A DNA stretch of 57,382 nt from Bacteroidales bacterium (GTDB taxonomy: Bacteria; Bacteroidota; Bacteroidia; Bacteroidales; UBA7960): positions 1 through 57,382 of the forward strand of contig SLCY01000027.1 of NCBI GenBank assembly GCA_007125585.1, written 5' to 3'. Numbering within the stretch: position 1 is the stretch's first letter; every line of letters begins with the position of its first letter. The translations under genes and the position numbers were made by a program. The notes beneath the pieces were generated by a model that was not told the DNA's origin, searched no databases, and worked only from the letters and a program-made list of their open reading frames with translations. Below, in pieces: positions 1 through 57,382 of the stretch.

Positions 1-252
1 ATCTCGTGTGGCCTCCCTCAAAGTATCGCCACTGAGCCTTCGCTTGCCCGCTTCAATAAACTCCTTGCTCCACTTGAAATAATTGTTTTGGTGAATGCCA
101 TATTTTCGGCACACTGCAGCGATGGTATCCTCACCTCGCAGCGCTTCCGAAACTATTTTAATCTTCTCCTCTGCCGTGAACTTACGACGGGTCTGTCGCT
201 TGATAGATTTTACAACCTGATCAGCACTTGGTTTCTTGTTCTTTTCTTCCAT
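1..252 (-). CDS. IS3-family transposase OrfA, N-terminal part (runs off the window)
   Basis: An open frame of 84 codons starts at an ATG (252-250) and is still open at base 1, so only the N-terminus is present. The protein begins MEEKNKKPSADQ and contains RRKFTAEEKIKIVSEAL, then CRKYGIHQNNYFKWSKEF. This is the helix-turn-helix of the IS3/IS911 OrfA (HTH_Tnp_1) family, which binds the insertion-sequence ends. OrfB, the DDE integrase, would lie to the left of the window. Whether the element is intact cannot be judged. The alternative is a stand-alone OrfA remnant. Confidence 0.88.
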   Translation of the reverse strand, partial: MEEKNKKPSADQVVKSIKRQTRRKFTAEEKIKIVSEALRGEDTIAAVCRKYGIHQNNYFKWSKEFIEAGKRRLSGDTLREATRD

Positions 253-340
253 TTCCGTGTGGTGTTTAGTGATACATAACTTTAAAAACCACACATTAAA
301 TTTAACCCTTTACTGGTAAACTTTTAGCTGACGATTTACA
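1..340 (-). mobile_element. Right edge of an IS3-like insertion sequence (boundary tentative)
   Basis: The orfA start lies at 252. Outward from it, the minus-strand sequence beginning TGTAAATCGTCAGC at 340 has the TGT terminus usual for IS3-family ends, at a plausible 88 bases from the gene. I cannot see the other end or a target duplication, so the boundary at 340 is an inference. Just outside, TGTAAAATCGT (345-355) is nearly an inverted copy of the last ten bases (331-340), separated by GAGT. Confidence 0.4.
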
Positions 341-355
341 GAGTTGTAAAATCGT
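331..355. repeat. Short inverted repeat at the presumed IS boundary
   Basis: ACGATTTACA (331-340), GAGT, TGTAAAATCGT (345-355): the arms are complementary apart from one extra A/T. It may be a simple hairpin, or two IS ends separated by a 4-base spacer as in IS3-family end junctions. Confidence 0.4.
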
Positions 356-439
356 GCGTGCCGGCTATTGATATTGGGATTTGATATGAATAACTTTCCG
401 GCCACTGACAACCCATTTGGTTTTCAGTGGTTTGAAAGA

Positions 440-471
440 GGCCTTGGCGGGTACGGTTCTCCGGCAAGGCC
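440..471 (-). terminator. Hairpin downstream of the deiminase gene
   Basis: GGCCTTGGCGG (440-450) pairs with CCGGCAAGGCC (461-471), 10 of 11 positions, around a 10-base loop. On the minus strand it lies 47 bases past the stop of the gene ending at 518 and is followed by TCTTTC, a weak T tract. It is probably the terminator of that gene. Confidence 0.55.
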
Positions 472-517
472 CTGGCTCACGGAGACCACCGGTTAATCAG
501 GTCGTTCAATTTTTTCG

Positions 518-2338
518 TTATTGTTCGAGGTCGATGTTTTGTTCCAGCACTTGCATGCGGCTTTTGCCCGTTATCCGGATTGTGTAATGGCTTTCCTGCA
601 TGCTGCGACGGTCGACAGGGATATCGTATGTGCCGGTAAACCAGGCCGGAATTGTGACCTTCCTTACCGTTTGTCCTTCGGGACAAATAAATGTTACCAC
701 ATAATCGTCTTGTTCGAGGATATTGAACGAAAGCAGGCCAATGGTGGGATCGGGTCCGTCGATAATGCGAATGGCGTCAACAGCTTTTTTCTGATTTCGG
801 GTTGTGCTGTCCGGAGAATATCGTGATACACTTTCTGTGCCAGTTGTGATGAATGGATCTTGCCCGCCCCGCATAAAGATATTTACGGTGCCAATTACAT
901 CCAGGACATCAATGGCACCGTCGTTGTTCACGTCTGCGTTGTCAAAGCAAAACGGTTCGGGAACATTCCCCATGAAGTGGTTTGTAATGGCAGCAACGTC
1001 AAGGACATCCACCACTTCATCGCCGTTGGCATCACCAGCAACGGAAGCAAGAAAAACATCGATGTTGATGTTCTCATTTGCAACTGTTATCTCGCCCGAA
1101 TAGGTTGCGTTACATAAGTGTTGAACTGAAAATGCATAAGTGCCTGGTTCCTGATCAATAAATTCATAATCGCCGGGTGTGTTTTGTTGTCCGTTCAGTG
1201 TTATAACTGCATTGTCCAGCGGTATACCACCGGTTGAGGAAACAGAAAACGAAATGGTAAACGGGCCCTGGTCGTCGATGGCTTGAAAAGGGGGCAACTG
1301 GTTGGTTATGCAATGAATTGCCCCTTCCCACCCGATCATTGCATTGCAGTCAATACCAATGATGGTTTTACCCGGCATTAGCGCTTCGTATGTGGAGAGA
1401 GCCGTCACATCCCGGTGGTCATTGTATATGGGTACGAGAACAGCATCATTCACAATGAGGCTGTTGATATATGTCTTCCAGTTCTGTGCTTTGGGGATTT
1501 GTGCAACCTGATATGTTTTATCCTCAGGGTGCTCAAGGGAATGTAAAATGGCAAGGTTGTCCTGCAGGATTGGGTAGTCATCATGCCATGGATCCACCGT
1601 ACTGATAATAAAAGTGGTGTCATTCAAAAGTTTGACCTGCATATCCAGGTGGCCCCAATAGTCGTTGCTCAACGCGCTGAACGTATGAATAGAGGTGATG
1701 CCCATGTATGTTTCCAGGATATTGTCTATTTCTTCTGTGGCGATGGAAGGGTTGTTGGTGTACAACCGGTCGGTGGCAAACATCTGGTTGTGGCTGTCAA
1801 CCAAATAGTTTCCCCCGTCAAAAATGATGTGGGAAAAATCGTAATAATTCAGGTTCCAGTAATTCGCCAGGCGCTCGGGCAGATCCTGGTCTGCATGACC
1901 GGTGGCCAGGTCGTCGAACCCTACGAATGCCAGCTCCCCATCATCGTAAATGCTGAACGGGCCATGATCCCGGATCCAGATCCTGTCACCATATACTTCT
2001 ATAAATACAATGTTGTCCATTGGCACTCCATGTGCCGTGAACGTGTTGATCATGTTTTGCTGGTGCCCGGTGTTGTTGGTTTGCAAAAATACGGTGGCCT
2101 GCGACTGTATCCCGTTGACCACGGCAGTGACAATCTGGTCGTACGATGAACTTCCGGGATTCCAATACATTACAACACCTGCGATGGTGTCGTACTCAGG
2201 TACTGTGCGGGGGTTCACCGGGATTTCCGTATTGCCCTTTTCAGTAGCATACACCAGGCACGCGGATGTCATGAATACGATCAGGGCAACTGACAGTCGG
2301 TAAAACTGATACCCTGATGGGCGCGGGAGGTCATTCAT
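518..2338 (-). CDS. Secreted peptidylarginine deiminase / agmatine deiminase family protein with dockerin-like module
   Basis: Guanidino-group-modifying enzyme of the PAD_porph/agmatine deiminase family, expected to hydrolyse arginine side chains or agmatine to citrulline-type products. From the start at 2338 (606 aa): signal peptide about 1-40 (…ACLVYA then TEKG), deiminase domain about 42-355, a beta domain, a dockerin-like Ca-binding pair of repeats about 435-487, and a C-terminal Ig-like domain about 505-606. Catalytic residues of the family are visible: D124 (RDHG), H230 and D232 (GHLD), N292 and C343 (AIHCITN). Their spacing closely follows Porphyromonas PPAD (D130, H236, D238, N297, C351). 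A longer frame reaches 2440, but a -7 promoter box lies inside it at 2399-2406, so I prefer the ATG at 2338. The C-terminal domain may be a divergent type IX sorting domain. The peptidyl versus free-agmatine substrate cannot be told from sequence; export favours proteins. Confidence 0.85.
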   Translation of the reverse strand: MNDLPRPSGYQFYRLSVALIVFMTSACLVYATEKGNTEIPVNPRTVPEYDTIAGVVMYWNPGSSSYDQIVTAVVNGIQSQATVFLQTNNTGHQQNMINTFTAHGVPMDNIVFIEVYGDRIWIRDHGPFSIYDDGELAFVGFDDLATGHADQDLPERLANYWNLNYYDFSHIIFDGGNYLVDSHNQMFATDRLYTNNPSIATEEIDNILETYMGITSIHTFSALSNDYWGHLDMQVKLLNDTTFIISTVDPWHDDYPILQDNLAILHSLEHPEDKTYQVAQIPKAQNWKTYINSLIVNDAVLVPIYNDHRDVTALSTYEALMPGKTIIGIDCNAMIGWEGAIHCITNQLPPFQAIDDQGPFTISFSVSSTGGIPLDNAVITLNGQQNTPGDYEFIDQEPGTYAFSVQHLCNATYSGEITVANENINIDVFLASVAGDANGDEVVDVLDVAAITNHFMGNVPEPFCFDNADVNNDGAIDVLDVIGTVNIFMRGGQDPFITTGTESVSRYSPDSTTRNQKKAVDAIRIIDGPDPTIGLLSFNILEQDDYVVTFICPEGQTVRKVTIPAWFTGTYDIPVDRRSMQESHYTIRITGKSRMQVLEQNIDLEQ

Positions 2339-2398
2339 ATGCACAGCTTGTGGCAATGAAGTGTGTTTAATATTGTTGGTGTTCGATAAGCGGGGAAA

Positions 2399-2406
2399 CA
2401 AAAATA
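2399..2406 (-). promoter_or_regulatory. -7 promoter box for the deiminase gene
   Basis: Reads TATTTTTG on the minus strand, matching TAnnTTTG, 61 bases before the ATG at 2338. No good -33 TTTG at the usual 19-21 base spacing. Confidence 0.5.
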
Positions 2407-2550
2407 CATGTTTTTTTGTTTTCTGAATATATTCAAACAAAGCAATAGTTTATTCCGGACCTCTTGGCCCCCAATATTGAAGGTGTGTCAGTGGTTGACG
2501 ACAAGGTGCAGCAAGTGATCGATGCAGAAGCATCAGCTTATCCGGTGGTT

Positions 2551-3150
2551 TTATCGGCCGGTAATATTTTTCAGTGCATGTATCTCCTCTTTGCTGGCAT
2601 GCTTTTCCATGTAATCCTTAACGAGCTGGGGTGATTCTTCTTCCAGCGGGACGAATATCAGCGCGGCGCTGTTCATGCAGTATCTCAGACCGGTAGGCGG
2701 GGGGCCATCGTCGAACACATGGCCCAGGTGCGAGCCGCTGCCAGAATCTATGACCTCGGTACGTATCATGCCATACGATCTGTCGGTCCGATAATACACT
2801 GACCCCGGGGTGATGGGCTCAAAAAAGCTGGGCCAGCCACAGCCGGAGTCAAACTTGGTGTCAGAATAAAACAAGGGCTGTCCGGTGGCCGCAGAATAGT
2901 AGATGCCCGCCTGCGAGCTGGCGTGGTACTTTCCGGTAAAAGGGCGCTCGGTACCGGCTTGGCGGAGTATCTGGTACTGCTCATCATTCAGCATCTTTTT
3001 CCACTCTTCATCCGTTCTCTCTATCTCGTATGTCCCGGGATCGTTATCTGTTTTGTCTGCCTTCATGTTTTGTGCATTTTGTGGGTTCTGACATTGAGCC
3101 ATAAGACCCAGGCTCATGACGATTGAGAATACCAGGGTGTGAATTGTCAT
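2551..3150 (-). CDS. msrB: Exported peptide-methionine (R)-S-oxide reductase
   Basis: Reduces methionine-R-sulfoxide in oxidised proteins. The 199 aa chain has an N-terminal hydrophobic export signal (1-20, ending GLMAQC), a low-complexity linker to about 40, and one MsrB domain, about 45-190. SGCGWPSF carries the probable resolving C104, and RYCMNS carries the catalytic C158; the [10 protein letters not shown] block precedes it. The two CxxC zinc pairs found in many MsrB proteins are absent ([10 protein letters not shown] stands where the first would be), so it is a zinc-free type. Cys20 could be lipidated, but the -1 Gln is not a standard lipobox. The export signal places it outside the cytoplasm, repairing envelope proteins. 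It needs an exported electron donor that is not in this window. Confidence 0.93.
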
Positions 3151-3303
3151 CTTTACGGGTTTGGATTAACAGGTAATCTTGCCAGTTCATTTACTTTGTT
3201 TGCTTTTCACTGCCTGAAAAACGACAACAGGGGGTGAAATGTTCAGCACATCAAGTTATAAAAAGCCACCTGCAAAAACGCTGCAAATGGCTGATTTTCA
3301 TGT

Positions 3304-3375
3304 TGTCCTGCAAGGGCTCGAACCTTGACTCTTCTGATCCAGAATCAGACGTGTTGCCAATTACACCACAGGACA
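3304..3375 (-). tRNA. tRNA-Gln (anticodon CTG)
   Basis: On the minus strand the 72-nt sequence starts TGTCCTG and ends CAGGACA, forming a 7-bp acceptor stem. The D arm contains GTGTAATTGGCAACAC, the T arm has GGTTCGAGCC, and the anticodon arm TCTGA-TTCTGGA-TCAGA gives anticodon CTG, reading the CAG glutamine codon. CCA is not encoded (ACA follows). It lies 167 bases downstream of glnS on the same strand and has its own -7 box. Confidence 0.95.
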
Positions 3376-3388
3376 GTACCAAGGTGTG

Positions 3389-3396
3389 CAAAGATA
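3389..3396 (-). promoter_or_regulatory. -7 promoter box for tRNA-Gln
   Basis: TATCTTTG on the minus strand, ending 13 bases before the first base of the tRNA. This suggests a leader of about 7 nt and transcription independent of glnS. Confidence 0.55.
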
Positions 3397-3542
3397 CAAT
3401 TTTTCGAAAAACTTTTTTTCCTGGTTTATGGTTTCTCTTTTTTTAAGATCCTCCGGGCTTAACCTGTTTTTGTTAATTTTTGTTGAAATAGGTTAAGGAC
3501 TGGTTTGGGACATACAACCCCTTGCATATGGGACCCTTGAAA

Positions 3543-5231
3543 TTATTTGTTGATTTTGGCCCACGAATCGCGCAGGGTAACCGTCCGGTTAAACACCGGG
3601 TTGTCCGGTCTGCTGTCGGGATCAACACAGAAATAGCCGGTGCGTTCAAATTGGTAGCGTCTGCCCACCCGGGCATCCTTGATACTTGGTTCAAGAAGGC
3701 CCTTAACCACCCTGAGGGAATCTGGGTTCAGGTTGTCTTTGAAGTCCACATCTTCCGGGTTGTCATCGGGGTTGGGTACGTCAAAAAGCCTGTCATACAG
3801 CCTTACCTCTGCTTCAAGTGCGTGACCGGCACTCACCCAGTGCAGCGTTCCTTTCACTTTTCTTGTGCCAGACAGGCCGCTTTTGGTCTCAGGGTCGTAA
3901 GAGCAGTGAATTGCGGTGATTTTCCCGTTTTCATCCCTGTCAACGCTTTCGCAGCGGATGATGTAAGCATACTTCAGGCGTACCTCTTTGCCGGGCGAGA
4001 GGCGGAAGAATTTTTTCGGCGGGTCTTCCATGAAGTCCCCTCGTTCAATCCATAGGGTCTTGCTGAACGGCACGATGCGATGCCCGTCTTCGGGCCTTTC
4101 GGGGTTGCAAAGGGCGTTGAGTTCTTCTACCTTTCCATCGGGATAGTTGTCGATGATGAGTTTTACAGGATCCAGCACCCCCATCACCCGCCGGGCGTTC
4201 TTGTTGAGATCTTCGCGGATGCAGTGTTCGAGCAGCGCCATGTCGATCACGTTCTCCCTTTTGGCAACGCCCACCTTGTCAGAAAACATGCGGATGGAGG
4301 CTGGCGTAAATCCACGGCGCCTTAGTCCTGAGACAGTGGGCATTCGGGGATCGTCCCAGCTTCTTACATGGCCCCCTTCAACCAGTTCCAGCAGCTTGCG
4401 CTTGCTCATCACGGTATAATTGAGATTGAGGCGGGCAAACTCAAACTGTCTGGGCCTGTTCTCTGTGATCTCCAGGTTGTCGAGGAACCAGTCGTAGAGC
4501 GGACGGTGCACTTCAAACTCCAGGGTGCAGATGGAGTGGGTGATGTTTTCAAGGTAGTCGCTCTGGCCGTGGGCCCAGTCGTACATGGGATAGATACACC
4601 ATAGATCCCCCGTACGGTGGTGGCTGGCCCGCATGATGCGGTACATCACCGGGTCGCGCAGGTGCATGTTCGGAGAAGCCATGTCGATCCTGGCGCGCAG
4701 CACCATGCTGCCGTCAGGAAACTCTCCCTTGCGCATGCGGCCGAAAAGGTCAAGGCTCTCTTCCGCAGGCCTGTCACGCCAGGGACTTTCTTTCCCCGGA
4801 ATGGCGGGTGTGCCGCGCGCTGCCGCCATCTCTTCACCACTCATCTCACAAACAAAAGCCTTCCCCTTCCTGATAAGAAAAACCGCCATCTCATAAAGCT
4901 GCTCAAAATAATCAGAAGCATAAAACTCCCTGTCCTCCCAGTCGAAACCCAGCCATCGCACATCTTCCTTGATGGCATTGACGTATTCCACATTTTCCTT
5001 TGTGGGATTGGTGTCATCGAAACGCAGATTGCACTTGCCATTGTACTTATTGGCCAGCCCGAAATTCAGGCAGATCGACTTGGCATGGCCAATGTGCAGA
5101 TAGCCGTTAGGCTCCGGGGGAAACCGTGTGTGCACCCTTCCACCGGTATTGCCTTCTTCCAGGTCCCTGGTGATGATCTGCTCAATAAAATTCAGTGAAG
5201 TTACCTTATCAGTGTTTTCTTTGTATTCCAT
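3543..5231 (-). CDS. glnS: Glutamine--tRNA ligase
   Basis: Class I aminoacyl-tRNA synthetase charging tRNA-Gln with glutamine. The length (562 aa) is normal for bacterial GlnRS. The Rossmann catalytic domain has the HIGH motif at H46-H49 ([11 protein letters not shown]) and the KMSKS equivalent at 275-277 (VMSKRKL). The LRFDDTNP and DWAHGQSDY blocks separate GlnRS from GluRS. The C-terminal anticodon-binding beta barrels fill about 340-562. The ATG at 5231 is preceded by a -7 box at 5276-5283. Its cognate tRNA-Gln follows 167 bases downstream on the same strand, an uncommon pairing. GlnRS is thought to have spread among bacteria by lateral transfer. Confidence 0.97.
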
Positions 5232-5275
5232 CTTCGCTTATTTTAGCCACATCCAACATCCTGCTTCTGACATTG

Positions 5276-5283
5276 CAAAAGTA
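5276..5283 (-). promoter_or_regulatory. -7 promoter box for glnS
   Basis: TACTTTTG on the minus strand, 44 bases upstream of the glnS ATG. No clear -33 box. Confidence 0.5.
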
Positions 5284-5331
5284 AAGAAAAAATGGGCTGT
5301 CGTGTGAATATAAATTGTGTACATTTTTCCC

Positions 5332-5405
5332 CTTAAACCTTTCAACTATTAAACCTATTTGACCTTTAAACCATTAAACTTATAAACCCTTAAACCATTA
5401 ATCTT
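5332..5405. repeat. Degenerate AT-rich TTAAACC-type tandem repeat
   Basis: About eight imperfect 8-11 base units of the form TTAAACC(T/A)(T/A) run between glnS and folB, for example CCTTAAACCT, ATTAAACCTA, TTTAAACCAT, ATTAAACTTA, CCTTAAACCA. The units are too irregular for a classical satellite. It occupies the divergent intergenic region (5232-5532), which holds no gene that I can see. Confidence 0.6.
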
Positions 5406-5502
5406 TTGACAAATGATAAACATAAATAAACAAGCAACGATCGGGTGAAAGACCTTGAGAGGTTTTTTATCCGTCTGTGTGTGTCAATTGAAAATTGTCG
5501 TG

Positions 5503-5510
5503 TATATTTG
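5503..5510 (+). promoter_or_regulatory. -7 promoter box for folB
   Basis: TATATTTG, 22 bases before the folB ATG, so the leader would be only about 15 nt. No TTTG at -33 spacing. Confidence 0.5.
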
Positions 5511-5532
5511 TTCGAAACTATGCCCTTTTTAA

Positions 5533-5892
5533 ATGGCGAAGATATTATTGGAAGGAATGGAGTTTTATGCCTATCATGGCTGCTTTAAGGAGGAGCAGGT
5601 GATTGGCAACCGATTCCTGGTGGATCTGGAGATCGATGTGGATACATCCATCGCTGAAGCCTCCGATCGCCTGCAGGATACGGTAAACTACCAGGCAGTA
5701 TATGAGCGGATCAGGGAAGCCATGGGAAATAAAAGCCATTTGCTTGAGCATCTGGCCCGCCGCATTCTGGATGCCCTACGTGAAGCCTTTCCGGGTATCA
5801 GGAAAATGAAGGTGAAAGTTTCAAAAATGAACCCGCCCCTTGGAGGGAGCATGCGCTGTGTGAGCATGGAAATGGAAGACAGATTTTCGTAA
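5533..5892 (+). CDS. folB: Dihydroneopterin aldolase
   Basis: Converts 7,8-dihydroneopterin to 6-hydroxymethyl-dihydropterin and glycolaldehyde in folate synthesis. The length (119 aa) is typical of the T-fold FolB/FolX family. Visible motifs are GMEFYAYHGCFKEE near the N-terminus (YHG with the substrate-binding Glu region), DTVNYQAVYE, the SHLLEHLA segment with the conserved Glu, and KVKVSKMNPPLGG with the catalytic Lys region and the pterin-pocket end. The ATG start directly follows a -7 box. No other folate gene is adjacent. Confidence 0.93.
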   Translation: MAKILLEGMEFYAYHGCFKEEQVIGNRFLVDLEIDVDTSIAEASDRLQDTVNYQAVYERIREAMGNKSHLLEHLARRILDALREAFPGIRKMKVKVSKMNPPLGGSMRCVSMEMEDRFS

Positions 5893-5949
5893 CTCACCAT
5901 GAGAAACAAGTAAGTATCGATTGTTGGATGATAAATATTGCCAATTGCC

Positions 5950-6183
5950 ATGTCAAAAGGTCAACCTACAGAGAAAGACACCGCCAAAGAAAAAACCTGT
6001 CCATCCTGTGAAACGAGGTTCCTCTGTCTGCACAACAACGATTGCTGGTGCATGGATTATTCACTTACCGCCGAAAAGCTCGCCTATTTGCGGAATAATT
6101 ATGACGACTGTTTGTGTCCGGCATGCTTGTCACAACATGGTGTGCCCAAGACTGATCCTGCGCGTGTTCATTCCAGTAACTAA
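5950..6183 (+). CDS. Cysteine-rich CWC family protein
   Basis: Small protein (77 aa from the ATG at 5950; an earlier ATG at 5938 would add four residues). It has CPSCETRFLC, then DCWCMDY, then CLCPACL: nine cysteines, arranged as in the Pfam 'Cysteine-rich CWC' family, which presumably binds zinc or another metal. Biochemical function is unknown. It lies 57 bases after folB and could be co-transcribed. Confidence 0.75.
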   Translation: MSKGQPTEKDTAKEKTCPSCETRFLCLHNNDCWCMDYSLTAEKLAYLRNNYDDCLCPACLSQHGVPKTDPARVHSSN

Positions 6184-6460
6184 AAGGATGCAGGCTGCCA
6201 GGCAGTTGGCTGCCGGCTGAACTTTCAAAAGCTGGTTGCTCCACATCTCTTTAGCAGGTTCATTGCATTTCCCGGAAGGTCGACTTTTCAGGAAGGGTAT
6301 GGGCGATTTATACACAACCCCTGCAAAGGAGATGAACGGCAAGATATAATAAAGCAACACACCATATTTTAAAATAATTTCAAAAAAGTATTTACATATA
6401 TCATTTAGATTAAACTTTTATTCTATATTAGCATGACGGTATTAACCAAAACCATTGAAC

Positions 6461-7048
6461 ATGATCCATTTTGACGTTTTACATCAGGAGCGCTATTCCA
6501 GGGGGGAACTGTTGTTGCGAACCTTTTTCGGTTGGTTGTACATTGCTATTCCACACTACTTTGTTTTGTTTTTTGTATCAATAGCCTCCCTGGTTGTCCT
6601 CTTTATGGCGTGGTGGGCAGTATTGTTTACCACCCGCTATCCGCGAAGCTTATTTGATTTTATTGTGTGCTATTTTCGCTGGGAAGCACGGGTAGAAGCC
6701 CGGTTGATCCATCTTGCCGACGGCTACCCCGTTTTTGGGCTGGAACAATCAGATCCCCGGTTAACATTGGATGTGCCCTATCCTGAGCGGTTGAACCGCT
6801 GGCATCTGTTGCTGCGGACATTTTTCGGATGGCTATATTGTTTGATCCCTCATGGCTTTATTCTGTTTTTTCGGCTCATCGCATCCATGGTCCTGATCTT
6901 TCTGGCATGGTGGTCTGTATTGTTCACTGGCAAATATCCCAAACGGTGGCATGACTTTAATGTGGGCACGCAGCGTTGGATGTGGCGGGTGAACGTGTAC
7001 CTGGCGTTTCTGTCCGACACCTATCCGCCATTCAGCGGCAAACCCTGA
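6461..7048 (+). CDS. DUF4389 membrane protein, tandem duplication
   Basis: 195 aa, two copies of one DUF4389 unit. Copy 1 (about 1-93) and copy 2 (about 99-195) both read E-R-x-x-R-x-x-LLLRTFFGWLY-x-x-IPH-F, a hydrophobic hairpin, AWW-VLFT-YP, then a W/R-rich segment ending in D-YP-F. Each copy has two membrane segments. The function of DUF4389 is not established; it is often found alone or fused in actinobacterial and proteobacterial membrane proteins. I use the ATG at 6461; an in-frame TTG two codons earlier is also possible. The 277 bases before it hold no gene that I trust. Confidence 0.8.
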   Translation: MIHFDVLHQERYSRGELLLRTFFGWLYIAIPHYFVLFFVSIASLVVLFMAWWAVLFTTRYPRSLFDFIVCYFRWEARVEARLIHLADGYPVFGLEQSDPRLTLDVPYPERLNRWHLLLRTFFGWLYCLIPHGFILFFRLIASMVLIFLAWWSVLFTGKYPKRWHDFNVGTQRWMWRVNVYLAFLSDTYPPFSGKP

Positions 7049-7160
7049 TCAGCCTGGGGGAAATTGAAGTATGCATGTTTTTTTAATATGGTGATGAGCT
7101 CGTTTTCCGGGAGATTGCTCCAGTGACACTGCCAGGGCCACCGTTCTGAGAATGAAATTA

Positions 7161-7192
7161 TTTGGGAAATCCCGTTTAATCCATTACTTTTG
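7161..7192 (+). promoter_or_regulatory. Full Bacteroidota promoter of tRNA-Cys
   Basis: TTTG (7161-7164), 20 bases, TACTTTTG (7185-7192). This matches both the -33 and -7 boxes at the expected spacing and ends 16 bases before the tRNA. It is the best promoter match in the window. Confidence 0.75.
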
Positions 7193-7208
7193 CACTGCCA
7201 AAACAATG

Positions 7209-7282
7209 GTCTCGTGGCCGAGTGGCTAGGCAGAGGTCTGCAAAACCTCCTACAGCGGTTCGAATCCGCTCGAGACCTCCAA
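7209..7282 (+). tRNA. tRNA-Cys (anticodon GCA), CCA encoded
   Basis: Acceptor GGTCTCG pairs with CGAGACC, followed by T and an encoded CCA (7280-7282). The D arm is GGCCGAGTGGCTAGGC. The anticodon arm GAGGT-CTGCAAA-ACCTC gives anticodon GCA (Cys). The T arm has GGTTCGAATCC. The layout is the classical tRNA-Cys one. The promoter is at 7161-7192 and an intrinsic terminator at 7324-7357. Confidence 0.97.
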
Positions 7283-7323
7283 CCCGGTTCAACAAATCCA
7301 ACCGAATTCTTTAAAAGTTAACA

Positions 7324-7357
7324 AAACCAGCACTTTACGAAGGGGCTGGTTTTTTTT
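7324..7357 (+). terminator. Intrinsic terminator after tRNA-Cys
   Basis: AAACCAGC (7324-7331) pairs perfectly with GCTGGTTT (7345-7352) and is followed by five more Ts. Classical rho-independent hairpin plus U tract, 42 bases after the tRNA. Confidence 0.88.
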
Positions 7358-7523
7358 ACCCAGAGACTTTTTCAATAGCCCAAAGTTCAGCATGCTTATT
7401 ACCGCCGAAAACAATTTTTATCAGGCAGGGGATAATGCAGGTATTGGAACTCAAATTCATTAACTTAATTACTAAAATACGAAACGCCCATGACAGGATT
7501 TATTGACACATAGCCAAACGACA

Positions 7524-7925
7524 TTACAGATAAAAGAAGAAGAACAATACGATTTCCTTTTGCCGCAAGCCATGTGCCCGGGCCATAAATCTGCCGGCCC
7601 CGTCATAAATAAGATCGCCCTCTATGCGGCCAACAAAGCGGCCGGTACGGTCATAAAGCATGCTGCCATCAACCCACCCCAACAACTGGCCGGTGGCATC
7701 ATAGAGTCGGCCGTCTTCAATTTTGCCGAGGTTTCTGCCCCTTGAATCGTATAACTTGTTGTCATCTAACCAGCCCAATACAACCCCCCTGCTGTCGTAG
7801 AACCTTTCATCGTGCACACGGCCCATGTAACGGCCCCTGTGGTCATAGACCCGTTGGGCCAAAACCTGGGGAATGACCAATAGAAAGAGGAGCAAGATGA
7901 TGATCAATGATTTTAGCTTTGTCAT
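7524..7925 (-). CDS. Exported six-repeat protein (YDxxGRxxG units)
   Basis: 133 aa: signal peptide 1-23 (…IPQVLA then QRVYD), followed by six repeats of exactly 16 residues whose YD pairs start at 27, 43, 59, 75, 91 and 107. The unit is roughly [FLI]YD-x-x-G-R-x-x-G-x-[VI]-x-D-x-x, for example LYDSRGRNLGKIEDGR. This resembles the short beta-hairpin repeats of 'beta-flower' or YD/RHS-type proteins. A closed beta prism made of six blades is likely. The tail (KEIVLFFFFYL) is hydrophobic. No enzyme motif is visible and I do not recognise a named function. It stands alone between tRNA-Cys and an empty intergenic region. Confidence 0.75.
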   Translation of the reverse strand: MTKLKSLIIILLLFLLVIPQVLAQRVYDHRGRYMGRVHDERFYDSRGVVLGWLDDNKLYDSRGRNLGKIEDGRLYDATGQLLGWVDGSMLYDRTGRFVGRIEGDLIYDGAGRFMARAHGLRQKEIVLFFFFYL

Positions 7926-8381
7926 GACAGTAGTTCAAAGTTATAAAATAAAACAAATGTCGGTGCACGCAAACAGTTATTTATGTTTTCGCCCCGGCAA
8001 CATCAAAGGAACGTACTTGACATTAAAAGATCCCTGAAAAGTGATTTGCCTGAAAGAATGGCCATGTAACCACCCCAATCCCTCAAAAGAAACAAACCTG
8101 CCTTAAATCGTCCAACAATGATTCACTTTGAACTGATTACCGTCAAAGGTGGTTAATATTCCAGCACCTTTACCCACTAACGGATTAAGGAGGATGGATG
8201 ATCACATCGCCAGAACTGTATTCTGTGCCGGATTGGTCATTGGAAATTCGGGGTGAGGGGTTAAAAGCCAAAACAGAATAGGGTTTTGCGAGGAAGTATA
8301 GCCATTATTATTCCTTATCTTTATAGACCATATTCAACACGATAAACCCGAAGGTTGCCCTGTCAAAACTAAAGAACCCAG
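7926..8381. other. Intergenic region, 456 bases, no confident gene
   Basis: Divergent region between the repeat protein and the methyltransferase-like gene. The only coding-like item is a 27-codon frame (8198-8281) reading MITSPELYSVPDWSLEIRG, preceded by AAGGAGG (8187-8193). It may be a small peptide or a gene remnant. A weak -7-like TATCTTTA is at 8316-8323. Confidence 0.5.
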
Positions 8382-8870
8382 ATGAATAATTCTTTTTTCA
8401 GTCCCTCCTGGAACCGGCTTCGCGAAACGTTAAGGCCCTGTCTATCACCCCTTATCGACATAACCTGTTTGACGCTCATCATTTTACTCCCGTTCCTTGC
8501 TCCGGAATATCGGTTCATTCCACATCCTATGAATCTTTCCGGGTTTGTTATTGCCCTGACGGGATTGATTGTTATGGCCAAAACATATGCGTTGTTCAGA
8601 AAACATCAAACCACCCTGTCACAGAAAACATCATCACACCTGATCACCGAAGGGATGTTCTCAAAAACCAGGAACCCCATGTACCTCGGAAAGTTTCTGT
8701 TTTATCTGGGCATTGGGGTCTTTGCCGCAAATATTTTTTCCGTTTTGACCGCATTCGGATATGTTGTACTGATCCACTTTTTGGTTATCCCGGGCGAAGA
8801 GCGCCTGTTGTATGATAACTTTGGTAAACATTACCTCGGTTATAAAAAGAAAGTGAGGAGATGGTTATGA
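8382..8870 (+). CDS. Isoprenylcysteine carboxyl methyltransferase family membrane protein
   Basis: 162 aa integral membrane protein with about four hydrophobic segments. The C-terminal part has the ICMT/PEMT S-adenosylmethionine signature: KTRNPMYLGK, a hydrophobic stretch, then P-G-E-E-R-L-L…FG-x-x-Y-x-x-Y…V-RRW. Bacterial members methylate small lipids or unknown isoprenoid/phospholipid substrates. Bacteria lack prenylated CaaX proteins, so the eukaryotic role should not be assumed. The ATG at 8382 fits the first membrane segment. Confidence 0.82.
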   Translation: MNNSFFSPSWNRLRETLRPCLSPLIDITCLTLIILLPFLAPEYRFIPHPMNLSGFVIALTGLIVMAKTYALFRKHQTTLSQKTSSHLITEGMFSKTRNPMYLGKFLFYLGIGVFAANIFSVLTAFGYVVLIHFLVIPGEERLLYDNFGKHYLGYKKKVRRWL

Positions 8871-8945
8871 TGCGTGTGATTGAATATTTGTTATTTTTGG
8901 GTTTTTACTGCTTTAAAAATACAACCTTTGTAAAGCCATTTTGAC

Positions 8946-9800
8946 ATGAAGCCTCTCATCGGTTTTTCCCTGCTGCTGGTCATCACAATACACAGCCTGG
9001 CAGCTTCTGTCGATACTCTCGAGATATACAGCAAATCAATGGACAGGACTCTTCCGGCTGCTGTTGTCCTGCCAGAATGCTACGATGACAATTCCGATCC
9101 TTATCCGGTGATATACCTGCTTCACGGGGCTACGGGCAGTTTCACCAACTGGCTGGAGATGACACCCGAAAAAGGACTGGTGCAGCGACTTGCCGATCAA
9201 TACAAGATCATCTTTGCTCTGCCGGAAGGGGACAGGTTCAGCTTTTATTTTGACAGTCCTGAAAACGAAAACAGCCAGTACGAGACCCATATCACCAAAG
9301 AGGTGATCCCTTTTGTTGATGCTCAATACCACACGATACAGGATAAGGGTGGGCGTGCCATTACCGGTCTGTCAATGGGCGGGCACGGAGCCCTCTATCT
9401 TTCTGCACGCAACCCTGACCTTTTTGCTGCGGCGGGCAGCATGAGCGGAGCGGTCGACATGGACGTGCAGCAATGGGACCTGCCCCCCGAAGGCAACAGC
9501 TTTTTCATTGAACAGATCGGACAGGTGTTGGGCGATATCAAGAAGGGAGCCGAATTTCTGGCCGACAATTCGGTGACCAATATGACAGGCCTGATGAAGA
9601 AAAACAATCTTCCCCTGATCATCGATTGCGGGGTGGACGATTTCCTGCTGGAGGCCAACCGTACATTAAACCGCCGTTTGCTTGAAGATGGCGTACCACA
9701 CGATTATATCGAACGGCCGGGTGAACATGACTGGCAATACTGGGGAAACGCCCTGTTGTACCAGGTGCTGTTTATGTCAGAAGTTTTTAAGAAAAAATGA
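8946..9800 (+). CDS. Secreted esterase, alpha/beta hydrolase (esterase D / feruloyl esterase-like)
   Basis: 284 aa with a signal peptide (1-20, …SLAA). The fold signatures are VIYLLHGATG (oxyanion-hole region), the nucleophile elbow GLSMGGHG with S143, the acid in DCGVDDF, and the histidine in GEHDWQYW near the C-terminus. It belongs to the putative esterase/S-formylglutathione hydrolase family, which includes tributyrin, feruloyl and acetylxylan esterases. Export suggests an extracellular or periplasmic ester substrate, possibly carbohydrate-linked. An AACCTTTG box with TTTG upstream (8896-8930) may be its promoter. The next gene, an isomerase-like protein, starts 72 bases later and may be in the same transcript. 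Confidence 0.85.
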   Translation: MKPLIGFSLLLVITIHSLAASVDTLEIYSKSMDRTLPAAVVLPECYDDNSDPYPVIYLLHGATGSFTNWLEMTPEKGLVQRLADQYKIIFALPEGDRFSFYFDSPENENSQYETHITKEVIPFVDAQYHTIQDKGGRAITGLSMGGHGALYLSARNPDLFAAAGSMSGAVDMDVQQWDLPPEGNSFFIEQIGQVLGDIKKGAEFLADNSVTNMTGLMKKNNLPLIIDCGVDDFLLEANRTLNRRLLEDGVPHDYIERPGEHDWQYWGNALLYQVLFMSEVFKKK

Positions 9801-9872
9801 CAGCATTCCAAAAGGTGTCCGGGATGGCCTGAAACAATGTAAGAACGGAAGGATAAACAAACAGAAACCCCA

Positions 9873-11039
9873 ATGACCATGCATGTAAAAGTGACCGCCG
9901 TCTCCAACCGGCAGGCTTCCACAATGTTCGTTCAGGAGGGCACCAGGCGCCTTGCTTTACACTTCCCTGACATTCAATGGGAAGTGGATGATGACAACCC
10001 CGAAATAGTATTTTTTCTCAGTGGCGGATCAGAGCAAACGGCCATCGCCAGACTGAGACCGGATCGACTGACTCTTCTCCTGGCTGGCTTCCATGACAAC
10101 GCCTATGCTGCAGCCCTCGAAGTGAAAGCCTGGGCAGGGTCAAGGGATGTCCCGGTTGCCCTTGTATCGCTTCAGGAAGCAATGGACGGATCACTGTTGA
10201 AACATTTTGCCATGGTTTGTGAGGGCTTTCGCACCCTGCAAGGGAAACGGGCCGGACTGATCGGGGATGTGTCCCACTGGCTCGTGGCCTCAGCACTCTC
10301 CGAACAACTGGCCAGAGAACGCCTTGGCATCATCGTTGAACACCTTCCATGGAAGGAGCTGCCAGACTATAGACGCTTCCTGCCAGACCCCGAATTCATG
10401 GAGGTGTACCGTAACCACCCGGCTGGTAACCTCGAGAAAGAAGCAGGGATCTATTCATTTTTGAAACAGCTTTTGCATGACCATCGGCTCGATGCACTTA
10501 CCCTCGAATGTTTTGAGATGGTGAACGCCCACGATATGACAGCCTGCCTGGCACTGGCCCTGCTCAACAGCAAAGGCACTGCGGCTGGCTGTGAAGGAGA
10601 CTTGGTCAGCCTTGCCGGGATGATGCTGGTGCAAGCACTCACCGGACAGATCCCCTGGATGGCAAATGTGGCCGGCATATTCGACGACCGCGTGCTGTTC
10701 GCCCATTGTACCGCGCCACTGGACGTGCTTGGCGGATACCGGCTCAACACCCATTTCGAAACTGGCAAATCGGCTGCGATTGAAGGCAAACTGGCCATGG
10801 AACAAGTCACCGTATTTCGGCTGAGTGAAAAACTCAACAAGGCTTTCGTCGCACCGGGAAGCATTGTGTCACAACCCAGCCATGACTTTGCCTGCCGCAC
10901 CCAGACTGAGATTTCCTTGACGACCCAAGACATTGAAAAACTAAGACAGGAACCCCTGGGAAACCACCACCTTATCCTTCCGGGAAACAAGGTAACGTTG
11001 CTTCGGATGGCCTGTCAGTACAAACAGATGCTTTGCTGA
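9873..11039 (+). CDS. L-fucose/L-arabinose isomerase-like protein
   Basis: 388 aa. The central and C-terminal parts carry the fucose isomerase-like fold: DALTLECFEM (metal-binding E/D region), then LALALLNSKGTAAGCEGDL with a second acidic ligand, then ALTGQIPWMANVAG, and a late FAHCTAPLD with the conserved His. It is shorter than true FucI (about 590 aa) and resembles the 'fucose isomerase-like' group of about 400-470 aa, whose substrates are mostly unknown. No fucose kinase, aldolase or transporter is nearby, so a specific sugar cannot be assigned. Cytoplasmic. A strong hairpin follows at 11051-11081. Confidence 0.72.
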   Translation: MTMHVKVTAVSNRQASTMFVQEGTRRLALHFPDIQWEVDDDNPEIVFFLSGGSEQTAIARLRPDRLTLLLAGFHDNAYAAALEVKAWAGSRDVPVALVSLQEAMDGSLLKHFAMVCEGFRTLQGKRAGLIGDVSHWLVASALSEQLARERLGIIVEHLPWKELPDYRRFLPDPEFMEVYRNHPAGNLEKEAGIYSFLKQLLHDHRLDALTLECFEMVNAHDMTACLALALLNSKGTAAGCEGDLVSLAGMMLVQALTGQIPWMANVAGIFDDRVLFAHCTAPLDVLGGYRLNTHFETGKSAAIEGKLAMEQVTVFRLSEKLNKAFVAPGSIVSQPSHDFACRTQTEISLTTQDIEKLRQEPLGNHHLILPGNKVTLLRMACQYKQMLC

Positions 11040-11050
11040 CTTAACCCGGA

Positions 11051-11081
11051 TTGGCCATGGATAAATAAACTCCGTGGCCAA
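11051..11081. terminator. 11-bp hairpin between convergent genes
   Basis: TTGGCCATGGA (11051-11061) pairs with TCCGTGGCCAA (11071-11081) with one G-T type mismatch and a 9-base loop. It lies 12 bases after the isomerase-like stop and 37 bases beyond the end of the convergent osmC gene. There is no T tract, so it may act as a transcript-end hairpin for both genes. Confidence 0.5.
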
Positions 11082-11117
11082 ACGGCTGATGGAACAGAAA
11101 CCCTGACATGCTAACTT

Positions 11118-11546
11118 TTACAACAGCTCAGCATCCAGTCTGATGCTCGTCCCTGCCAGGGCTTTTGAAACCGGACAGTTTTCCTTGGCCTGCCCCGCAA
11201 TTTCAATGAATTTTTCTTTGTCAATGCCCTTCACCTTGCCTTTGGTTTTCAAGAAGACCTCTGTGATGGCAAATCCGGCGCCTGTTTTGGCAAGGGTAAC
11301 CTCCGCAGCCGTATCGATTTTTTCGGGCGCAAAACCTGCCTGGTCGAGGGCATGGGAGAAAGCCATGGAGAAGCAGCCTGCATGTGCAGCCCCGATCAAC
11401 TCCTCAGGACTGGAAGCTGTTTTGTCGTCTTCAAAACGGGCTGAAAAGTGAATAGATCCTTCATATCCACTCGTTTTTAAATTGTATTTGCCACTTCCCT
11501 CAAGAAGGTTGCCCTTCCAGTATGCTTGCGCGAAATGTTTGCTCAT
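11118..11546 (-). CDS. osmC: OsmC family peroxiredoxin
   Basis: Thiol-dependent organic hydroperoxide reductase. The 142 aa length and the layout match OsmC: KTSGYEGSIHFSARF with the active-site Arg (R37), SSPEELIGAAHAGCFSM with peroxidatic C58 and its neighbouring Glu, and ENCPVSKAL with resolving C124. Spacing is as in E. coli OsmC (C59/C125). Cytoplasmic, protecting against lipid hydroperoxides, which fits an anaerobe exposed to oxygen. Monocistronic; upstream and downstream genes are on other strands or separate. Confidence 0.92.
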   Translation of the reverse strand: MSKHFAQAYWKGNLLEGSGKYNLKTSGYEGSIHFSARFEDDKTASSPEELIGAAHAGCFSMAFSHALDQAGFAPEKIDTAAEVTLAKTGAGFAITEVFLKTKGKVKGIDKEKFIEIAGQAKENCPVSKALAGTSIRLDAELL

Positions 11547-11813
11547 GTTCCTGACGTTTTACAAAAGATTAACAATGGTTGTATTGTTGAAATGAACAAA
11601 TAAAAGGGATATTTGTTCATATCAGGATTTATTTTATACGTTTGCCGAAATGATTATAACCTATTGGCGGTCAACCAAAATTTAAAGCAGATGTTCTTTG
11701 GAATTGCGGACAATGTGGCTGATTGCGGCCCGGCAGAAATTTTTGGGGATGGAACACTGTGCCGGCTTTTTAACCGTGGAGGCAGGTAGCGGTCATCTGA
11801 AGATACTCCTTTG

Positions 11814-12806
11814 TCAGGTGACGATTATTGCATTGATCTCCTGCAGCTCTTCCGGTGAAAATTGCAGATTGTCCAGCGCCCGGAGGTTGTTGTCAAGCTG
11901 TGCCATGCTGCTGGCGCCCGTGAGCACGGATGTCACCCGTTCGTCCTTCAGCAACCAGGCAATGGCCATCTGGGCCAGGCTTTGACCACGGCGTCCGGCT
12001 ATCAGATTCAACTTTTCAACCTTCTCCATCGTATCAGGGGTGAGATGTTCCTGCCCCAAAGTTCCTGTTGGTTTACCTGCCCTTGAATCGGCCGGCAACC
12101 CTTTCAAATACCTGTCTGTCAGTATACCCTGCTTGAGAGGAGAAAAAGCAATACATCCGATGCCAAGTGTCTCAAGGGTGTCGAGCAGATCATCCTCCAC
12201 CCATCGGTCGAGCATGGAATAACGCGGTTGGTGGATCAAACAGGGAGAACCCAGCTGGTGAAGGATTTCCGCTGCCTGACGGGTTTGTTGTGCTGAGTAG
12301 CTGGATATGCCTACATAGAGGGCCTTCCCCTGGCGCACTGCCTGATCCAGGGCCATCATGGTCTCTTCCATCGGAGTATCGGGGTCAGGACGATGAGAGT
12401 AATAAATATCCACATAATCCAGCCCCATCCGTTTGAGACTTTGATCCAGGCTGCTGATCATGTATTTGCGTGAACCCCTGTCGCCATAAGGTCCCGGCCA
12501 CATATCATAGCCTGCCTTGGTGGAGACAATGATCTCATCACGATATGCTTTCAGGTCAGATGCCAGAACCCGGCCAAAGTTCGTTTCGGCACTGCCCGGC
12601 GGGGGACCATAATTGTTTGCCAGATCAAAATGGGTGATGCCGGCATCAAATGCCCTGAGCATGGTCTTTCGCCCATCCTCAAAAACATCTACCCCGCCAA
12701 AATTCTGCCACAATCCAAGCGAAATGACAGGCAGCAACAAACCGCTCCTGCCACTTCGACGGTATTTCATCTCTTTATACCTGTTGGGTTCCGCTATATA
12801 TCTCAC
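11814..12806 (-). CDS. gpr: L-glyceraldehyde 3-phosphate reductase-type aldo/keto reductase
   Basis: 330 aa NADPH-dependent aldo/keto reductase of the YghZ/Gpr (AKR14) group, which reduces L-glyceraldehyde 3-phosphate and methylglyoxal. Signatures: THFDLANNYGPPPGSAE (catalytic D and Y), STKAGYDMWPGPYG (catalytic K), YVDIYYSHRPD (catalytic H), IHQPRYSMLDRW, and IAFSPLKQGILT. The longest frame begins with a TTG at 12833, but that codon is the end of a TACTTTTG promoter box. The GTG at 12806 gives an N-terminus VRYIAEPNRYKEMKYRRSG that aligns without gap to E. coli YghZ, so I choose it. CAGGA lies just upstream. Confidence 0.93.
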   Translation of the reverse strand: MRYIAEPNRYKEMKYRRSGRSGLLLPVISLGLWQNFGGVDVFEDGRKTMLRAFDAGITHFDLANNYGPPPGSAETNFGRVLASDLKAYRDEIIVSTKAGYDMWPGPYGDRGSRKYMISSLDQSLKRMGLDYVDIYYSHRPDPDTPMEETMMALDQAVRQGKALYVGISSYSAQQTRQAAEILHQLGSPCLIHQPRYSMLDRWVEDDLLDTLETLGIGCIAFSPLKQGILTDRYLKGLPADSRAGKPTGTLGQEHLTPDTMEKVEKLNLIAGRRGQSLAQMAIAWLLKDERVTSVLTGASSMAQLDNNLRALDNLQFSPEELQEINAIIVT

Positions 12807-12830
12807 GATCCTGATGTTTTGGTTCGATGA

Positions 12831-12861
12831 CAAAAGTAATAATAAAATAGTGTCATGTCAA
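12831..12861 (-). promoter_or_regulatory. Promoter of the aldo/keto reductase
   Basis: On the minus strand: TTG (12861-12859), 20 bases, TACTTTTG (12838-12831). Good spacing. It decides the start of the gene at 12806. Confidence 0.65.
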
Positions 12862-13042
12862 TGCTGCTTTAGCCGGTCCAAGCCTTGATCTTTTTCCCCA
12901 TATCTGCAAAATAAAATCTTTACGCAGCTAAGGTTATGGCAGATTTCTTTTTTGATCTGAGATAACATCTCTGCGACATAACCGACACATGGCATTGACA
13001 CCACACCAGCAGATCGATCCGGGAATTTGTTTTGGATGGAAG

Positions 13043-13071
13043 TTTGTCGTAAATTGGCCGTAATTAATTTG
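13043..13071 (+). promoter_or_regulatory. Possible promoter of the acetyltransferase gene
   Basis: TTTG (13043-13046), 17 bases, TTAATTTG (13064-13071), one base off the TAnnTTTG consensus and slightly short spacing. Confidence 0.35.
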
Positions 13072-13106
13072 GGGTATGACTTTTTATCCCGTTCAGCAAT
13101 GTAGCC

Positions 13107-14228
13107 ATGGATTTATCCCTATGTGAGGTGTCGACACGTAAGGAACTGGATGCATTTATCCGTTTCCCCGACAAGCTATACTCCGGCCGGAAGTACTATG
13201 TCCCTGCGCTCCACCGGAACCAGTTTTATACCCTCTCAAAAGAACGAAACCCTGCCTTTGGACATTGCGAGGCCCGCTACTGGATGGCCTGTGCAGGCCG
13301 GGAGGTCGTCGGCAGGGTTGCCGGCATTATCAACCATCGTTACAACAAGGAACGTGCAACCAGGTACATGCGGTTCGGCTGGCTCGATTTTACAGAGGAC
13401 GAAGCGGTGCTGCAAATCCTGCTCCAGGCCGTTGAAGGATGGGCCCGTGAAAAAGGGATGCAGCACATCCACGGTCCCCTTGGCTTTACCTCGTTCGATG
13501 CATCAGGGGTTCTTGTTGAAGGCTTTGATGAGTGGCCCACCTCTTTCGGACGCTATAATGACCCATACTACGACCCGATGCTGAAAAGTGCCGGCTATGC
13601 CAAAACCGTGGACTGGGTGGAACACAGTATCGCCGTACCGCCTGAAAAACCCCAGCGTGTGATTGCATTGGCCCAGATGGTCAGGAAACGTTATTCGTTG
13701 CGCAATGCAACACTCAAAAACCGTAAAGAAATCAGGAAATACACAAGACAAGTTTTTGAATTGCTTAATAAAACATACGATGGATTATACGGGTTCTCAT
13801 CCCTTACCCCTGAACAGATTGACTCCCTTACCAAAGAGTTTTTACCGCTGATAAACCCAGATTTTGTTTCCATCATTCTCAATGATCAGGATGAAGTGGT
13901 TGGATTTGGGCTGGTCGTGCATTCGCTGACCAAAGCCCTGAAAAAAGCCAAAGGCCGTTTATTTCCCTTCGGGCTGCTCCACATACGCTACGCTTTGCAA
14001 TTTAACGACACCATTGATATGCTTCTGATTGGTGTTAAGCCCGAATACCAGAACAAAGGGGCACAAGCCCTGATCTTTGAAAAAATTATCAATACCATCT
14101 ACCGAAAGGGCATTAAATATGTTGAAAGCACCCGCGAACTGGAAGACAACCAGAAAGTACAACAGCTTTGGTCTGGCTATGACTTCCGGCAGCATAAACG
14201 GGCCAGGTGCTATCTTAAATCATTGTGA
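13107..14228 (+). CDS. GNAT-fold N-acetyltransferase-like protein, probably double domain
   Basis: 373 aa cytoplasmic protein of a type common in Bacteroidota. The N-terminal half (about 1-165) has a degenerate GNAT layout (EVVGRVAGIINHRYN, then HIHGPLGFTSFDASGVLVEG). The C-terminal half (about 170-373) contains VVGFGLVVHSL and VKPEYQNKGAQALIF, which resembles the acetyl-CoA pyrophosphate loop (Q/R-x-x-G-x-G/A). This is a FemX/GNAT-like tandem. Substrate unknown; the family is usually annotated only as a hypothetical or N-acetyltransferase. Confidence 0.72.
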   Translation: MDLSLCEVSTRKELDAFIRFPDKLYSGRKYYVPALHRNQFYTLSKERNPAFGHCEARYWMACAGREVVGRVAGIINHRYNKERATRYMRFGWLDFTEDEAVLQILLQAVEGWAREKGMQHIHGPLGFTSFDASGVLVEGFDEWPTSFGRYNDPYYDPMLKSAGYAKTVDWVEHSIAVPPEKPQRVIALAQMVRKRYSLRNATLKNRKEIRKYTRQVFELLNKTYDGLYGFSSLTPEQIDSLTKEFLPLINPDFVSIILNDQDEVVGFGLVVHSLTKALKKAKGRLFPFGLLHIRYALQFNDTIDMLLIGVKPEYQNKGAQALIFEKIINTIYRKGIKYVESTRELEDNQKVQQLWSGYDFRQHKRARCYLKSL

Positions 14229-14358
14229 AAAGCATCTGCCGGTTTTGTTTCTTCCGGTATGATGGGACTGGTAGATATTGTTTAACCTGGTTTCGACCTG
14301 AGCCCAGGTACATAATCGAACCACCAGGCATCGCCTGAAACGCGTGAAGGGATTTTTT

Positions 14359-14366
14359 TATCTTTG
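14359..14366 (+). promoter_or_regulatory. -7 promoter box for the pirin gene
   Basis: TATCTTTG, 30 bases before the ATG at 14397. It overlaps the in-frame TTG that would otherwise extend the gene, so translation must begin further downstream. Confidence 0.55.
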
Positions 14367-14396
14367 CTGATCTCTGACACAAAAAACCGAGCCGTC

Positions 14397-15419
14397 ATGT
14401 ATAATAAAGTCATACAAAACGTCAGGCCTCTCGAATTTATGTGGCCCGTAAGCAATCCTTTTATTTTTTGTGTACATCATCTCGACAAATATCCCTTTGG
14501 AAATGATGAGATGGGACCGGCTGCCTCCCTTGCGGGCCGTTATCTCGGACAGGATTTCACGTTGAAGGATGGGTGGCGGATGTACCATGGCGAACGAGTG
14601 CCCGGGTTCCCGGCCCATCCGCACCGAGGATTTGAGACAGTGACCATTGTCCTTGAGGGGTTTGTGGATCACTCTGACAGTCACGGGGCAGCCGGCCGCT
14701 ATGGCATGGGAGACGTTCAGTGGATGACCGCCGGTTCGGGACTGCAGCATTGTGAAATGTTTCCATTGCTGAATAAAGACAAGCACAACCCGCTCGAGCT
14801 GTTTCAGATATGGTTGAACCTGCCTCAAAAGGATAAGTTTGCCGATCCGCATTTTAAGATGCTGTGGGCAGAAACAATCCCTGTTGTCCGCGAAACGGAT
14901 AAACAAGGCCTGGAAACTGAAATAAAGGTGTTTGCAGGACAATTTAAAGATGCAAAAGCACCGGCACCGGCGCCTGACTCCTGGGCGGCTGATCCGGCCA
15001 ACGGTGTAAATATATGGACCATCCGTATGCAGGGAGGAGCGCAATGGAAGCTTCCCGCCGCGACGCCCGAGATGCATCGCATGCTCTACTTCCATAAAGG
15101 TTCAGGCATCCGGGTCGCTGGCATGGATATATCCGTAAAAAACGCACTTGAACTCCTCGGCGACCAGGAGGTGGCCATTGAAGCGACTGGAGAAAATGCA
15201 AGCCTACTGCTTCTTGAAGGCCTGCCTATCAATGAACCAGTAGTCCAGCATGGCCCCTTTGTGATGAATACGGCGGAGGAGATCCGTCAGGCCATCTCGG
15301 ATTACCGTGAAACACAGTTCGGAGGCTGGCCGTGGGAAAGGCATGATCACGTTCACCCGCGCAACAAAGGACGGTTTGCACGTTTTGCCTCCGGGAAAAT
15401 CGATTCACCCGGATCCTGA
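14397..15419 (+). CDS. Pirin family protein
   Basis: 340 aa bicupin. The N-terminal cupin has the metal-binding pirin signature: FPAHPHRGFETVTIVLEG, then GDVQWMTAGSGLQHCEM (H, H, H, E ligands). The C-terminal cupin covers about 200-310. Related bacterial pirins bind Fe or Ni and may have quercetinase-like dioxygenase or regulatory activity; the actual role here is unknown. The start is the ATG at 14397 because the longer version starts with a TTG inside the -7 box. Confidence 0.9.
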   Translation: MYNKVIQNVRPLEFMWPVSNPFIFCVHHLDKYPFGNDEMGPAASLAGRYLGQDFTLKDGWRMYHGERVPGFPAHPHRGFETVTIVLEGFVDHSDSHGAAGRYGMGDVQWMTAGSGLQHCEMFPLLNKDKHNPLELFQIWLNLPQKDKFADPHFKMLWAETIPVVRETDKQGLETEIKVFAGQFKDAKAPAPAPDSWAADPANGVNIWTIRMQGGAQWKLPAATPEMHRMLYFHKGSGIRVAGMDISVKNALELLGDQEVAIEATGENASLLLLEGLPINEPVVQHGPFVMNTAEEIRQAISDYRETQFGGWPWERHDHVHPRNKGRFARFASGKIDSPGS

Positions 15420-15521
15420 CAACACCTTGAAACCTGCTTTTTTAACCACTGCTTATTTATTCCATGAACCGGATGTGTTTCTAAGGCAACAGGCCTCCTG
15501 GTACAATATATTCATTTATTC

Positions 15522-15529
15522 TATATTTG
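15522..15529 (+). promoter_or_regulatory. -7 promoter box for the outer-membrane protein gene
   Basis: TATATTTG, 67 bases upstream of the ATG at 15597. No matching -33 box. Confidence 0.5.
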
Positions 15530-15596
15530 CAATAGAGTCATCCAAACAAAAACAGACATAACAGCATTTCAGTCACTCATTAAAACAAACAAAAAG

Positions 15597-16118
15597 ATGA
15601 AACGATTTTTTATTTTCTTCGTTGCCGCAATCATCATGAGTACATACAGTATGCAGGGTAAAGCCCAGGCATCCTTTGAACCCGGACAGCTTGGCATCAA
15701 CGCCGGTGTCTCCTATGGGCTGGATCTTGAAGAGCCGGGTTTGCGGGCTGGTCTGACCTATTTTATCGCTGAAAGTACGCGGATAGGCGCTGACGTTACC
15801 TACTGGATCATTGAAGACAAATGGGTTGAAGAGTCAGAAATTTCCTCGACCGGGCTTGAGATCAACGGTCACATCCACTTTCTGTTTTTCAAAGGGCGTA
15901 ATTTGGTATTGTATGGAGCTGGTGCTGCAGGCCTTCATTTTACCAGCACCACAACCGACATACCTGAACTTGACACGTCTGATTCAGAATTTGGCGTCGG
16001 TGCCGGACTTGGCGCTGAACTTAACTTCGGACTGCTTTCTTTCTTTGTTGAACCAAAAATTTTCTTTAGCGGATTTGACCAGGTGAAGATCAATGCCGGT
16101 GTGCGGTTGTATCTGTAG
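15597..16118 (+). CDS. Small outer-membrane beta-barrel protein
   Basis: 173 aa with a signal peptide (1-24, …MQGKAQA). Alternating hydrophobic/polar strands follow: LGINAGVSYGLDL, LRAGLTYFIAE, TRIGADVTYWI, NLVLYGAGAAGLHF, EFGVGAGLGAELNFG, and a last strand INAGVRLYL ending near the C-terminus. This is the layout of an eight-stranded OmpA/OmpW-type porin-family barrel. No ligand or enzyme residues are apparent. Single-gene unit with its own promoter. Confidence 0.8.
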   Translation: MKRFFIFFVAAIIMSTYSMQGKAQASFEPGQLGINAGVSYGLDLEEPGLRAGLTYFIAESTRIGADVTYWIIEDKWVEESEISSTGLEINGHIHFLFFKGRNLVLYGAGAAGLHFTSTTTDIPELDTSDSEFGVGAGLGAELNFGLLSFFVEPKIFFSGFDQVKINAGVRLYL

Positions 16119-16210
16119 CCAAATATCCTGCATAAATGTGATGTTTTGGTGCCTGATAAACGGCTTTGGCTCTGGTCATGATCAGCCAGCCCTTCTACCG
16201 CCTTTTTGCC

Positions 16211-16218
16211 TATCTTTG
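16211..16218 (+). promoter_or_regulatory. -7 promoter box for hydF-hydE
   Basis: TATCTTTG, 22 bases before the hydF ATG. Likely the promoter of the hydF-hydE transcript. Confidence 0.5.
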
Positions 16219-16240
16219 CAACATTCAATAATCACCAACA

Positions 16241-17455
16241 ATGGCTAAAGGAAGGGAGTCCAAGCCACATATCGGCATCTTTGGTCGCCGCAACAACGGC
16301 AAGAGTTCATTCATCAATGCCCTGGCACAACAGGACATCGCCATAGTCTCCGGTGTGCCGGGGACAACCACCGATCCGGTGCGCAAGTCGATGGAGATCT
16401 TCGGCATCGGCCCTGCCATTCTTGTGGATACCGCTGGTATTGACGACAGTGGTGAGCTGGGCGCCAAAAGGGTGGCCCGCTCTCTGAAAGCCCTTAAAAC
16501 GGTTGACCTGGCAATCCTGCTGATCGCAGGAAATGTCTTCGGCGAAGAAGAAGAGAAGATCATTGAAGCCTTTCGCCAACAGGAAGTACCTTTTCTGGTG
16601 ATACATAACAAGTCGGACGAAGCACCTCTGGATGATGCCCTGAAGCAACAGATCGAAACAACTTATGCAGTGGATGTGCTGCCCTTCTGTGCCTTGCGTC
16701 CCGACAACCTTGATGTGGTCATCCATTCCCTGGAAAAGACCATGCCGGAAACAGCCTATCGTGCAAATTCACTGCTGGGCGACCTGGTTGATAAAGACGA
16801 TTTGGTGGTGCTGGTAACCCCCATCGACAACGAAGCCCCTGAAGGGCGACTCATACTGCCACAGGTACAGGCCATACGCGACATCATCGACAACGATGCC
16901 GTTTCGGTCGTGGTCAGGGAAACCGGTCTGGAAAAACTCATGGAAAGTTTGCAGCCGCGCCCCAGAATGGTGATCACCGACAGCCAGATGTTTAAAAAAG
17001 TGGATGCACTGGTGCCGCATGACATCCCGTTGACCGGCTTCAGCATCATGCTGGCGCGCCATAAGGGCGACTTCAGAAGGTATCTTGAAGGAACCCCGAA
17101 AATTGATGAGCTAATCGACGGCAACAGGATCCTGCTGCTGGAGTCATGCACCCACCAAGTGGAATGTGATGACATCGGCAGGTTCAAGATCCCGAAATGG
17201 ATGGAGGAGTATACGGGAAAAAAGCTGGAGTTCGACGTGGTGGCCGGGCTCAACGAGATACTCAGGCCCATTGATGATTATTCGCTTGTGATACAATGTG
17301 GCGGCTGCATGATCACACCCAGGCAACTCGTAGGACGCCTGAAACCAGCTGCGGATGCCGGAGTGGCCGTGACCAACTATGGCATGGCGATCGCCTGGCT
17401 CCATGGAACCTACCAGCGGGCCATCGCCCCTTTTGTAAACCCCAAAGCCAAATAA
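16241..17455 (+). CDS. hydF: [FeFe]-hydrogenase H-cluster maturation GTPase HydF
   Basis: GTPase and scaffold that carries the 2Fe precursor assembled by HydE and HydG and delivers it to apo-hydrogenase. 404 aa. The N-terminal TrmE/Era-like GTPase has the P-loop GRRNNGKSSF, VPGTTTDPV (G2), DTAGIDD (G3) and HNKSD (G4). The C-terminal part carries the FeS-binding signature of HydF: CTH (C303, H305), then 47 residues, then CGGC (C353, C356). Its stop overlaps the hydE start by one base (TAATG), so the two are translationally coupled. Confidence 0.96.
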   Translation: MAKGRESKPHIGIFGRRNNGKSSFINALAQQDIAIVSGVPGTTTDPVRKSMEIFGIGPAILVDTAGIDDSGELGAKRVARSLKALKTVDLAILLIAGNVFGEEEEKIIEAFRQQEVPFLVIHNKSDEAPLDDALKQQIETTYAVDVLPFCALRPDNLDVVIHSLEKTMPETAYRANSLLGDLVDKDDLVVLVTPIDNEAPEGRLILPQVQAIRDIIDNDAVSVVVRETGLEKLMESLQPRPRMVITDSQMFKKVDALVPHDIPLTGFSIMLARHKGDFRRYLEGTPKIDELIDGNRILLLESCTHQVECDDIGRFKIPKWMEEYTGKKLEFDVVAGLNEILRPIDDYSLVIQCGGCMITPRQLVGRLKPAADAGVAVTNYGMAIAWLHGTYQRAIAPFVNPKAK

Positions 17456-18540
17456 TGCCACATACGGTCAAAAACATATTAAACAAACAACCCCTTACCA
17501 GGCATGACCTTGTCACCCTGCTGTCGTCAGATGGAGAGTACAGCAAGCTGCTGTTTGACCGGGCGGCAGAGGTGAAACGGAAACATGCAGGTAACAAGGT
17601 GTATTACCGTGGCCTGATTGAATATTCCAACCTGTGTGGAAAAAATTGTCTGTACTGTGGCATCCGGTCAGGGAACAAAAAAGCCCGCCGATATGAACTG
17701 ACAGAAGAGGAGGTGCTGGAGGCAGCAAGATACGCATGGGAAGCCCGTTATGGCAGTGTGGTGATCCAGGCAGGGGAGCGTAGCGGAAAAGACCATGTTC
17801 ATCGTATTGAGAGGCTGATAAAACAAATCAAACAGCTGAGCAACGGAGGGCTGGGCATTACACTGTCGCTTGGTGAGCAAAGTGAAGACACTTACCACCG
17901 TTGGTTCGAAGCCGGCGCCCACCGCTATCTGCTACGCATCGAGGTCTCCAACCCCGGGCTCTATTATAAATACCATCCGGACAACAAGACACATGATTAC
18001 CAAGCCCGCCTTCATGCACTTCTCCTCCTGCGCAAAATCGGATACCAGGTGGGCTCCGGGGTGATGATCGGGCTGCCCTTCCAAACGGTGCAAGACCTTG
18101 CCGATGACCTGCTCTTTTTCCGGGATCACGACATCGATATGGTCGGCATGGGACCCTATATCGAGCATGAAGAAACACCCATGATCAAACACAAAAGCCA
18201 ATTGCTGCCAAAAAAGGAACGTCTCTGTCTGACCCTTAAAATGGTGGCGGCATTGCGCATCCTTATGAAGGACATAAACATCGCTGCCACCACTGCCATG
18301 CAGGCAATAGATCCCCAGGGACGTGAAAAATCGATCAGGGCGGGCGCCAACATCATCATGCCAAACCTGACCCCGTCGCGGTACAGGGAAGACTATATGC
18401 TGTATGAGGACAAACCATGTACCGATGAAGACGCAGAAGAGTGCCAACGATGCCTTGAAGCCAGGATACATATGGCAGGGGGGGAGATAGGTTACGGCGA
18501 ATGGGGCGACTCAAAACACTATCACAAACGAAAGAGATGA
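17455..18540 (+). CDS. hydE: [FeFe]-hydrogenase H-cluster radical SAM maturase HydE
   Basis: Radical SAM enzyme that acts on an Fe(CO)2(CN)Cys precursor from HydG to help build the 2Fe H-cluster. 361 aa from the ATG at 17455. The radical SAM CxxxCxxC motif is C61, C65, C68 (CGKNCLYC). The second, non-SAM cluster motif CX7CXXC is also present at C322, C330 and C333. YYRGLIEYSNLC and MIGLPFQT are typical HydE/BioB-family blocks. The frame stays open to 17296, but the start overlapping the hydF stop is the natural one. hydG is not in the window. Confidence 0.95.
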   Translation: MPHTVKNILNKQPLTRHDLVTLLSSDGEYSKLLFDRAAEVKRKHAGNKVYYRGLIEYSNLCGKNCLYCGIRSGNKKARRYELTEEEVLEAARYAWEARYGSVVIQAGERSGKDHVHRIERLIKQIKQLSNGGLGITLSLGEQSEDTYHRWFEAGAHRYLLRIEVSNPGLYYKYHPDNKTHDYQARLHALLLLRKIGYQVGSGVMIGLPFQTVQDLADDLLFFRDHDIDMVGMGPYIEHEETPMIKHKSQLLPKKERLCLTLKMVAALRILMKDINIAATTAMQAIDPQGREKSIRAGANIIMPNLTPSRYREDYMLYEDKPCTDEDAEECQRCLEARIHMAGGEIGYGEWGDSKHYHKRKR

Positions 18541-18616
18541 AAAACAAAATCCATGCATGCACGTTTATACTCTGGGCATCAAAAAAAGATCTTTGTCCAA
18601 ATAATACCATTCTTCT

Positions 18617-19837
18617 ATGAAAGATTTGAAAAGACCCGATACCGACGTTCTGGATATCAACAATGATGTAAAATGGGTAGGGGTGATCGATTACGACATC
18701 GTCACCTTCGATGTGGTGATGGAAACAGAATATGGCACCACCTACAATTCTTATTTTATCAATGCAGAGAAGAAAACCTTAATAGAAACTTCCAAGGAGA
18801 AGTTCTGGGATGTCTATCTGGAGAAGCTGAAACAGGTGACCGATTTATCCGGATTGGAATATGTTGTTCTGAACCATACCGAACCGGATCACAGCGGCAA
18901 CCTTGCCAATGTGCTTGAGATGGCACCGGATGCCACCGTTGTGGGTACGCGCCTGGCCATACAGTATCTGAAAGACTTTCTCGGTAAAGAGTTCAGGCAT
19001 CTGGTGGTGAAAGACGGCGACACCCTCGATCTGGGCAACAAAACCCTCCGTTTTGTCGGGGCGCCCAACCTGCACTGGCCCGACAGTATGTATACATACC
19101 TGGAAGAGGACAGGCTGCTGTTTACTTGTGATTCCTTTGGGTGCCATTATGCACACCCTGATATGATTGACAATAAAGTAGGTGACTTCAGCGATGCTTT
19201 CAAATATTACTTTGATGTGATTCTGAAGCCTTTCAGCAAATTCATGCTGAAGGCCATCGACAAAATAAGGCCTCTCGAAATCAATGCGATACTTACGGGC
19301 CATGGCCCTTTGTTGCTGCATGACTGGAAAAAATGGGTCGACCGATCCGAACAGTATGCCCGGAATGCCTTGCAAACACCACAGGCAAACCACATCTTCA
19401 TACCCTATGTTTCTGCCTACCATAATACCGGAAAAATGGCTGAAGCCATCAGGGATGGAATCATGAGCACCGGCGACTTTACCGTGGAAATAGCCGATAT
19501 TGAAACCATGTCCCTTGGTGATTTGGACGAGAGGGTGGCAAAAAGCAGTGCCATCGTGGTTGGATGCCCCACCATCAACCAAAACATCCTGCTGCCTGTC
19601 TATAAACTGTTCGCGGTGATCAGCCCCATCCGCGACAACCGGAAGGTCGCCGGTGCCTTCGGTTCTTACGGCTGGAGCGGAGAAGCCGGAAAACTTATCA
19701 ACAACACCCTGGCGAATCTTAAACTTAATGTGCTAGGTGATGGGGTATTTGTTAAATTTACCCCCCATGAAGATGAATATGAGCTGTGTTGTAGCTATGG
19801 CAGGAAGATCGCCGGTGAGTTATTGAAAAAAGAATGA
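18617..19837 (+). CDS. Flavodiiron protein (A-type flavoprotein, O2/NO reductase)
   Basis: 406 aa FprA/ROO-type enzyme that reduces oxygen to water or NO to N2O with electrons from rubredoxin or a similar carrier. The N-terminal metallo-beta-lactamase-like domain has all the diiron ligands: H87, E89, D91 (NHTEPDH), H153, D172 and H229 (GHGP). The C-terminal flavodoxin-like domain (about 255-400) binds FMN (VSAYHNTGKMA and the GAFGSYGWSG block). It starts 76 bases after hydE. Together with HydE/F it fits protection of oxygen-sensitive hydrogenase chemistry. A second function as a NO reductase cannot be excluded. Confidence 0.94.
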   Translation: MKDLKRPDTDVLDINNDVKWVGVIDYDIVTFDVVMETEYGTTYNSYFINAEKKTLIETSKEKFWDVYLEKLKQVTDLSGLEYVVLNHTEPDHSGNLANVLEMAPDATVVGTRLAIQYLKDFLGKEFRHLVVKDGDTLDLGNKTLRFVGAPNLHWPDSMYTYLEEDRLLFTCDSFGCHYAHPDMIDNKVGDFSDAFKYYFDVILKPFSKFMLKAIDKIRPLEINAILTGHGPLLLHDWKKWVDRSEQYARNALQTPQANHIFIPYVSAYHNTGKMAEAIRDGIMSTGDFTVEIADIETMSLGDLDERVAKSSAIVVGCPTINQNILLPVYKLFAVISPIRDNRKVAGAFGSYGWSGEAGKLINNTLANLKLNVLGDGVFVKFTPHEDEYELCCSYGRKIAGELLKKE

Positions 19838-19855
19838 TTCAATGTTCGAAGTGTT

Positions 19856-20683
19856 TTGAAGTGGTTTAAAGACATAGGAATCCCATTGTTGCTTTCAGCA
19901 GCTTTGGTTGGTTGTGCAACCAGCCTGCAGCTTGCCAGCCGATTTGTGCTGGAAGAAACAGACATACATGTGCTGGTATTGCCTCCCGATAACCTGATCA
20001 AGTCTTTTGCCACCGAACACCCTGACAGCATTCCTCCCGACAGCATCATGGGCCCCGGGGACGCCAGGGCGCAATTCATCAGTGAAGTCAGCGATTCTGT
20101 TTTTATCAGCCATTTCATGAGTGCCCTGAATGGTCATCTTGACAGGCTTTATATCCAGGCTTACGGGCCTGATGATGCCGATGCGTTTTTTTCACTGGAA
20201 CAGCCTGCATATATCTTTCTTATTGCACAAATGGAGCTGTTTGAATATACCGAGAAGGAGTATTTCGAAGGCCGTTCGGGATGGAATCGCTATATGAGTA
20301 GTGTGGATATAAAGGTACTGGAAAACAATGTCTGGTTTGAATTCATGAAAGTCCACGACCCGGAGTTCGAGATGCAGGTGCTGTTCAATACACATGCCAC
20401 CAGTGATTATGTCGAAGGAAGATTTCTCAGGTTAAGTACCGGAGAGGTGGTGTTCAATCCAACAAAATACCTTCTGACAGAGGATGACCTTTATGACCTT
20501 GCCTATTTCTCAGGGAAGCAGAACGCACACAAGATCTTTGACCATCTTCTCAACCTGTATGTCCGGCGCGAATATGGAAGAGACCTCCCTTACTATTTTC
20601 ATTACGATATGCAAAGCCATTCGATCCTGGAACGTGATTATCCCCCATTCATCAGGATCAACGCCGCCGAAACAGAAGAGTGA
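19856..20683 (+). CDS. Lipoprotein of unknown function, TTG start
   Basis: 275 aa. The N-terminus MKWFKDIGIPLLLSAALVGCATS is a clear lipoprotein signal with lipobox LVGC. No ATG or GTG is available between the in-frame stop of the flavodiiron gene (19835-19837) and the signal peptide, so a TTG start at 19856 is the only reasonable choice. The mature part is acidic, aromatic-rich and without motifs that I recognise. It may be a Bacteroidota-specific envelope lipoprotein. It follows the flavodiiron gene by 18 bases, probably in the same transcript, and converges on tsaD with a 3-base gap. Confidence 0.8.
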   Translation: MKWFKDIGIPLLLSAALVGCATSLQLASRFVLEETDIHVLVLPPDNLIKSFATEHPDSIPPDSIMGPGDARAQFISEVSDSVFISHFMSALNGHLDRLYIQAYGPDDADAFFSLEQPAYIFLIAQMELFEYTEKEYFEGRSGWNRYMSSVDIKVLENNVWFEFMKVHDPEFEMQVLFNTHATSDYVEGRFLRLSTGEVVFNPTKYLLTEDDLYDLAYFSGKQNAHKIFDHLLNLYVRREYGRDLPYYFHYDMQSHSILERDYPPFIRINAAETEE

Positions 20684-20686
20684 ACG

Positions 20687-21703
20687 TCAGGCGCGGTACC
20701 GGGTGAACGGGGTTGTGTTAAGCGGTGCAAAATCAGACTTCAGGTATTTGTAATACCCTGCGATGGCAATCATGGCCGCGTTGTCGGTACAATATTCAAA
20801 CCGGGGAATGTAAACATTCCAGTTTCCCGCATCCTTTTCATCATAAAAAGCCTTTCTTAATCCGGAGTTGGCAGAAACACCACCCGCAATGGCAATATGG
20901 CGAATCCCTGTTTGCCTGGAGGCAGCCCGGACTTTGTTCATCAAGATCTCTACAATGGTGTACTGTATGGAGGCAGAAAGGTCATTCAAGTGGTTTTTGA
21001 TAAAATCCTTGTCCTCTTTGAGCTTGTCGCGCAAAAAATACAATATCGACGTTTTCAGTCCGCTGAAACTATAATCGAGCCCGGAAACCTGAGGGTGCGG
21101 GAACCTGAATGCCTGTGGATTGCCCTGTTGTGCGTACTGATCGATGAGCGGGCCGCCCGGATAAGGCAACCCCATGATCTTGGCTGTCTTGTCAAAAGCC
21201 TCACCGGCGGCATCATCAATGGTCTGACCAATGACCTCCATCTCATAATGACTTTTTACCAGCACGATCTGGGTATGTCCGCCCGACACAGTCAAACAAA
21301 GGAACGGAAAAGGAGGAACCTTTTTCTGAAATTCGTCTTCAATAAAATGTGCCAGAATATGGGCGTGCATGTGGTTGACAGTGATCAGGGGGATGCCCAG
21401 GGCCAGCGCGAAGGACTTGGCAAATGAAGACCCGACAAGCAAGGAACCAAGTAAACCAGGGCCATTGGTGAAAGCCACTGCATCAATCCTTTTTTTGTGT
21501 ATCTTTGCCTTTGATAAAGCATTGTCAATGACTGGAATAATGTTCTGCTGATGCGCCCTGGATGCCAGTTCGGGCACAACACCCCCAAAGTCCCTGTGAA
21601 CATGCTGATTGGCAATCAGATTGGCAAGAATTTTGCGGTCTTTAATAAGCGCAGCAGAAGTATCATCGCACGATGATTCAATGCCCAGTATATAAATGCT
21701 CAT
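20687..21703 (-). CDS. tsaD: tRNA N6-adenosine threonylcarbamoyltransferase
   Basis: Transfers the threonylcarbamoyl group from TC-AMP to A37 of ANN-decoding tRNAs, with TsaB and TsaE. 338 aa, normal for TsaD/YgjD. N-terminal ASKHA-fold ILGIESSCDDTSAAL; metal-binding H111 and H115 (HMHAHI); VSGGHTQIVLV; GEAFDKTAK; late GGVSANSGLR and FCTDNAAMIA-type ATP-binding block (YCTDNAAMIA). The ATG at 21703 is 31 bases from the start of the divergent tamB gene, so the promoters must overlap coding sequence. Confidence 0.97.
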   Translation of the reverse strand: MSIYILGIESSCDDTSAALIKDRKILANLIANQHVHRDFGGVVPELASRAHQQNIIPVIDNALSKAKIHKKRIDAVAFTNGPGLLGSLLVGSSFAKSFALALGIPLITVNHMHAHILAHFIEDEFQKKVPPFPFLCLTVSGGHTQIVLVKSHYEMEVIGQTIDDAAGEAFDKTAKIMGLPYPGGPLIDQYAQQGNPQAFRFPHPQVSGLDYSFSGLKTSILYFLRDKLKEDKDFIKNHLNDLSASIQYTIVEILMNKVRAASRQTGIRHIAIAGGVSANSGLRKAFYDEKDAGNWNVYIPRFEYCTDNAAMIAIAGYYKYLKSDFAPLNTTPFTRYRA

Positions 21704-21734
21704 GACAGTTCAAATCATTCCGGGGGTCAAATAA

Positions 21735-24700
21735 TTGCTGGAGAACAAAGGTATCAAAAAAAGGCGAAAAATATTGTTTTCCCTGCTGGCAGCGTTTTTA
21801 ATGCTTCCGCTGATCCTCTTGGCTTCACTCCGGAGCACCAAGGTCCAGACCTACCTGGTGGGACACCTCACAGAGTACCTCTCCAGGGAGCTTGGGACGG
21901 AACTTTCGGTGGGCGGTGTGGATATCCGCCTGCTTCGCAGCATTGTCCTGGTCGATGTAAAAATGAAAGACAGGCAGGGAAAACCACTGCTGGAAGTGCA
22001 AAGAATGGAGGTGGAGCTGGGAAAGATGTCATTTAATCAGCGACGGCTTTCCATCAATGAACTGCATTTCGAAGATGCCTTCCTCAATGTTTACAAAGAA
22101 ATAAACAACGACAGCTATAACTTCGGGTTTCTGATCGAGTATTTCTCCGGTGGGGAAAGAACAGGATCAACCGGCGCAAGGTGGGAGGTAATATGCGCCG
22201 CATTCAGGCTTACCAATACCTCCTTTTATCACCGCGACAAAAATATCCAGCCCAGAGAATATGGTTTCGACCCCGGAAACTTCTATGTAAATGATTTTAA
22301 CCTGGCAATGGATGACATCCTGCTCCAGGACAGTACCCTTTCGTTCCAACTGGACTATATGTTCTATAAAGAATCGTCCGGGTTTTTGCTGAGCGATCTG
22401 TCGGGCCACTTCTCCATCGGGCCGCATCAAACCAGTATTGATCATTTCAACTTCCGGTCTGAGACATCCGATCTTTTGCTGGATCTGACAGCCCGGTATG
22501 AGTCATTCACATCGGTGGAAGCATTTCTTTCCAGCCTTGATTATCATTTGAATATACAGGCCTCACAACTGGACCTGGCCGATATGGGCTATTTTTTCCC
22601 ACGCCTTTATGGGATAAAGGAAATACTCCGCGTTCAAGGGGAGTTTGAGGGGGGAAACGGAAACCTGTCCGCAAACGAGGTAATGTTGGAATATGGAGAG
22701 CATTCAAAGTTCCACGGTGGCTTTCACCTGACCGGGATGTTTGATTGGCCGCAATCGTCCCTTGATTTCAGGGTTGATAAGCTGCGTAGCAGCATGGAAG
22801 ATATCACGTCGATCCAATTGCCGGCAAACTGGGAGCGGCAAACACTCCAACCACCCGGTTATTTGTTCAACCTTGGAGAGTTTTCTTTCTCTGGGGGGCT
22901 TAACGGCTCTTTGACCGACTTAATGGCCGAAGGCAGCATGGATACGGATATCGGACAATTGAATGCCGATATCAAGCTGCACAAAGATCCGGGCGATGCA
23001 TTGTATCACTACCAGGGAACCCTCGGGATGGATCAGTTTCATATGGGGAAACTCTTTGAAAACAATGGGCTTGGAAACATTGACATGAAAGGTGACATCA
23101 GCGGTTCCGGCTTTTGCCCCGAAACCCTTGACCTGAACATCGACGGACACGTTGCGTCATTTGATGTTCTGGGCAACTTGTACGAAAACATCCAACTGTC
23201 GGGTGATTTTTTACACAGAAAATTCAATGGCTCCTTTCTGGTCGATGACCCAAACCTGTTTCTGGATTTCAGGGGGATGGTAGACTTTGAACAGGCCGTG
23301 CCCCTGTTCGATTTTGTGGCAAATATTGATCGGGCAAACCTTACCAAAATGAATGTATTTCAACGAGATACATTATATGACTCCACGCTGTCCGCCTATC
23401 TGAAGATCAATGCCCACGGAAGCTCCCTGGATGATCTTGATGGTGTGATCATCTTAAGCGATATACAGTATGCGGAGGCATCCCTGTTTGGTGGCGACCC
23501 GTTTAACGATCCGCCAGCCTATTCAACAGATAGCATCTACCTGCGCAATACCCTCTGGTCAAAAGACAATAAGCACCTGCGGTTTCGCTCTGATTTTCTG
23601 GATGCCGATCTGTATGGGAAGATCCATTTTGACCAATTGGCAAATGCTTTGCGACAAACCGCAAATGCATATATCCCTGCGCTTAACCTCAAAAACAATC
23701 GCCAAAAGGAGACGGATGAACATACACAGGAAATTGAGTTTTCTTTCCGTTTTAAAGATACAGAAGACCTTACCCGTCTTTTTTTCCCGACAGTTAGAAT
23801 ATCTCCGGATAGCTGGCTGAATGGATCATTTGGTTCATTGGGGCAAAATATTGTTGTTCAAGCACATGCCAGCCATTTATCTCTCTTTGGAAGAAGGTTT
23901 ATTGATTGGAACCTGTCGGGCAACCACACCGACGACCACTATGAATTATCGGTAAACAGCAGTAAACTGATGCTTTCGGATAGCCTGCATATGAATGACT
24001 TTGCAATGAAGACAATATGGGATAAGGATGAAGTGAGCCTGTCCCTTTTATGGAATGGGAAAGAGTATCCGGGCGACAACGGAGGAAACATACAGGGTGT
24101 TGCAAGGATCCACGACAAAAATTATTTTGACTTTTCTTTTCAGACCTCTCATGCCTGGTTAAATGGCGATCGCTGGGAACTCAACCTGGACAACAAAATC
24201 ATTGTTGACACCAACCGGGTGGAGATATTCAACCTGATGGTCTCACACAGGGATCAGTTTCTGATGGCAGAAGGTGTGCTGAGTGATGATCCTGAAGACA
24301 AGATGGGACTGTCTTTCGCGAATTTTGAGGTCGCATATACCGATCTGTTGATGGGAGAGAGCGATTTCGATTTCGGCGGGCGAATCAATGGTTATGTCTC
24401 CTTTACAGGTTTATATCAGCCCTTGAGTATAGGGGCGGAAATCCATGTTGAAGGCTTTTCTTTCAACCATGAGGTGATGGGTGACCTTACCCTGCAGAGT
24501 ATTTGGAACAATGATCAGCAAGCTTTCCTGGTTAACGGTGCGATCGCTGATGAAAAAAATGGCGAACCTGAACGCCCGGTGTCTGTTGACGGGAAAATAT
24601 ATACCGGCGACCGCGATCATAATTTTGATCTGGACATTGATGTGGTTGGCAAAACGATGTCGGTATGGGGACGGTATATGCAAAATTTTGCAGAGGATGT

Positions 24701-26252
24701 CAAAGGCATTGCAACGGGCCGTTTGCGATTGGATGGCCCTTTCAGCAGTCCTGAACTCACAGGACTTGTCAGTTTGTCAGACGCCTCCCTGCACATCCCC
24801 TACCTGAATGTCACCTATCATTTTGAGCATGACGTGGAGTTTACAAAAAACTCTTTCCGGTTTGCCGATGATGTATTGTTGCTTAAGGACTCACTGGGTA
24901 ATACAGCGGAGGTCACAGGGGCCATCCTGCACGACGTCTTTTCAGATTTTGCCCTTGATATTGTCGTCAGGCCGGAAGAAACAATCATTTTTAATACCAG
25001 TGCCGCCGACAATCCGATGTATTATGGAACAGCCTTTTTAACAGGCCAGGCCCATTTCCATGGCCCGACCAATGACATCATCATGGATGTATCTGCCCGT
25101 ACAAACCGGGGCACAAGGGTGTCCCTTCCCCTGAACTATACGGGCGAAGTGCGTGAAAGCCATTTTATATCGTTTGTTTCACGAGAAAAAAAGGAAGACG
25201 GACCCACCTTTGTCGTCCCAGATCTGCCCGGGGCCGTCACGCTGAATTTTGACCTGGAGGTAACACCAGATGCAGAGGTGCAACTGTTTTTTGATGCACG
25301 GTTTGGTGATATCCTCAGGGGCACCGGTAACGGGAACCTGCGACTGGAAGTATCTCCTGAGGGTTCCTTCAATATCTATGGGGATTTTGTCATTGCGGAA
25401 GGGGAATATTTGTTTAACCTGCAAAACATTATCAACAAACGTTTTCGCATTGAGCAGGGCAGTACCATTGGATGGACAGGCGATTTGAATGATGCCGACA
25501 TAGACCTGAGGGCCGCCTATCGACTGCGTACCAACCTGTATGACCTGTTTGTAGGCGAAGGGTTTGATCCAGCAACAGCAGACATTTACAGGAGGCGCAT
25601 CCCCCTCGAAACGATACTGATGCTGGAAGACAAGTTGTTTGATCCCACCATCTCTTTTGATATTACCGTGCCTGGTGGGGATGAACAAACACGCGAAATG
25701 ATTGAACGGGTCATCACCACCGACCAGGAAATGAACCGCCAGGTGTTTTCTCTGCTGGTGTTGAACCGGTTTGTGCCCACCACCGCCGATCAATACAATA
25801 CGGCTTTGGGGTACGGTGTCGGCAGCACCTCCTCAGAACTGCTGTCTAACCAGCTGAGTAACTGGTTGTCACAGATCAGTTCAGACTTTGACATAGGGAT
25901 CAATTACCGGCCGGGTGATGAGATCAGCAGCCAGGAGTTGGAACTGGCACTGTCAACCCAGCTTTTTGACGACAGGGTAATGATCGACGGCAACTTCGGG
26001 GTGGCAGGCAATCAAACCGCAACGGGGCATCGCGCCCAGGGTGCAAACCAAATCATTGGTGACGTAAACGTGGAAGTGATGATCACCCCCGAAGGGAAAT
26101 TTCGCGTAAAAGCCTTCAACCGTTCAAACACTTTTGACATCATCAATACCAACGCTCCATATACCCAGGGTATCGGACTCTTCTACCGCAAAGAATTCGA
26201 TCGTCTGGAAGAACTCTTCCGGAGAGAACAACGCCCGGAGGCCGACGAGTGA
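21735..26252 (+). CDS. tamB: TamB-like translocation and assembly module protein (AsmA/DUF490)
   Basis: 1505 aa periplasm-spanning protein of the TamB/YhdP superfamily, thought to bridge inner and outer membranes for outer-membrane protein insertion or lipid transport. N-terminal anchor about 11-33 (ILFSLLAAFLMLPLILLASL), then AsmA-like LTEYLSRELGTELSVGGVDIR, a long repetitive beta region (beta-taco), and the conserved C-terminal TamB domain (DUF490) about 1130-1470 with GNGNLRLEVSPEGSFNIYGDF, GEYLFNLQNI and SNWLSQ. The size is normal for Bacteroidota TamB. An in-frame stop (21732-21734) precedes the TTG at 21735 and the next ATG would remove part of the anchor, so TTG is the likely start. 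Divergent from tsaD. Confidence 0.92.
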   Translation: MLENKGIKKRRKILFSLLAAFLMLPLILLASLRSTKVQTYLVGHLTEYLSRELGTELSVGGVDIRLLRSIVLVDVKMKDRQGKPLLEVQRMEVELGKMSFNQRRLSINELHFEDAFLNVYKEINNDSYNFGFLIEYFSGGERTGSTGARWEVICAAFRLTNTSFYHRDKNIQPREYGFDPGNFYVNDFNLAMDDILLQDSTLSFQLDYMFYKESSGFLLSDLSGHFSIGPHQTSIDHFNFRSETSDLLLDLTARYESFTSVEAFLSSLDYHLNIQASQLDLADMGYFFPRLYGIKEILRVQGEFEGGNGNLSANEVMLEYGEHSKFHGGFHLTGMFDWPQSSLDFRVDKLRSSMEDITSIQLPANWERQTLQPPGYLFNLGEFSFSGGLNGSLTDLMAEGSMDTDIGQLNADIKLHKDPGDALYHYQGTLGMDQFHMGKLFENNGLGNIDMKGDISGSGFCPETLDLNIDGHVASFDVLGNLYENIQLSGDFLHRKFNGSFLVDDPNLFLDFRGMVDFEQAVPLFDFVANIDRANLTKMNVFQRDTLYDSTLSAYLKINAHGSSLDDLDGVIILSDIQYAEASLFGGDPFNDPPAYSTDSIYLRNTLWSKDNKHLRFRSDFLDADLYGKIHFDQLANALRQTANAYIPALNLKNNRQKETDEHTQEIEFSFRFKDTEDLTRLFFPTVRISPDSWLNGSFGSLGQNIVVQAHASHLSLFGRRFIDWNLSGNHTDDHYELSVNSSKLMLSDSLHMNDFAMKTIWDKDEVSLSLLWNGKEYPGDNGGNIQGVARIHDKNYFDFSFQTSHAWLNGDRWELNLDNKIIVDTNRVEIFNLMVSHRDQFLMAEGVLSDDPEDKMGLSFANFEVAYTDLLMGESDFDFGGRINGYVSFTGLYQPLSIGAEIHVEGFSFNHEVMGDLTLQSIWNNDQQAFLVNGAIADEKNGEPERPVSVDGKIYTGDRDHNFDLDIDVVGKTMSVWGRYMQNFAEDVKGIATGRLRLDGPFSSPELTGLVSLSDASLHIPYLNVTYHFEHDVEFTKNSFRFADDVLLLKDSLGNTAEVTGAILHDVFSDFALDIVVRPEETIIFNTSAADNPMYYGTAFLTGQAHFHGPTNDIIMDVSARTNRGTRVSLPLNYTGEVRESHFISFVSREKKEDGPTFVVPDLPGAVTLNFDLEVTPDAEVQLFFDARFGDILRGTGNGNLRLEVSPEGSFNIYGDFVIAEGEYLFNLQNIINKRFRIEQGSTIGWTGDLNDADIDLRAAYRLRTNLYDLFVGEGFDPATADIYRRRIPLETILMLEDKLFDPTISFDITVPGGDEQTREMIERVITTDQEMNRQVFSLLVLNRFVPTTADQYNTALGYGVGSTSSELLSNQLSNWLSQISSDFDIGINYRPGDEISSQELELALSTQLFDDRVMIDGNFGVAGNQTATGHRAQGANQIIGDVNVEVMITPEGKFRVKAFNRSNTFDIINTNAPYTQGIGLFYRKEFDRLEELFRREQRPEADE

Positions 26253-26330
26253 TAAGCAGGCGGCAGAAGGTGAAATGAATATGGATGGCCGGGATCGCGG
26301 AAAGGTCACATGGCAACATCAACCCCGCCA

Positions 26331-27533
26331 TTAGAACAAGTGCCCCAATTTCTTCTTTTTGGTTTCAATGTACACCCTGCAGCTGTCTGATTCAGGCACA
26401 ATGATGGGTATGTTCCGGGTGATCTCGATACCATACCCGCTAAGGCCGGTCTTTTTGCCGGGATTGTTTGTGATGAGCTTGATCCTTGTGGCTCCCAGGT
26501 CGCGTAAGATCTGTGCACCAATGCCGTAATCCCTCTCGTCGGCTTTGAAGCCAAGTTCAATATTGGCCTCCACCGTATCCCTGCCCTTTTCCTGAAGGTG
26601 ATAGGCTTTCAGCTTGTTCAACAACCCGATGCCTCGGCCCTCCTGGTTCATATACAACACCACACCTTTCCCCTCTTTTTCAACCATCTGCATGGCCATA
26701 TGCAGCTGTCCGCCGCAATCACATTTACACGAGCCAAAAATGTCACCCGTAATACAAGAAGAGTGCACCCTTACAAGCAACTCTTCATGCTGCGACCAGT
26801 TGCCTTTGGTCAGTGCCAGGTGCAGTTTGTCATTGGTGGTTTGTCGGTATGCAATCAGCTTGAAGCTACCCCATTGAGTCGGCAGATCTACGGTGATCTC
26901 TTTGGCGATCAGGCTCTCATGTTTGATGCGGTAAGCGATCAGGTCTTCTATTGAAATGATCTTTAAATCAAAGCGTTCTGCAATTTTAAAAAGCTCGGGA
27001 AGCCTGGCCATGGTGCCGTCTTCATTCATGATCTCCACCAGGGCCCCTGCTGGCTGCAACCCGGCCAGCCGTGCAAGGTCAATGGAAGCTTCGGTGTGCC
27101 CGGCCCTTTGCAGTACACCGCCCTCCCTGGCACGCAACGGGAAAATATGGCCAGGACGGGCAAGTGCCGAGGGCTCGGTGTTGGGGTCTGCCAGGGCTTT
27201 AACCGTCTTTGCCCTGTCAGAAGCAGAAATTCCGGTGGTACAACCACTGCCCTTCAGGTCTACCGAAATGGTAAAAGGGGTCTGATGCAAAGCCGTGTTA
27301 TTGGGGACCATCAAATCGAGGTTGAGCTGCTCGCAACGTTGCCTGTTAATGGGTGCACATATCAGGCCACGACCGTAGGTGGCCATGAAATTGATAATCT
27401 CCGGGGTAATGGTCTCACCGGCAGCAATAAAATCACCCTCGTTCTCCCGATCCTCATCATCAACAACGATTACTACCTTGCCGGCACCAATGTCTGCAAT
27501 CGCCTCTTCTATCGTATTGAATGTATATTGCAT
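26331..27533 (-). CDS. ribBA: Bifunctional 3,4-dihydroxy-2-butanone-4-phosphate synthase / GTP cyclohydrolase II
   Basis: Both first steps of riboflavin synthesis in one 400 aa protein. The N-terminal RibB domain (about 1-200) has [10 protein letters not shown] and RGLICAPI. The C-terminal RibA domain (about 205-400) has the zinc ligands in [15 protein letters not shown] and the GTP-binding [10 protein letters not shown]. Several fused proteins lose activity in one half, but here both motif sets are intact. I use the ATG at 27533; a longer frame would start with a TTG at 27539. It lies 16 bases downstream of a glycosyltransferase gene and is probably the last gene of that operon. Confidence 0.96.
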
Positions 27534-27549
27534 TACCAATCGTAAAAAT

Positions 27550-28734
27550 TTATTCGGTAATGACAGCTTCCAGCGCTAAGGAAGTGCTTTCCCAGTTAAA
27601 ATTTTGTATGACAAAACGATGGCCTTTGTACTTTAATCGTTTGCAAAATTCCGTATTGTTCAACAAAGATAATACATGTTGGGCATATTCATCCGCATTT
27701 CTGCCAATCAATATCTCATCCCCCTCGCTGGCATTCAGAGCCTTGTTTGCCAGTGGCGACGTGATGCAGGGGAGTTGCATGGCCATGGCCTCCAGCACCT
27801 TGTTCTGCAATCCTGTTCCAATAAGCATGGGGGCTATAAACACCTTCGACTTTGCATAATATTCGCGGATGTCATCAACCCAACCGGTGATGACGACCCT
27901 GTCTGATGCCAGCGCTTTGACACGTCCGGCAGGTGTGGCACCGGCAATGACCACCTTCGTATCCGGGAGGGAAGCCCACACCAAAGGCATGATCTTCCTG
28001 ATAAGGTATTCAGCACCATTGACGTTTGGCGGATAAGCCATGTTGCCTGTAAAAACAATGTCATAAACCTTTTCGGAGGGCAAGGGTTTGAAATAATCCG
28101 TGTCAACCCCATTGGGGATCACCACGATCTTGTTTCGCTGAGGATGAGGGATCTTGTCCCTGTCAGGACTGGAAATGATGGTTCGTTTGTGAAAACGGTC
28201 AAACACCTTCCTTTCGTAACGTCTGACCCTGATGTATTCAGCCATCAGGAGTGGTCGCATGATCCACGGGGCAATATTCAACCTTCGCTTCAGGCCGCCT
28301 GAAAAAACATCTTGATAATCAATGGTCTTATCAATATCTACATTGCTTACATACTCGGCAGTGCGTATCAGCTGACAGTAAATATGATCGGGCCTGTTCC
28401 TGGCAATCAATGATTGAATGTTTTTATGAATGCGTCTGTTGTAAAAGTATGCCACCTGAAAGGGGATACAGGAAAAAATTGCACGGACCAGCCGCAAAAG
28501 GATGCCTGTTTTGTGAAGACGGAAAAAATACAATGACTTGGCATAGGACCCCAACACCTTGCAGGCATCAGGGTGCGGCGGTGCGTCGCTGAGCGCACAA
28601 ATAACCAGATCATGATGCTTTGACAGCTCCCGGATCTGGTAGAAGGCCCTCAACTTATCACCCTTTTCCAATGGATAGGGTATCCTGGAAAGTATGACAA
28701 AGATTCTTTTTCTCAAGTCTTGGGATTGTTTCAA
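27550..28734 (-). CDS. GT4 glycosyltransferase, TTG start
   Basis: 394 aa GT-B fold retaining glycosyltransferase, close in layout to the TIGR03087 type. The N-terminus [20 protein letters not shown] is the acceptor-side GDK loop. [10 protein letters not shown] and [18 protein letters not shown] form the interdomain region. The donor site follows: [21 protein letters not shown], with the E-x7-E-like element. A TGA immediately precedes the TTG at 28734, so the TTG is the best start. Probably adds a sugar to a cell-surface polysaccharide or lipid; substrate unknown. It has a similar neighbour 65 bases upstream. Confidence 0.87.
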
Positions 28735-28799
28735 TCAGCCGGTCGGGCCGGCGTATTATAAAGAACCCTTAATGCCGGCAAAGGTATTAATTAAATTCA

Positions 28800-30002
28800 T
28801 TATTCACCGGAAAACCTGTTGTAAAAAGCGATCAGCTTGTCTATGATTGGTTTCATGGAGTGATTTTCCAGGGCAAAACTCCTTGCTTTCTCTTCCATGA
28901 CTTCCATGACGTGATTGTGTGAAAAGCAGTACAAAATCGTCTCGGCCATTTCATTGGCCGTGTCAGCAAGGAGGATGTTCTCACCATGCGTACAGTTGAT
29001 TCCTTCTGCTCCAATGGTGGTGGAGACAATGGCTTTGCCGGCAGCCATCCCTTCGATGATCTTTACGCGCATTCCACCCCCCGATCGCAATGGGACCACC
29101 ATTAACCTGTGTGCCTGCATAAACCCGGCGGCATCAGGGACTTCCCCTGCAACCGTGACATTCGGGCCCTGATATTGGTAGAATGATTCGGGTATGTTTT
29201 TGCCGGCCAGGACAAATTGCAATGCCGGGTTGCCATTGATAACCAGGGGCCAGACCTCTTCAAGGAACCAGCGCAACCCCTCCTGGTTGGGCCGCCAGTC
29301 CATGCTGCCCAGATGAAAAACGGAGTTGACGGAGGGTCTGGAATGTGATACCTGACGGGTCTGGGTATCCACGCCGACAGGAATGGTGACAGCTGGCTGG
29401 GCAAAACCGTTCTTCTTAAAGAAACGCAAGTCGACAGGCGAGATGGCAACCAGGCCATCTACCTGATGAACGGTCTTCATCTCGTAGGACTTCAGCCGGG
29501 CAGCAAGGAATTTTAAATAGATTTTTTTTACAGGGTTTGTGGTTGATTTTGCCATGCGCTCCCATATATAATGTTCAATGTTGTGCGAACGGAAAAGAAC
29601 AGGGCTGCCAGTATGTTGCCTGATGACAGAAATATAGGGCGTGAGGAATAAGCCTTCCAGTTGTATGATATCAAATGATTCCTCAAGAAGAATTTCTTGC
29701 AGTCGTTTCGCAAAATCTTTGCAGTAGAAGCGTGAAATATTGTAAGATTCCCGGGTGAAAAGGTTAATAAATGCAGGAAGAGGCTTAACTTTTGTGTCAA
29801 TTGGAAAACACTCGAAAAGTGTCTCACGACGATACTTCTCAGGAATCTTCTTTGTTGCTTCGATTGTGCCACTGGGTGCCAAAGCCATTACCCTGACCCC
29901 GATGCCCTGATCAATCAATCCGCGGGTGAGTTGGTTCATGGCAATGGACCCGCCATCAGAAGGAGGATAGGGGGGCTTGTGACATAGTTGGAGGATACGC
30001 AT
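28800..30002 (-). CDS. GT4 glycosyltransferase
   Basis: 400 aa GT-B fold enzyme related to its downstream neighbour. N-terminus LQLCHKPPYPPSDGGSIAMN; FRSHNIEHYIW; interdomain SVFHLGSMDWRPNQEGLRWF; donor site VVPLRSGGGMRVKIIEGMAAGKAIVSTTIGAEGI. Cytoplasmic, membrane-associated in all likelihood. It starts 5 bases after the stop of the lptF/G-type permease gene, so it is translationally coupled to an LPS export component. This favours a role in LPS or another exported glycan. Acceptor and sugar cannot be read from sequence. Confidence 0.88.
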   Translation of the reverse strand: MRILQLCHKPPYPPSDGGSIAMNQLTRGLIDQGIGVRVMALAPSGTIEATKKIPEKYRRETLFECFPIDTKVKPLPAFINLFTRESYNISRFYCKDFAKRLQEILLEESFDIIQLEGLFLTPYISVIRQHTGSPVLFRSHNIEHYIWERMAKSTTNPVKKIYLKFLAARLKSYEMKTVHQVDGLVAISPVDLRFFKKNGFAQPAVTIPVGVDTQTRQVSHSRPSVNSVFHLGSMDWRPNQEGLRWFLEEVWPLVINGNPALQFVLAGKNIPESFYQYQGPNVTVAGEVPDAAGFMQAHRLMVVPLRSGGGMRVKIIEGMAAGKAIVSTTIGAEGINCTHGENILLADTANEMAETILYCFSHNHVMEVMEEKARSFALENHSMKPIIDKLIAFYNRFSGE

Positions 30003-30007
30003 ATCGT

Positions 30008-31459
30008 TTATGATGGTTTTTTAATACTGGGGTTACGAAAGAAAGCAATAAGCTTCTCCATTCTTTGTGTGTAAATGTCGAAGTCGAGCAGGGGAGAATC
30101 CGTGGTCGCTTTAACGGTTAAATATATGCCCACAGGCAACAGTATCAGTGAAGAAATCCACATCCCCTGGTGTGCCTCCAATACACCCTCCCTGACGAAT
30201 TTTTCACCCATGATGGAGATCACATGGTAAACCACAAACAGCAAAACAGAGACCACCAGCGGCAAGCCAAACCCTCCCTTGCGGATGATGGCTCCCAGGG
30301 GGGCACCGATCAGAAAAAGGACCACACAGGCAAATGACAAAGTGAACTTCCTGTGAAATTCTATCTGATATCTTGCCAGTGTACGTTCGCGCCCCCTGAA
30401 GTCAGAATGTGAATTTTTTGTGTGTTCACGGTTGGTGCGTGCCATCTCCATGGCCCTTTTTATCACCATGCTTTCATTGGTCATCATGGAGCGGATATGT
30501 TCAATATCGGCCCGTTGAAATGCAGTATCCGGGATGCTGTTGTAATCTGTGGTGCCCTCCCCGGGAAAATAGTTGAAGCGCAACCGGTAGGTGCGAATAT
30601 GTCTTTCTTTTCTTTGGTTCAGCTCCGCCGATAATGAGTCTTCAAAATATATCAGCTGGTTGATGTTAAGCATCCTGAAATTGCTCTTGAACAGCTCCTG
30701 GTCGGTGCGCTCAAGCTCAAACATGCTTAAGTCGAACTTGCGAAGCTGTTTCTCGAAATGTGTTCGTTGCAATGGCCTGTCCGGTTCAAGGGGCCCCCCG
30801 TCGCCCGCCTCCTTGTAGTTCGTGCCATTGTGCAGTGAAAGAAGCAAATGCCGCTTGTCAGGCGTGAATGCCATGGTGCCCCATTCGGCAAGGGTTAAAC
30901 TGGTGTTGCCCCTTCTTTCACTGTGATCATATATCTTAACACCCCGCAATATGTGCCCGCCATTGTCTTTTTCATCCACCCGGATCACAAAATTATCAAT
31001 GCCATGATAGTATATGCCTTCTGTGATGTTAAAAGCAGGCCGCTGTTGACGGATATCGTAAAGCAAGGATAAACTTTTCAGGTTGGCAACAGGCAGCACG
31101 TTGTTGGAAAAGAAAAAGGCAGCGAATGCCAGCACAAAAGATATCATCACGATGGGCCACATGATACGCCGTATGGAAATGCCGGCCGATTTGAAAGCCA
31201 CCAGCTCATAATGTTCACCCATCTTGCCCATGGTCATTATCGAGGAGAGAAGTACCGCCAGAGGCAATGCCAAAGGAACAAAAGTTGCCGAAAAATAGAA
31301 CAACAATTCTCCGATCACATACCACTCAAGCCCCTTGCCAACCAGGTCATCAATGTATTTCCACAGAAACTGCATCAGCAGGATGAACAAAGCAATGAAA
31401 AAGGTCACAACAAATGGACCAACGTAAGAGGTAATAACCAGCTTGTGCAGTTTTTTCAT
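30008..31459 (-). CDS. LptF/LptG family LPS export permease
   Basis: 483 aa inner-membrane protein of the YjgP/YjgQ family, which forms the LptB2FG transporter that extracts LPS from the inner membrane. Membrane segments: about 13-40, 58-78 and 98-118 at the N-terminus, and about 355-445 (three segments) at the C-terminus, around a periplasmic beta-jellyroll (130-345). Motifs: YVGPFVVTFF, FYFSATFVPLALPLAVLLSS, GEHYELVAFKSAGIS, and the late GAPLGAIIRKGGFGLP. LptF and LptG are hard to separate by eye. First gene of a probable operon with two glycosyltransferases and ribBA; -7 box at 31585-31592. Confidence 0.93.
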   Translation of the reverse strand: MKKLHKLVITSYVGPFVVTFFIALFILLMQFLWKYIDDLVGKGLEWYVIGELLFYFSATFVPLALPLAVLLSSIMTMGKMGEHYELVAFKSAGISIRRIMWPIVMISFVLAFAAFFFSNNVLPVANLKSLSLLYDIRQQRPAFNITEGIYYHGIDNFVIRVDEKDNGGHILRGVKIYDHSERRGNTSLTLAEWGTMAFTPDKRHLLLSLHNGTNYKEAGDGGPLEPDRPLQRTHFEKQLRKFDLSMFELERTDQELFKSNFRMLNINQLIYFEDSLSAELNQRKERHIRTYRLRFNYFPGEGTTDYNSIPDTAFQRADIEHIRSMMTNESMVIKRAMEMARTNREHTKNSHSDFRGRERTLARYQIEFHRKFTLSFACVVLFLIGAPLGAIIRKGGFGLPLVVSVLLFVVYHVISIMGEKFVREGVLEAHQGMWISSLILLPVGIYLTVKATTDSPLLDFDIYTQRMEKLIAFFRNPSIKKPS

Positions 31460-31885
31460 GCGATCATCCTCATTTATATATTTCGGTCACATGGAGCCAG
31501 CCATGCGATGATCAGCCGTCTGTGGTACCATTTACAGTCTTGACCCGGTTCATGTCAGTGAAGCCTGTTCCTGTCATGTTATGGCAAAGATACAAATTAA
31601 TGAACGATCGATATTTACGGTACAACGGAATTTATCTGCCATATGCAGGCTCACCAGGCACGGAATGAGTCCCAATGCCTGCGCCCCGGGGTACTGACTG
31701 ATTATGCATCCATCGACATCTCCGGTGTTTTATAAGTGTCCGGGTGCTTTGCCATGCATCTGCAAGGTTCATTTGTTCCCGGCCGGGTGTGACCTTTTTT
31801 ACAGTGAATATTTCTTAACCCTGACAATTAATTCCCCGGCGCATCGTATTCTATACATTGACCGGTTTTAGTAAAAACAGATATT
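31460..31885. other. Divergent intergenic region, 426 bases, no gene seen
   Basis: Contains the minus-strand -7 box for the permease operon (31585-31592) and presumably the promoter of the hydrolase on the plus strand, for which I see no consensus box. No open frame with coding character, tRNA or strong hairpin was noticed. Confidence 0.5.
31585..31592 (-). promoter_or_regulatory. -7 promoter box for the permease-glycosyltransferase-ribBA operon
   Basis: TATCTTTG on the minus strand, about 126 bases upstream of the permease ATG, leaving a leader of roughly 120 nt. Confidence 0.45.
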
Positions 31886-32944
31886 TTGAGACAAATATTT
31901 TGGCCGTTATCGATTATTTTGTTTTTCGGATTGCATTCATGCCAGGCCTACCGCGCTGCCATGATCAGCGATGAAGGCATATACTATTATCAGCGTGTGA
32001 AAATTGGTGGTATACGTCAGTCTGTAATGATCCGGGGACAAGACAAAAGCAATCCTGTGATGCTTTTCCTGCACGGGGGGCCTGGCTTCCCGATGTTCCC
32101 CGTTGATCAGGCAACCAAAACAATGCAGCGCATGGAGGAAGACTTTACCATGGTATACTGGGAACAACGAGGCACAGGAGGATCTTTTAGCTGGCGGCTC
32201 AGGAATGAGTCGATGACGGTTGATGATTTTGTGGATGACACCCGCGAGGTGGTATCCCTGGTGAAAGAATTGCTGGATGCAGAAAAAGTGTTTATTTGGG
32301 GACACTCGTGGGGAAGTATCGTGGGGGCCCTCTTTGCTGCACGGTATCCTGAAATGCTCTGCGCTTACGTTTCTACAGGGCAAAGTGTCAACCCCTTTCA
32401 GAACGAACGGTTCAACTATGACTTTGTCCTGGAGAATGCCCTCGAAGATATCAACAGACGTGCTTTAAGGGATCTTGAACGTGTAGATACCATTCCGGAG
32501 AGATATACGTTGAGGGATGCTTTGCAATTGCGGCGATGGGTATATTATTATGGCGGTGTTGTCAAAAAAGCTGAGCGCTCAGGAAGGTATATCGATTTTG
32601 ATTACGTAGTGAACACGCTTTCAGCCCCTGAATATGGGGTTCTCGATAGGCTGAACATGCTATTGATGCCTTATTTTTCAGCCGAAGAATTATGGGATGA
32701 TCTGATGCACATTGATTTAACCATTAAGGCACCACGGATCGAAGTGCCCGTGTTTTTCCTGCTTGGCAGACACGACATCATTGTGTCTTCAAAGCTCGCA
32801 GCAGATTATTTTGATAAGCTGAAAGCCCCGGCGGGAAAAGAACTTTTCTGGTTTGAACACTCTGCCCACCGGCCGCATCATGAGGAACACGACAAATTCC
32901 TCCATTTAATTCGCACCAAGGTGCTGCCCCTTGCCGAACACTGA
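31886..32944 (+). CDS. Lipoprotein alpha/beta hydrolase (proline iminopeptidase-like), TTG start
   Basis: 352 aa. The N-terminus ILFFGLHSC looks like a lipoprotein signal (Cys18/19). Catalytic fold: FLHGGPGFPMF (HGGP oxyanion motif of prolyl iminopeptidase), YWEQRGTGGS, nucleophile elbow GHSWGS with S141, acid in LGRHDIIV and His in EHSAHRPHHEE. It fits the S33 proline iminopeptidase group, although related lipoproteins may have other substrates. Upstream in frame there is a TGA and no ATG, and the next ATG (26 codons in) would delete the signal, so TTG at 31886 is likely. Single gene. Confidence 0.82.
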   Translation: MRQIFWPLSIILFFGLHSCQAYRAAMISDEGIYYYQRVKIGGIRQSVMIRGQDKSNPVMLFLHGGPGFPMFPVDQATKTMQRMEEDFTMVYWEQRGTGGSFSWRLRNESMTVDDFVDDTREVVSLVKELLDAEKVFIWGHSWGSIVGALFAARYPEMLCAYVSTGQSVNPFQNERFNYDFVLENALEDINRRALRDLERVDTIPERYTLRDALQLRRWVYYYGGVVKKAERSGRYIDFDYVVNTLSAPEYGVLDRLNMLLMPYFSAEELWDDLMHIDLTIKAPRIEVPVFFLLGRHDIIVSSKLAADYFDKLKAPAGKELFWFEHSAHRPHHEEHDKFLHLIRTKVLPLAEH

Positions 32945-33044
32945 TCTGCGGACACCTTTGCCTTCATTCACCGCGAAGGTTAGTCCCCTGTAAATAATTC
33001 ATTGAATATCCAAAGAATTGTTTCCCGGACACGCCTTTGTTGCG

Positions 33045-33052
33045 TATTTTTG
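33045..33052 (+). promoter_or_regulatory. -7 promoter box for purL
   Basis: TATTTTTG, 33 bases before the ATG at 33086. It lies inside the longer open frame and so supports the shorter start. A TTG at 33018-33020 is a possible -33 box at a long spacing of 24. Confidence 0.5.
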
Positions 33053-33085
33053 TCAGGCGGTTTATGTACTAAACAGTATATCTAT

Positions 33086-35377
33086 ATGAATAAGTCGATA
33101 TATTCACAACCTGCAAATCTCGAAAAGGCTAAGGAACTAGGCTTATTGGAGGAGGAGTACGAAAAGATCATTGAAATGTTGGGGAGAAAGCCAAATTTTA
33201 CGGAGCTTAGCATATATTCGGTGATGTGGTCAGAACACTGTTCATATAAAAACTCCATCAAATGGTTAAAGACCCTTCCCCGGAAGGGGAAGCACCTTTT
33301 GGCAGAAGCAGGGGATGAGAATGCAGGCCTGGTAGATCTTGGAGAAGGTCTTGCTTGTGCATTTAAGATCGAGTCGCACAATCATCCTTCGGCCCTCGAA
33401 CCTTATCAGGGTGCTGCAACCGGTGTGGGTGGCATCAATCGCGATATATTCACCATGGGGGCCAGGCCCATCGCACAGCTGAACTCATTGCGCTTTGGCA
33501 ATCCCCGGCTGGAGCGTACCAAGTGGCTGATGAAAGGTGTGGTGAAAGGCATCGGTGACTATGGAAATGCTTTTGGCGTACCTGTTGTAGGGGGTGAGGT
33601 CTTCTTTGATGACTGCTATACCACCAACCCATTGGTGAATGCCATGTCGGTGGGGGTGGTCAAAAAGGGCAATACTATATCCGCCATATCGTATGGCAAG
33701 GGAAACCCGGTATTTATCGTGGGTTCGTCAACGGGAAAGGACGGAATACATGGTGCGACCTTCGCCTCTGAAGACATTTCCGAAGCATCCGCCGACAAGA
33801 TACCCGCGGTGCAGGTGGGAGACCCTTTCCAGGAAAAACTCCTGCTGGAGGCCACCCTCGAGGTGATCAAGACCGGGGCGGTTGTCGGGATGCAGGATAT
33901 GGGCGCTGCAGGGATCACTTGCTCTACTTCAGAAATGTCGGCCAAAGGCAGCCACGGCATGAACATCTGCCTCGACAGGGTGCCCATGCGACAAAAAGGG
34001 ATGCGTCCTTTTGAAATACTCCTCAGTGAATCACAGGAACGCATGCTCGTGGTGGCGAAAAAAGGCAGGGAAGCAGAGGTTAAGGCTGTTTTTGAAAAAT
34101 GGGACCTCCATTGTGTCCGGATTGGAGAAGTGACGGAAGGGGATATCCTGAGATATTATTTCAATGGTGAGCTGGTGGCTGAAGTACCGGCCGGCTCGCT
34201 TGTCCTGGGTGGCGGAGCCCCTGTGTATGAACGTCAATACAGAGAACCCTCATGTTTCAGGCAAAAAGATGCTTTCAGCATCGACCAGGTTCAGATCCCT
34301 GACGATTTGCCTTCCGTGGCCCGATACCTTCTCGGTGTCCCCAATATTGCTTCCAAAAGGTGGGTGATCGATCAGTATGACAGCATGGTCGGAACAAAAA
34401 ACATGGCAGTCAACAATCCTGCCGATGCCGGCGTGGTAAACCTTAAAGGGACCAAAAAAGCGCTGGCACTCACGGTAGATTGCAATCCACGCTATGTGTA
34501 TGCCGACCCCGAGGTGGGGGCTGCCATTGCGGTATCGGAAAGTGCACGCAACATTGTGTGCAGCGGGGGAGAACCCCTGGCCATTACCAACTGCCTGAAC
34601 TTCGGCAATCCCTACAATCCCGAGGTATACTGGCAGTTCGTTGGGGCAATCAAAGGGATGTCGAAAGCATGCAATGCGCTCAATACACCGGTTACAGGGG
34701 GCAATGTGAGCTTTTACAACCAGGCGAGCACCTCCGGTAAAACCGAACCGGTTTTCCCGACACCCGTTATTGGCATGCTGGGTGTGATGAAAGATAAGCA
34801 GCTGATGACCGGCATTGGGTTTCAGAATGAAGGCGACCTGATCTACCTCATCGGTCGCTCGCGCAACGATATCAATAGTTCAGAATATTTGTACAATTAT
34901 CACGGGATAAAACTTTCACCCCCGCCTTATTTTGATTTGAATGAGGAGTGCCGGCTACAACAGGCGATCAGAAAGCTGATTGAAAAAAGGGTCCTTTGTT
35001 CAGCACACGATGTATCGGACGGGGGCCTGTTTGTGGGTTTGTTTGAATCGGCAAAGGTCCGGTTATTGGGCTTTCGCGTACATACTGATCAGACGGTCCG
35101 TAAAGATGCATTCCTGTTTGGCGAGTCGCAGAGCCGGGTGGTGGTATCGGTAAAACCCGGCAATGAAGAAAAACTTGCCGAGGTGCTTGCACAGGCTGAA
35201 ACAGGCTTCTCTTTGCTTGGCGAAGTGTGTGGCGATCAGGCAATCATAGATGAGGAAAGTTACGGGTCTGTTGCCGGACTGAATGCCCTTTACGAAAGTG
35301 TGATCCCAGCCATGATGGGTGAACACGCTGCGGGCTGGGCCCGCAAAGATGCAAACGACAACAATTGCCATGCCTGA
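33086..35377 (+). CDS. purL: Phosphoribosylformylglycinamidine synthase subunit PurL (small type)
   Basis: Purine synthesis: converts FGAR, ATP and glutamine-derived ammonia to FGAM, in complex with PurQ and PurS. 763 aa from the ATG at 33086, which is the expected size of the Bacillus-type PurL without the glutaminase domain. Motifs: [10 protein letters not shown], the substrate/ATP loop [26 protein letters not shown] and late [18 protein letters not shown] longer frame to 33002 is rejected because it spans the promoter. No purQ or purS is in the window. The next gene, a peptide-binding lipoprotein, overlaps its last 8 bases. Confidence 0.95.
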
Positions 35378-37034
35378 AAACCGTATTGCTTGCTTATGGC
35401 GATGGGCTGCTGCCTGGCTCTTTCTCCTTGCTCTTGGGGCATGTGGGACAGGGTTGCCTGATATGGAAGACCTTACCGTTTTGCGGTATAATGAGGACCA
35501 GAACATCACCTCCCTCGATCCGGCATTTGCACGCAATCAGGCCAACATATGGGGGGTGACGCAACTCTACAACAGCCTCGTCGAACTCGATGAAGAGCTG
35601 AATGTCAGGCCAGCGGTCGCCAGATCCTGGAAAGTGTCGGATGACGGCCTGACCTATACCTTTTTTCTCCGTGATGACGTGGTTTTTCATGACAACCCCT
35701 GTTTCCCCGATGGCAAGGGAAGGAGGGTGGTGGCCGGCGATTTTGTTTACAGCCTTTCACGGCTGGTGGATCCTGAACTGAATGCACCTGGTGCATGGGT
35801 GATGAACCGGGTGGCACGACGCGAAGATGGCTCACTGAAATTATCCGCCCCCAACGATACCACATTTGTTGTACAGCTGCAGCAAGCCTTCCCGCCCATG
35901 CCTGGACTGCTTAGTATGCAGTATTGTGCCGTGGTGCCACATGAAGCAGTGGAAAAATATGACCGTGGGTTTCGCCGAAATCCGGTCGGGACAGGACCAT
36001 TTCAATTTGCCTACTGGAAGGAGGGTGTCAAACTGGTATACCGGAAAAATAAACATTACTTTGAATTTGACGGCAAAGAAAGACTGCCCTATCTCGATGC
36101 TGTTTCTATCAGCTTTATCGTCGACAGGCAGTCAGCCTTCCTCGAGTTTATCAAAGGGAATGTTGACCTGCTGACGAGGGTGGATCCCAGCTACCAGGAT
36201 GAATTGCTGACACCGGCGGGCGATCTGCAAGGGCGGTACAAGGATGACCTGAAGATGATCACCATGCCTTTCCTTAATTCGGAATACCTGGGTATGCTGG
36301 TATCCGACAACCATCTGCCCGAAGACTGGCCCCTGCGTCACCGCAAAGTAAGACAAGCCATCAACCATGGATTCGACAGGGAAAAAATGCTCACCTTTAT
36401 GCGCAACAATATAGGTACTCCGGCCCATTCCGGGTTCGTGCCCCTCGGAATGCCCGGCTTCACCCAAAACGAGGGAGGATACCACTATGACCCTGATAAA
36501 GCCCGGCAATTGCTCGCAGAAGCAGGTTACCCGGACGGACAAGGAATGCCGGTCATTACCCTGCATACCAACCAGGCATATCAGGATATCGCACAATATG
36601 TCCAGTTTGAACTTGCACGACTCGGCATCCCCCTTGAAGTCGATGTGATGCCCCCAGCCACGCTAAGAGAAATGATGGCCAATGCAGAAGCACCGTTTTT
36701 CAGAGGCTCCTGGATCGCCGATTACCCTGACGCCGAAAACTATCTCGCCCTCTTCCACAGCAAAAACAAATCTCCTGCCGGCCCCAATTATACCCACTTC
36801 CAAAATAAAACATTTGACAGGCTCTATGAAAAAGCATTGTCAGAATCCAACGACAGCCTGCGCTACTCTTTGTATCACCAAATGGATAGTATCATCGTCG
36901 CGGAAGCCCCAAAAGTGTTCCTCTTTTACGACCAGTCGATGCGTTTTGTGCATAACCATGTGGAAAACATGGGCAACAACCCGTTAAACCATCTTGTCCT
37001 TAAAAGGGTCAGGATAAACCGGGAAAATCAATAA
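35370..37034 (+). CDS. Peptide/solute-binding lipoprotein of a family 5 ABC transporter
   Basis: 554 aa DppA/OppA-type substrate-binding protein. The signal peptide LFLLALGAC ends in a good lipobox (LGAC, C about 27), so it is lipid-anchored. SBP_bac_5 features follow: [56 protein letters not shown], and [14 protein letters not shown]. Ligand probably oligopeptides. No permease or ATPase gene is near, so it is an orphan here. Three in-frame starts exist (GTG 35319, ATG 35349, ATG 35370); the ATG at 35370 gives the best signal peptide and overlaps the purL stop by 8 bases. Confidence 0.9.
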
Positions 37035-37117
37035 CAGAATGAAGCCTAAGTCCCTTTTTTATTTAAAGGTTTTGGCCCCGGAATGGGATTTTAAATGACT
37101 ATCTTGAATCAAAATAT

Positions 37118-37125
37118 TATTTTTG
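37118..37125 (+). promoter_or_regulatory. -7 promoter box for the lipid A deacylase-like gene
   Basis: TATTTTTG, 33 bases before the ATG at 37159. Confidence 0.5.
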
Positions 37126-37158
37126 TTCTGATGACAGTCAGGTTTTTTTACTAAGACA

Positions 37159-38286
37159 ATGAACAACCAATGTGAAAACCGGATGCGATATCTGAAGTTT
37201 ATCTTTTTATCGTATGCATTGTTATTCTCTTCCGGCCAGGTTTTTGCAGAAGGGAACCATCAATACCGGTATTTTACCTTACAGTATCATTATCAATATA
37301 TATGGCCTCACCGACCGGCTTTGAAACTGCACGCCGCAAACCCGGCAACCTCCTACGAAATGCAACTGGGATGGAAAACCTCCGGGGCACTGGATTGGCA
37401 TCACCTGTATAACCTCCCCACTTATGGATTCGGCTTCTATTATTCCGATCTGGGCAATCCCGATGTCCTCGGACAGGTAAGGTCAGGGTTTTTGTTCATG
37501 GAATTTCCGCTGGGCAAGCGATTCATTAGTGAAAGCAACCTCAAGTTCTCACTGGGACTGGCACATTTCAATTTATACTATGACCCAGATCAGAATCCCG
37601 AAAACAGGTTCATCGGCTCCCCGTGGAACGTCCATTTTAACATCAACTATTCCCGGATGTATCACCTGGGCGATAATATCCGGCTCTCCCCGGGCGTTTC
37701 CTTTACCCATTTTTCAAATGGAGCATATAAAAAACCGAACAGGGGTCTGAACATTTTTGATGTGAATGTCGGCTTGCGCTACAGGTTTGGAAATGACCAG
37801 GCAGGCAACATCGTTCCGGACACTGGTATTCAGCAGAAACAGGCCGAAAAGCAAATCCTGTTTACTACCTTCTCCATGGGTTCCATGCAGCGCTACATCG
37901 ATGATCCGATATACATGGCCTGGACACTGTCTTTCAATCATACCATCAACAAGGGCTTCAGGACACGCTGGGGTGTCGGCATCGACCTTTTCTATGATGA
38001 CCGGGCCAAAGAGCAGATAAGGAAAATGAAAGAGCAAACCGGCTATACAGACTATTCCAGGCTGGGAGGATTTGCTTCGTGCGATATCGTGCTCAATCGC
38101 CTTGCTGTAATGTTGAACCTTGGCACCTATCTGTACTATGGTTATGATCCGCTGAATTCAATTTATAAACGTGTCGGACTTCGCTACCTTACAAACTCAG
38201 GACTTACCGGCCACATGGCATTAAAAGCCCATTCCGGCCGGGCTGAATACGTGGAGTGGGGGCTTGGATATGGCCTCAGGTTCTGA
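37159..38286 (+). CDS. Outer-membrane acyloxyacyl hydrolase / lipid A 3-O-deacylase-like protein (PagL family)
   Basis: 375 aa with a signal peptide ending near residue 31 (…GQVFA then EGN). The middle resembles the PagL beta barrel, with the active-site signature HxSN: H184, S186, N187 in FTHFSNGAYKKPNRG. The following strands (LNIFDVNVGLRYRFG) end the first barrel at about 215. The remaining 160 residues hold further beta strands that classical PagL lacks and end in an aromatic C-terminus (GLGYGLRF). Known PagL removes the 3-O acyl chain of lipid A; Bacteroidota members are usually annotated as acyloxyacyl hydrolases, and the substrate here is inferred. An alternative ATG is at 37183. Confidence 0.83.
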   Translation: MNNQCENRMRYLKFIFLSYALLFSSGQVFAEGNHQYRYFTLQYHYQYIWPHRPALKLHAANPATSYEMQLGWKTSGALDWHHLYNLPTYGFGFYYSDLGNPDVLGQVRSGFLFMEFPLGKRFISESNLKFSLGLAHFNLYYDPDQNPENRFIGSPWNVHFNINYSRMYHLGDNIRLSPGVSFTHFSNGAYKKPNRGLNIFDVNVGLRYRFGNDQAGNIVPDTGIQQKQAEKQILFTTFSMGSMQRYIDDPIYMAWTLSFNHTINKGFRTRWGVGIDLFYDDRAKEQIRKMKEQTGYTDYSRLGGFASCDIVLNRLAVMLNLGTYLYYGYDPLNSIYKRVGLRYLTNSGLTGHMALKAHSGRAEYVEWGLGYGLRF

Positions 38287-38301
38287 ATGAACAGGCCCCT
38301 G

Positions 38302-39072
38302 CTATAAACTTATTGTAAGCCCATCATGGGCAAGGGAAATATTCTCAGGCAAGTCCTTTTCCAGTTCCGACCGTAACCCCATCTGGTGGCTTATATGCGT
38401 AATATACCCTTTGTCGGGCGCAAGGTATTGCAAGATGTCGATGGCTTCGCGAAGGTTGAAATGTGAAACATGCTTTTCTTTCCTTAAAGCATTGATAACC
38501 ACAACTCGAGATTCTTTCATCTTGTTTAACTCTTCTTCGGCAATATAATTTGCATCTGTTAGATAGGAAAAACCACCGGTGCGAAATCCGAAGACCGGCA
38601 TTTGGTGATGCATGGCATTGATCGGTATTAGCTTTATTGTTCCGATGGTGAAGGGAGTGCCGTCAATGGCATGTAATTTCATGTCGGGAACGCCTGGGTA
38701 TTTCCTGTCGGCAAAAGCATAGGAAAAATCATTTCTGACGGTATCCAATACGGCGTCGCTGCCATATATGTCCATCGGCTCCTTCTGGATCCAGTTAAAC
38801 GCTCTGACATCATCCAGGCCGCCGGTATGATCTTTGTGGTTGTGCGTGATCACTACCGCATCCAGCCTCTTTACCCGTGCACGCAACATCTGTTGACGGA
38901 AATCGGGTCCCGCATCAATGACGACGGATGTATCATCACAGCAAATGAGTACTGCCGCCCGTAACCGCTTATCGAATGGATCAATGCTCTGGCATACCCT
39001 GCACGGGCATCCCACCACGGGAACCCCCTGTGATGTCCCGGTGCCAAGTATCGTAATGTTCATGGCGTTCAT
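38302..39072 (-). CDS. MBL-fold metal-dependent hydrolase, PhnP-like
   Basis: 256 aa metallo-beta-lactamase fold. N-terminus TILGTGTSQGVPVVGCPCRVC, as in PhnP-like enzymes; metal motif THNHKDHTGG (H77, H79, D81, H82). Further His residues are in MHHQMPVFGFR and THISHQMG. PhnP acts on phosphoribosyl cyclic phosphate; without the phn genes in this window the physiological substrate is open. The short CxxC-like VGCPCRVC may bind a structural zinc. ATG at 39072 or, equally, at 39063. A -7 box lies at 39092-39099. Confidence 0.85.
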   Translation of the reverse strand: MNAMNITILGTGTSQGVPVVGCPCRVCQSIDPFDKRLRAAVLICCDDTSVVIDAGPDFRQQMLRARVKRLDAVVITHNHKDHTGGLDDVRAFNWIQKEPMDIYGSDAVLDTVRNDFSYAFADRKYPGVPDMKLHAIDGTPFTIGTIKLIPINAMHHQMPVFGFRTGGFSYLTDANYIAEEELNKMKESRVVVINALRKEKHVSHFNLREAIDILQYLAPDKGYITHISHQMGLRSELEKDLPENISLAHDGLTISL

Positions 39073-39091
39073 TGGTTTGGCTGCATGAATG

Positions 39092-39099
39092 CAAATGTA
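39092..39099 (-). promoter_or_regulatory. -7 promoter box for the MBL-fold gene
   Basis: TACATTTG on the minus strand, 19 bases upstream of the ATG at 39072. Confidence 0.5.
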
Positions 39100-39218
39100 A
39101 GGAATTGTAATTTAATGGCTTGTTGGCTCACCAGCTATATTGATCCGATCGCAACGTTTCCGGTTCGTCCTTTTTTTGTAAATTGCGCATGATTTAACCA
39201 CCCCGAATTTCTTAAACC

Positions 39219-39731
39219 ATGGAGGATATATTTCAAACGATCGGCACAGAAGATATTCAGGAAAACATCTTTCAATTGATAGGGAAAGACTGGATGCTCA
39301 TATCAGGCGGCACAATGGACCACTACAACATGATGACAGCAAGCTGGGGCACTGCGGGCGTTTTATGGCGCAAACCGGTCATCATTACCTTTATCCGTCC
39401 CCAAAGGTATACGTATGAATTTATCGAAAAACAGCCATATTTTTCGGTTTCTTTCTTTGGCGAACAACACAAAGACCTTCTGAACCTTTGTGGCACCACG
39501 TCCGGCCGTGACCTGAACAAAATGACTATTGACGGATTGACTGCCCTGCAAACCCCGAATGGCGCGGTCGGATTCAGGGAAGCAAAACTTTTGCTGGAAT
39601 GCCGGAAAATCTATTTTGACGACATAGACCCTGCGTTCTTTCAGGTTTTTGAAGTGGAAAAGATTTATCCATCAAAGGATTACCACAGGTTCTATATCGG
39701 TGAGATCACCCGGGCATGGAAGAAAAGGTGA
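39219..39731 (+). CDS. Flavin reductase family protein
   Basis: 170 aa FMN-binding split-barrel protein of the flavin reductase/flavoredoxin family. MMTASWGTAGVLWRKPVIITFIRPQRYTYEF corresponds to the flavin-binding loop, followed by YFSVSFFG and the GTTSGRDLNKMTIDGL block. It could pass electrons from NAD(P)H to free or bound flavin. The gene lies upstream of the DUF6913-dapA pair with 73 bases between, which may or may not be one transcript. Confidence 0.88.
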   Translation: MEDIFQTIGTEDIQENIFQLIGKDWMLISGGTMDHYNMMTASWGTAGVLWRKPVIITFIRPQRYTYEFIEKQPYFSVSFFGEQHKDLLNLCGTTSGRDLNKMTIDGLTALQTPNGAVGFREAKLLLECRKIYFDDIDPAFFQVFEVEKIYPSKDYHRFYIGEITRAWKKR

Positions 39732-39804
39732 CCACTCACCCAGCAATGCCATGCGTTGATCTGCAGCCAACCGCTTCCGTCAATAAGGAGGCAAAAAGCA
39801 ATGA

Positions 39805-40371
39805 ATGATCGTGGGTCTTACAAGGAAAATAAGATATAAAATCAGGCTGTTCCTGTTGCGCCGAGCCATGAGGAAGCATAAACGGCGGCGAAGGGTCGTC
39901 GGTTATGATGGTGCCCGGGCTTTCGCCCTTTTGGCGGATGGCCTGCCGGATGGCCCGCCGCAGTTTTTGAACCGCCTCATTGATCAGTTGCAAACAGACG
40001 GAAAAACTGTTGATGCCGTGGTCTTTTTTCACGACAAGGTGATCCCTGATAAAGTAAAACCATCACCGTCGGTGATCCATTGTCAAAAGAATGACTTTGC
40101 ATGGACAATGCGCCCAGGGCCTGTGCCTCTGCAAGATCTTGTTGCCAGGGAAGTCGATATTCTGATTGACCTTTCTTCATCTGAAGCACTTCAAATGAAA
40201 TACCTTGCAGCGCTGTCAACGGCATTGTACAAGGTGGGGGCGCATCATCCTGAGTTTCTCGACATCTATGACCTGATCCTAAACGTGAACGAGCAATGTA
40301 CAGCCGATGAACTGGCAAAGCATGCCATTCATTATCTAAAAATGATCAAAACACCAGCTGAAAATGATTAA
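39805..40371 (+). CDS. DUF6913-type conserved Bacteroidota protein
   Basis: 188 aa soluble protein with a very basic N-terminus (about 12 Lys/Arg in residues 7-30). The rest reads like an alpha/beta domain: TVDAVVFFHDKVIP, then REVDILIDLSSSEALQMKYLAALSTALYKVG, and YDLILNVNE. Function unknown. A good AAGGAGG Shine-Dalgarno (39786-39792) precedes the ATG at 39801/39805, which is unusual in this window. It overlaps dapA by 8 bases; homologues in Bacteroidota are usually paired with dapA in my knowledge, which suggests a linked role. Confidence 0.75.
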   Translation: MIVGLTRKIRYKIRLFLLRRAMRKHKRRRRVVGYDGARAFALLADGLPDGPPQFLNRLIDQLQTDGKTVDAVVFFHDKVIPDKVKPSPSVIHCQKNDFAWTMRPGPVPLQDLVAREVDILIDLSSSEALQMKYLAALSTALYKVGAHHPEFLDIYDLILNVNEQCTADELAKHAIHYLKMIKTPAEND

Positions 40372-41257
40372 CCAATTCAAAGGCACGGGGACAGCCATTG
40401 TCACCCCCTTCTATAAAGAAGGCAACGTTGATTTCAAGTCTTTTGCAAAACTCATTGAATTCCAGATCACCGGCGGGGTCAACTATATTGTTTTCCTGGG
40501 TACGACAGGTGAGGCTGTCACCCTGAGTCCGGACGAAAAAAATGCAGTGATCAATTTTGCCACTGAGATTGTCGGGGACCGTCTTCCGGTGGTGGTTGGC
40601 ATCGGGGGGAACAATACCCGGGAGATCACGAATACCATTCAGCAGATCTCTTTCGACGGTATCGACGCCATACTGTCTGTAAGCCCTTACTATAATAAAC
40701 CCCAACCCAGGGGTATTTTGAACCATTACAAGGAAATCGGCAGCGTATGTCCGGTGCCTGTCATCATTTACAACGTGCCGGGACGAACCAGTTCAAATCT
40801 AGACTCAGAAACCACCCTGAGGATCGCCTCTGACGTCCCCAATGTGATTGCCGTAAAAGAAGCCTCGAAGGACCTCGAACAGTGTGCCAGGATTATTAAA
40901 GACAAGCCCGGCGACTTCCTGGTGATTTCCGGCAACGATGAACTGACACTGCCTTTCATGGCTCTCGGTGGCGATGGGGTGATATCTGTCATTGCCAATG
41001 CCTTTCCAGCAGAATTTTCCAAAATGGTCAGCCTGTGCCTGGAAAACAGGTTTGCAGAGGCACGGAAGATCCACCTCAAGCTGCTGGATGTGGTCCAGGC
41101 AATCTATGCCGACGGAAGCCCTGCCGGAGTAAAGGCAATACTTGGGATGAAAGGACTGTGCAATAACGTTCTGAGACTCCCCCTGGTGACGGTGAACAAA
41201 GCATTGAACCATCATATGAAAAATCTGTTGGAAGAAATGACAGATCCCGGCAAATAA
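40364..41257 (+). CDS. dapA: 4-hydroxy-tetrahydrodipicolinate synthase
   Basis: Condenses pyruvate and aspartate semialdehyde in the lysine/diaminopimelate pathway. 297 aa TIM barrel. Schiff-base lysine K165 (AVKEAS), Y136 (IIYNVPGR) and R141; LGTTGE near 46-50; GGNNTREIT and YYNKPQPRG. Overlaps the preceding DUF6913 gene by 8 bases, so translation is probably coupled. The downstream carboxypeptidase gene starts 23 bases after the stop. Confidence 0.97.
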   Translation: MINQFKGTGTAIVTPFYKEGNVDFKSFAKLIEFQITGGVNYIVFLGTTGEAVTLSPDEKNAVINFATEIVGDRLPVVVGIGGNNTREITNTIQQISFDGIDAILSVSPYYNKPQPRGILNHYKEIGSVCPVPVIIYNVPGRTSSNLDSETTLRIASDVPNVIAVKEASKDLEQCARIIKDKPGDFLVISGNDELTLPFMALGGDGVISVIANAFPAEFSKMVSLCLENRFAEARKIHLKLLDVVQAIYADGSPAGVKAILGMKGLCNNVLRLPLVTVNKALNHHMKNLLEEMTDPGK

Positions 41258-41280
41258 GAATATAACAACCTTTCGTGCCA

Positions 41281-43197
41281 ATGTTGTGTTGCAAGCTATT
41301 GAATCTGAATAATATAATTAAACTGTTCGCCTACATCCTGTTTGTGTTCCCCATCCTGCATGGCACCGCACAGGAACTGGCCACCGGAAGGACCGCAAGT
41401 GAATACCTTGCAGAGAAAGGGGAGGTGTACTTCACTTTTATTAAACCTGAAAGAGAACGATTCGCGGAACTGACCAATACGGTCTCCATTGACAGGGTGG
41501 TTGCCGACAGCATCTTTGCCTATGCAGATTCCCGTGGATTTTCGCTGTTCCTGAAGATGGATATCCCGTATACCGTTCTGGATCATCCGGGCGAGGTGGA
41601 CTTTGATCTGAACATGTTGTCGCGCGGGGACTTGAAAAGCAAAGACTTGACTGACAGCTGGGATTTTTATCCAACCTATGAGGCCTATGTTGCGCTGATG
41701 TACGGTTTTGAGCAAGACTTTCCTGATCTGGTCGAAATTGTGAACATCGGACAGACAGTGATGGGCCGCGACCTATTGTTTGCCAAGATTTCTCCACAGG
41801 TAGAAACCAAAAGGTCTGTACCGCAATTTATGTACACCTCCACCATGCATGGTGATGAGACAGCTGGTTTTGTGCTGTCGTTACGCCTGATTCACCACCT
41901 GGTCACCAATTACGGTCAAGATGAAGCGATCACCGAACTGATGGACAATGTGGAACTATGGATTTGTCCCAATGAAAATCCTGATGGGACATACACCGAC
42001 GATAATTCAACTGTGTCGGGGGCTACCCGTGGCAATGCCAATGGCGTTGACCTGAACCGCAACTATCCCAACCCCGTGAACGACCCCTGGCATGCCCAGC
42101 AGCCGGAAACCACCGCCATGATCAGTTTTACCGACACCATGAACTTCATCATGTCGGCCAATATGCATGGAGGCATCGAGCTGGTGAACTTTCCCTTTGA
42201 CAGCTGGACATCATCGCAAAATAAACATGCCGACCACGACTGGTGGGAGTTTGTGATGTATGAGTATGTGGATACGGCACACGTCTATAGCCCTGACGGA
42301 TACATGACAGGCATGGGCGACGGGGTGACACATGGTGGCGACTGGTACGTCATTTACGGGAGTCGCCAGGATTATCTGAATTACTATAAAAGCTGCAGGG
42401 AGTTCACCCTGGAACTGAGCAACCAGAAGCTGCTGAACCCCGCCCTGTTGCCAGATCACTGGGAATACAATTACCGTTCGCTGATCAATTATATCCGGCA
42501 AGCAACCTATGGGGTGCATGGGCTTGTCTATGACAATGAAAACGGGACCCCTTTGTTTGCTGAAATCCTGATCCCCGACCATGATGACAACAATTCGGAG
42601 GTGCACACCTCCATGCCTCATGGAAATTATAACAGGCCACTCCTGGAGGGCATTTATGATATGCGTTTTTTGTCCAACGGCTACCCCACGCTCGACATTG
42701 ACGGGGTGTCTGTGATCAACCACCAGACCACCCACCTGAATGTGGCCCTCGGTGATGAGGTTGCAGGACAGACCTGGACAGTGGCGATCGGCAGAGAAGG
42801 GGAAGGGGAGATACTGCCTTTTGAAGGCATGCAGCTGTTTAACCAGGGAGCAAATGTGTTTCTCCACGCAATCCCTTTCGAATCCTGGGAGTTTGAGCAA
42901 TGGAATGTGAATGAAGTTTTTTATTCTGATGAAGCGAAGGCGACAGTTTCAATAACCGGAGACACCAACATTGACGCGGTATTTGTGCAAGGACATATCC
43001 CGGGCTCACTTCCGGGAGATGCAAACATTGATGGGGTGGTTGATGTATTGGACGTGATCACTATCATGGATTATTTCCTTGGCAACGCACCCGATCCATT
43101 CTGCTTTGAGAATGCCGATGTGAACCAGGATGGCGTCATTGATGTTCTGGATGCCATTGGCACTGTCAATATCTACATCAACCAAAAAGACAGGTGA
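41281..43197 (+). CDS. Secreted M14 zinc carboxypeptidase with InlB-like repeat and C-terminal dockerin-like module
   Basis: 638 aa from the ATG at 41281 (a GTG lies two codons upstream). Signal peptide about 1-30 (…HGTAQELAT). M14 domain about 120-400: zinc ligands H190 and E193 (MHGDETAG) and H296 (ANMHGGIEL), substrate-binding region GVDLNRNYPNP and catalytic E378 (FTLELSNQK). A carboxypeptidase-regulatory-like beta domain (about 405-490) follows, then a divergent InlB/BACON-like beta repeat (about 500-575), and a dockerin-like Ca-binding pair (579-634) with GDANIDG and DVNQDG. The tail is almost the same as that in the deiminase at 518-2338 (39 of 55 residues by eye). It lies 23 bases after dapA on the same strand but may have its own promoter. 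Confidence 0.9.
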   Translation: MLCCKLLNLNNIIKLFAYILFVFPILHGTAQELATGRTASEYLAEKGEVYFTFIKPERERFAELTNTVSIDRVVADSIFAYADSRGFSLFLKMDIPYTVLDHPGEVDFDLNMLSRGDLKSKDLTDSWDFYPTYEAYVALMYGFEQDFPDLVEIVNIGQTVMGRDLLFAKISPQVETKRSVPQFMYTSTMHGDETAGFVLSLRLIHHLVTNYGQDEAITELMDNVELWICPNENPDGTYTDDNSTVSGATRGNANGVDLNRNYPNPVNDPWHAQQPETTAMISFTDTMNFIMSANMHGGIELVNFPFDSWTSSQNKHADHDWWEFVMYEYVDTAHVYSPDGYMTGMGDGVTHGGDWYVIYGSRQDYLNYYKSCREFTLELSNQKLLNPALLPDHWEYNYRSLINYIRQATYGVHGLVYDNENGTPLFAEILIPDHDDNNSEVHTSMPHGNYNRPLLEGIYDMRFLSNGYPTLDIDGVSVINHQTTHLNVALGDEVAGQTWTVAIGREGEGEILPFEGMQLFNQGANVFLHAIPFESWEFEQWNVNEVFYSDEAKATVSITGDTNIDAVFVQGHIPGSLPGDANIDGVVDVLDVITIMDYFLGNAPDPFCFENADVNQDGVIDVLDAIGTVNIYINQKDR

Positions 43198-43221
43198 TTC
43201 TGTGATCAATAGGATGGCATG

Positions 43222-45858
43222 TCAAACCTTGCGCAGGCTCTTCAGCTGATCCCTGAGCACACTGATCTTTGCACGGGCATCATTGCGTTTTTTGTTTTCC
43301 ATGGCCACAACCTTTTCGGGTGCATTGTTTACAAACTTTTCATTGGAAAGCTTCTTCTCTATGCTCTGCAAAAAACCCTCCTGGTATTCCAGTTCGGCCT
43401 CCAGGCCCTTGATCTCCTCCTCTTTGTTGACATGCTGATCCAGCGGGATGAGCAATTCTGTTGCTTTCACAATGATGGAGTGGGTGCCCGCGGGTTTGGC
43501 CGTTACATAGTCAAGGTGGTCGATATTGCATAACTTTTTCACAATGCCATCAAAGGTCATGTCGGGCGATTCATCATTGTTCTTTTTGATGAACAGGGTG
43601 AGGGGGTGTTTTGGCGAAATGTTTTTTTCCTGGCGCAGGTTGCGGATGGCCATGATCACCTGGCGGGCAAAGTTGAATTTGTCGATCATGCCCTGGTCAT
43701 AATTTGCCGCTTCCGGCATTGACGCGATGGTGATGCTCTCTTCGTCCCTTTCCCCCCTGATCCGCTGATAGATCTCTTCCGAGATGAAGGGCATGAAAGC
43801 GTGAAGCAGCCGCAACAATTTATTCAGGAAATCAATGGTGGTATTGTATGTTGCAACATCCAGTGGTTTCTGGTATGCAGGCTTAACCATTTCGAGGTAC
43901 CACGAGCAAAAATCTTCCCATATCAGCCGGTAAACAGTCATCAGGGCATCGGCAATGCGGAACCTGGCAAAATGGTCTGCCACGATTTCCAGCGTCCTGT
44001 TCAGGTTTGCCTCAAACCAATGGATGGCGGTGTTTGCCTCTATCGACTGGCCAAGGTCATGGTCTGTCTCCCAGGTTTGTGTCAGCCTGAATGCATTCCA
44101 TATCTTGTTGCAAAAATTGCGTCCCTGTTCACACAGCGACTCGTCAAACAAAAGGTCGTTCCCTGCCGGTGAACAAAGCAGCATGCCCACCCGCACACCG
44201 TCGGCCCCGTATTTGTCCATCAACTCAATCGGGTCAGGCGAGTTGCCCAGTGACTTGGACATCTTCCTGCCTTGCTTGTCACGTACGATCCCATGAAGAT
44301 AAACATTCCTGAAGGGAACCTCATTCCGGAACTCCAATCCTGCCATGATCATCCGGGCAACCCAGAAAAACAGGATCTCCGGCGCAGTAACCAGGTCGTT
44401 GGTAGGGTAGTAGTAGCGGATCTCCGGATTGTCAGGCTTATTGATGCCGTCAAAGACCGAGATGGGCCAAAGCCATGATGAAAACCAGGTGTCGAGGACA
44501 TCTTCGTCTTGCCTGAGATCATCATCGCTTATCTCTGTACCATATTTTTCCCTGGCCCGGATGAGTGCATCCTCACGGCTGAGGGCTACAACATATTGGC
44601 CGTTAGGCAAATAGTAAGCAGGGATGCGGTGACCCCACCACAACTGCCTGCTGATACACCAGTCGCGTACATTCTCCATCCAGTGTTTATAGATGTTTTT
44701 GAACTTGGGGGGATGGAACCGGATGCTGTCATCCATCACTGCATCCAAAGCCGGTTTTGCAAGGGCTTCCATCTTAAGGAACCATTGCAACGACAACTTG
44801 GGTTCTATCACTTCGTCGGTCCGCTCCGAAAACCCAATGCTGTTGGTGATCTCCTCCACCCTGAACAGATGACCCTGCTCCTTCAATTCACGACTGATCT
44901 TCTCCCTCGCAACAAAACGGTCTTCCCCGATATGGATCTCCGCCTTTTCATTCAGGGTGCCGTCATCATTAAAAATATCGATGGATGGCAGGTTGTGCTT
45001 GATTCCCAGGTTGTAGTCGTTGATATCATGGGCAGGTGTGACCTTCAGGGCACCTGTACCGAACTCCCTGTCAACATAATCATCCTGGATGAAGGGAATG
45101 GGACGGTTGATCAGCGGCACCAGCGCTCTTTTCCCAAGCAGATGCTTGTAACGCGGATCCTCAGGATGGATACAAATGGCAGTATCGCCCAATATGGTCT
45201 CGGGACGCGTCGTGGCTATGGTCACATACTCATCACTATCCTGTACCCGGTAGCGGAGATAATAAAACTTGGATTGAACCTCCTTGTGCACCACTTCTTC
45301 GTCTGAAAGGGCGGTAAGGGCCCTGGGATCCCAGTTGACCATGCGTACACCCCTGTATATAAGCCCTTTCTGGTAAAGCTCAATGAAAACACGGATCACA
45401 GAATCGGAGAGAACCTTGTCCATGGTAAAACGAGTCCGCTCCCAGTCGCACGATGCCCCCAGCTTTTTCAACTGCTCCAGGATGATGCCCCCGTGCTTCT
45501 CTTTCCATTCCCACGCATGGCGCATAAAATCTTCCCGGCTCAGCTTCTTTTTATCAATCCCCTCACCTTTCAGCTTGTTGACCACCTTGGCCTCTGTGGC
45601 AATTGAAGCATGGTCTGTGCCTGGAAGCCAGCAGGTATTGTAACCCAACATCCGGGCACGACGTACCAGCACATCCTGAATGGTATTGTTCAGCATATGC
45701 CCCATGTGCAGCACACCGGTGACATTGGGCGGCGGGATAACCATCGAATAAGGGACACGTTCGTCAGGAACGGACCTGAAATAACCCTTTTCGATCCATT
45801 CTTTGTACCATTTACTCTCTGTGCCCCCGGGTGAATATTGTTTGGGAAGATTGTCCAT
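43222..45858 (-). CDS. valS: Valine--tRNA ligase
   Basis: Class I synthetase, 878 aa from the ATG at 45858. HIGH motif as HMGH (51-54, [13 protein letters not shown]); KMSKS at 532-536 ([11 protein letters not shown]); the editing domain (CP1) has [22 protein letters not shown] and the C-terminal coiled-coil arm (about 815-878) are typical of ValRS. A longer frame starts at 45894, but this overlaps the TAACTTTG promoter box at 45892-45899, so the shorter start is favoured. Confidence 0.97.
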
Positions 45859-45891
45859 GACAAGTTTTATACAGATTCGGAAAAAACCTGA

Positions 45892-45899
45892 CAAAGTTA
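45892..45899 (-). promoter_or_regulatory. -7 promoter box for valS
   Basis: TAACTTTG on the minus strand, 33 bases before the ATG at 45858. Confidence 0.5.
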
Positions 45900-45971
45900 A
45901 AAAAAAACCCTCGCATGTGAATCTGCACCATGACTTTTTGGGTTTTAAATCATCAGGTAAAGGCTTTTTCT

Positions 45972-45979
45972 TAAATTTG
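45972..45979 (+). promoter_or_regulatory. -7 promoter box for the solenoid-lipoate ligase pair
   Basis: TAAATTTG, 59 bases before the ATG at 46039. It argues against the earlier TTG at 45985, which would leave almost no leader. Confidence 0.5.
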
Positions 45980-46038
45980 TTGTATTGAAATGGCAGGCTG
46001 GTGAATGGGCTCTGGTCACATATACCTTACGGAACATT

Positions 46039-46884
46039 ATGGGCAACTCGGACAATCAGGCTTCGACAGGTGGTCGCAAACCGGAACAGTCCCCCGAAGT
46101 TTTGGTTTTCCATGCATCCGCATGCCTGGACCGACTGGAGGCCATCAAAAAGATTGATGATCAAAAAATACTCGCCAGGGTGGCCCGGGATGACCCCAAT
46201 TGCAAAGTACGACAAAGGGCTGTTGAAAAAATTGACGACCCCGTGATCCTTCAAAATGTTGCATGCAACGATACGGATTATGATGTCCGGCTGGCTGCAA
46301 TAAAAAAGATAAAAGATCACAAGGTGCTGATCCGTATAATTTTGAATAGTCAATACGATTACTGTATCTGTAAAGATGCGTTGAACAAGATCCGGGATAA
46401 TAAAGTGCTGATTTGCTTGCTGGAGGACCTGACCGACCGTGACATTAAATCAGCAATCGTCCGGGAGATCACCGACCAGGAGATGTTGGCGAAGATTGCT
46501 CGCAGCAGCAGCGATTTCAATATCCGTTCATATGCATTGAAAAAGATTACTGACCAGAGTATCCTGACCGAAATAGTACGAAATGACAGTGATTATTACG
46601 TGAGGGCCCTGGCGGTGCAGCTGGTTGACGACCCGCTGGTCATTAACGATGTTGCACAGTACGATGCAGATTATTATGTCAGGGGGCAGGCGGTGGCCAG
46701 GATCGTTGATGCCGGGATATTGTGCAGCATAATTTTAAAGGATGAAGACTTTGATGTGCGCAAGCGTGCCTTGGAAAATATTACAGACATTGAGGTGTTG
46801 AAAAAGTTGCAGGACAAGCTCATCGATACCTATATCCTTCGTAAAATAAAACACCGGCTGGACAATCTTCAAGAACGATCATGA
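46039..46884 (+). CDS. HEAT/LRV-like alpha-solenoid protein, 26-residue repeats
   Basis: 281 aa from the ATG at 46039. After about 30 residues it consists of nine repeats of 26 residues, in which the [VI]-R/K pairs fall near 57, 83, 110, 136, 162, 188, 214 and 240. The consensus is [VI]R-x-x-A-[VL]-x-x-I-x-D-x-x-[VI]-L-x-x-[IV]-[AV]-x-x-D-x-D-[YF], a two-helix unit like HEAT or leucine-rich-variant repeats. It has no signal peptide or catalytic motif, so it is probably a cytoplasmic scaffold. The last four bases overlap the start of the lipoate ligase gene (ATGA), which implies co-translation. Function unknown. Confidence 0.78.
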   Translation: MGNSDNQASTGGRKPEQSPEVLVFHASACLDRLEAIKKIDDQKILARVARDDPNCKVRQRAVEKIDDPVILQNVACNDTDYDVRLAAIKKIKDHKVLIRIILNSQYDYCICKDALNKIRDNKVLICLLEDLTDRDIKSAIVREITDQEMLAKIARSSSDFNIRSYALKKITDQSILTEIVRNDSDYYVRALAVQLVDDPLVINDVAQYDADYYVRGQAVARIVDAGILCSIILKDEDFDVRKRALENITDIEVLKKLQDKLIDTYILRKIKHRLDNLQERS

Positions 46885-47858
46885 ACCTGGTAAAGAATTC
46901 CCGGAGGGACCCCTATTTCAATATTGCCCTTGAAGAATATCTCCTGAAACAAATTCGGGATGACTCGGTCATGCTTTGGTGTTCAAAGCCTTCCATTATA
47001 CTGGGCAAACATCAAAATGCCCTGGCGGAGATTAATTTCCCGTATGTCTACGCCCGGAACATTCCTGTTGTCAGGCGTCTTACAGGCGGCGGGACTGTGT
47101 TTCATGGCCCCGGGAACCTGAATTTTACCTTTATCCAACAAGGGGAAACAGGCAAAATGATCGACTTCAGAAAATATACCGCTCCGGTAATTGATTTTTT
47201 GAATACGCTTGGGGTCCCTGCTAAATTTGAAGGAAAGAACGATATCCGGGTGAACGGCAGGAAAATTTCAGGCAATGCAGAACATGTGTTTAAGGATAGG
47301 GTGTTGCATCATGGCACCCTTCTTTACCAGGCCGATCTGGGCCTCCTTGAAGAGGCCATCCGGATTGAACCGGACCGTTACAAAGACAGGGGCGTACAGT
47401 CGGTGAGGGGCAAGGTGGCGAATATTGCCGACTTTATTAAAGACCCGCCGCCGTTTGATCAGTTTATGCAAATGCTTAACGCTTATTTAAAAACGTATTT
47501 TGGCATCGTCAACGAATATGTTGTGGGCAGCAAAGACATCCATGCCGTGTATTCTCTCGTAGCAAACAAATATAACCGATGGGAATGGAATTATGGGTAT
47601 TCGCCGGCCTATGCCTTTATAGGGCGTACGTTTTTTCAGAAGGGTGATATTGGCCTGGAGCTAAAGGTTAAAAACGGTGTGATCATGTCGGCCGCTTTTT
47701 CCGGCAGTGGATTGTCCCCCTCCTGGCAACTGATCGAAAAAGAGTTGCCCGGCAAGAGGCATGAGGTTTCGGAGATTTCCCATTTGTTGCGGCACTACAG
47801 GATCATTTCCCCCCGTATGCGAAAGGTGCCTGCCGCTTTACTCAAGCTGTTCTTCTGA
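46881..47858 (+). CDS. lplA: Lipoate--protein ligase
   Basis: 325 aa. Attaches lipoate to E2 and GcvH domains using ATP. Motifs of LplA: RRLTGGGTVFHGPGNLNFTF (the glycine-rich carrier loop), KNDIRVNGRKISGNAEHVFKDRVLHHGTLL, and RGKVANIADF with the conserved lysine near 178. The C-terminal extension (about 240-325) matches the LplA accessory domain, which activates free lipoate. It overlaps the upstream repeat protein by 4 bases and converges on rnz. Confidence 0.93.
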   Translation: MNLVKNSRRDPYFNIALEEYLLKQIRDDSVMLWCSKPSIILGKHQNALAEINFPYVYARNIPVVRRLTGGGTVFHGPGNLNFTFIQQGETGKMIDFRKYTAPVIDFLNTLGVPAKFEGKNDIRVNGRKISGNAEHVFKDRVLHHGTLLYQADLGLLEEAIRIEPDRYKDRGVQSVRGKVANIADFIKDPPPFDQFMQMLNAYLKTYFGIVNEYVVGSKDIHAVYSLVANKYNRWEWNYGYSPAYAFIGRTFFQKGDIGLELKVKNGVIMSAAFSGSGLSPSWQLIEKELPGKRHEVSEISHLLRHYRIISPRMRKVPAALLKLFF

Positions 47859-47884
47859 TGATCGCATCCGGCTTTCCTGTTCCT

Positions 47885-48823
47885 TTACCGGGTATTATGT
47901 TTTGATCGGATCACAGCAAACACATCGCCCTCTTTTGCTACGAACGTGTTTGGGAATACTTTGGCGGCCTCTTCCCTGAATGCTTCCAACTCCTTATACC
48001 TGGCCGAGTAATGGCCGAGAATCAGCTTCCCCGCACCCGCTTTTTTTGCCAGGGTGGCGGCTTCAATCGTGGTGCTGTGGGTTTTTTGCCTGGCGATGTC
48101 GGCCTTGTCATGCAGGAATGTGGCTTCGTGATAGAGCATATCTACCCCCTTGATCTGGTCGAGGAATTGCTCGGTATAGGCCGTGTCTGAACAAAAGGCG
48201 TAACTGCGTGGCAGTGGCGAACCTTTCGTAACTTCCTTGTTTGGGATGATCCGGCCATCGGCTGTAACCAGGTCACGGCCCTCTTTGATGTCAGGCATCT
48301 GTTCAAGGGGAATATTGTATTTGGCAATGCTTGCCTTTTTGATGTTGCGCTTGCCTTGCTTTTCCCTGAAAATGAAACCAAAAGCAGGGATACGATGGTC
48401 CATGGCCATGGTCTCAACAGACAGCCTGTCATCTGTATACACTACCTGGCCGCCATCGAGCAGTTCGTGGTAACAGACCGAAAAGGATGGTTTCAATTGC
48501 GCTATCCGGTATTGAAGTTCAATGATCTCTTCCATTCCCGGCGGGGCATAGACATGCATTTCCTTTTCCCTCCCAAGCAAGTGATAGGTAAAGAGCAATC
48601 CGGGGAGGCCCAGGTAATGGTCACCATGCATGTGGCTGATAAAGATGTGGTTGATCTTCATCAAGGGGATCCTGAACCGTCGCAGTTGCATCTGGGTTCC
48701 CTCGCCACAATCGAGCAAAAAACGCTTGTTGTGAACCTGCAGCACCTGTGCCGTGGTGTATCGCAATGAAGTGGGTGTTGCCGCAGATGAACCCAGTATT
48801 GTTGTTTGGAAGGTCTCATGCAT
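47885..48823 (-). CDS. rnz: Ribonuclease Z
   Basis: tRNA 3'-processing endonuclease of the metallo-beta-lactamase fold, 312 aa. Zinc motif SHMHGDH (H64, H66, D68, H69), LGSSAATPT and LLDCGEGTQMQL at the N-terminus, and a C-terminal GHYSARY block typical of RNase Z. The flexible arm that grips the tRNA elbow is in the middle. Relevant here because tRNA-Gln does not encode CCA and needs 3' maturation. Confidence 0.95.
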   Translation of the reverse strand: MHETFQTTILGSSAATPTSLRYTTAQVLQVHNKRFLLDCGEGTQMQLRRFRIPLMKINHIFISHMHGDHYLGLPGLLFTYHLLGREKEMHVYAPPGMEEIIELQYRIAQLKPSFSVCYHELLDGGQVVYTDDRLSVETMAMDHRIPAFGFIFREKQGKRNIKKASIAKYNIPLEQMPDIKEGRDLVTADGRIIPNKEVTKGSPLPRSYAFCSDTAYTEQFLDQIKGVDMLYHEATFLHDKADIARQKTHSTTIEAATLAKKAGAGKLILGHYSARYKELEAFREEAAKVFPNTFVAKEGDVFAVIRSKHNTR

Positions 48824-48945
48824 AGAACATTCTTTAAAAAATACAGGCTGCTACCGAGTCCTGCGCATCAACTTTCTTTTCCCGTGTCAGCGTCCGGGGC
48901 CCAAAGGGCATTCGTAACGGCCGGTTCGGCACCAATCGTTGAACG

Positions 48946-50268
48946 TTATCTGAACAACCGCAAAACGTCATTGAGGTTCACCAGCAGTATCAGGGAGAGC
49001 AGCAGCAGCATGCCCACCATCTGGGCGTACTCCATGAATTTGTCCGGTGGTTTTTTGCCAACAATGATCTCATACAGCAGGAACATAACATGTCCGCCAT
49101 CCAGTGCGGGGATGGGCAGGATGTTCATTACAGCGAGGATGATGGACAAAAAGGCTGTCATCGTCCAGAAGTGCACCCAGTCCCAGCTGGGGGAGAAGAT
49201 CCCACCAATGGTAATGAAACCTCCCAGGCTTTCCCGGGCGCTGACCTCGGGCCTGAACAACAGGCCGAGGTCGCGGAAGTAGTCGCGTGTGGTGGTATAT
49301 GCCCTGACAGCCCCGGCCGGGACAGAGGCCAGGAACGAGTACTCCTTGCGTTCCGTATCAAATAGTTCAATGGGATCTTTGATGTAGGCCCCAATCCTGC
49401 CTTCTTCGGGAATGCTTATTTCCAGCTCCACCGTTTTGTCATTCCTTCCGACGGTAAGCGTGGTTTCTTTGCCGGCATAGTCGCCGATAACACGCGCAAA
49501 CTCTGAAAAATAGAAAGTGTCATGGTCGCCAATACCCCTGATATGGTCGCCGACCTCCACGCCGGCTTCCCTGGCAGGAGAACCTTCAATGAACCCACTG
49601 ACGATAAAAGGGAATCGCACAGAGATAAAATCTTCGCCACGGGCGGCAATCAGCTTTCCGAAAAAGTCATCCGGGACAGCCAGGTCGATCAGGCTGTCAT
49701 TTCTTTTTACACTCACCTCCTTCACTTCCCCCCTGGCAAAACTCCTTATCAATGACATCCAGTCCTTTGGCGCTTCATCGTTGAGCGCCACTATATGGTC
49801 GCCGGATTCCAGCCCGATCTCCCTGCCCAGCGGTTCTGCTTCAATGCCATATTTCAGGTTCTCTACCGGCAGGTATTGATCACCAGTGAAAAACAACATG
49901 AAGACATAGATCAATGCGGCCAGAACCACATTGAAAAAAACACCCCCTACCATCACAAGCAGTCTCTGCCAGGCAGGCTTCGACCGGAACTCGTATGGCT
50001 TGGGTGGTTGTTTCATTTGCTCCTTATCCATAGACTCATCGATCATCCCGGAGATCTTAACATAGCCTCCAAGCGGTAACCAGCCCATGCCGTAAGTTGT
50101 ATCACCCCTGCGGATCGTAAACAAAGAAAACCCCGGGTTGAAGAAGAGATAGAACTTCTCCACCCTGATGCCAAACATGCGTGCGAAAATAAAATGGCCA
50201 AATTCGTGGATGATGATCAGAATGGACAGACTGAGCAGGAACTGGGCTGTTTTTATGATGATCTCCAT
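48946..50268 (-). CDS. rseP: Site-2 protease RseP
   Basis: Intramembrane zinc metalloprotease of the S2P family that cleaves membrane-anchored anti-sigma factors. 440 aa. Active site HEFGH (H21, E22, H25) in the first membrane segment, second motif NILPIPALDGGHV with D390, and two tandem PDZ-like regions between about 115 and 290. Lies 67 bases downstream of dxr on the same strand, a common order in bacteria. No anti-sigma factor is in the window. Confidence 0.95.
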   Translation of the reverse strand: MEIIIKTAQFLLSLSILIIIHEFGHFIFARMFGIRVEKFYLFFNPGFSLFTIRRGDTTYGMGWLPLGGYVKISGMIDESMDKEQMKQPPKPYEFRSKPAWQRLLVMVGGVFFNVVLAALIYVFMLFFTGDQYLPVENLKYGIEAEPLGREIGLESGDHIVALNDEAPKDWMSLIRSFARGEVKEVSVKRNDSLIDLAVPDDFFGKLIAARGEDFISVRFPFIVSGFIEGSPAREAGVEVGDHIRGIGDHDTFYFSEFARVIGDYAGKETTLTVGRNDKTVELEISIPEEGRIGAYIKDPIELFDTERKEYSFLASVPAGAVRAYTTTRDYFRDLGLLFRPEVSARESLGGFITIGGIFSPSWDWVHFWTMTAFLSIILAVMNILPIPALDGGHVMFLLYEIIVGKKPPDKFMEYAQMVGMLLLLSLILLVNLNDVLRLFR

Positions 50269-50335
50269 ACTATAACAGGTTATTTGCTGATTGTTGGGTC
50301 CGTTGTTTGATAAAGATGGTTGATGGTCATATTGA

Positions 50336-51520
50336 CTAACGCTTATAACGGGGAATTGTTTTGATTATTTGCTCTGCCATTTCGCGTGCCATGTTGTCGC
50401 ACTGAATGATCTCCTCCAGCCCAGGAGTGTCGACATATGGTGCTTTCTCCATGCACTGTTCGATCACTTCGGGTATATGCAGGAATGAAATGCGGTCGTT
50501 CAGAAATGCTGACACGGCAGCTTCATTGGCGGCATTCATCACACAAGGGATGTTTCCGCCCCTTTCCATTGCTGAATAGGCAAGGTCAAGACATTGAAAA
50601 ACGCTGGTGTCGACGGTTTCAAATGTCAGCTGAGGATGATCTGTGAAGCAGAAGCGGGGAAAGTCTGATGGGATGCGCTTGGGGTAACCCAGGGCGAACT
50701 GGATGGGTTGTTTCATGTCGGGCAATCCCAGCTGTGCTTTCATGCTACCGTCTTCAAACCGGACAATGGAGTGGATGATGGACTGTGGATGAATAACCAC
50801 GCTGATTTGTTCTGCCTTCAGGTTAAAAAGCCATTTTGCCTCCATTATCTCCAGGCCTTTGTTCATCATGGTGGCAGAATCGATGGTAACCTTGGGTCCC
50901 ATGTCCCAGTTGGGATGCTTCAAGGCCTGGTCTTTGCTGACACCGGCCAGCTGTTTCCTGCTCATTCCCCTGAACGGGCCGCCACTGGCAGTCAGGTACA
51001 CTTTCTCGATCGGATTCTGCTGTTCACCCATCAGGCATTGAAATATCGCAGAGTGCTCTGAATCGACGGGAAGAATGTCCACATCATTCTCTCTGGCCAT
51101 CGGGTTGATAATATGTCCCGCCACCGCCAGCGACTCCTTGTTGGCAAGTACAATGTCTTTCTTATGCCGGATCGCATTGATGGTTGGTTCAAGGCCTGCA
51201 ATGCCCACCATGGCCGGGATAACAAGGTCCACATCCGTTGATGCAACAATATCTTTCAAGGCAGCCGGTCCTGAATATACCTTCGTGGAAAACGATGCCA
51301 GGGCAGTGCGTACCTGTTGAACATGATCGGCGTTCCCGATGACCACAGCCTGCGGCTGATGTTCCATGGCCTGTTCAATAAGCAAGCCGGCATTGTCCTG
51401 GGCGGTGAGGATGCAGGCGGAAAAGAGCGCTTTGTTGCATTTTATGACCTCCAGTGCTTGTTGCCCAATAGAACCTGTCGACCCAAGTATCGCTATTTTC
51501 TTCTGACCGGGAAACTTCAT
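50336..51520 (-). CDS. dxr: 1-deoxy-D-xylulose-5-phosphate reductoisomerase
   Basis: Second step of the MEP isoprenoid pathway (DXP to MEP, NADPH-dependent). 394 aa from the ATG at 51520. Rossmann fold GSTGSIGQQALEV, then NKESLAVAG, and the metal-binding PVDSEHSAIFQ; the C-terminal GGNIPCVMNAANEAAV is typical of DXR. The ATG overlaps the stop of the upstream M23 gene by 4 bases, so the longer frame (51568) is unnecessary. Followed by rseP. Confidence 0.97.
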   Translation of the reverse strand: MKFPGQKKIAILGSTGSIGQQALEVIKCNKALFSACILTAQDNAGLLIEQAMEHQPQAVVIGNADHVQQVRTALASFSTKVYSGPAALKDIVASTDVDLVIPAMVGIAGLEPTINAIRHKKDIVLANKESLAVAGHIINPMARENDVDILPVDSEHSAIFQCLMGEQQNPIEKVYLTASGGPFRGMSRKQLAGVSKDQALKHPNWDMGPKVTIDSATMMNKGLEIMEAKWLFNLKAEQISVVIHPQSIIHSIVRFEDGSMKAQLGLPDMKQPIQFALGYPKRIPSDFPRFCFTDHPQLTFETVDTSVFQCLDLAYSAMERGGNIPCVMNAANEAAVSAFLNDRISFLHIPEVIEQCMEKAPYVDTPGLEEIIQCDNMAREMAEQIIKTIPRYKR

Positions 51521-52395
51521 TGAAAAGAGATATAGTCGGTTGGGTCCACCGGATTGCCATTGAACCATAACTCAAAATGGAGATGGGTGCCGGTGGAATA
51601 CAAGCCGGTGTCCCCAATGATGGCTATGGCTTCACCCGCTTCAACAAAACTACCCTGTTGCTTGAGCAGGCTGCTGTTGTGTTTGTAAATGGAAACAATA
51701 TTGTTGGCGTGCTGAATGCCAATGGTGTAACCCGTCTCTATTGTCCATGTTGAAATAATTACGGTTCCGTCAAGCGTGGCTTTGATCACTTCATCATGAT
51801 CGGCAACCACATCTACACCAAAATGGCCCCTCCCGGGATCATAATGGCTGCTGATCATGCCGGTGAGCGGGGGAAAAAAAGACATGAACTTGCCATACTG
51901 GGTATTGTGCGTTTCTCCCATGTCCCAAACCTGGTTGCCCACCAATGCTGCCTGCTCCATTTCGGCCCTCAACAACGAATCCTCTCTTGAACGGGGTAAC
52001 TCATCAATAGAAAAAACAGCCGGGTCACTTACAGTGTCAGGGATCTCTTCATACAGGTCCTTGCCCTCAACAATGTTCCGGATATTTAGAATGTAAAGGT
52101 CTTTCTGACGCAAATCCTTTTCCAGCGAATCAGCCCTGAGCGACAGTTCCCTCAAAACCTGGCGTGTGTTAAAATCTGCGTAGCCGGGGATGTACTCTTT
52201 CAAAGGGGTGAACGCAATGAGGTATATGGTGGCAACGATCAATAAAATACTGACAGTGCCTGCGAAAACAAATGCGTTAAACCTGGTTAACCGCACACTG
52301 AACCGTTCTTCCAGTGTGTCATTATTCATGACCACAAGACGGTACTTGTGGTGAAGCTTTTTGAAGAAACCAGTGTTTTGTTTTTCTTTGTCCAT
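51517..52395 (-). CDS. M23 family metallopeptidase (LytM/DipM type)
   Basis: 292 aa. One membrane segment (about 41-62), a coiled coil (about 76-112), and a C-terminal LytM domain (about 180-290). The zinc ligands H191 and D195 (GHFGVDV) and H273 (HLHFEL; H271 catalytic) are all present, so it should be an active cell-wall endopeptidase, probably cutting peptidoglycan cross-links during division or elongation. First gene of a unit with dxr and rseP; -7 box at 52428-52435. Upstream sequence is shared with divergent porW. Confidence 0.93.
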   Translation of the reverse strand: MDKEKQNTGFFKKLHHKYRLVVMNNDTLEERFSVRLTRFNAFVFAGTVSILLIVATIYLIAFTPLKEYIPGYADFNTRQVLRELSLRADSLEKDLRQKDLYILNIRNIVEGKDLYEEIPDTVSDPAVFSIDELPRSREDSLLRAEMEQAALVGNQVWDMGETHNTQYGKFMSFFPPLTGMISSHYDPGRGHFGVDVVADHDEVIKATLDGTVIISTWTIETGYTIGIQHANNIVSIYKHNSSLLKQQGSFVEAGEAIAIIGDTGLYSTGTHLHFELWFNGNPVDPTDYISFQ

Positions 52396-52427
52396 CGTTT
52401 GATGTTACCAAATCATGTCAATTGTTG

Positions 52428-52435
52428 CAAAATTA
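52428..52435 (-). promoter_or_regulatory. -7 promoter box for the M23-dxr-rseP unit
   Basis: TAATTTTG on the minus strand, 32 bases before the ATG at 52395. Confidence 0.5.
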
Positions 52436-52594
52436 ATCAATTTGGCGCTCATGGCCATTTCTTTTGTGCAATATCCCAAAATCTTTAATGCTGACCCCCC
52501 GGATTGCTGAACGATCAACAGTCAATCATCCCGGCGCGTTAAAATAATATGTTCAGGGTGCCGGGGTTATATAATATTTTTGCAATTTGAGAGT

Positions 52595-52602
52595 TATATT
52601 TG
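52595..52602 (+). promoter_or_regulatory. -7 promoter box for porW/sprE
   Basis: TATATTTG, 20 bases before the ATG at 52623; a second match, TATTTTTG, lies at 52575-52582. Neither has a clear -33 box. Confidence 0.5.
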
Positions 52603-52622
52603 TAATATTTTAAGTGATTTGC

Positions 52623-55274
52623 ATGCAATTCTATGGTAACAAATTTTTCAGGATCGGCAATTTGCTGATCCTGGTGGTTTTTGTGTCTGTGTTTTTGGGT
52701 TGTTCCACCCAAAAGGACTCCTTTGTGAACCGTGCCTATCATTCCATTAATGCCAAATATAATGGTTTCTTTAATGCCCGGGAAAGTTACAGGGAAGGGG
52801 TCAGACGCCTTGACGAGCTCCACACCGACAATTATGAACAGATCCTCTCTGTTTTTCGTTACGGAACGGAGCAGGATGCTTCATCTGTCAGTGGGAACAT
52901 GGACATCACCTATGAGAAAGCCAGCCTGGTGATCCGGCGCCACTCGATGAATATTCGTGGCCAGGAATACAACAAGTGGATTGATGAATCATACTACCTC
53001 ATTGGGCGCGCCCATTTTTTTAAAAGGGATTATACGCTTGCCATTCTCACTTTTGAATACATCATCAGGCAATATGATACCCGGCGCAGTTATGATGCCA
53101 AGGTGTGGATTGCCAAGTCTTACCATGAGCAGGAACGGTACGACCAGGCTTCGCGGATGCTTGAACTGCTTGAAAGGCATTATCATGACGGTTTGCTTGT
53201 TGATGAAACTGTCGCCTTGTTCCGGAAAGCTTATGCCGACCACTTTATTCGCCAGGGAAAATACCAGCGGGCTGCCCGGGAGCTTGAAAAGGGCATCCCG
53301 TATGAGGAAAGCCGTCATGAACGTTCCCGTCTGACGTTTATCCAGGCACAGTTATACCAGCATTCAGACCAGTTTGCCAAAGCCCAGCAAACATACGGGA
53401 GGGTGTTGCAAATGCGGCCTGACCGCAGCATGGCTTTTCAGGCACGCATTGGCATGGCCATGGCATATGATCCTTCTGTGGGAGGCAGTGAGTTCATACG
53501 TGAGGAACTGATAGACCTTTTGTCGGCTGACAGATACAGGTTATACCGTGACCAGGTCTATTATGCGCTCGCCCAATTGGCCCTGCGTCAGAATGACGAA
53601 GCGGATGCTATCAAAATGCTTGAAAGGTCGGTGGAGGTCAGTGAAGACAACGATATGCAAAAAGGCCTCTCTTTTCTTCGTTTGGGGGAGATCTTTTTTC
53701 AACATCCGGATTACCGGCAGGCAAATATCTATTATGACAGTGCAACCACTTATTTGCCCCGGAGCTATGAAGCTTATGAAGAGGTCAGTGGCAGGCAGCA
53801 GATACTCTCCGGACTCGCCCGGCTAAGCGAGGTCATAGAGCGCGAGGATAGCTTGCAGACCCTTGCTGCCCTGCCGGAAGAAGAACAAAGAGCTGTCGTG
53901 GACAATATCATCAGTGAACTCCGTGAGCAGGAGAGACTCAGAGAACAGGCTGAAAGGGAAAGGATGCAGGCCATGCGCGAAGCCGGCCGCACAGCGAGAC
54001 ACGGCCGTGGAGGCATGGGCGGCCAGGACATGGGATGGTATTTTTACAATATCAATGCCATCAGCAATGGAGAGATGGAGTTCTTCAGCCGCTACGGCGA
54101 CAGGCCCCTTGAAGACCTGTGGCGAATCAGCAATAAACAAATGATCGCCGGAGACTTCGGCATGGACATGCCTGGCTTTGAAGATCTGGAAAGTGATGCA
54201 GATACGGTCGAATTCGATCAATATGACAGGGATAATTATCTGAGGAATATCCCAAATACGGAAGAGCAAATGAGGGCATCAAAAAACCGTCAAATGCAGT
54301 CCTATTATAACAAAGGATTAATATTCAGGGACCAGCTCCGGGATATTGACAATGCCGCCGGCTGTTTTCAGACCATTATCAGGGACTATCCCGGCACCGA
54401 TATGGAATTGCCCGCCTATTACCACCTGTATTACCTGCTTCGCCAGCAGGGCGATCTTTCCGGGGCCGAAACGGTCAAGAATGACCTGGTCAGCCTGTAC
54501 CCCGAAAGCGAGTATGCGAAAATTATCGGGGACCCGGGTTATGCCAACAGGGTGCGCAACCGTCAGAATATGGCCGAAGAACTATACAGGGAAAGCTATG
54601 ATGCCTTTTTTGCCGGCCGTTACGACGTGATTAGCCAGAACAGGCAAGCCCTTGATACGCTGGAAGCATCGCGTGAGCTAAAAGCACGTTTTGCCTACCT
54701 GTATGCAATGGCATTGGGAAAATCAGATGAGAAGGCACTTTTTGTTTCTGAATTGCAAAATGTGGTCAATGACTTTGAAGATACCCCCGTCCATCAGCCA
54801 GCGACCATCCTGCTTGCTTCACTCGACCTTTCAGATGTCGACATGATGGCCGGCGGAGAAAGAGAGGGCACCCGCAGTGCCCGCCGGAAAAGCGAACCCA
54901 TAGAGTCACCCTTCAATGTTTCGCTGGATGACGTGCACTTTTTTGTTTTTGTCGTTAACAGCAAAGAATTGGACCCTGCAGGAATCAACAGGACCGTGTC
55001 GGAATTCAATGAACAATCCTTTTCTGACAACGAACTGGCTGTGAGCACCGTTTTTTTTGAAGAAGACAAACACCTGGTCACCGTTACAAACTTCCAGGGA
55101 ATGGAAAACGGCATGGATTATTATCAGGAAATATTGCAGTCAGAAAACTTTGCCGCCATGGAAGACAGTTTGGAAGCATTTGTCATTTCTGTCGACAACT
55201 ATCCCATGTTCTATGAAGATAAAGAGCTCGACACCTATAGGACCTTTTTCAATCACTATTATCTGGGATTATGA
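52623..55274 (+). CDS. porW: Type IX secretion system periplasmic lipoprotein, PorW/SprE family
   Basis: 883 aa TPR-rich lipoprotein; signal with lipobox FLGC. N-terminus SFVNRAYHSINAKYNGFFNARES is typical of the PorW/SprE family. Tetratricopeptide-like helical repeats follow (about 100-420), then a charged linker and a coiled-coil region (about 430-480, rich in Glu/Arg), more repeats (about 570-720), and a C-terminal beta-rich domain. In Porphyromonas and Flavobacterium this protein is needed for type IX secretion and gliding. Here it is the only T9SS gene visible. The start is the ATG at 52623; a GTG three codons upstream is less likely. Confidence 0.9.
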   Translation: MQFYGNKFFRIGNLLILVVFVSVFLGCSTQKDSFVNRAYHSINAKYNGFFNARESYREGVRRLDELHTDNYEQILSVFRYGTEQDASSVSGNMDITYEKASLVIRRHSMNIRGQEYNKWIDESYYLIGRAHFFKRDYTLAILTFEYIIRQYDTRRSYDAKVWIAKSYHEQERYDQASRMLELLERHYHDGLLVDETVALFRKAYADHFIRQGKYQRAARELEKGIPYEESRHERSRLTFIQAQLYQHSDQFAKAQQTYGRVLQMRPDRSMAFQARIGMAMAYDPSVGGSEFIREELIDLLSADRYRLYRDQVYYALAQLALRQNDEADAIKMLERSVEVSEDNDMQKGLSFLRLGEIFFQHPDYRQANIYYDSATTYLPRSYEAYEEVSGRQQILSGLARLSEVIEREDSLQTLAALPEEEQRAVVDNIISELREQERLREQAERERMQAMREAGRTARHGRGGMGGQDMGWYFYNINAISNGEMEFFSRYGDRPLEDLWRISNKQMIAGDFGMDMPGFEDLESDADTVEFDQYDRDNYLRNIPNTEEQMRASKNRQMQSYYNKGLIFRDQLRDIDNAAGCFQTIIRDYPGTDMELPAYYHLYYLLRQQGDLSGAETVKNDLVSLYPESEYAKIIGDPGYANRVRNRQNMAEELYRESYDAFFAGRYDVISQNRQALDTLEASRELKARFAYLYAMALGKSDEKALFVSELQNVVNDFEDTPVHQPATILLASLDLSDVDMMAGGEREGTRSARRKSEPIESPFNVSLDDVHFFVFVVNSKELDPAGINRTVSEFNEQSFSDNELAVSTVFFEEDKHLVTVTNFQGMENGMDYYQEILQSENFAAMEDSLEAFVISVDNYPMFYEDKELDTYRTFFNHYYLGL

Positions 55275-55279
55275 AATCC

Positions 55280-55308
55280 TTGATCATTGGTTATTTTGTT
55301 TACTTTTG
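55280..55308 (+). promoter_or_regulatory. Promoter of the bactofilin gene
   Basis: TTG (55280-55282), 18 bases, TACTTTTG (55301-55308), ending 60 bases before the ATG. Good Bacteroidota spacing. Confidence 0.6.
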
Positions 55309-55368
55309 TTGCTTCTAGAATCAGGTTTAAACCTTTTTGTCCAATAACAATAAAATATTCCGAACACA

Positions 55369-55755
55369 ATGGCAAAACAAAAAGAAACAGATCATACAGC
55401 AATAAACCTTGTCGGATCAGGCACGACGATCAAGGGAGAGATCAACTCAAAAGGGGATATAAGGGTCGATGGCAAAATCATTGGCGAAGTACGGTCCAAA
55501 GGCAAGATCGTCGTCGGGGACACCGGAACGATAGAAGGCGACATATTTTGTTTGAATGCAGATCTTTCAGGCAGGGTGAATGGCAAGGCAGACGTAACAG
55601 AACTTTTGTCATTGCAGGCGTCGGCCATCTTTTTGGGCGACATCATAGCCAACAAACTGTCTATTGAGCCGGGCGCTCGCTTCACAGGCACCTGCTCCAT
55701 GGAAAAAGATGCAGCAGCACAAAAACCCCAGGGCAACGAAGAGAAAAAAAGCTAA
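55369..55755 (+). CDS. Bactofilin
   Basis: 128 aa polymer-forming cytoskeletal protein (DUF583). The right-handed beta-helix core, about 20-110, is shown by regular turns: GSGTTIKGEINSKGDIRVDGKIIGEV, KIVVGDTGTIEGDI, SASAIFLGDIIANKLSIEPGARFTG-type coils. Bactofilins assemble without nucleotides into filaments that localise cell-wall enzymes. The upstream M23 peptidase is the sort of partner often found near bactofilins. The following AtpI-like gene is 23 bases away and may be co-transcribed. Confidence 0.9.
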   Translation: MAKQKETDHTAINLVGSGTTIKGEINSKGDIRVDGKIIGEVRSKGKIVVGDTGTIEGDIFCLNADLSGRVNGKADVTELLSLQASAIFLGDIIANKLSIEPGARFTGTCSMEKDAAAQKPQGNEEKKS

Positions 55756-55778
55756 AAGAATTTTATGGTAAAAATAGC

Positions 55779-56174
55779 ATGGCCATTGATCTGACGTCTT
55801 TTACCAAACAGTTGACAATTTTTGCCGTATTGTTATTTCTCTTCTACGGACTGTTTTCGCTTTGGATACCGGACCGGTTCACGCCACAATTTTATTGGGC
55901 AATTGGCCCTTTCTTCTATGTATTGGTGATGTTGTCCAAATACTTGCTCGTTTTGCTGACAGGGAAGAAAAACAACAGCTTTGACCTCAACTTCATTTCC
56001 ATTACCGTGATCCGTTTTTTGTTGTATGTCGGAGTACTGCTGTTGTATGCATTCCTTTTTCCCGAAGACGCCATCGTATTTATCATCACATTTTTTGTCT
56101 TCTATTTTGCCTTTACATTGTTTGAAGTTGTATTCATATACCGCGACTTTAAAGAAAAACAGACCGGTCCATAA
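55779..56174 (+). CDS. Small membrane protein upstream of ATP synthase (AtpI-like)
   Basis: 131 aa with four predicted membrane helices: about 12-30, 36-58, 72-90 and 98-120. Placed between bactofilin and atpB it occupies the position of the AtpI/hypothetical protein that helps assemble the c-ring in Bacteroidota. No conserved motif is visible, so the assignment is positional. The short AtpZ gene often found here is absent. Confidence 0.65.
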   Translation: MAIDLTSFTKQLTIFAVLLFLFYGLFSLWIPDRFTPQFYWAIGPFFYVLVMLSKYLLVLLTGKKNNSFDLNFISITVIRFLLYVGVLLLYAFLFPEDAIVFIITFFVFYFAFTLFEVVFIYRDFKEKQTGP

Positions 56175-56313
56175 AAAAAAGCGGCACACAAGAGCATGAC
56201 CACATACCTGGCGTACTCTGTGTGGCCTGTTTGATCAACATCGTAAAACACATGTCAACATATTATTGCGAGTGTTTTTTCTTCGTTACTTAACACGTTT
56301 GACCTTTACAACC

Positions 56314-57382
56314 ATGCATTCTGCACAAGGGGCAACAAGAAATGGTCTTTTCTCAAGTGTCGTCATCATGACGGTACTTTTATTGTTTGTTGCACCGGCT
56401 CCTGCGCTGGGCAATCAAAACGTGGTTGCCGGAGGGCATGACGATGACAACAAGGCGTTTGACGCCAGAAAACTGATCGTAGACCATGTGTTGGACAGTT
56501 ATGAATGGCATTTGTTTGATATTGGCGACCGTGAACTGTCTATCCCCCTGCCGGTGATACTTTTCTATGACGGCAGCATGTATGTTTTTTCCAGTTCGCG
56601 TTTCGATCATGGCCATGCATCATACAAGGGCTTCAGGGTTGCAGCTGAAGGTCCCAGAAAAGGCCGGGCCATAAAGGTCCTTGAAGATGGTGTGACACCC
56701 GACCCGCATGCTTCCACCATCTATGATCTTTCCATCACAAAAAATGTAGTGGCCATCTTTTTTGCGTCAGGATTGCTGTGCCTTATCTTTGTCAGCGTTG
56801 GAAGGAAGTATCACAAAGCCGATATCTATGCAACCCCCAAAGGCTTACCTTTGTTTTTTGAACCCCTGATACTTTTCGTGCGCGACCAGATCGCCATACT
56901 GGCCATCGGACCAGACAAATACAGGCCGTTTATGCCATACCTTTTAACGGTTTTCTTTTTTATCTTCCTGAACAACCTCTTGGGATTGGTGCCTGTTTTC
57001 CCCGGTGGTGCCAATGTTACAGGAAACATCAGCGTTACATTTGTTCTTGCCATGTTTACCTTTTTTACCACACACTGGTTTGCAAACAAAACATACTGGC
57101 AACATATGTTCAACATGCCCGGCGTCCCGGTGTTTTTAAAAATACCCATCCCGATATTGCCCGTTATTGAAATCGCGGGTGCCTTCATCAAACCTTTTGT
57201 ATTGATGATCAGGCTGTTTGCCAATATTTCCGCCGGACACATGGTGATACTGAGCCTCACTTCGCTGGTGTTTGTGCTCGGTTCGGTAAGCATATTGATG
57301 GGGTATGCCATATCACCACTGACAGTCATATTTTTAATCTTTCTGAACTTTTTGAAAATACTTATTGCATTTTTGCAAGCAT
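56314..57382 (+). CDS. atpB: ATP synthase F0 subunit a, C-terminus cut by the window
   Basis: An open frame of 356 codons from the ATG at 56314 to the edge; it has no stop. The N-terminus carries a signal-like segment (about 15-35) and a long exported extension (to about 140), as known for Bacteroidota a-subunits. The core then follows: LFFEPLILFVRDQIAILAIG, FFFIFLNNLLGLVPVF, and the proton-channel helix IKPFVLMIRLFANISAGHM with the essential Arg. Likely first gene of the atp operon (atpB-E-F-H-A-G), continuing outside. The 139 bases before it have no perfect -7 box. Confidence 0.95.
   Translation, partial: MHSAQGATRNGLFSSVVIMTVLLLFVAPAPALGNQNVVAGGHDDDNKAFDARKLIVDHVLDSYEWHLFDIGDRELSIPLPVILFYDGSMYVFSSSRFDHGHASYKGFRVAAEGPRKGRAIKVLEDGVTPDPHASTIYDLSITKNVVAIFFASGLLCLIFVSVGRKYHKADIYATPKGLPLFFEPLILFVRDQIAILAIGPDKYRPFMPYLLTVFFFIFLNNLLGLVPVFPGGANVTGNISVTFVLAMFTFFTTHWFANKTYWQHMFNMPGVPVFLKIPIPILPVIEIAGAFIKPFVLMIRLFANISAGHMVILSLTSLVFVLGSVSILMGYAISPLTVIFLIFLNFLKILIAFLQA

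Follow-up and report, generated by a model that had tools for sequence, protein, structure and literature searches.

A predicted cohesin-dockerin set of protein-processing enzymes in a Bacteroidales genome

A secreted deiminase and a secreted M14 carboxypeptidase, encoded 39 kb apart in the window (57,382 nucleotides; all of C80, one of 120 contigs in a draft genome of 2.57 Mb that is 96.5% complete), probably belong to a predicted cohesin-dockerin set of protein-processing enzymes anchored by T9SS tails. The strongest new evidence, drawn from sequence comparison, is a tail swap: in three enzyme families orthologues in relatives end in a T9SS sorting domain (CTD) and those here in a dockerin, which in the window deiminase is still followed by a degenerate CTD. 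The neighbours of both genes are housekeeping genes (named by eye), and genome-wide searches with PF00963 and a second-kind cohesin profile gave no cohesin matches on C80.

Two dockerin-bearing enzymes in the window

The deiminase gene (518..2338, minus strand; the plus strand of this interval contains stops) encodes a 606-aa protein of the window-type PAD_porph family (PF04371, 6.2e-45). The catalytic domain (Pfam PAD_porph; residues 59-349; 1292..2164, minus) is followed by a CarboxypepD_reg-like stalk (1049..1270, minus, limits approximate), which reaches only 12 bits in Pfam and aligns with the stalk of a second dockerin-bearing deiminase, on contig C26, that exceeds the Pfam cut-off (32.8 bits). 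Next come a type I dockerin (residues 434-491; 866..1039, minus; PF00404, 33.5 bits, and also recovered when the genome itself was searched; Pfam Dockerin_1 at 434-481, 4.8e-8) and a degenerate T9SS C-terminal domain (residues ~515-596; 551..796, minus). A CTD profile built from six orthologues with T9SS tails scores the latter at 59.7 bits (E 1.1e-20 for a search of this single sequence), against at most 9.5 bits in 5,000 shuffles. A structure model of the deiminase C-terminus was uninformative: mean pLDDT is 48.6, with most of the final 90 residues at 62-82, and Foldseek matches it chiefly to generic Ig folds and glucuronidases. Orthologues in the relatives set share 62-79% identity. A search at E 1e-50 of 343 further genomes, drawn evenly from across the order, did not recover the window-type deiminase; the output of that draw lists just four other members of the genus.

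The PAD_porph superfamily catalytic set (Cys, His, two Asp, Asn) is present, and equivalents of PPAD W127, D130, G182, Y233, H236, D238, N297 and C351 are kept. Arg152 and Arg154, described in PMC4487231 as binding the substrate carboxylate in PPAD, are replaced by Ala and Gly, so that citrullination of C-terminal arginine is not predicted for the window deiminase and the label 'PPAD-like', given to it in the preliminary description, was dropped. The PPAD orthologue is instead the C26 deiminase, which matches PPAD structure 4yt9 (2.2e-115) over residues 52-463, spanning the catalytic and Ig-like domains, and agrees at all ten PPAD residues checked.

The M14 carboxypeptidase gene (41281..43197, plus strand; 638 aa; PF00246, 1.7e-48) encodes a catalytic domain (residues 137-398; 41689..42474, plus; Peptidase_M14, 1.7e-48), a CarboxypepD_reg domain under the Pfam cut-off (residues 412-490; 42514..42750, plus; 22.7 bits), an InlB-type repeat (Flg_new_2, PF18998; residues 500-570; 42778..42990, plus; 1.1e-5, 25.8 bits) and a C-terminal type I dockerin (43012..43182, plus; PF00404, 31.3 bits; Pfam Dockerin_1 at residues 578-625, 2.4e-7), with two residues remaining past the match of the dockerin profile. 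The closest solved structures are carboxypeptidases M, D and N, and the MHGDET, DLNRN, MHGG and NFPFD motifs together with the Glu of ELS align with carboxypeptidases M and D. We take these residues, in role and numbering, to be the Zn motifs, the carboxylate motifs and the S1' Asp. By its motifs the enzyme fits a putative regulatory (N/E) basic-residue carboxypeptidase.

The two dockerins are identical at 39 of 58 positions without gaps (best of 20,000 shuffles, 16); the likeness reported earlier (39 of 55) is thus real, over a slightly longer alignment. Both exceed the Pfam curated cut-off (22.9 bits), which bears out their description as dockerins, and each has the two Ca-type loops ascribed to it, the duplicated Ca-loop with helix expected of a type I dockerin. 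In the deiminase, loop one is DANGDE, where E replaces the usual G.

Dockerin and cohesin proteins in the genome

Six places in the genome exceed the Pfam dockerin cut-off, every one in a protein with an enzyme domain: two subtilases, two deiminases, the M14 carboxypeptidase and an esterase-like hydrolase. The search for further carriers proposed in the preliminary description therefore yielded four more enzymes with the same module. A profile of the six copies matches dockerin structure 2y3n_B (1.6e-7). The dockerin is C-terminal in five of the six, V-L occupies both putative recognition positions in all six, and N-termini are signal-peptide-like by eye in five, the remaining one (on C78) being cut by a contig end. 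No CTD (TIGR04183 or PF18962) over cut-off was found in any of the six, among 46 such tails in the genome. Weak PF00404 matches on C77, C29 and C17 (two), in large outer-membrane TonB-type proteins by eye, and at C78:7280, epimerase-like by eye, were not counted as carriers. Nor was a borderline 257-aa protein on C11 (best place 18.2 bits; whole protein 23.5, slightly above the cut-off), which has E 0.0047 in the dockerin profile and loops of a different type.

At least eight cohesin-like modules are present in six proteins, so the absence of cohesins and of other carriers that would have spoken against a docked set does not hold. A profile seeded only from other genomes recovers five first-kind cohesins: three modules in a C119 protein and a single one apiece in two proteins on C74, of which the module on C74:456-1145 was added by this profile. 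PF00963 matches C119 and C74 (C119 protein 46.2 bits, cut-off 24.1), and the first-kind profile matches cellulosome cohesin structures (5nrm, 8e-12; 1ohz, 6.6e-9). Three putative second-kind modules lie on C78, C74 (C74b; PF00963 0.0004, under cut-off) and C84; their profile matches scaffoldin cohesins weakly (3l8q, 2e-4; 5n5p, 0.001) and is related to the first kind in hhalign (91.7%). A weak structure model of a cohesin (mean pLDDT 50) has a best Foldseek E of 0.0011, and cohesins, alone or in cellulosome complexes, fill 24 of its first 29 rows. PF00963 and the second-kind profile were run on whole genomes and the first-kind profile on fetched loci only; the genome may therefore have more than eight.

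Four cohesin proteins (C119, C74a, C78 and C84) end in a T9SS tail, and the T9SS translocon protein SprA is encoded at full length on C70. The C119 protein, with three cohesin modules, stalks, a T9SS tail and no Pfam enzyme family at 0.01, fits a predicted non-catalytic multi-cohesin scaffoldin. On C78, the gene immediately downstream of a dockerin subtilase encodes the cohesin-CTD protein. The protein at C74:456-1145 ends in a hydrophobic stretch, possibly a membrane anchor; this end, and the signal-peptide-like dockerin enzymes lacking a CTD over cut-off, would suit periplasmic assembly, or assembly on shed vesicles, in place of a cell-surface complex. Such a location is very unlikely given the T9SS tails on four cohesin carriers and the many orthologous enzymes that are T9SS cargo by their CTD.

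Co-occurrence and tail exchange among relatives

Among 59 genomes, host included, cohesins were present in 12/12 with dockerins and in 16/47 others (p 2.7e-5, relatedness ignored); the profiles used include the second-kind one, whose seed loci come from G000, G002, G022 and G037 and in several cases were picked up next to dockerins. Restricting the cohesin search to Pfam gives 9/12 and 13/47 (p 0.0055, relatedness ignored). After removal of two overlapping second matches in G027 from 95, 93 dockerin matches remain; 16 of them have a cohesin match no more than 4 kb away, where 1.1 would be expected and none of 200,000 simulations was as high (relatedness ignored). Same-strand gene rows include cohesin/PPAD-dockerin/subtilase-dockerin in G020 and M14-dockerin/C25-cohesin-CTD in G001. 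The pairing of a carboxypeptidase with a PPAD-type deiminase, suggested from the window, recurs among the dockerin proteins of three genomes in the genus: subtilase (S8), M14, PPAD and second deiminase all carry the module in G000, G005 and G007, and three of these four do so in G020.

An ordinary Ca-binding stabiliser or spacer, spread by domain shuffling and having no partner in trans, is an unlikely account of the module. Peer et al. (2009) reportedly dealt with noncellulosomal dockerin-like modules, and the 13 of 59 genomes with a Pfam cohesin match and no dockerin indicate that cohesin and dockerin need not occur together; the cohesin-like domains of the 16/47 dockerin-free relatives would serve something else. 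A spacer would not, however, be expected to sit at the C-terminus in most carriers, to keep uniform recognition positions within a genome, to co-occur with and adjoin cohesin genes, or to replace the CTD in three enzyme families.

In the M14 family, 27 loci have a judgeable tail: four end in a dockerin, two in a weak CTD-like end and 21 in a CTD recognised by profile, of which one is truncated where the locus ends. Behind the dockerin of the window deiminase, and of the G005 and G020 subtilases, the CTD seems to have decayed or disappeared. Of 74 dockerin proteins fetched, 24 continue past the dockerin with another domain and a CTD-type motif, so that dockerin and CTD are not mutually exclusive in general (the fetched set left out G007:C57, 57 aa at a contig end).

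The tail swap partly favours the surface-sorting signal offered as an alternative in the preliminary description, since a module that the T9SS, or a different machine of the outer membrane, reads directly and with no cohesin partner could likewise stand in place of the CTD. We nevertheless consider this improbable: the module is a clear two-loop dockerin, CTDs are beta-sandwiches and unlike it (as described in PMC11285876), and the CTD-type motif behind the dockerin in the proteins above would be redundant.

Within the preferred cohesin-dockerin reading, the dockerin might tentatively be seen as a transferable export ticket, CTD-less enzymes binding cohesin-CTD carriers in the periplasm and leaving through the T9SS with a sorting signal provided in trans. 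This would explain the dockerin standing in for the CTD in orthologues, the decay or loss of the CTD behind it and the adjacency of dockerin and cohesin-CTD genes. The swap raises a sharp question: can a dockerin take over from a T9SS sorting domain, and would the signal then come in trans from the cohesin carrier?

Proposed action and relation to known complexes

The dockerins would bind the genome's cohesins in a Ca-dependent manner, and the subtilases, PPAD-type deiminase, second deiminase and basic-residue carboxypeptidase would therefore be held together at the cell surface. Sequential action on proteins can be envisaged, in which a subtilase cuts first and either the carboxypeptidase removes C-terminal Arg or Lys or PPAD converts C-terminal Arg to citrulline, with products that would feed amino-acid and nitrogen uptake.

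In the clostridial cellulosome, type I dockerins on enzymes bind type I cohesins on a multi-cohesin scaffoldin. The set described here resembles it in its dockerin and cohesin classes and in the three-cohesin C119 protein, binding here being predicted. Unlike in the cellulosome, which is defined by docked carbohydrate-active enzymes, no glycoside hydrolase was found at the thresholds used on any of 36 scanned dockerin carriers of the genus (the dockerin Pfam scans left out G013:C45, a weak match, and G007:C154), no CBM was reported on the scanned cohesin proteins, and the putative anchor is a T9SS tail.

The nearest published cases, both of them predicted, come from Cloacimonadota and Planctomycetes. 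For Candidatus Stygibacter (Cloacimonadota) a cellulosome-like complex was predicted and protein degradation proposed (PMC8542988). As here, it has C-terminal dockerins on peptidases (S8 and C25) and a scaffoldin-like protein with tandem cohesins and a T9SS-type C-terminal domain; unlike here, it belongs to another phylum, GH18 and GH57 are docked too and the scaffoldin carries CBMs. The passages of PMC8542988 on this complex name no deiminase or M14 enzyme and do not compare dockerin with CTD in orthologues. The planctosome of Nemodlikiaceae (Planctomycetes), a predicted cohesin-dockerin complex for polypeptide degradation (PMC6461901), shares an M14 carboxypeptidase with the set here. Its M14 is of subfamily A and is accompanied by M12B, with no deiminase in the predicted set as described there, and its model has a lamin-tail domain anchor with no T9SS named, unlike the T9SS tails found here.

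Porphyromonas gingivalis PPAD acts after gingipains, and surface co-localisation has been suggested (PMC4487231). It carries a T9SS CTD, whereas the C26 orthologue carries a dockerin, and the docked proteases here are subtilases rather than gingipains. If the proposed set exists, cohesin-dockerin assembly would extend to protein processing in Bacteroidales, and PPAD, best known from rheumatoid-arthritis research, would be placed in an environmental enzyme complex, pointing to a nutritional role of C-terminal citrullination.

A soda-lake habitat of the lineage is hinted at by one named relative. Divalent cations are scarce in soda lakes (PMC4766312), which would be awkward for dockerins if the lineage lives there. 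The host is a free-living bacterium, and the gum-disease bacteria are only its distant kin.

Dockerin-bearing enzymes of the window and its genus

The window is a complete contig, C80, of a 2.57-Mb draft genome (G000; 96.5% complete). In both the deiminase gene (518–2338, minus strand; Pfam PAD_porph and Dockerin_1) and the carboxypeptidase gene (41281–43197, plus strand; Peptidase_M14, an InlB-type repeat and Dockerin_1) the dockerin exceeds the curated Pfam cut-off, and the two modules are identical at 39/58 positions (best of 20,000 shuffles, 16), confirming the shared dockerin-like module of the preliminary description. Aligned to solved carboxypeptidases, the closest being carboxypeptidases M, D and N, the M14 enzyme retains MHGDET, DLNRN, MHGG...NFPFD and the region around the catalytic Glu; the Asp of NFPFD corresponds to the S1' residue selecting C-terminal Arg and Lys. 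The contig is broken at a mobile element beside the deiminase, where the start of an HTH_Tnp_1 transposase (1–252, minus strand) runs off the contig end.

A Pfam search of the same genome gave 13 dockerin matches at E≤1, six of them over the cut-off. Besides the two window enzymes, these are subtilases on contigs C99 and C78 (the latter cut by the contig end), a deiminase on C26 and a PETase-like hydrolase on C63, so that the search for more carriers proposed earlier yielded four further enzymes; a borderline 257-aa protein on C11 (23.5 bits as a whole protein) was left out. The six modules have 22 invariant columns in common, and all carry V-L at both putative recognition positions, as designated for cellulosome dockerins. 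Five of the proteins end 0–3 residues past the dockerin; the window deiminase alone runs on, for 114 residues.

Pfam scanning of 36 dockerin proteins of the genus identified eight PAD_porph proteins, five subtilases, four M14 peptidases, two proteins with C25 (gingipain-family) domains and one PETase-like protein, and glycoside hydrolases in none of the 36. The other 16, several cut by contig ends and one with a putative carbohydrate metabolism domain, lack a clear enzyme family at threshold. Subtilase, M14 and two deiminase families (window-type, and PPAD-type after the Porphyromonas gingivalis peptidylarginine deiminase) all occur on dockerins in each of three genomes (G000, G005, G007), and the set in G020 comprises a subtilase and both deiminase types, without M14. 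Some of these genes are clustered: cohesin, PPAD-dockerin and subtilase-dockerin genes form a row on G020 C211, and dockerin genes for M14 and subtilase adjoin on G005 C175. On G001 C191, the gene after M14-dockerin encodes a C25 peptidase bearing a cohesin (second kind, below) and a type IX secretion (T9SS) tail. In G037, which belongs to a different family of the order, C39 carries PPAD-dockerin and, one gene further, a C25 peptidase that has both a dockerin and a T9SS tail.

Cohesins and their co-occurrence with dockerins

The cohesins for which a search had been advised were also found, with at least eight cohesin-like modules (five of a first kind, and three places with a second) in six proteins of the genome, four with T9SS tails. 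PF00963 matches are on C119 and C74. The C119 protein (1261 aa) has three first-kind modules (E 1.6e-12 to 5.9e-12), two CarboxypepD_reg stalks and a T9SS tail; on C74, the cohesin protein C74a has one module (3.6e-18), 12 InlB repeats and a T9SS tail; and a 230-aa protein just upstream (C74:456–1145) has one (5.7e-11), all with a profile built without own-genome seeds. With these seeds included, the first-kind profile hits structures of cellulosomal type I cohesins (best value 8e-12). The second kind is found on C78, C84 and in C74b (203 aa), for C78 and C74b even when the profile has no own-genome seed; the C78 and C84 proteins end in T9SS tails and C74b does not. Its profile matches scaffoldin cohesins weakly (2e-4, 0.001) and the first kind at 91.7% in profile comparison. 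On C78 the cohesin gene (19446–20660, minus), ending in a C-terminal T9SS sorting domain (CTD), directly follows the dockerin subtilase gene (20781–24071, minus). Full-length SprA, a T9SS translocon protein, is encoded on C70, and none of the 46 T9SS tails over the cut-off in the genome belongs to the six dockerin carriers.

By eye, the 230-aa C74 protein has a hydrophobic C-terminal end, possibly a membrane anchor; it and another short cohesin protein (G013:C127:2471–3214) have a proline-rich PLxxW motif before the hydrophobic end, reminiscent of sortase-like C-terminal anchors. DUF5689, of unknown function, lies within the C119 protein and a cohesin protein (L146) of the Bacteroidales MAG CSSed10_80, which has a cohesin protein 64% identical to that of C119 in the best segment; the string CSSed10 appears in soda-lake sediment papers.

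Across 59 related genomes (G000 included), dockerins (E≤1e-5) occur in 12, Pfam cohesins (E≤0.01) in 22, both in nine, and second-kind matches in 16. Some cohesin, Pfam or second-kind, is present in 12/12 dockerin genomes vs 16/47 others (Fisher p 2.7e-5, kinship ignored); for Pfam cohesins alone the figures are 9/12 and 13/47 (p 0.0055, kinship again ignored). Sixteen of 93 dockerin matches lie ≤4 kb from a cohesin match (1.1 expected), 13 in neighbouring genes and three within one open frame. Such pairs occur in 11/12 genomes (10 in neighbouring genes), including seven (G001, G005, G007, G019, G020, G027, G032) without a seed in the second-kind profile, whose seeds, from G000, G002, G022 and G037, are partly from loci beside dockerins. 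G022 and G032 may not be independent, since they have near-identical proteins despite belonging to different genera; the cohesin and dockerin proteins concerned (L118, G022:C170; L119/L120, G032:C152/C224) suggest recent transfer or mis-binned contigs.

Dockerins in place of sorting domains

The region behind the catalytic part was surveyed in three enzyme families. PPAD tails (n=36; 30 of the best-matching loci plus six others) comprise 25 CTDs, six dockerins, three others and two cut by the locus end; M14 tails (n=30) 21 CTDs, four dockerins, three cut and two weak CTD-like ends; and window-type deiminase tails (n=13) seven CTDs, four dockerins and two cut. No dockerin row in these families has a CTD at threshold. 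In quick trees, dockerin-label changes on starred branches number at least two, two and one for PPAD, M14 and window type (3, 4 and 2 by parsimony), and G020 has window-type copies ending in a CTD (C342) and in a dockerin (C116). Behind stalk and dockerin, the last 114 residues of the window deiminase score 59.7 bits (E 1.1e-20 in a search of this single sequence) with a profile of CTDs from six orthologues, vs 9.5 for the best of 5,000 shuffles, but only 12.4 bits with a general CTD profile. In dockerin subtilases of G005 and G020, the dockerin is followed by a domain that in other proteins precedes a CTD; beyond it the G005 protein ends, and that of G020 keeps only a stretch resembling the final portion of a CTD. 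At sequence level, the dockerin therefore takes the place of the CTD in these families, and the CTD seems to decay once a dockerin is gained. Two PPAD orthologues (L189, L190; G143, G362) end in a calcium-loop-like tail of a different type (DGD.DG...GDK...VW...SQVP), which the profiles used assign to neither dockerin nor CTD.

This replacement does not hold throughout: among 74 fetched dockerin proteins, 44 end ≤7 residues past the dockerin, 25 have ≥180 residues behind it, and in 24 the additional domain region seen in those subtilases is present together with a CTD-type motif. The longer tails contain ~110 residues with the motif SDGTL (absent in G037), then a CTD. This third cohesin-like domain occurs in 11/59 genomes, ten of them dockerin genomes; in G000 one such end lies on C16, truncated where the contig stops. 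It aligns with the second cohesin kind (P 3.6e-5, 71% probability) but not with the first (3%), and may be a trimmed cohesin. Directly behind one dockerin-SDGTL-CTD protein is a 4319-aa open frame (L222, G027:C5:19078–32034) with an N-terminal second-kind cohesin and a T9SS tail.

Building on the observed domain anatomy, co-occurrence, gene neighbourhood, tail swap and residues, we propose that the dockerins would bind cohesins, placing the enzymes at the cell surface, where they could act in sequence on proteins. How the CTD-less dockerin enzymes leave the cell would be explained if, beforehand, they bound a carrier with cohesin and CTD, a speculative and rather unlikely step. Cohesin–dockerin complexes of such kind are already known as predictions, because passages on Candidatus Stygibacter (PMC8542988) describe predicted dockerin S8 and C25 peptidases and a cohesin scaffoldin with a conserved T9SS-type C-terminal domain, and those on the planctosome (PMC6461901) a predicted complex with an M14 peptidase. 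Cohesins and dockerins are stated to be absent from one rumen Bacteroidetes genome, consistent with other Bacteroidetes genomes (excerpt of PMC5831590); some Bacteroidota single-cell genomes are reported with dockerins, and a cohesin only in a Christensenellales (excerpt of PMC10266427). Judged by titles and abstract openings, papers of one open-licence library that mention dockerin with peptidylarginine deiminase, with gingipain, or with type IX secretion and Bacteroidota describe nothing like the combination seen here; the single one with peptidylarginine deiminase concerns calcium signalling evolution.

Two deiminase types

Identity is 61–70% within the window-type and 57–69% within the PPAD-type deiminases, and 29–35% between them. 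The C26 deiminase matches P. gingivalis PPAD over residues 52–463, the catalytic and Ig-like parts (2.2e-115). Ten PPAD residues named in PMC4487231 were placed through this alignment: C26 keeps 10/10 and the window type 8/10, with Ala in place of Arg152 and Gly or Asn in place of Arg154 (4/4 proteins). According to that paper, R152 is indispensable and both arginines bind the substrate's C-terminal carboxylate. The C26 enzyme should therefore citrullinate C-terminal arginine, and the window deiminase should not depend on that carboxylate; agmatine and free or internal arginine are candidate substrates. The PPAD-like character first attributed to the window deiminase thus passes to C26, and the suggested pairing of carboxypeptidase with PPAD-type enzyme holds insofar as both are on dockerins in G000, G005 and G007, with C26 as the partner in G000. 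Matches to the C26 deiminase (E≤1e-30; ~30–66% identity outside G000) occur in 123/344 genomes of the order, a wide spread unlike the statement, in at least one abstract (PMC4585897), that P. gingivalis is the only known prokaryote expressing a PAD.
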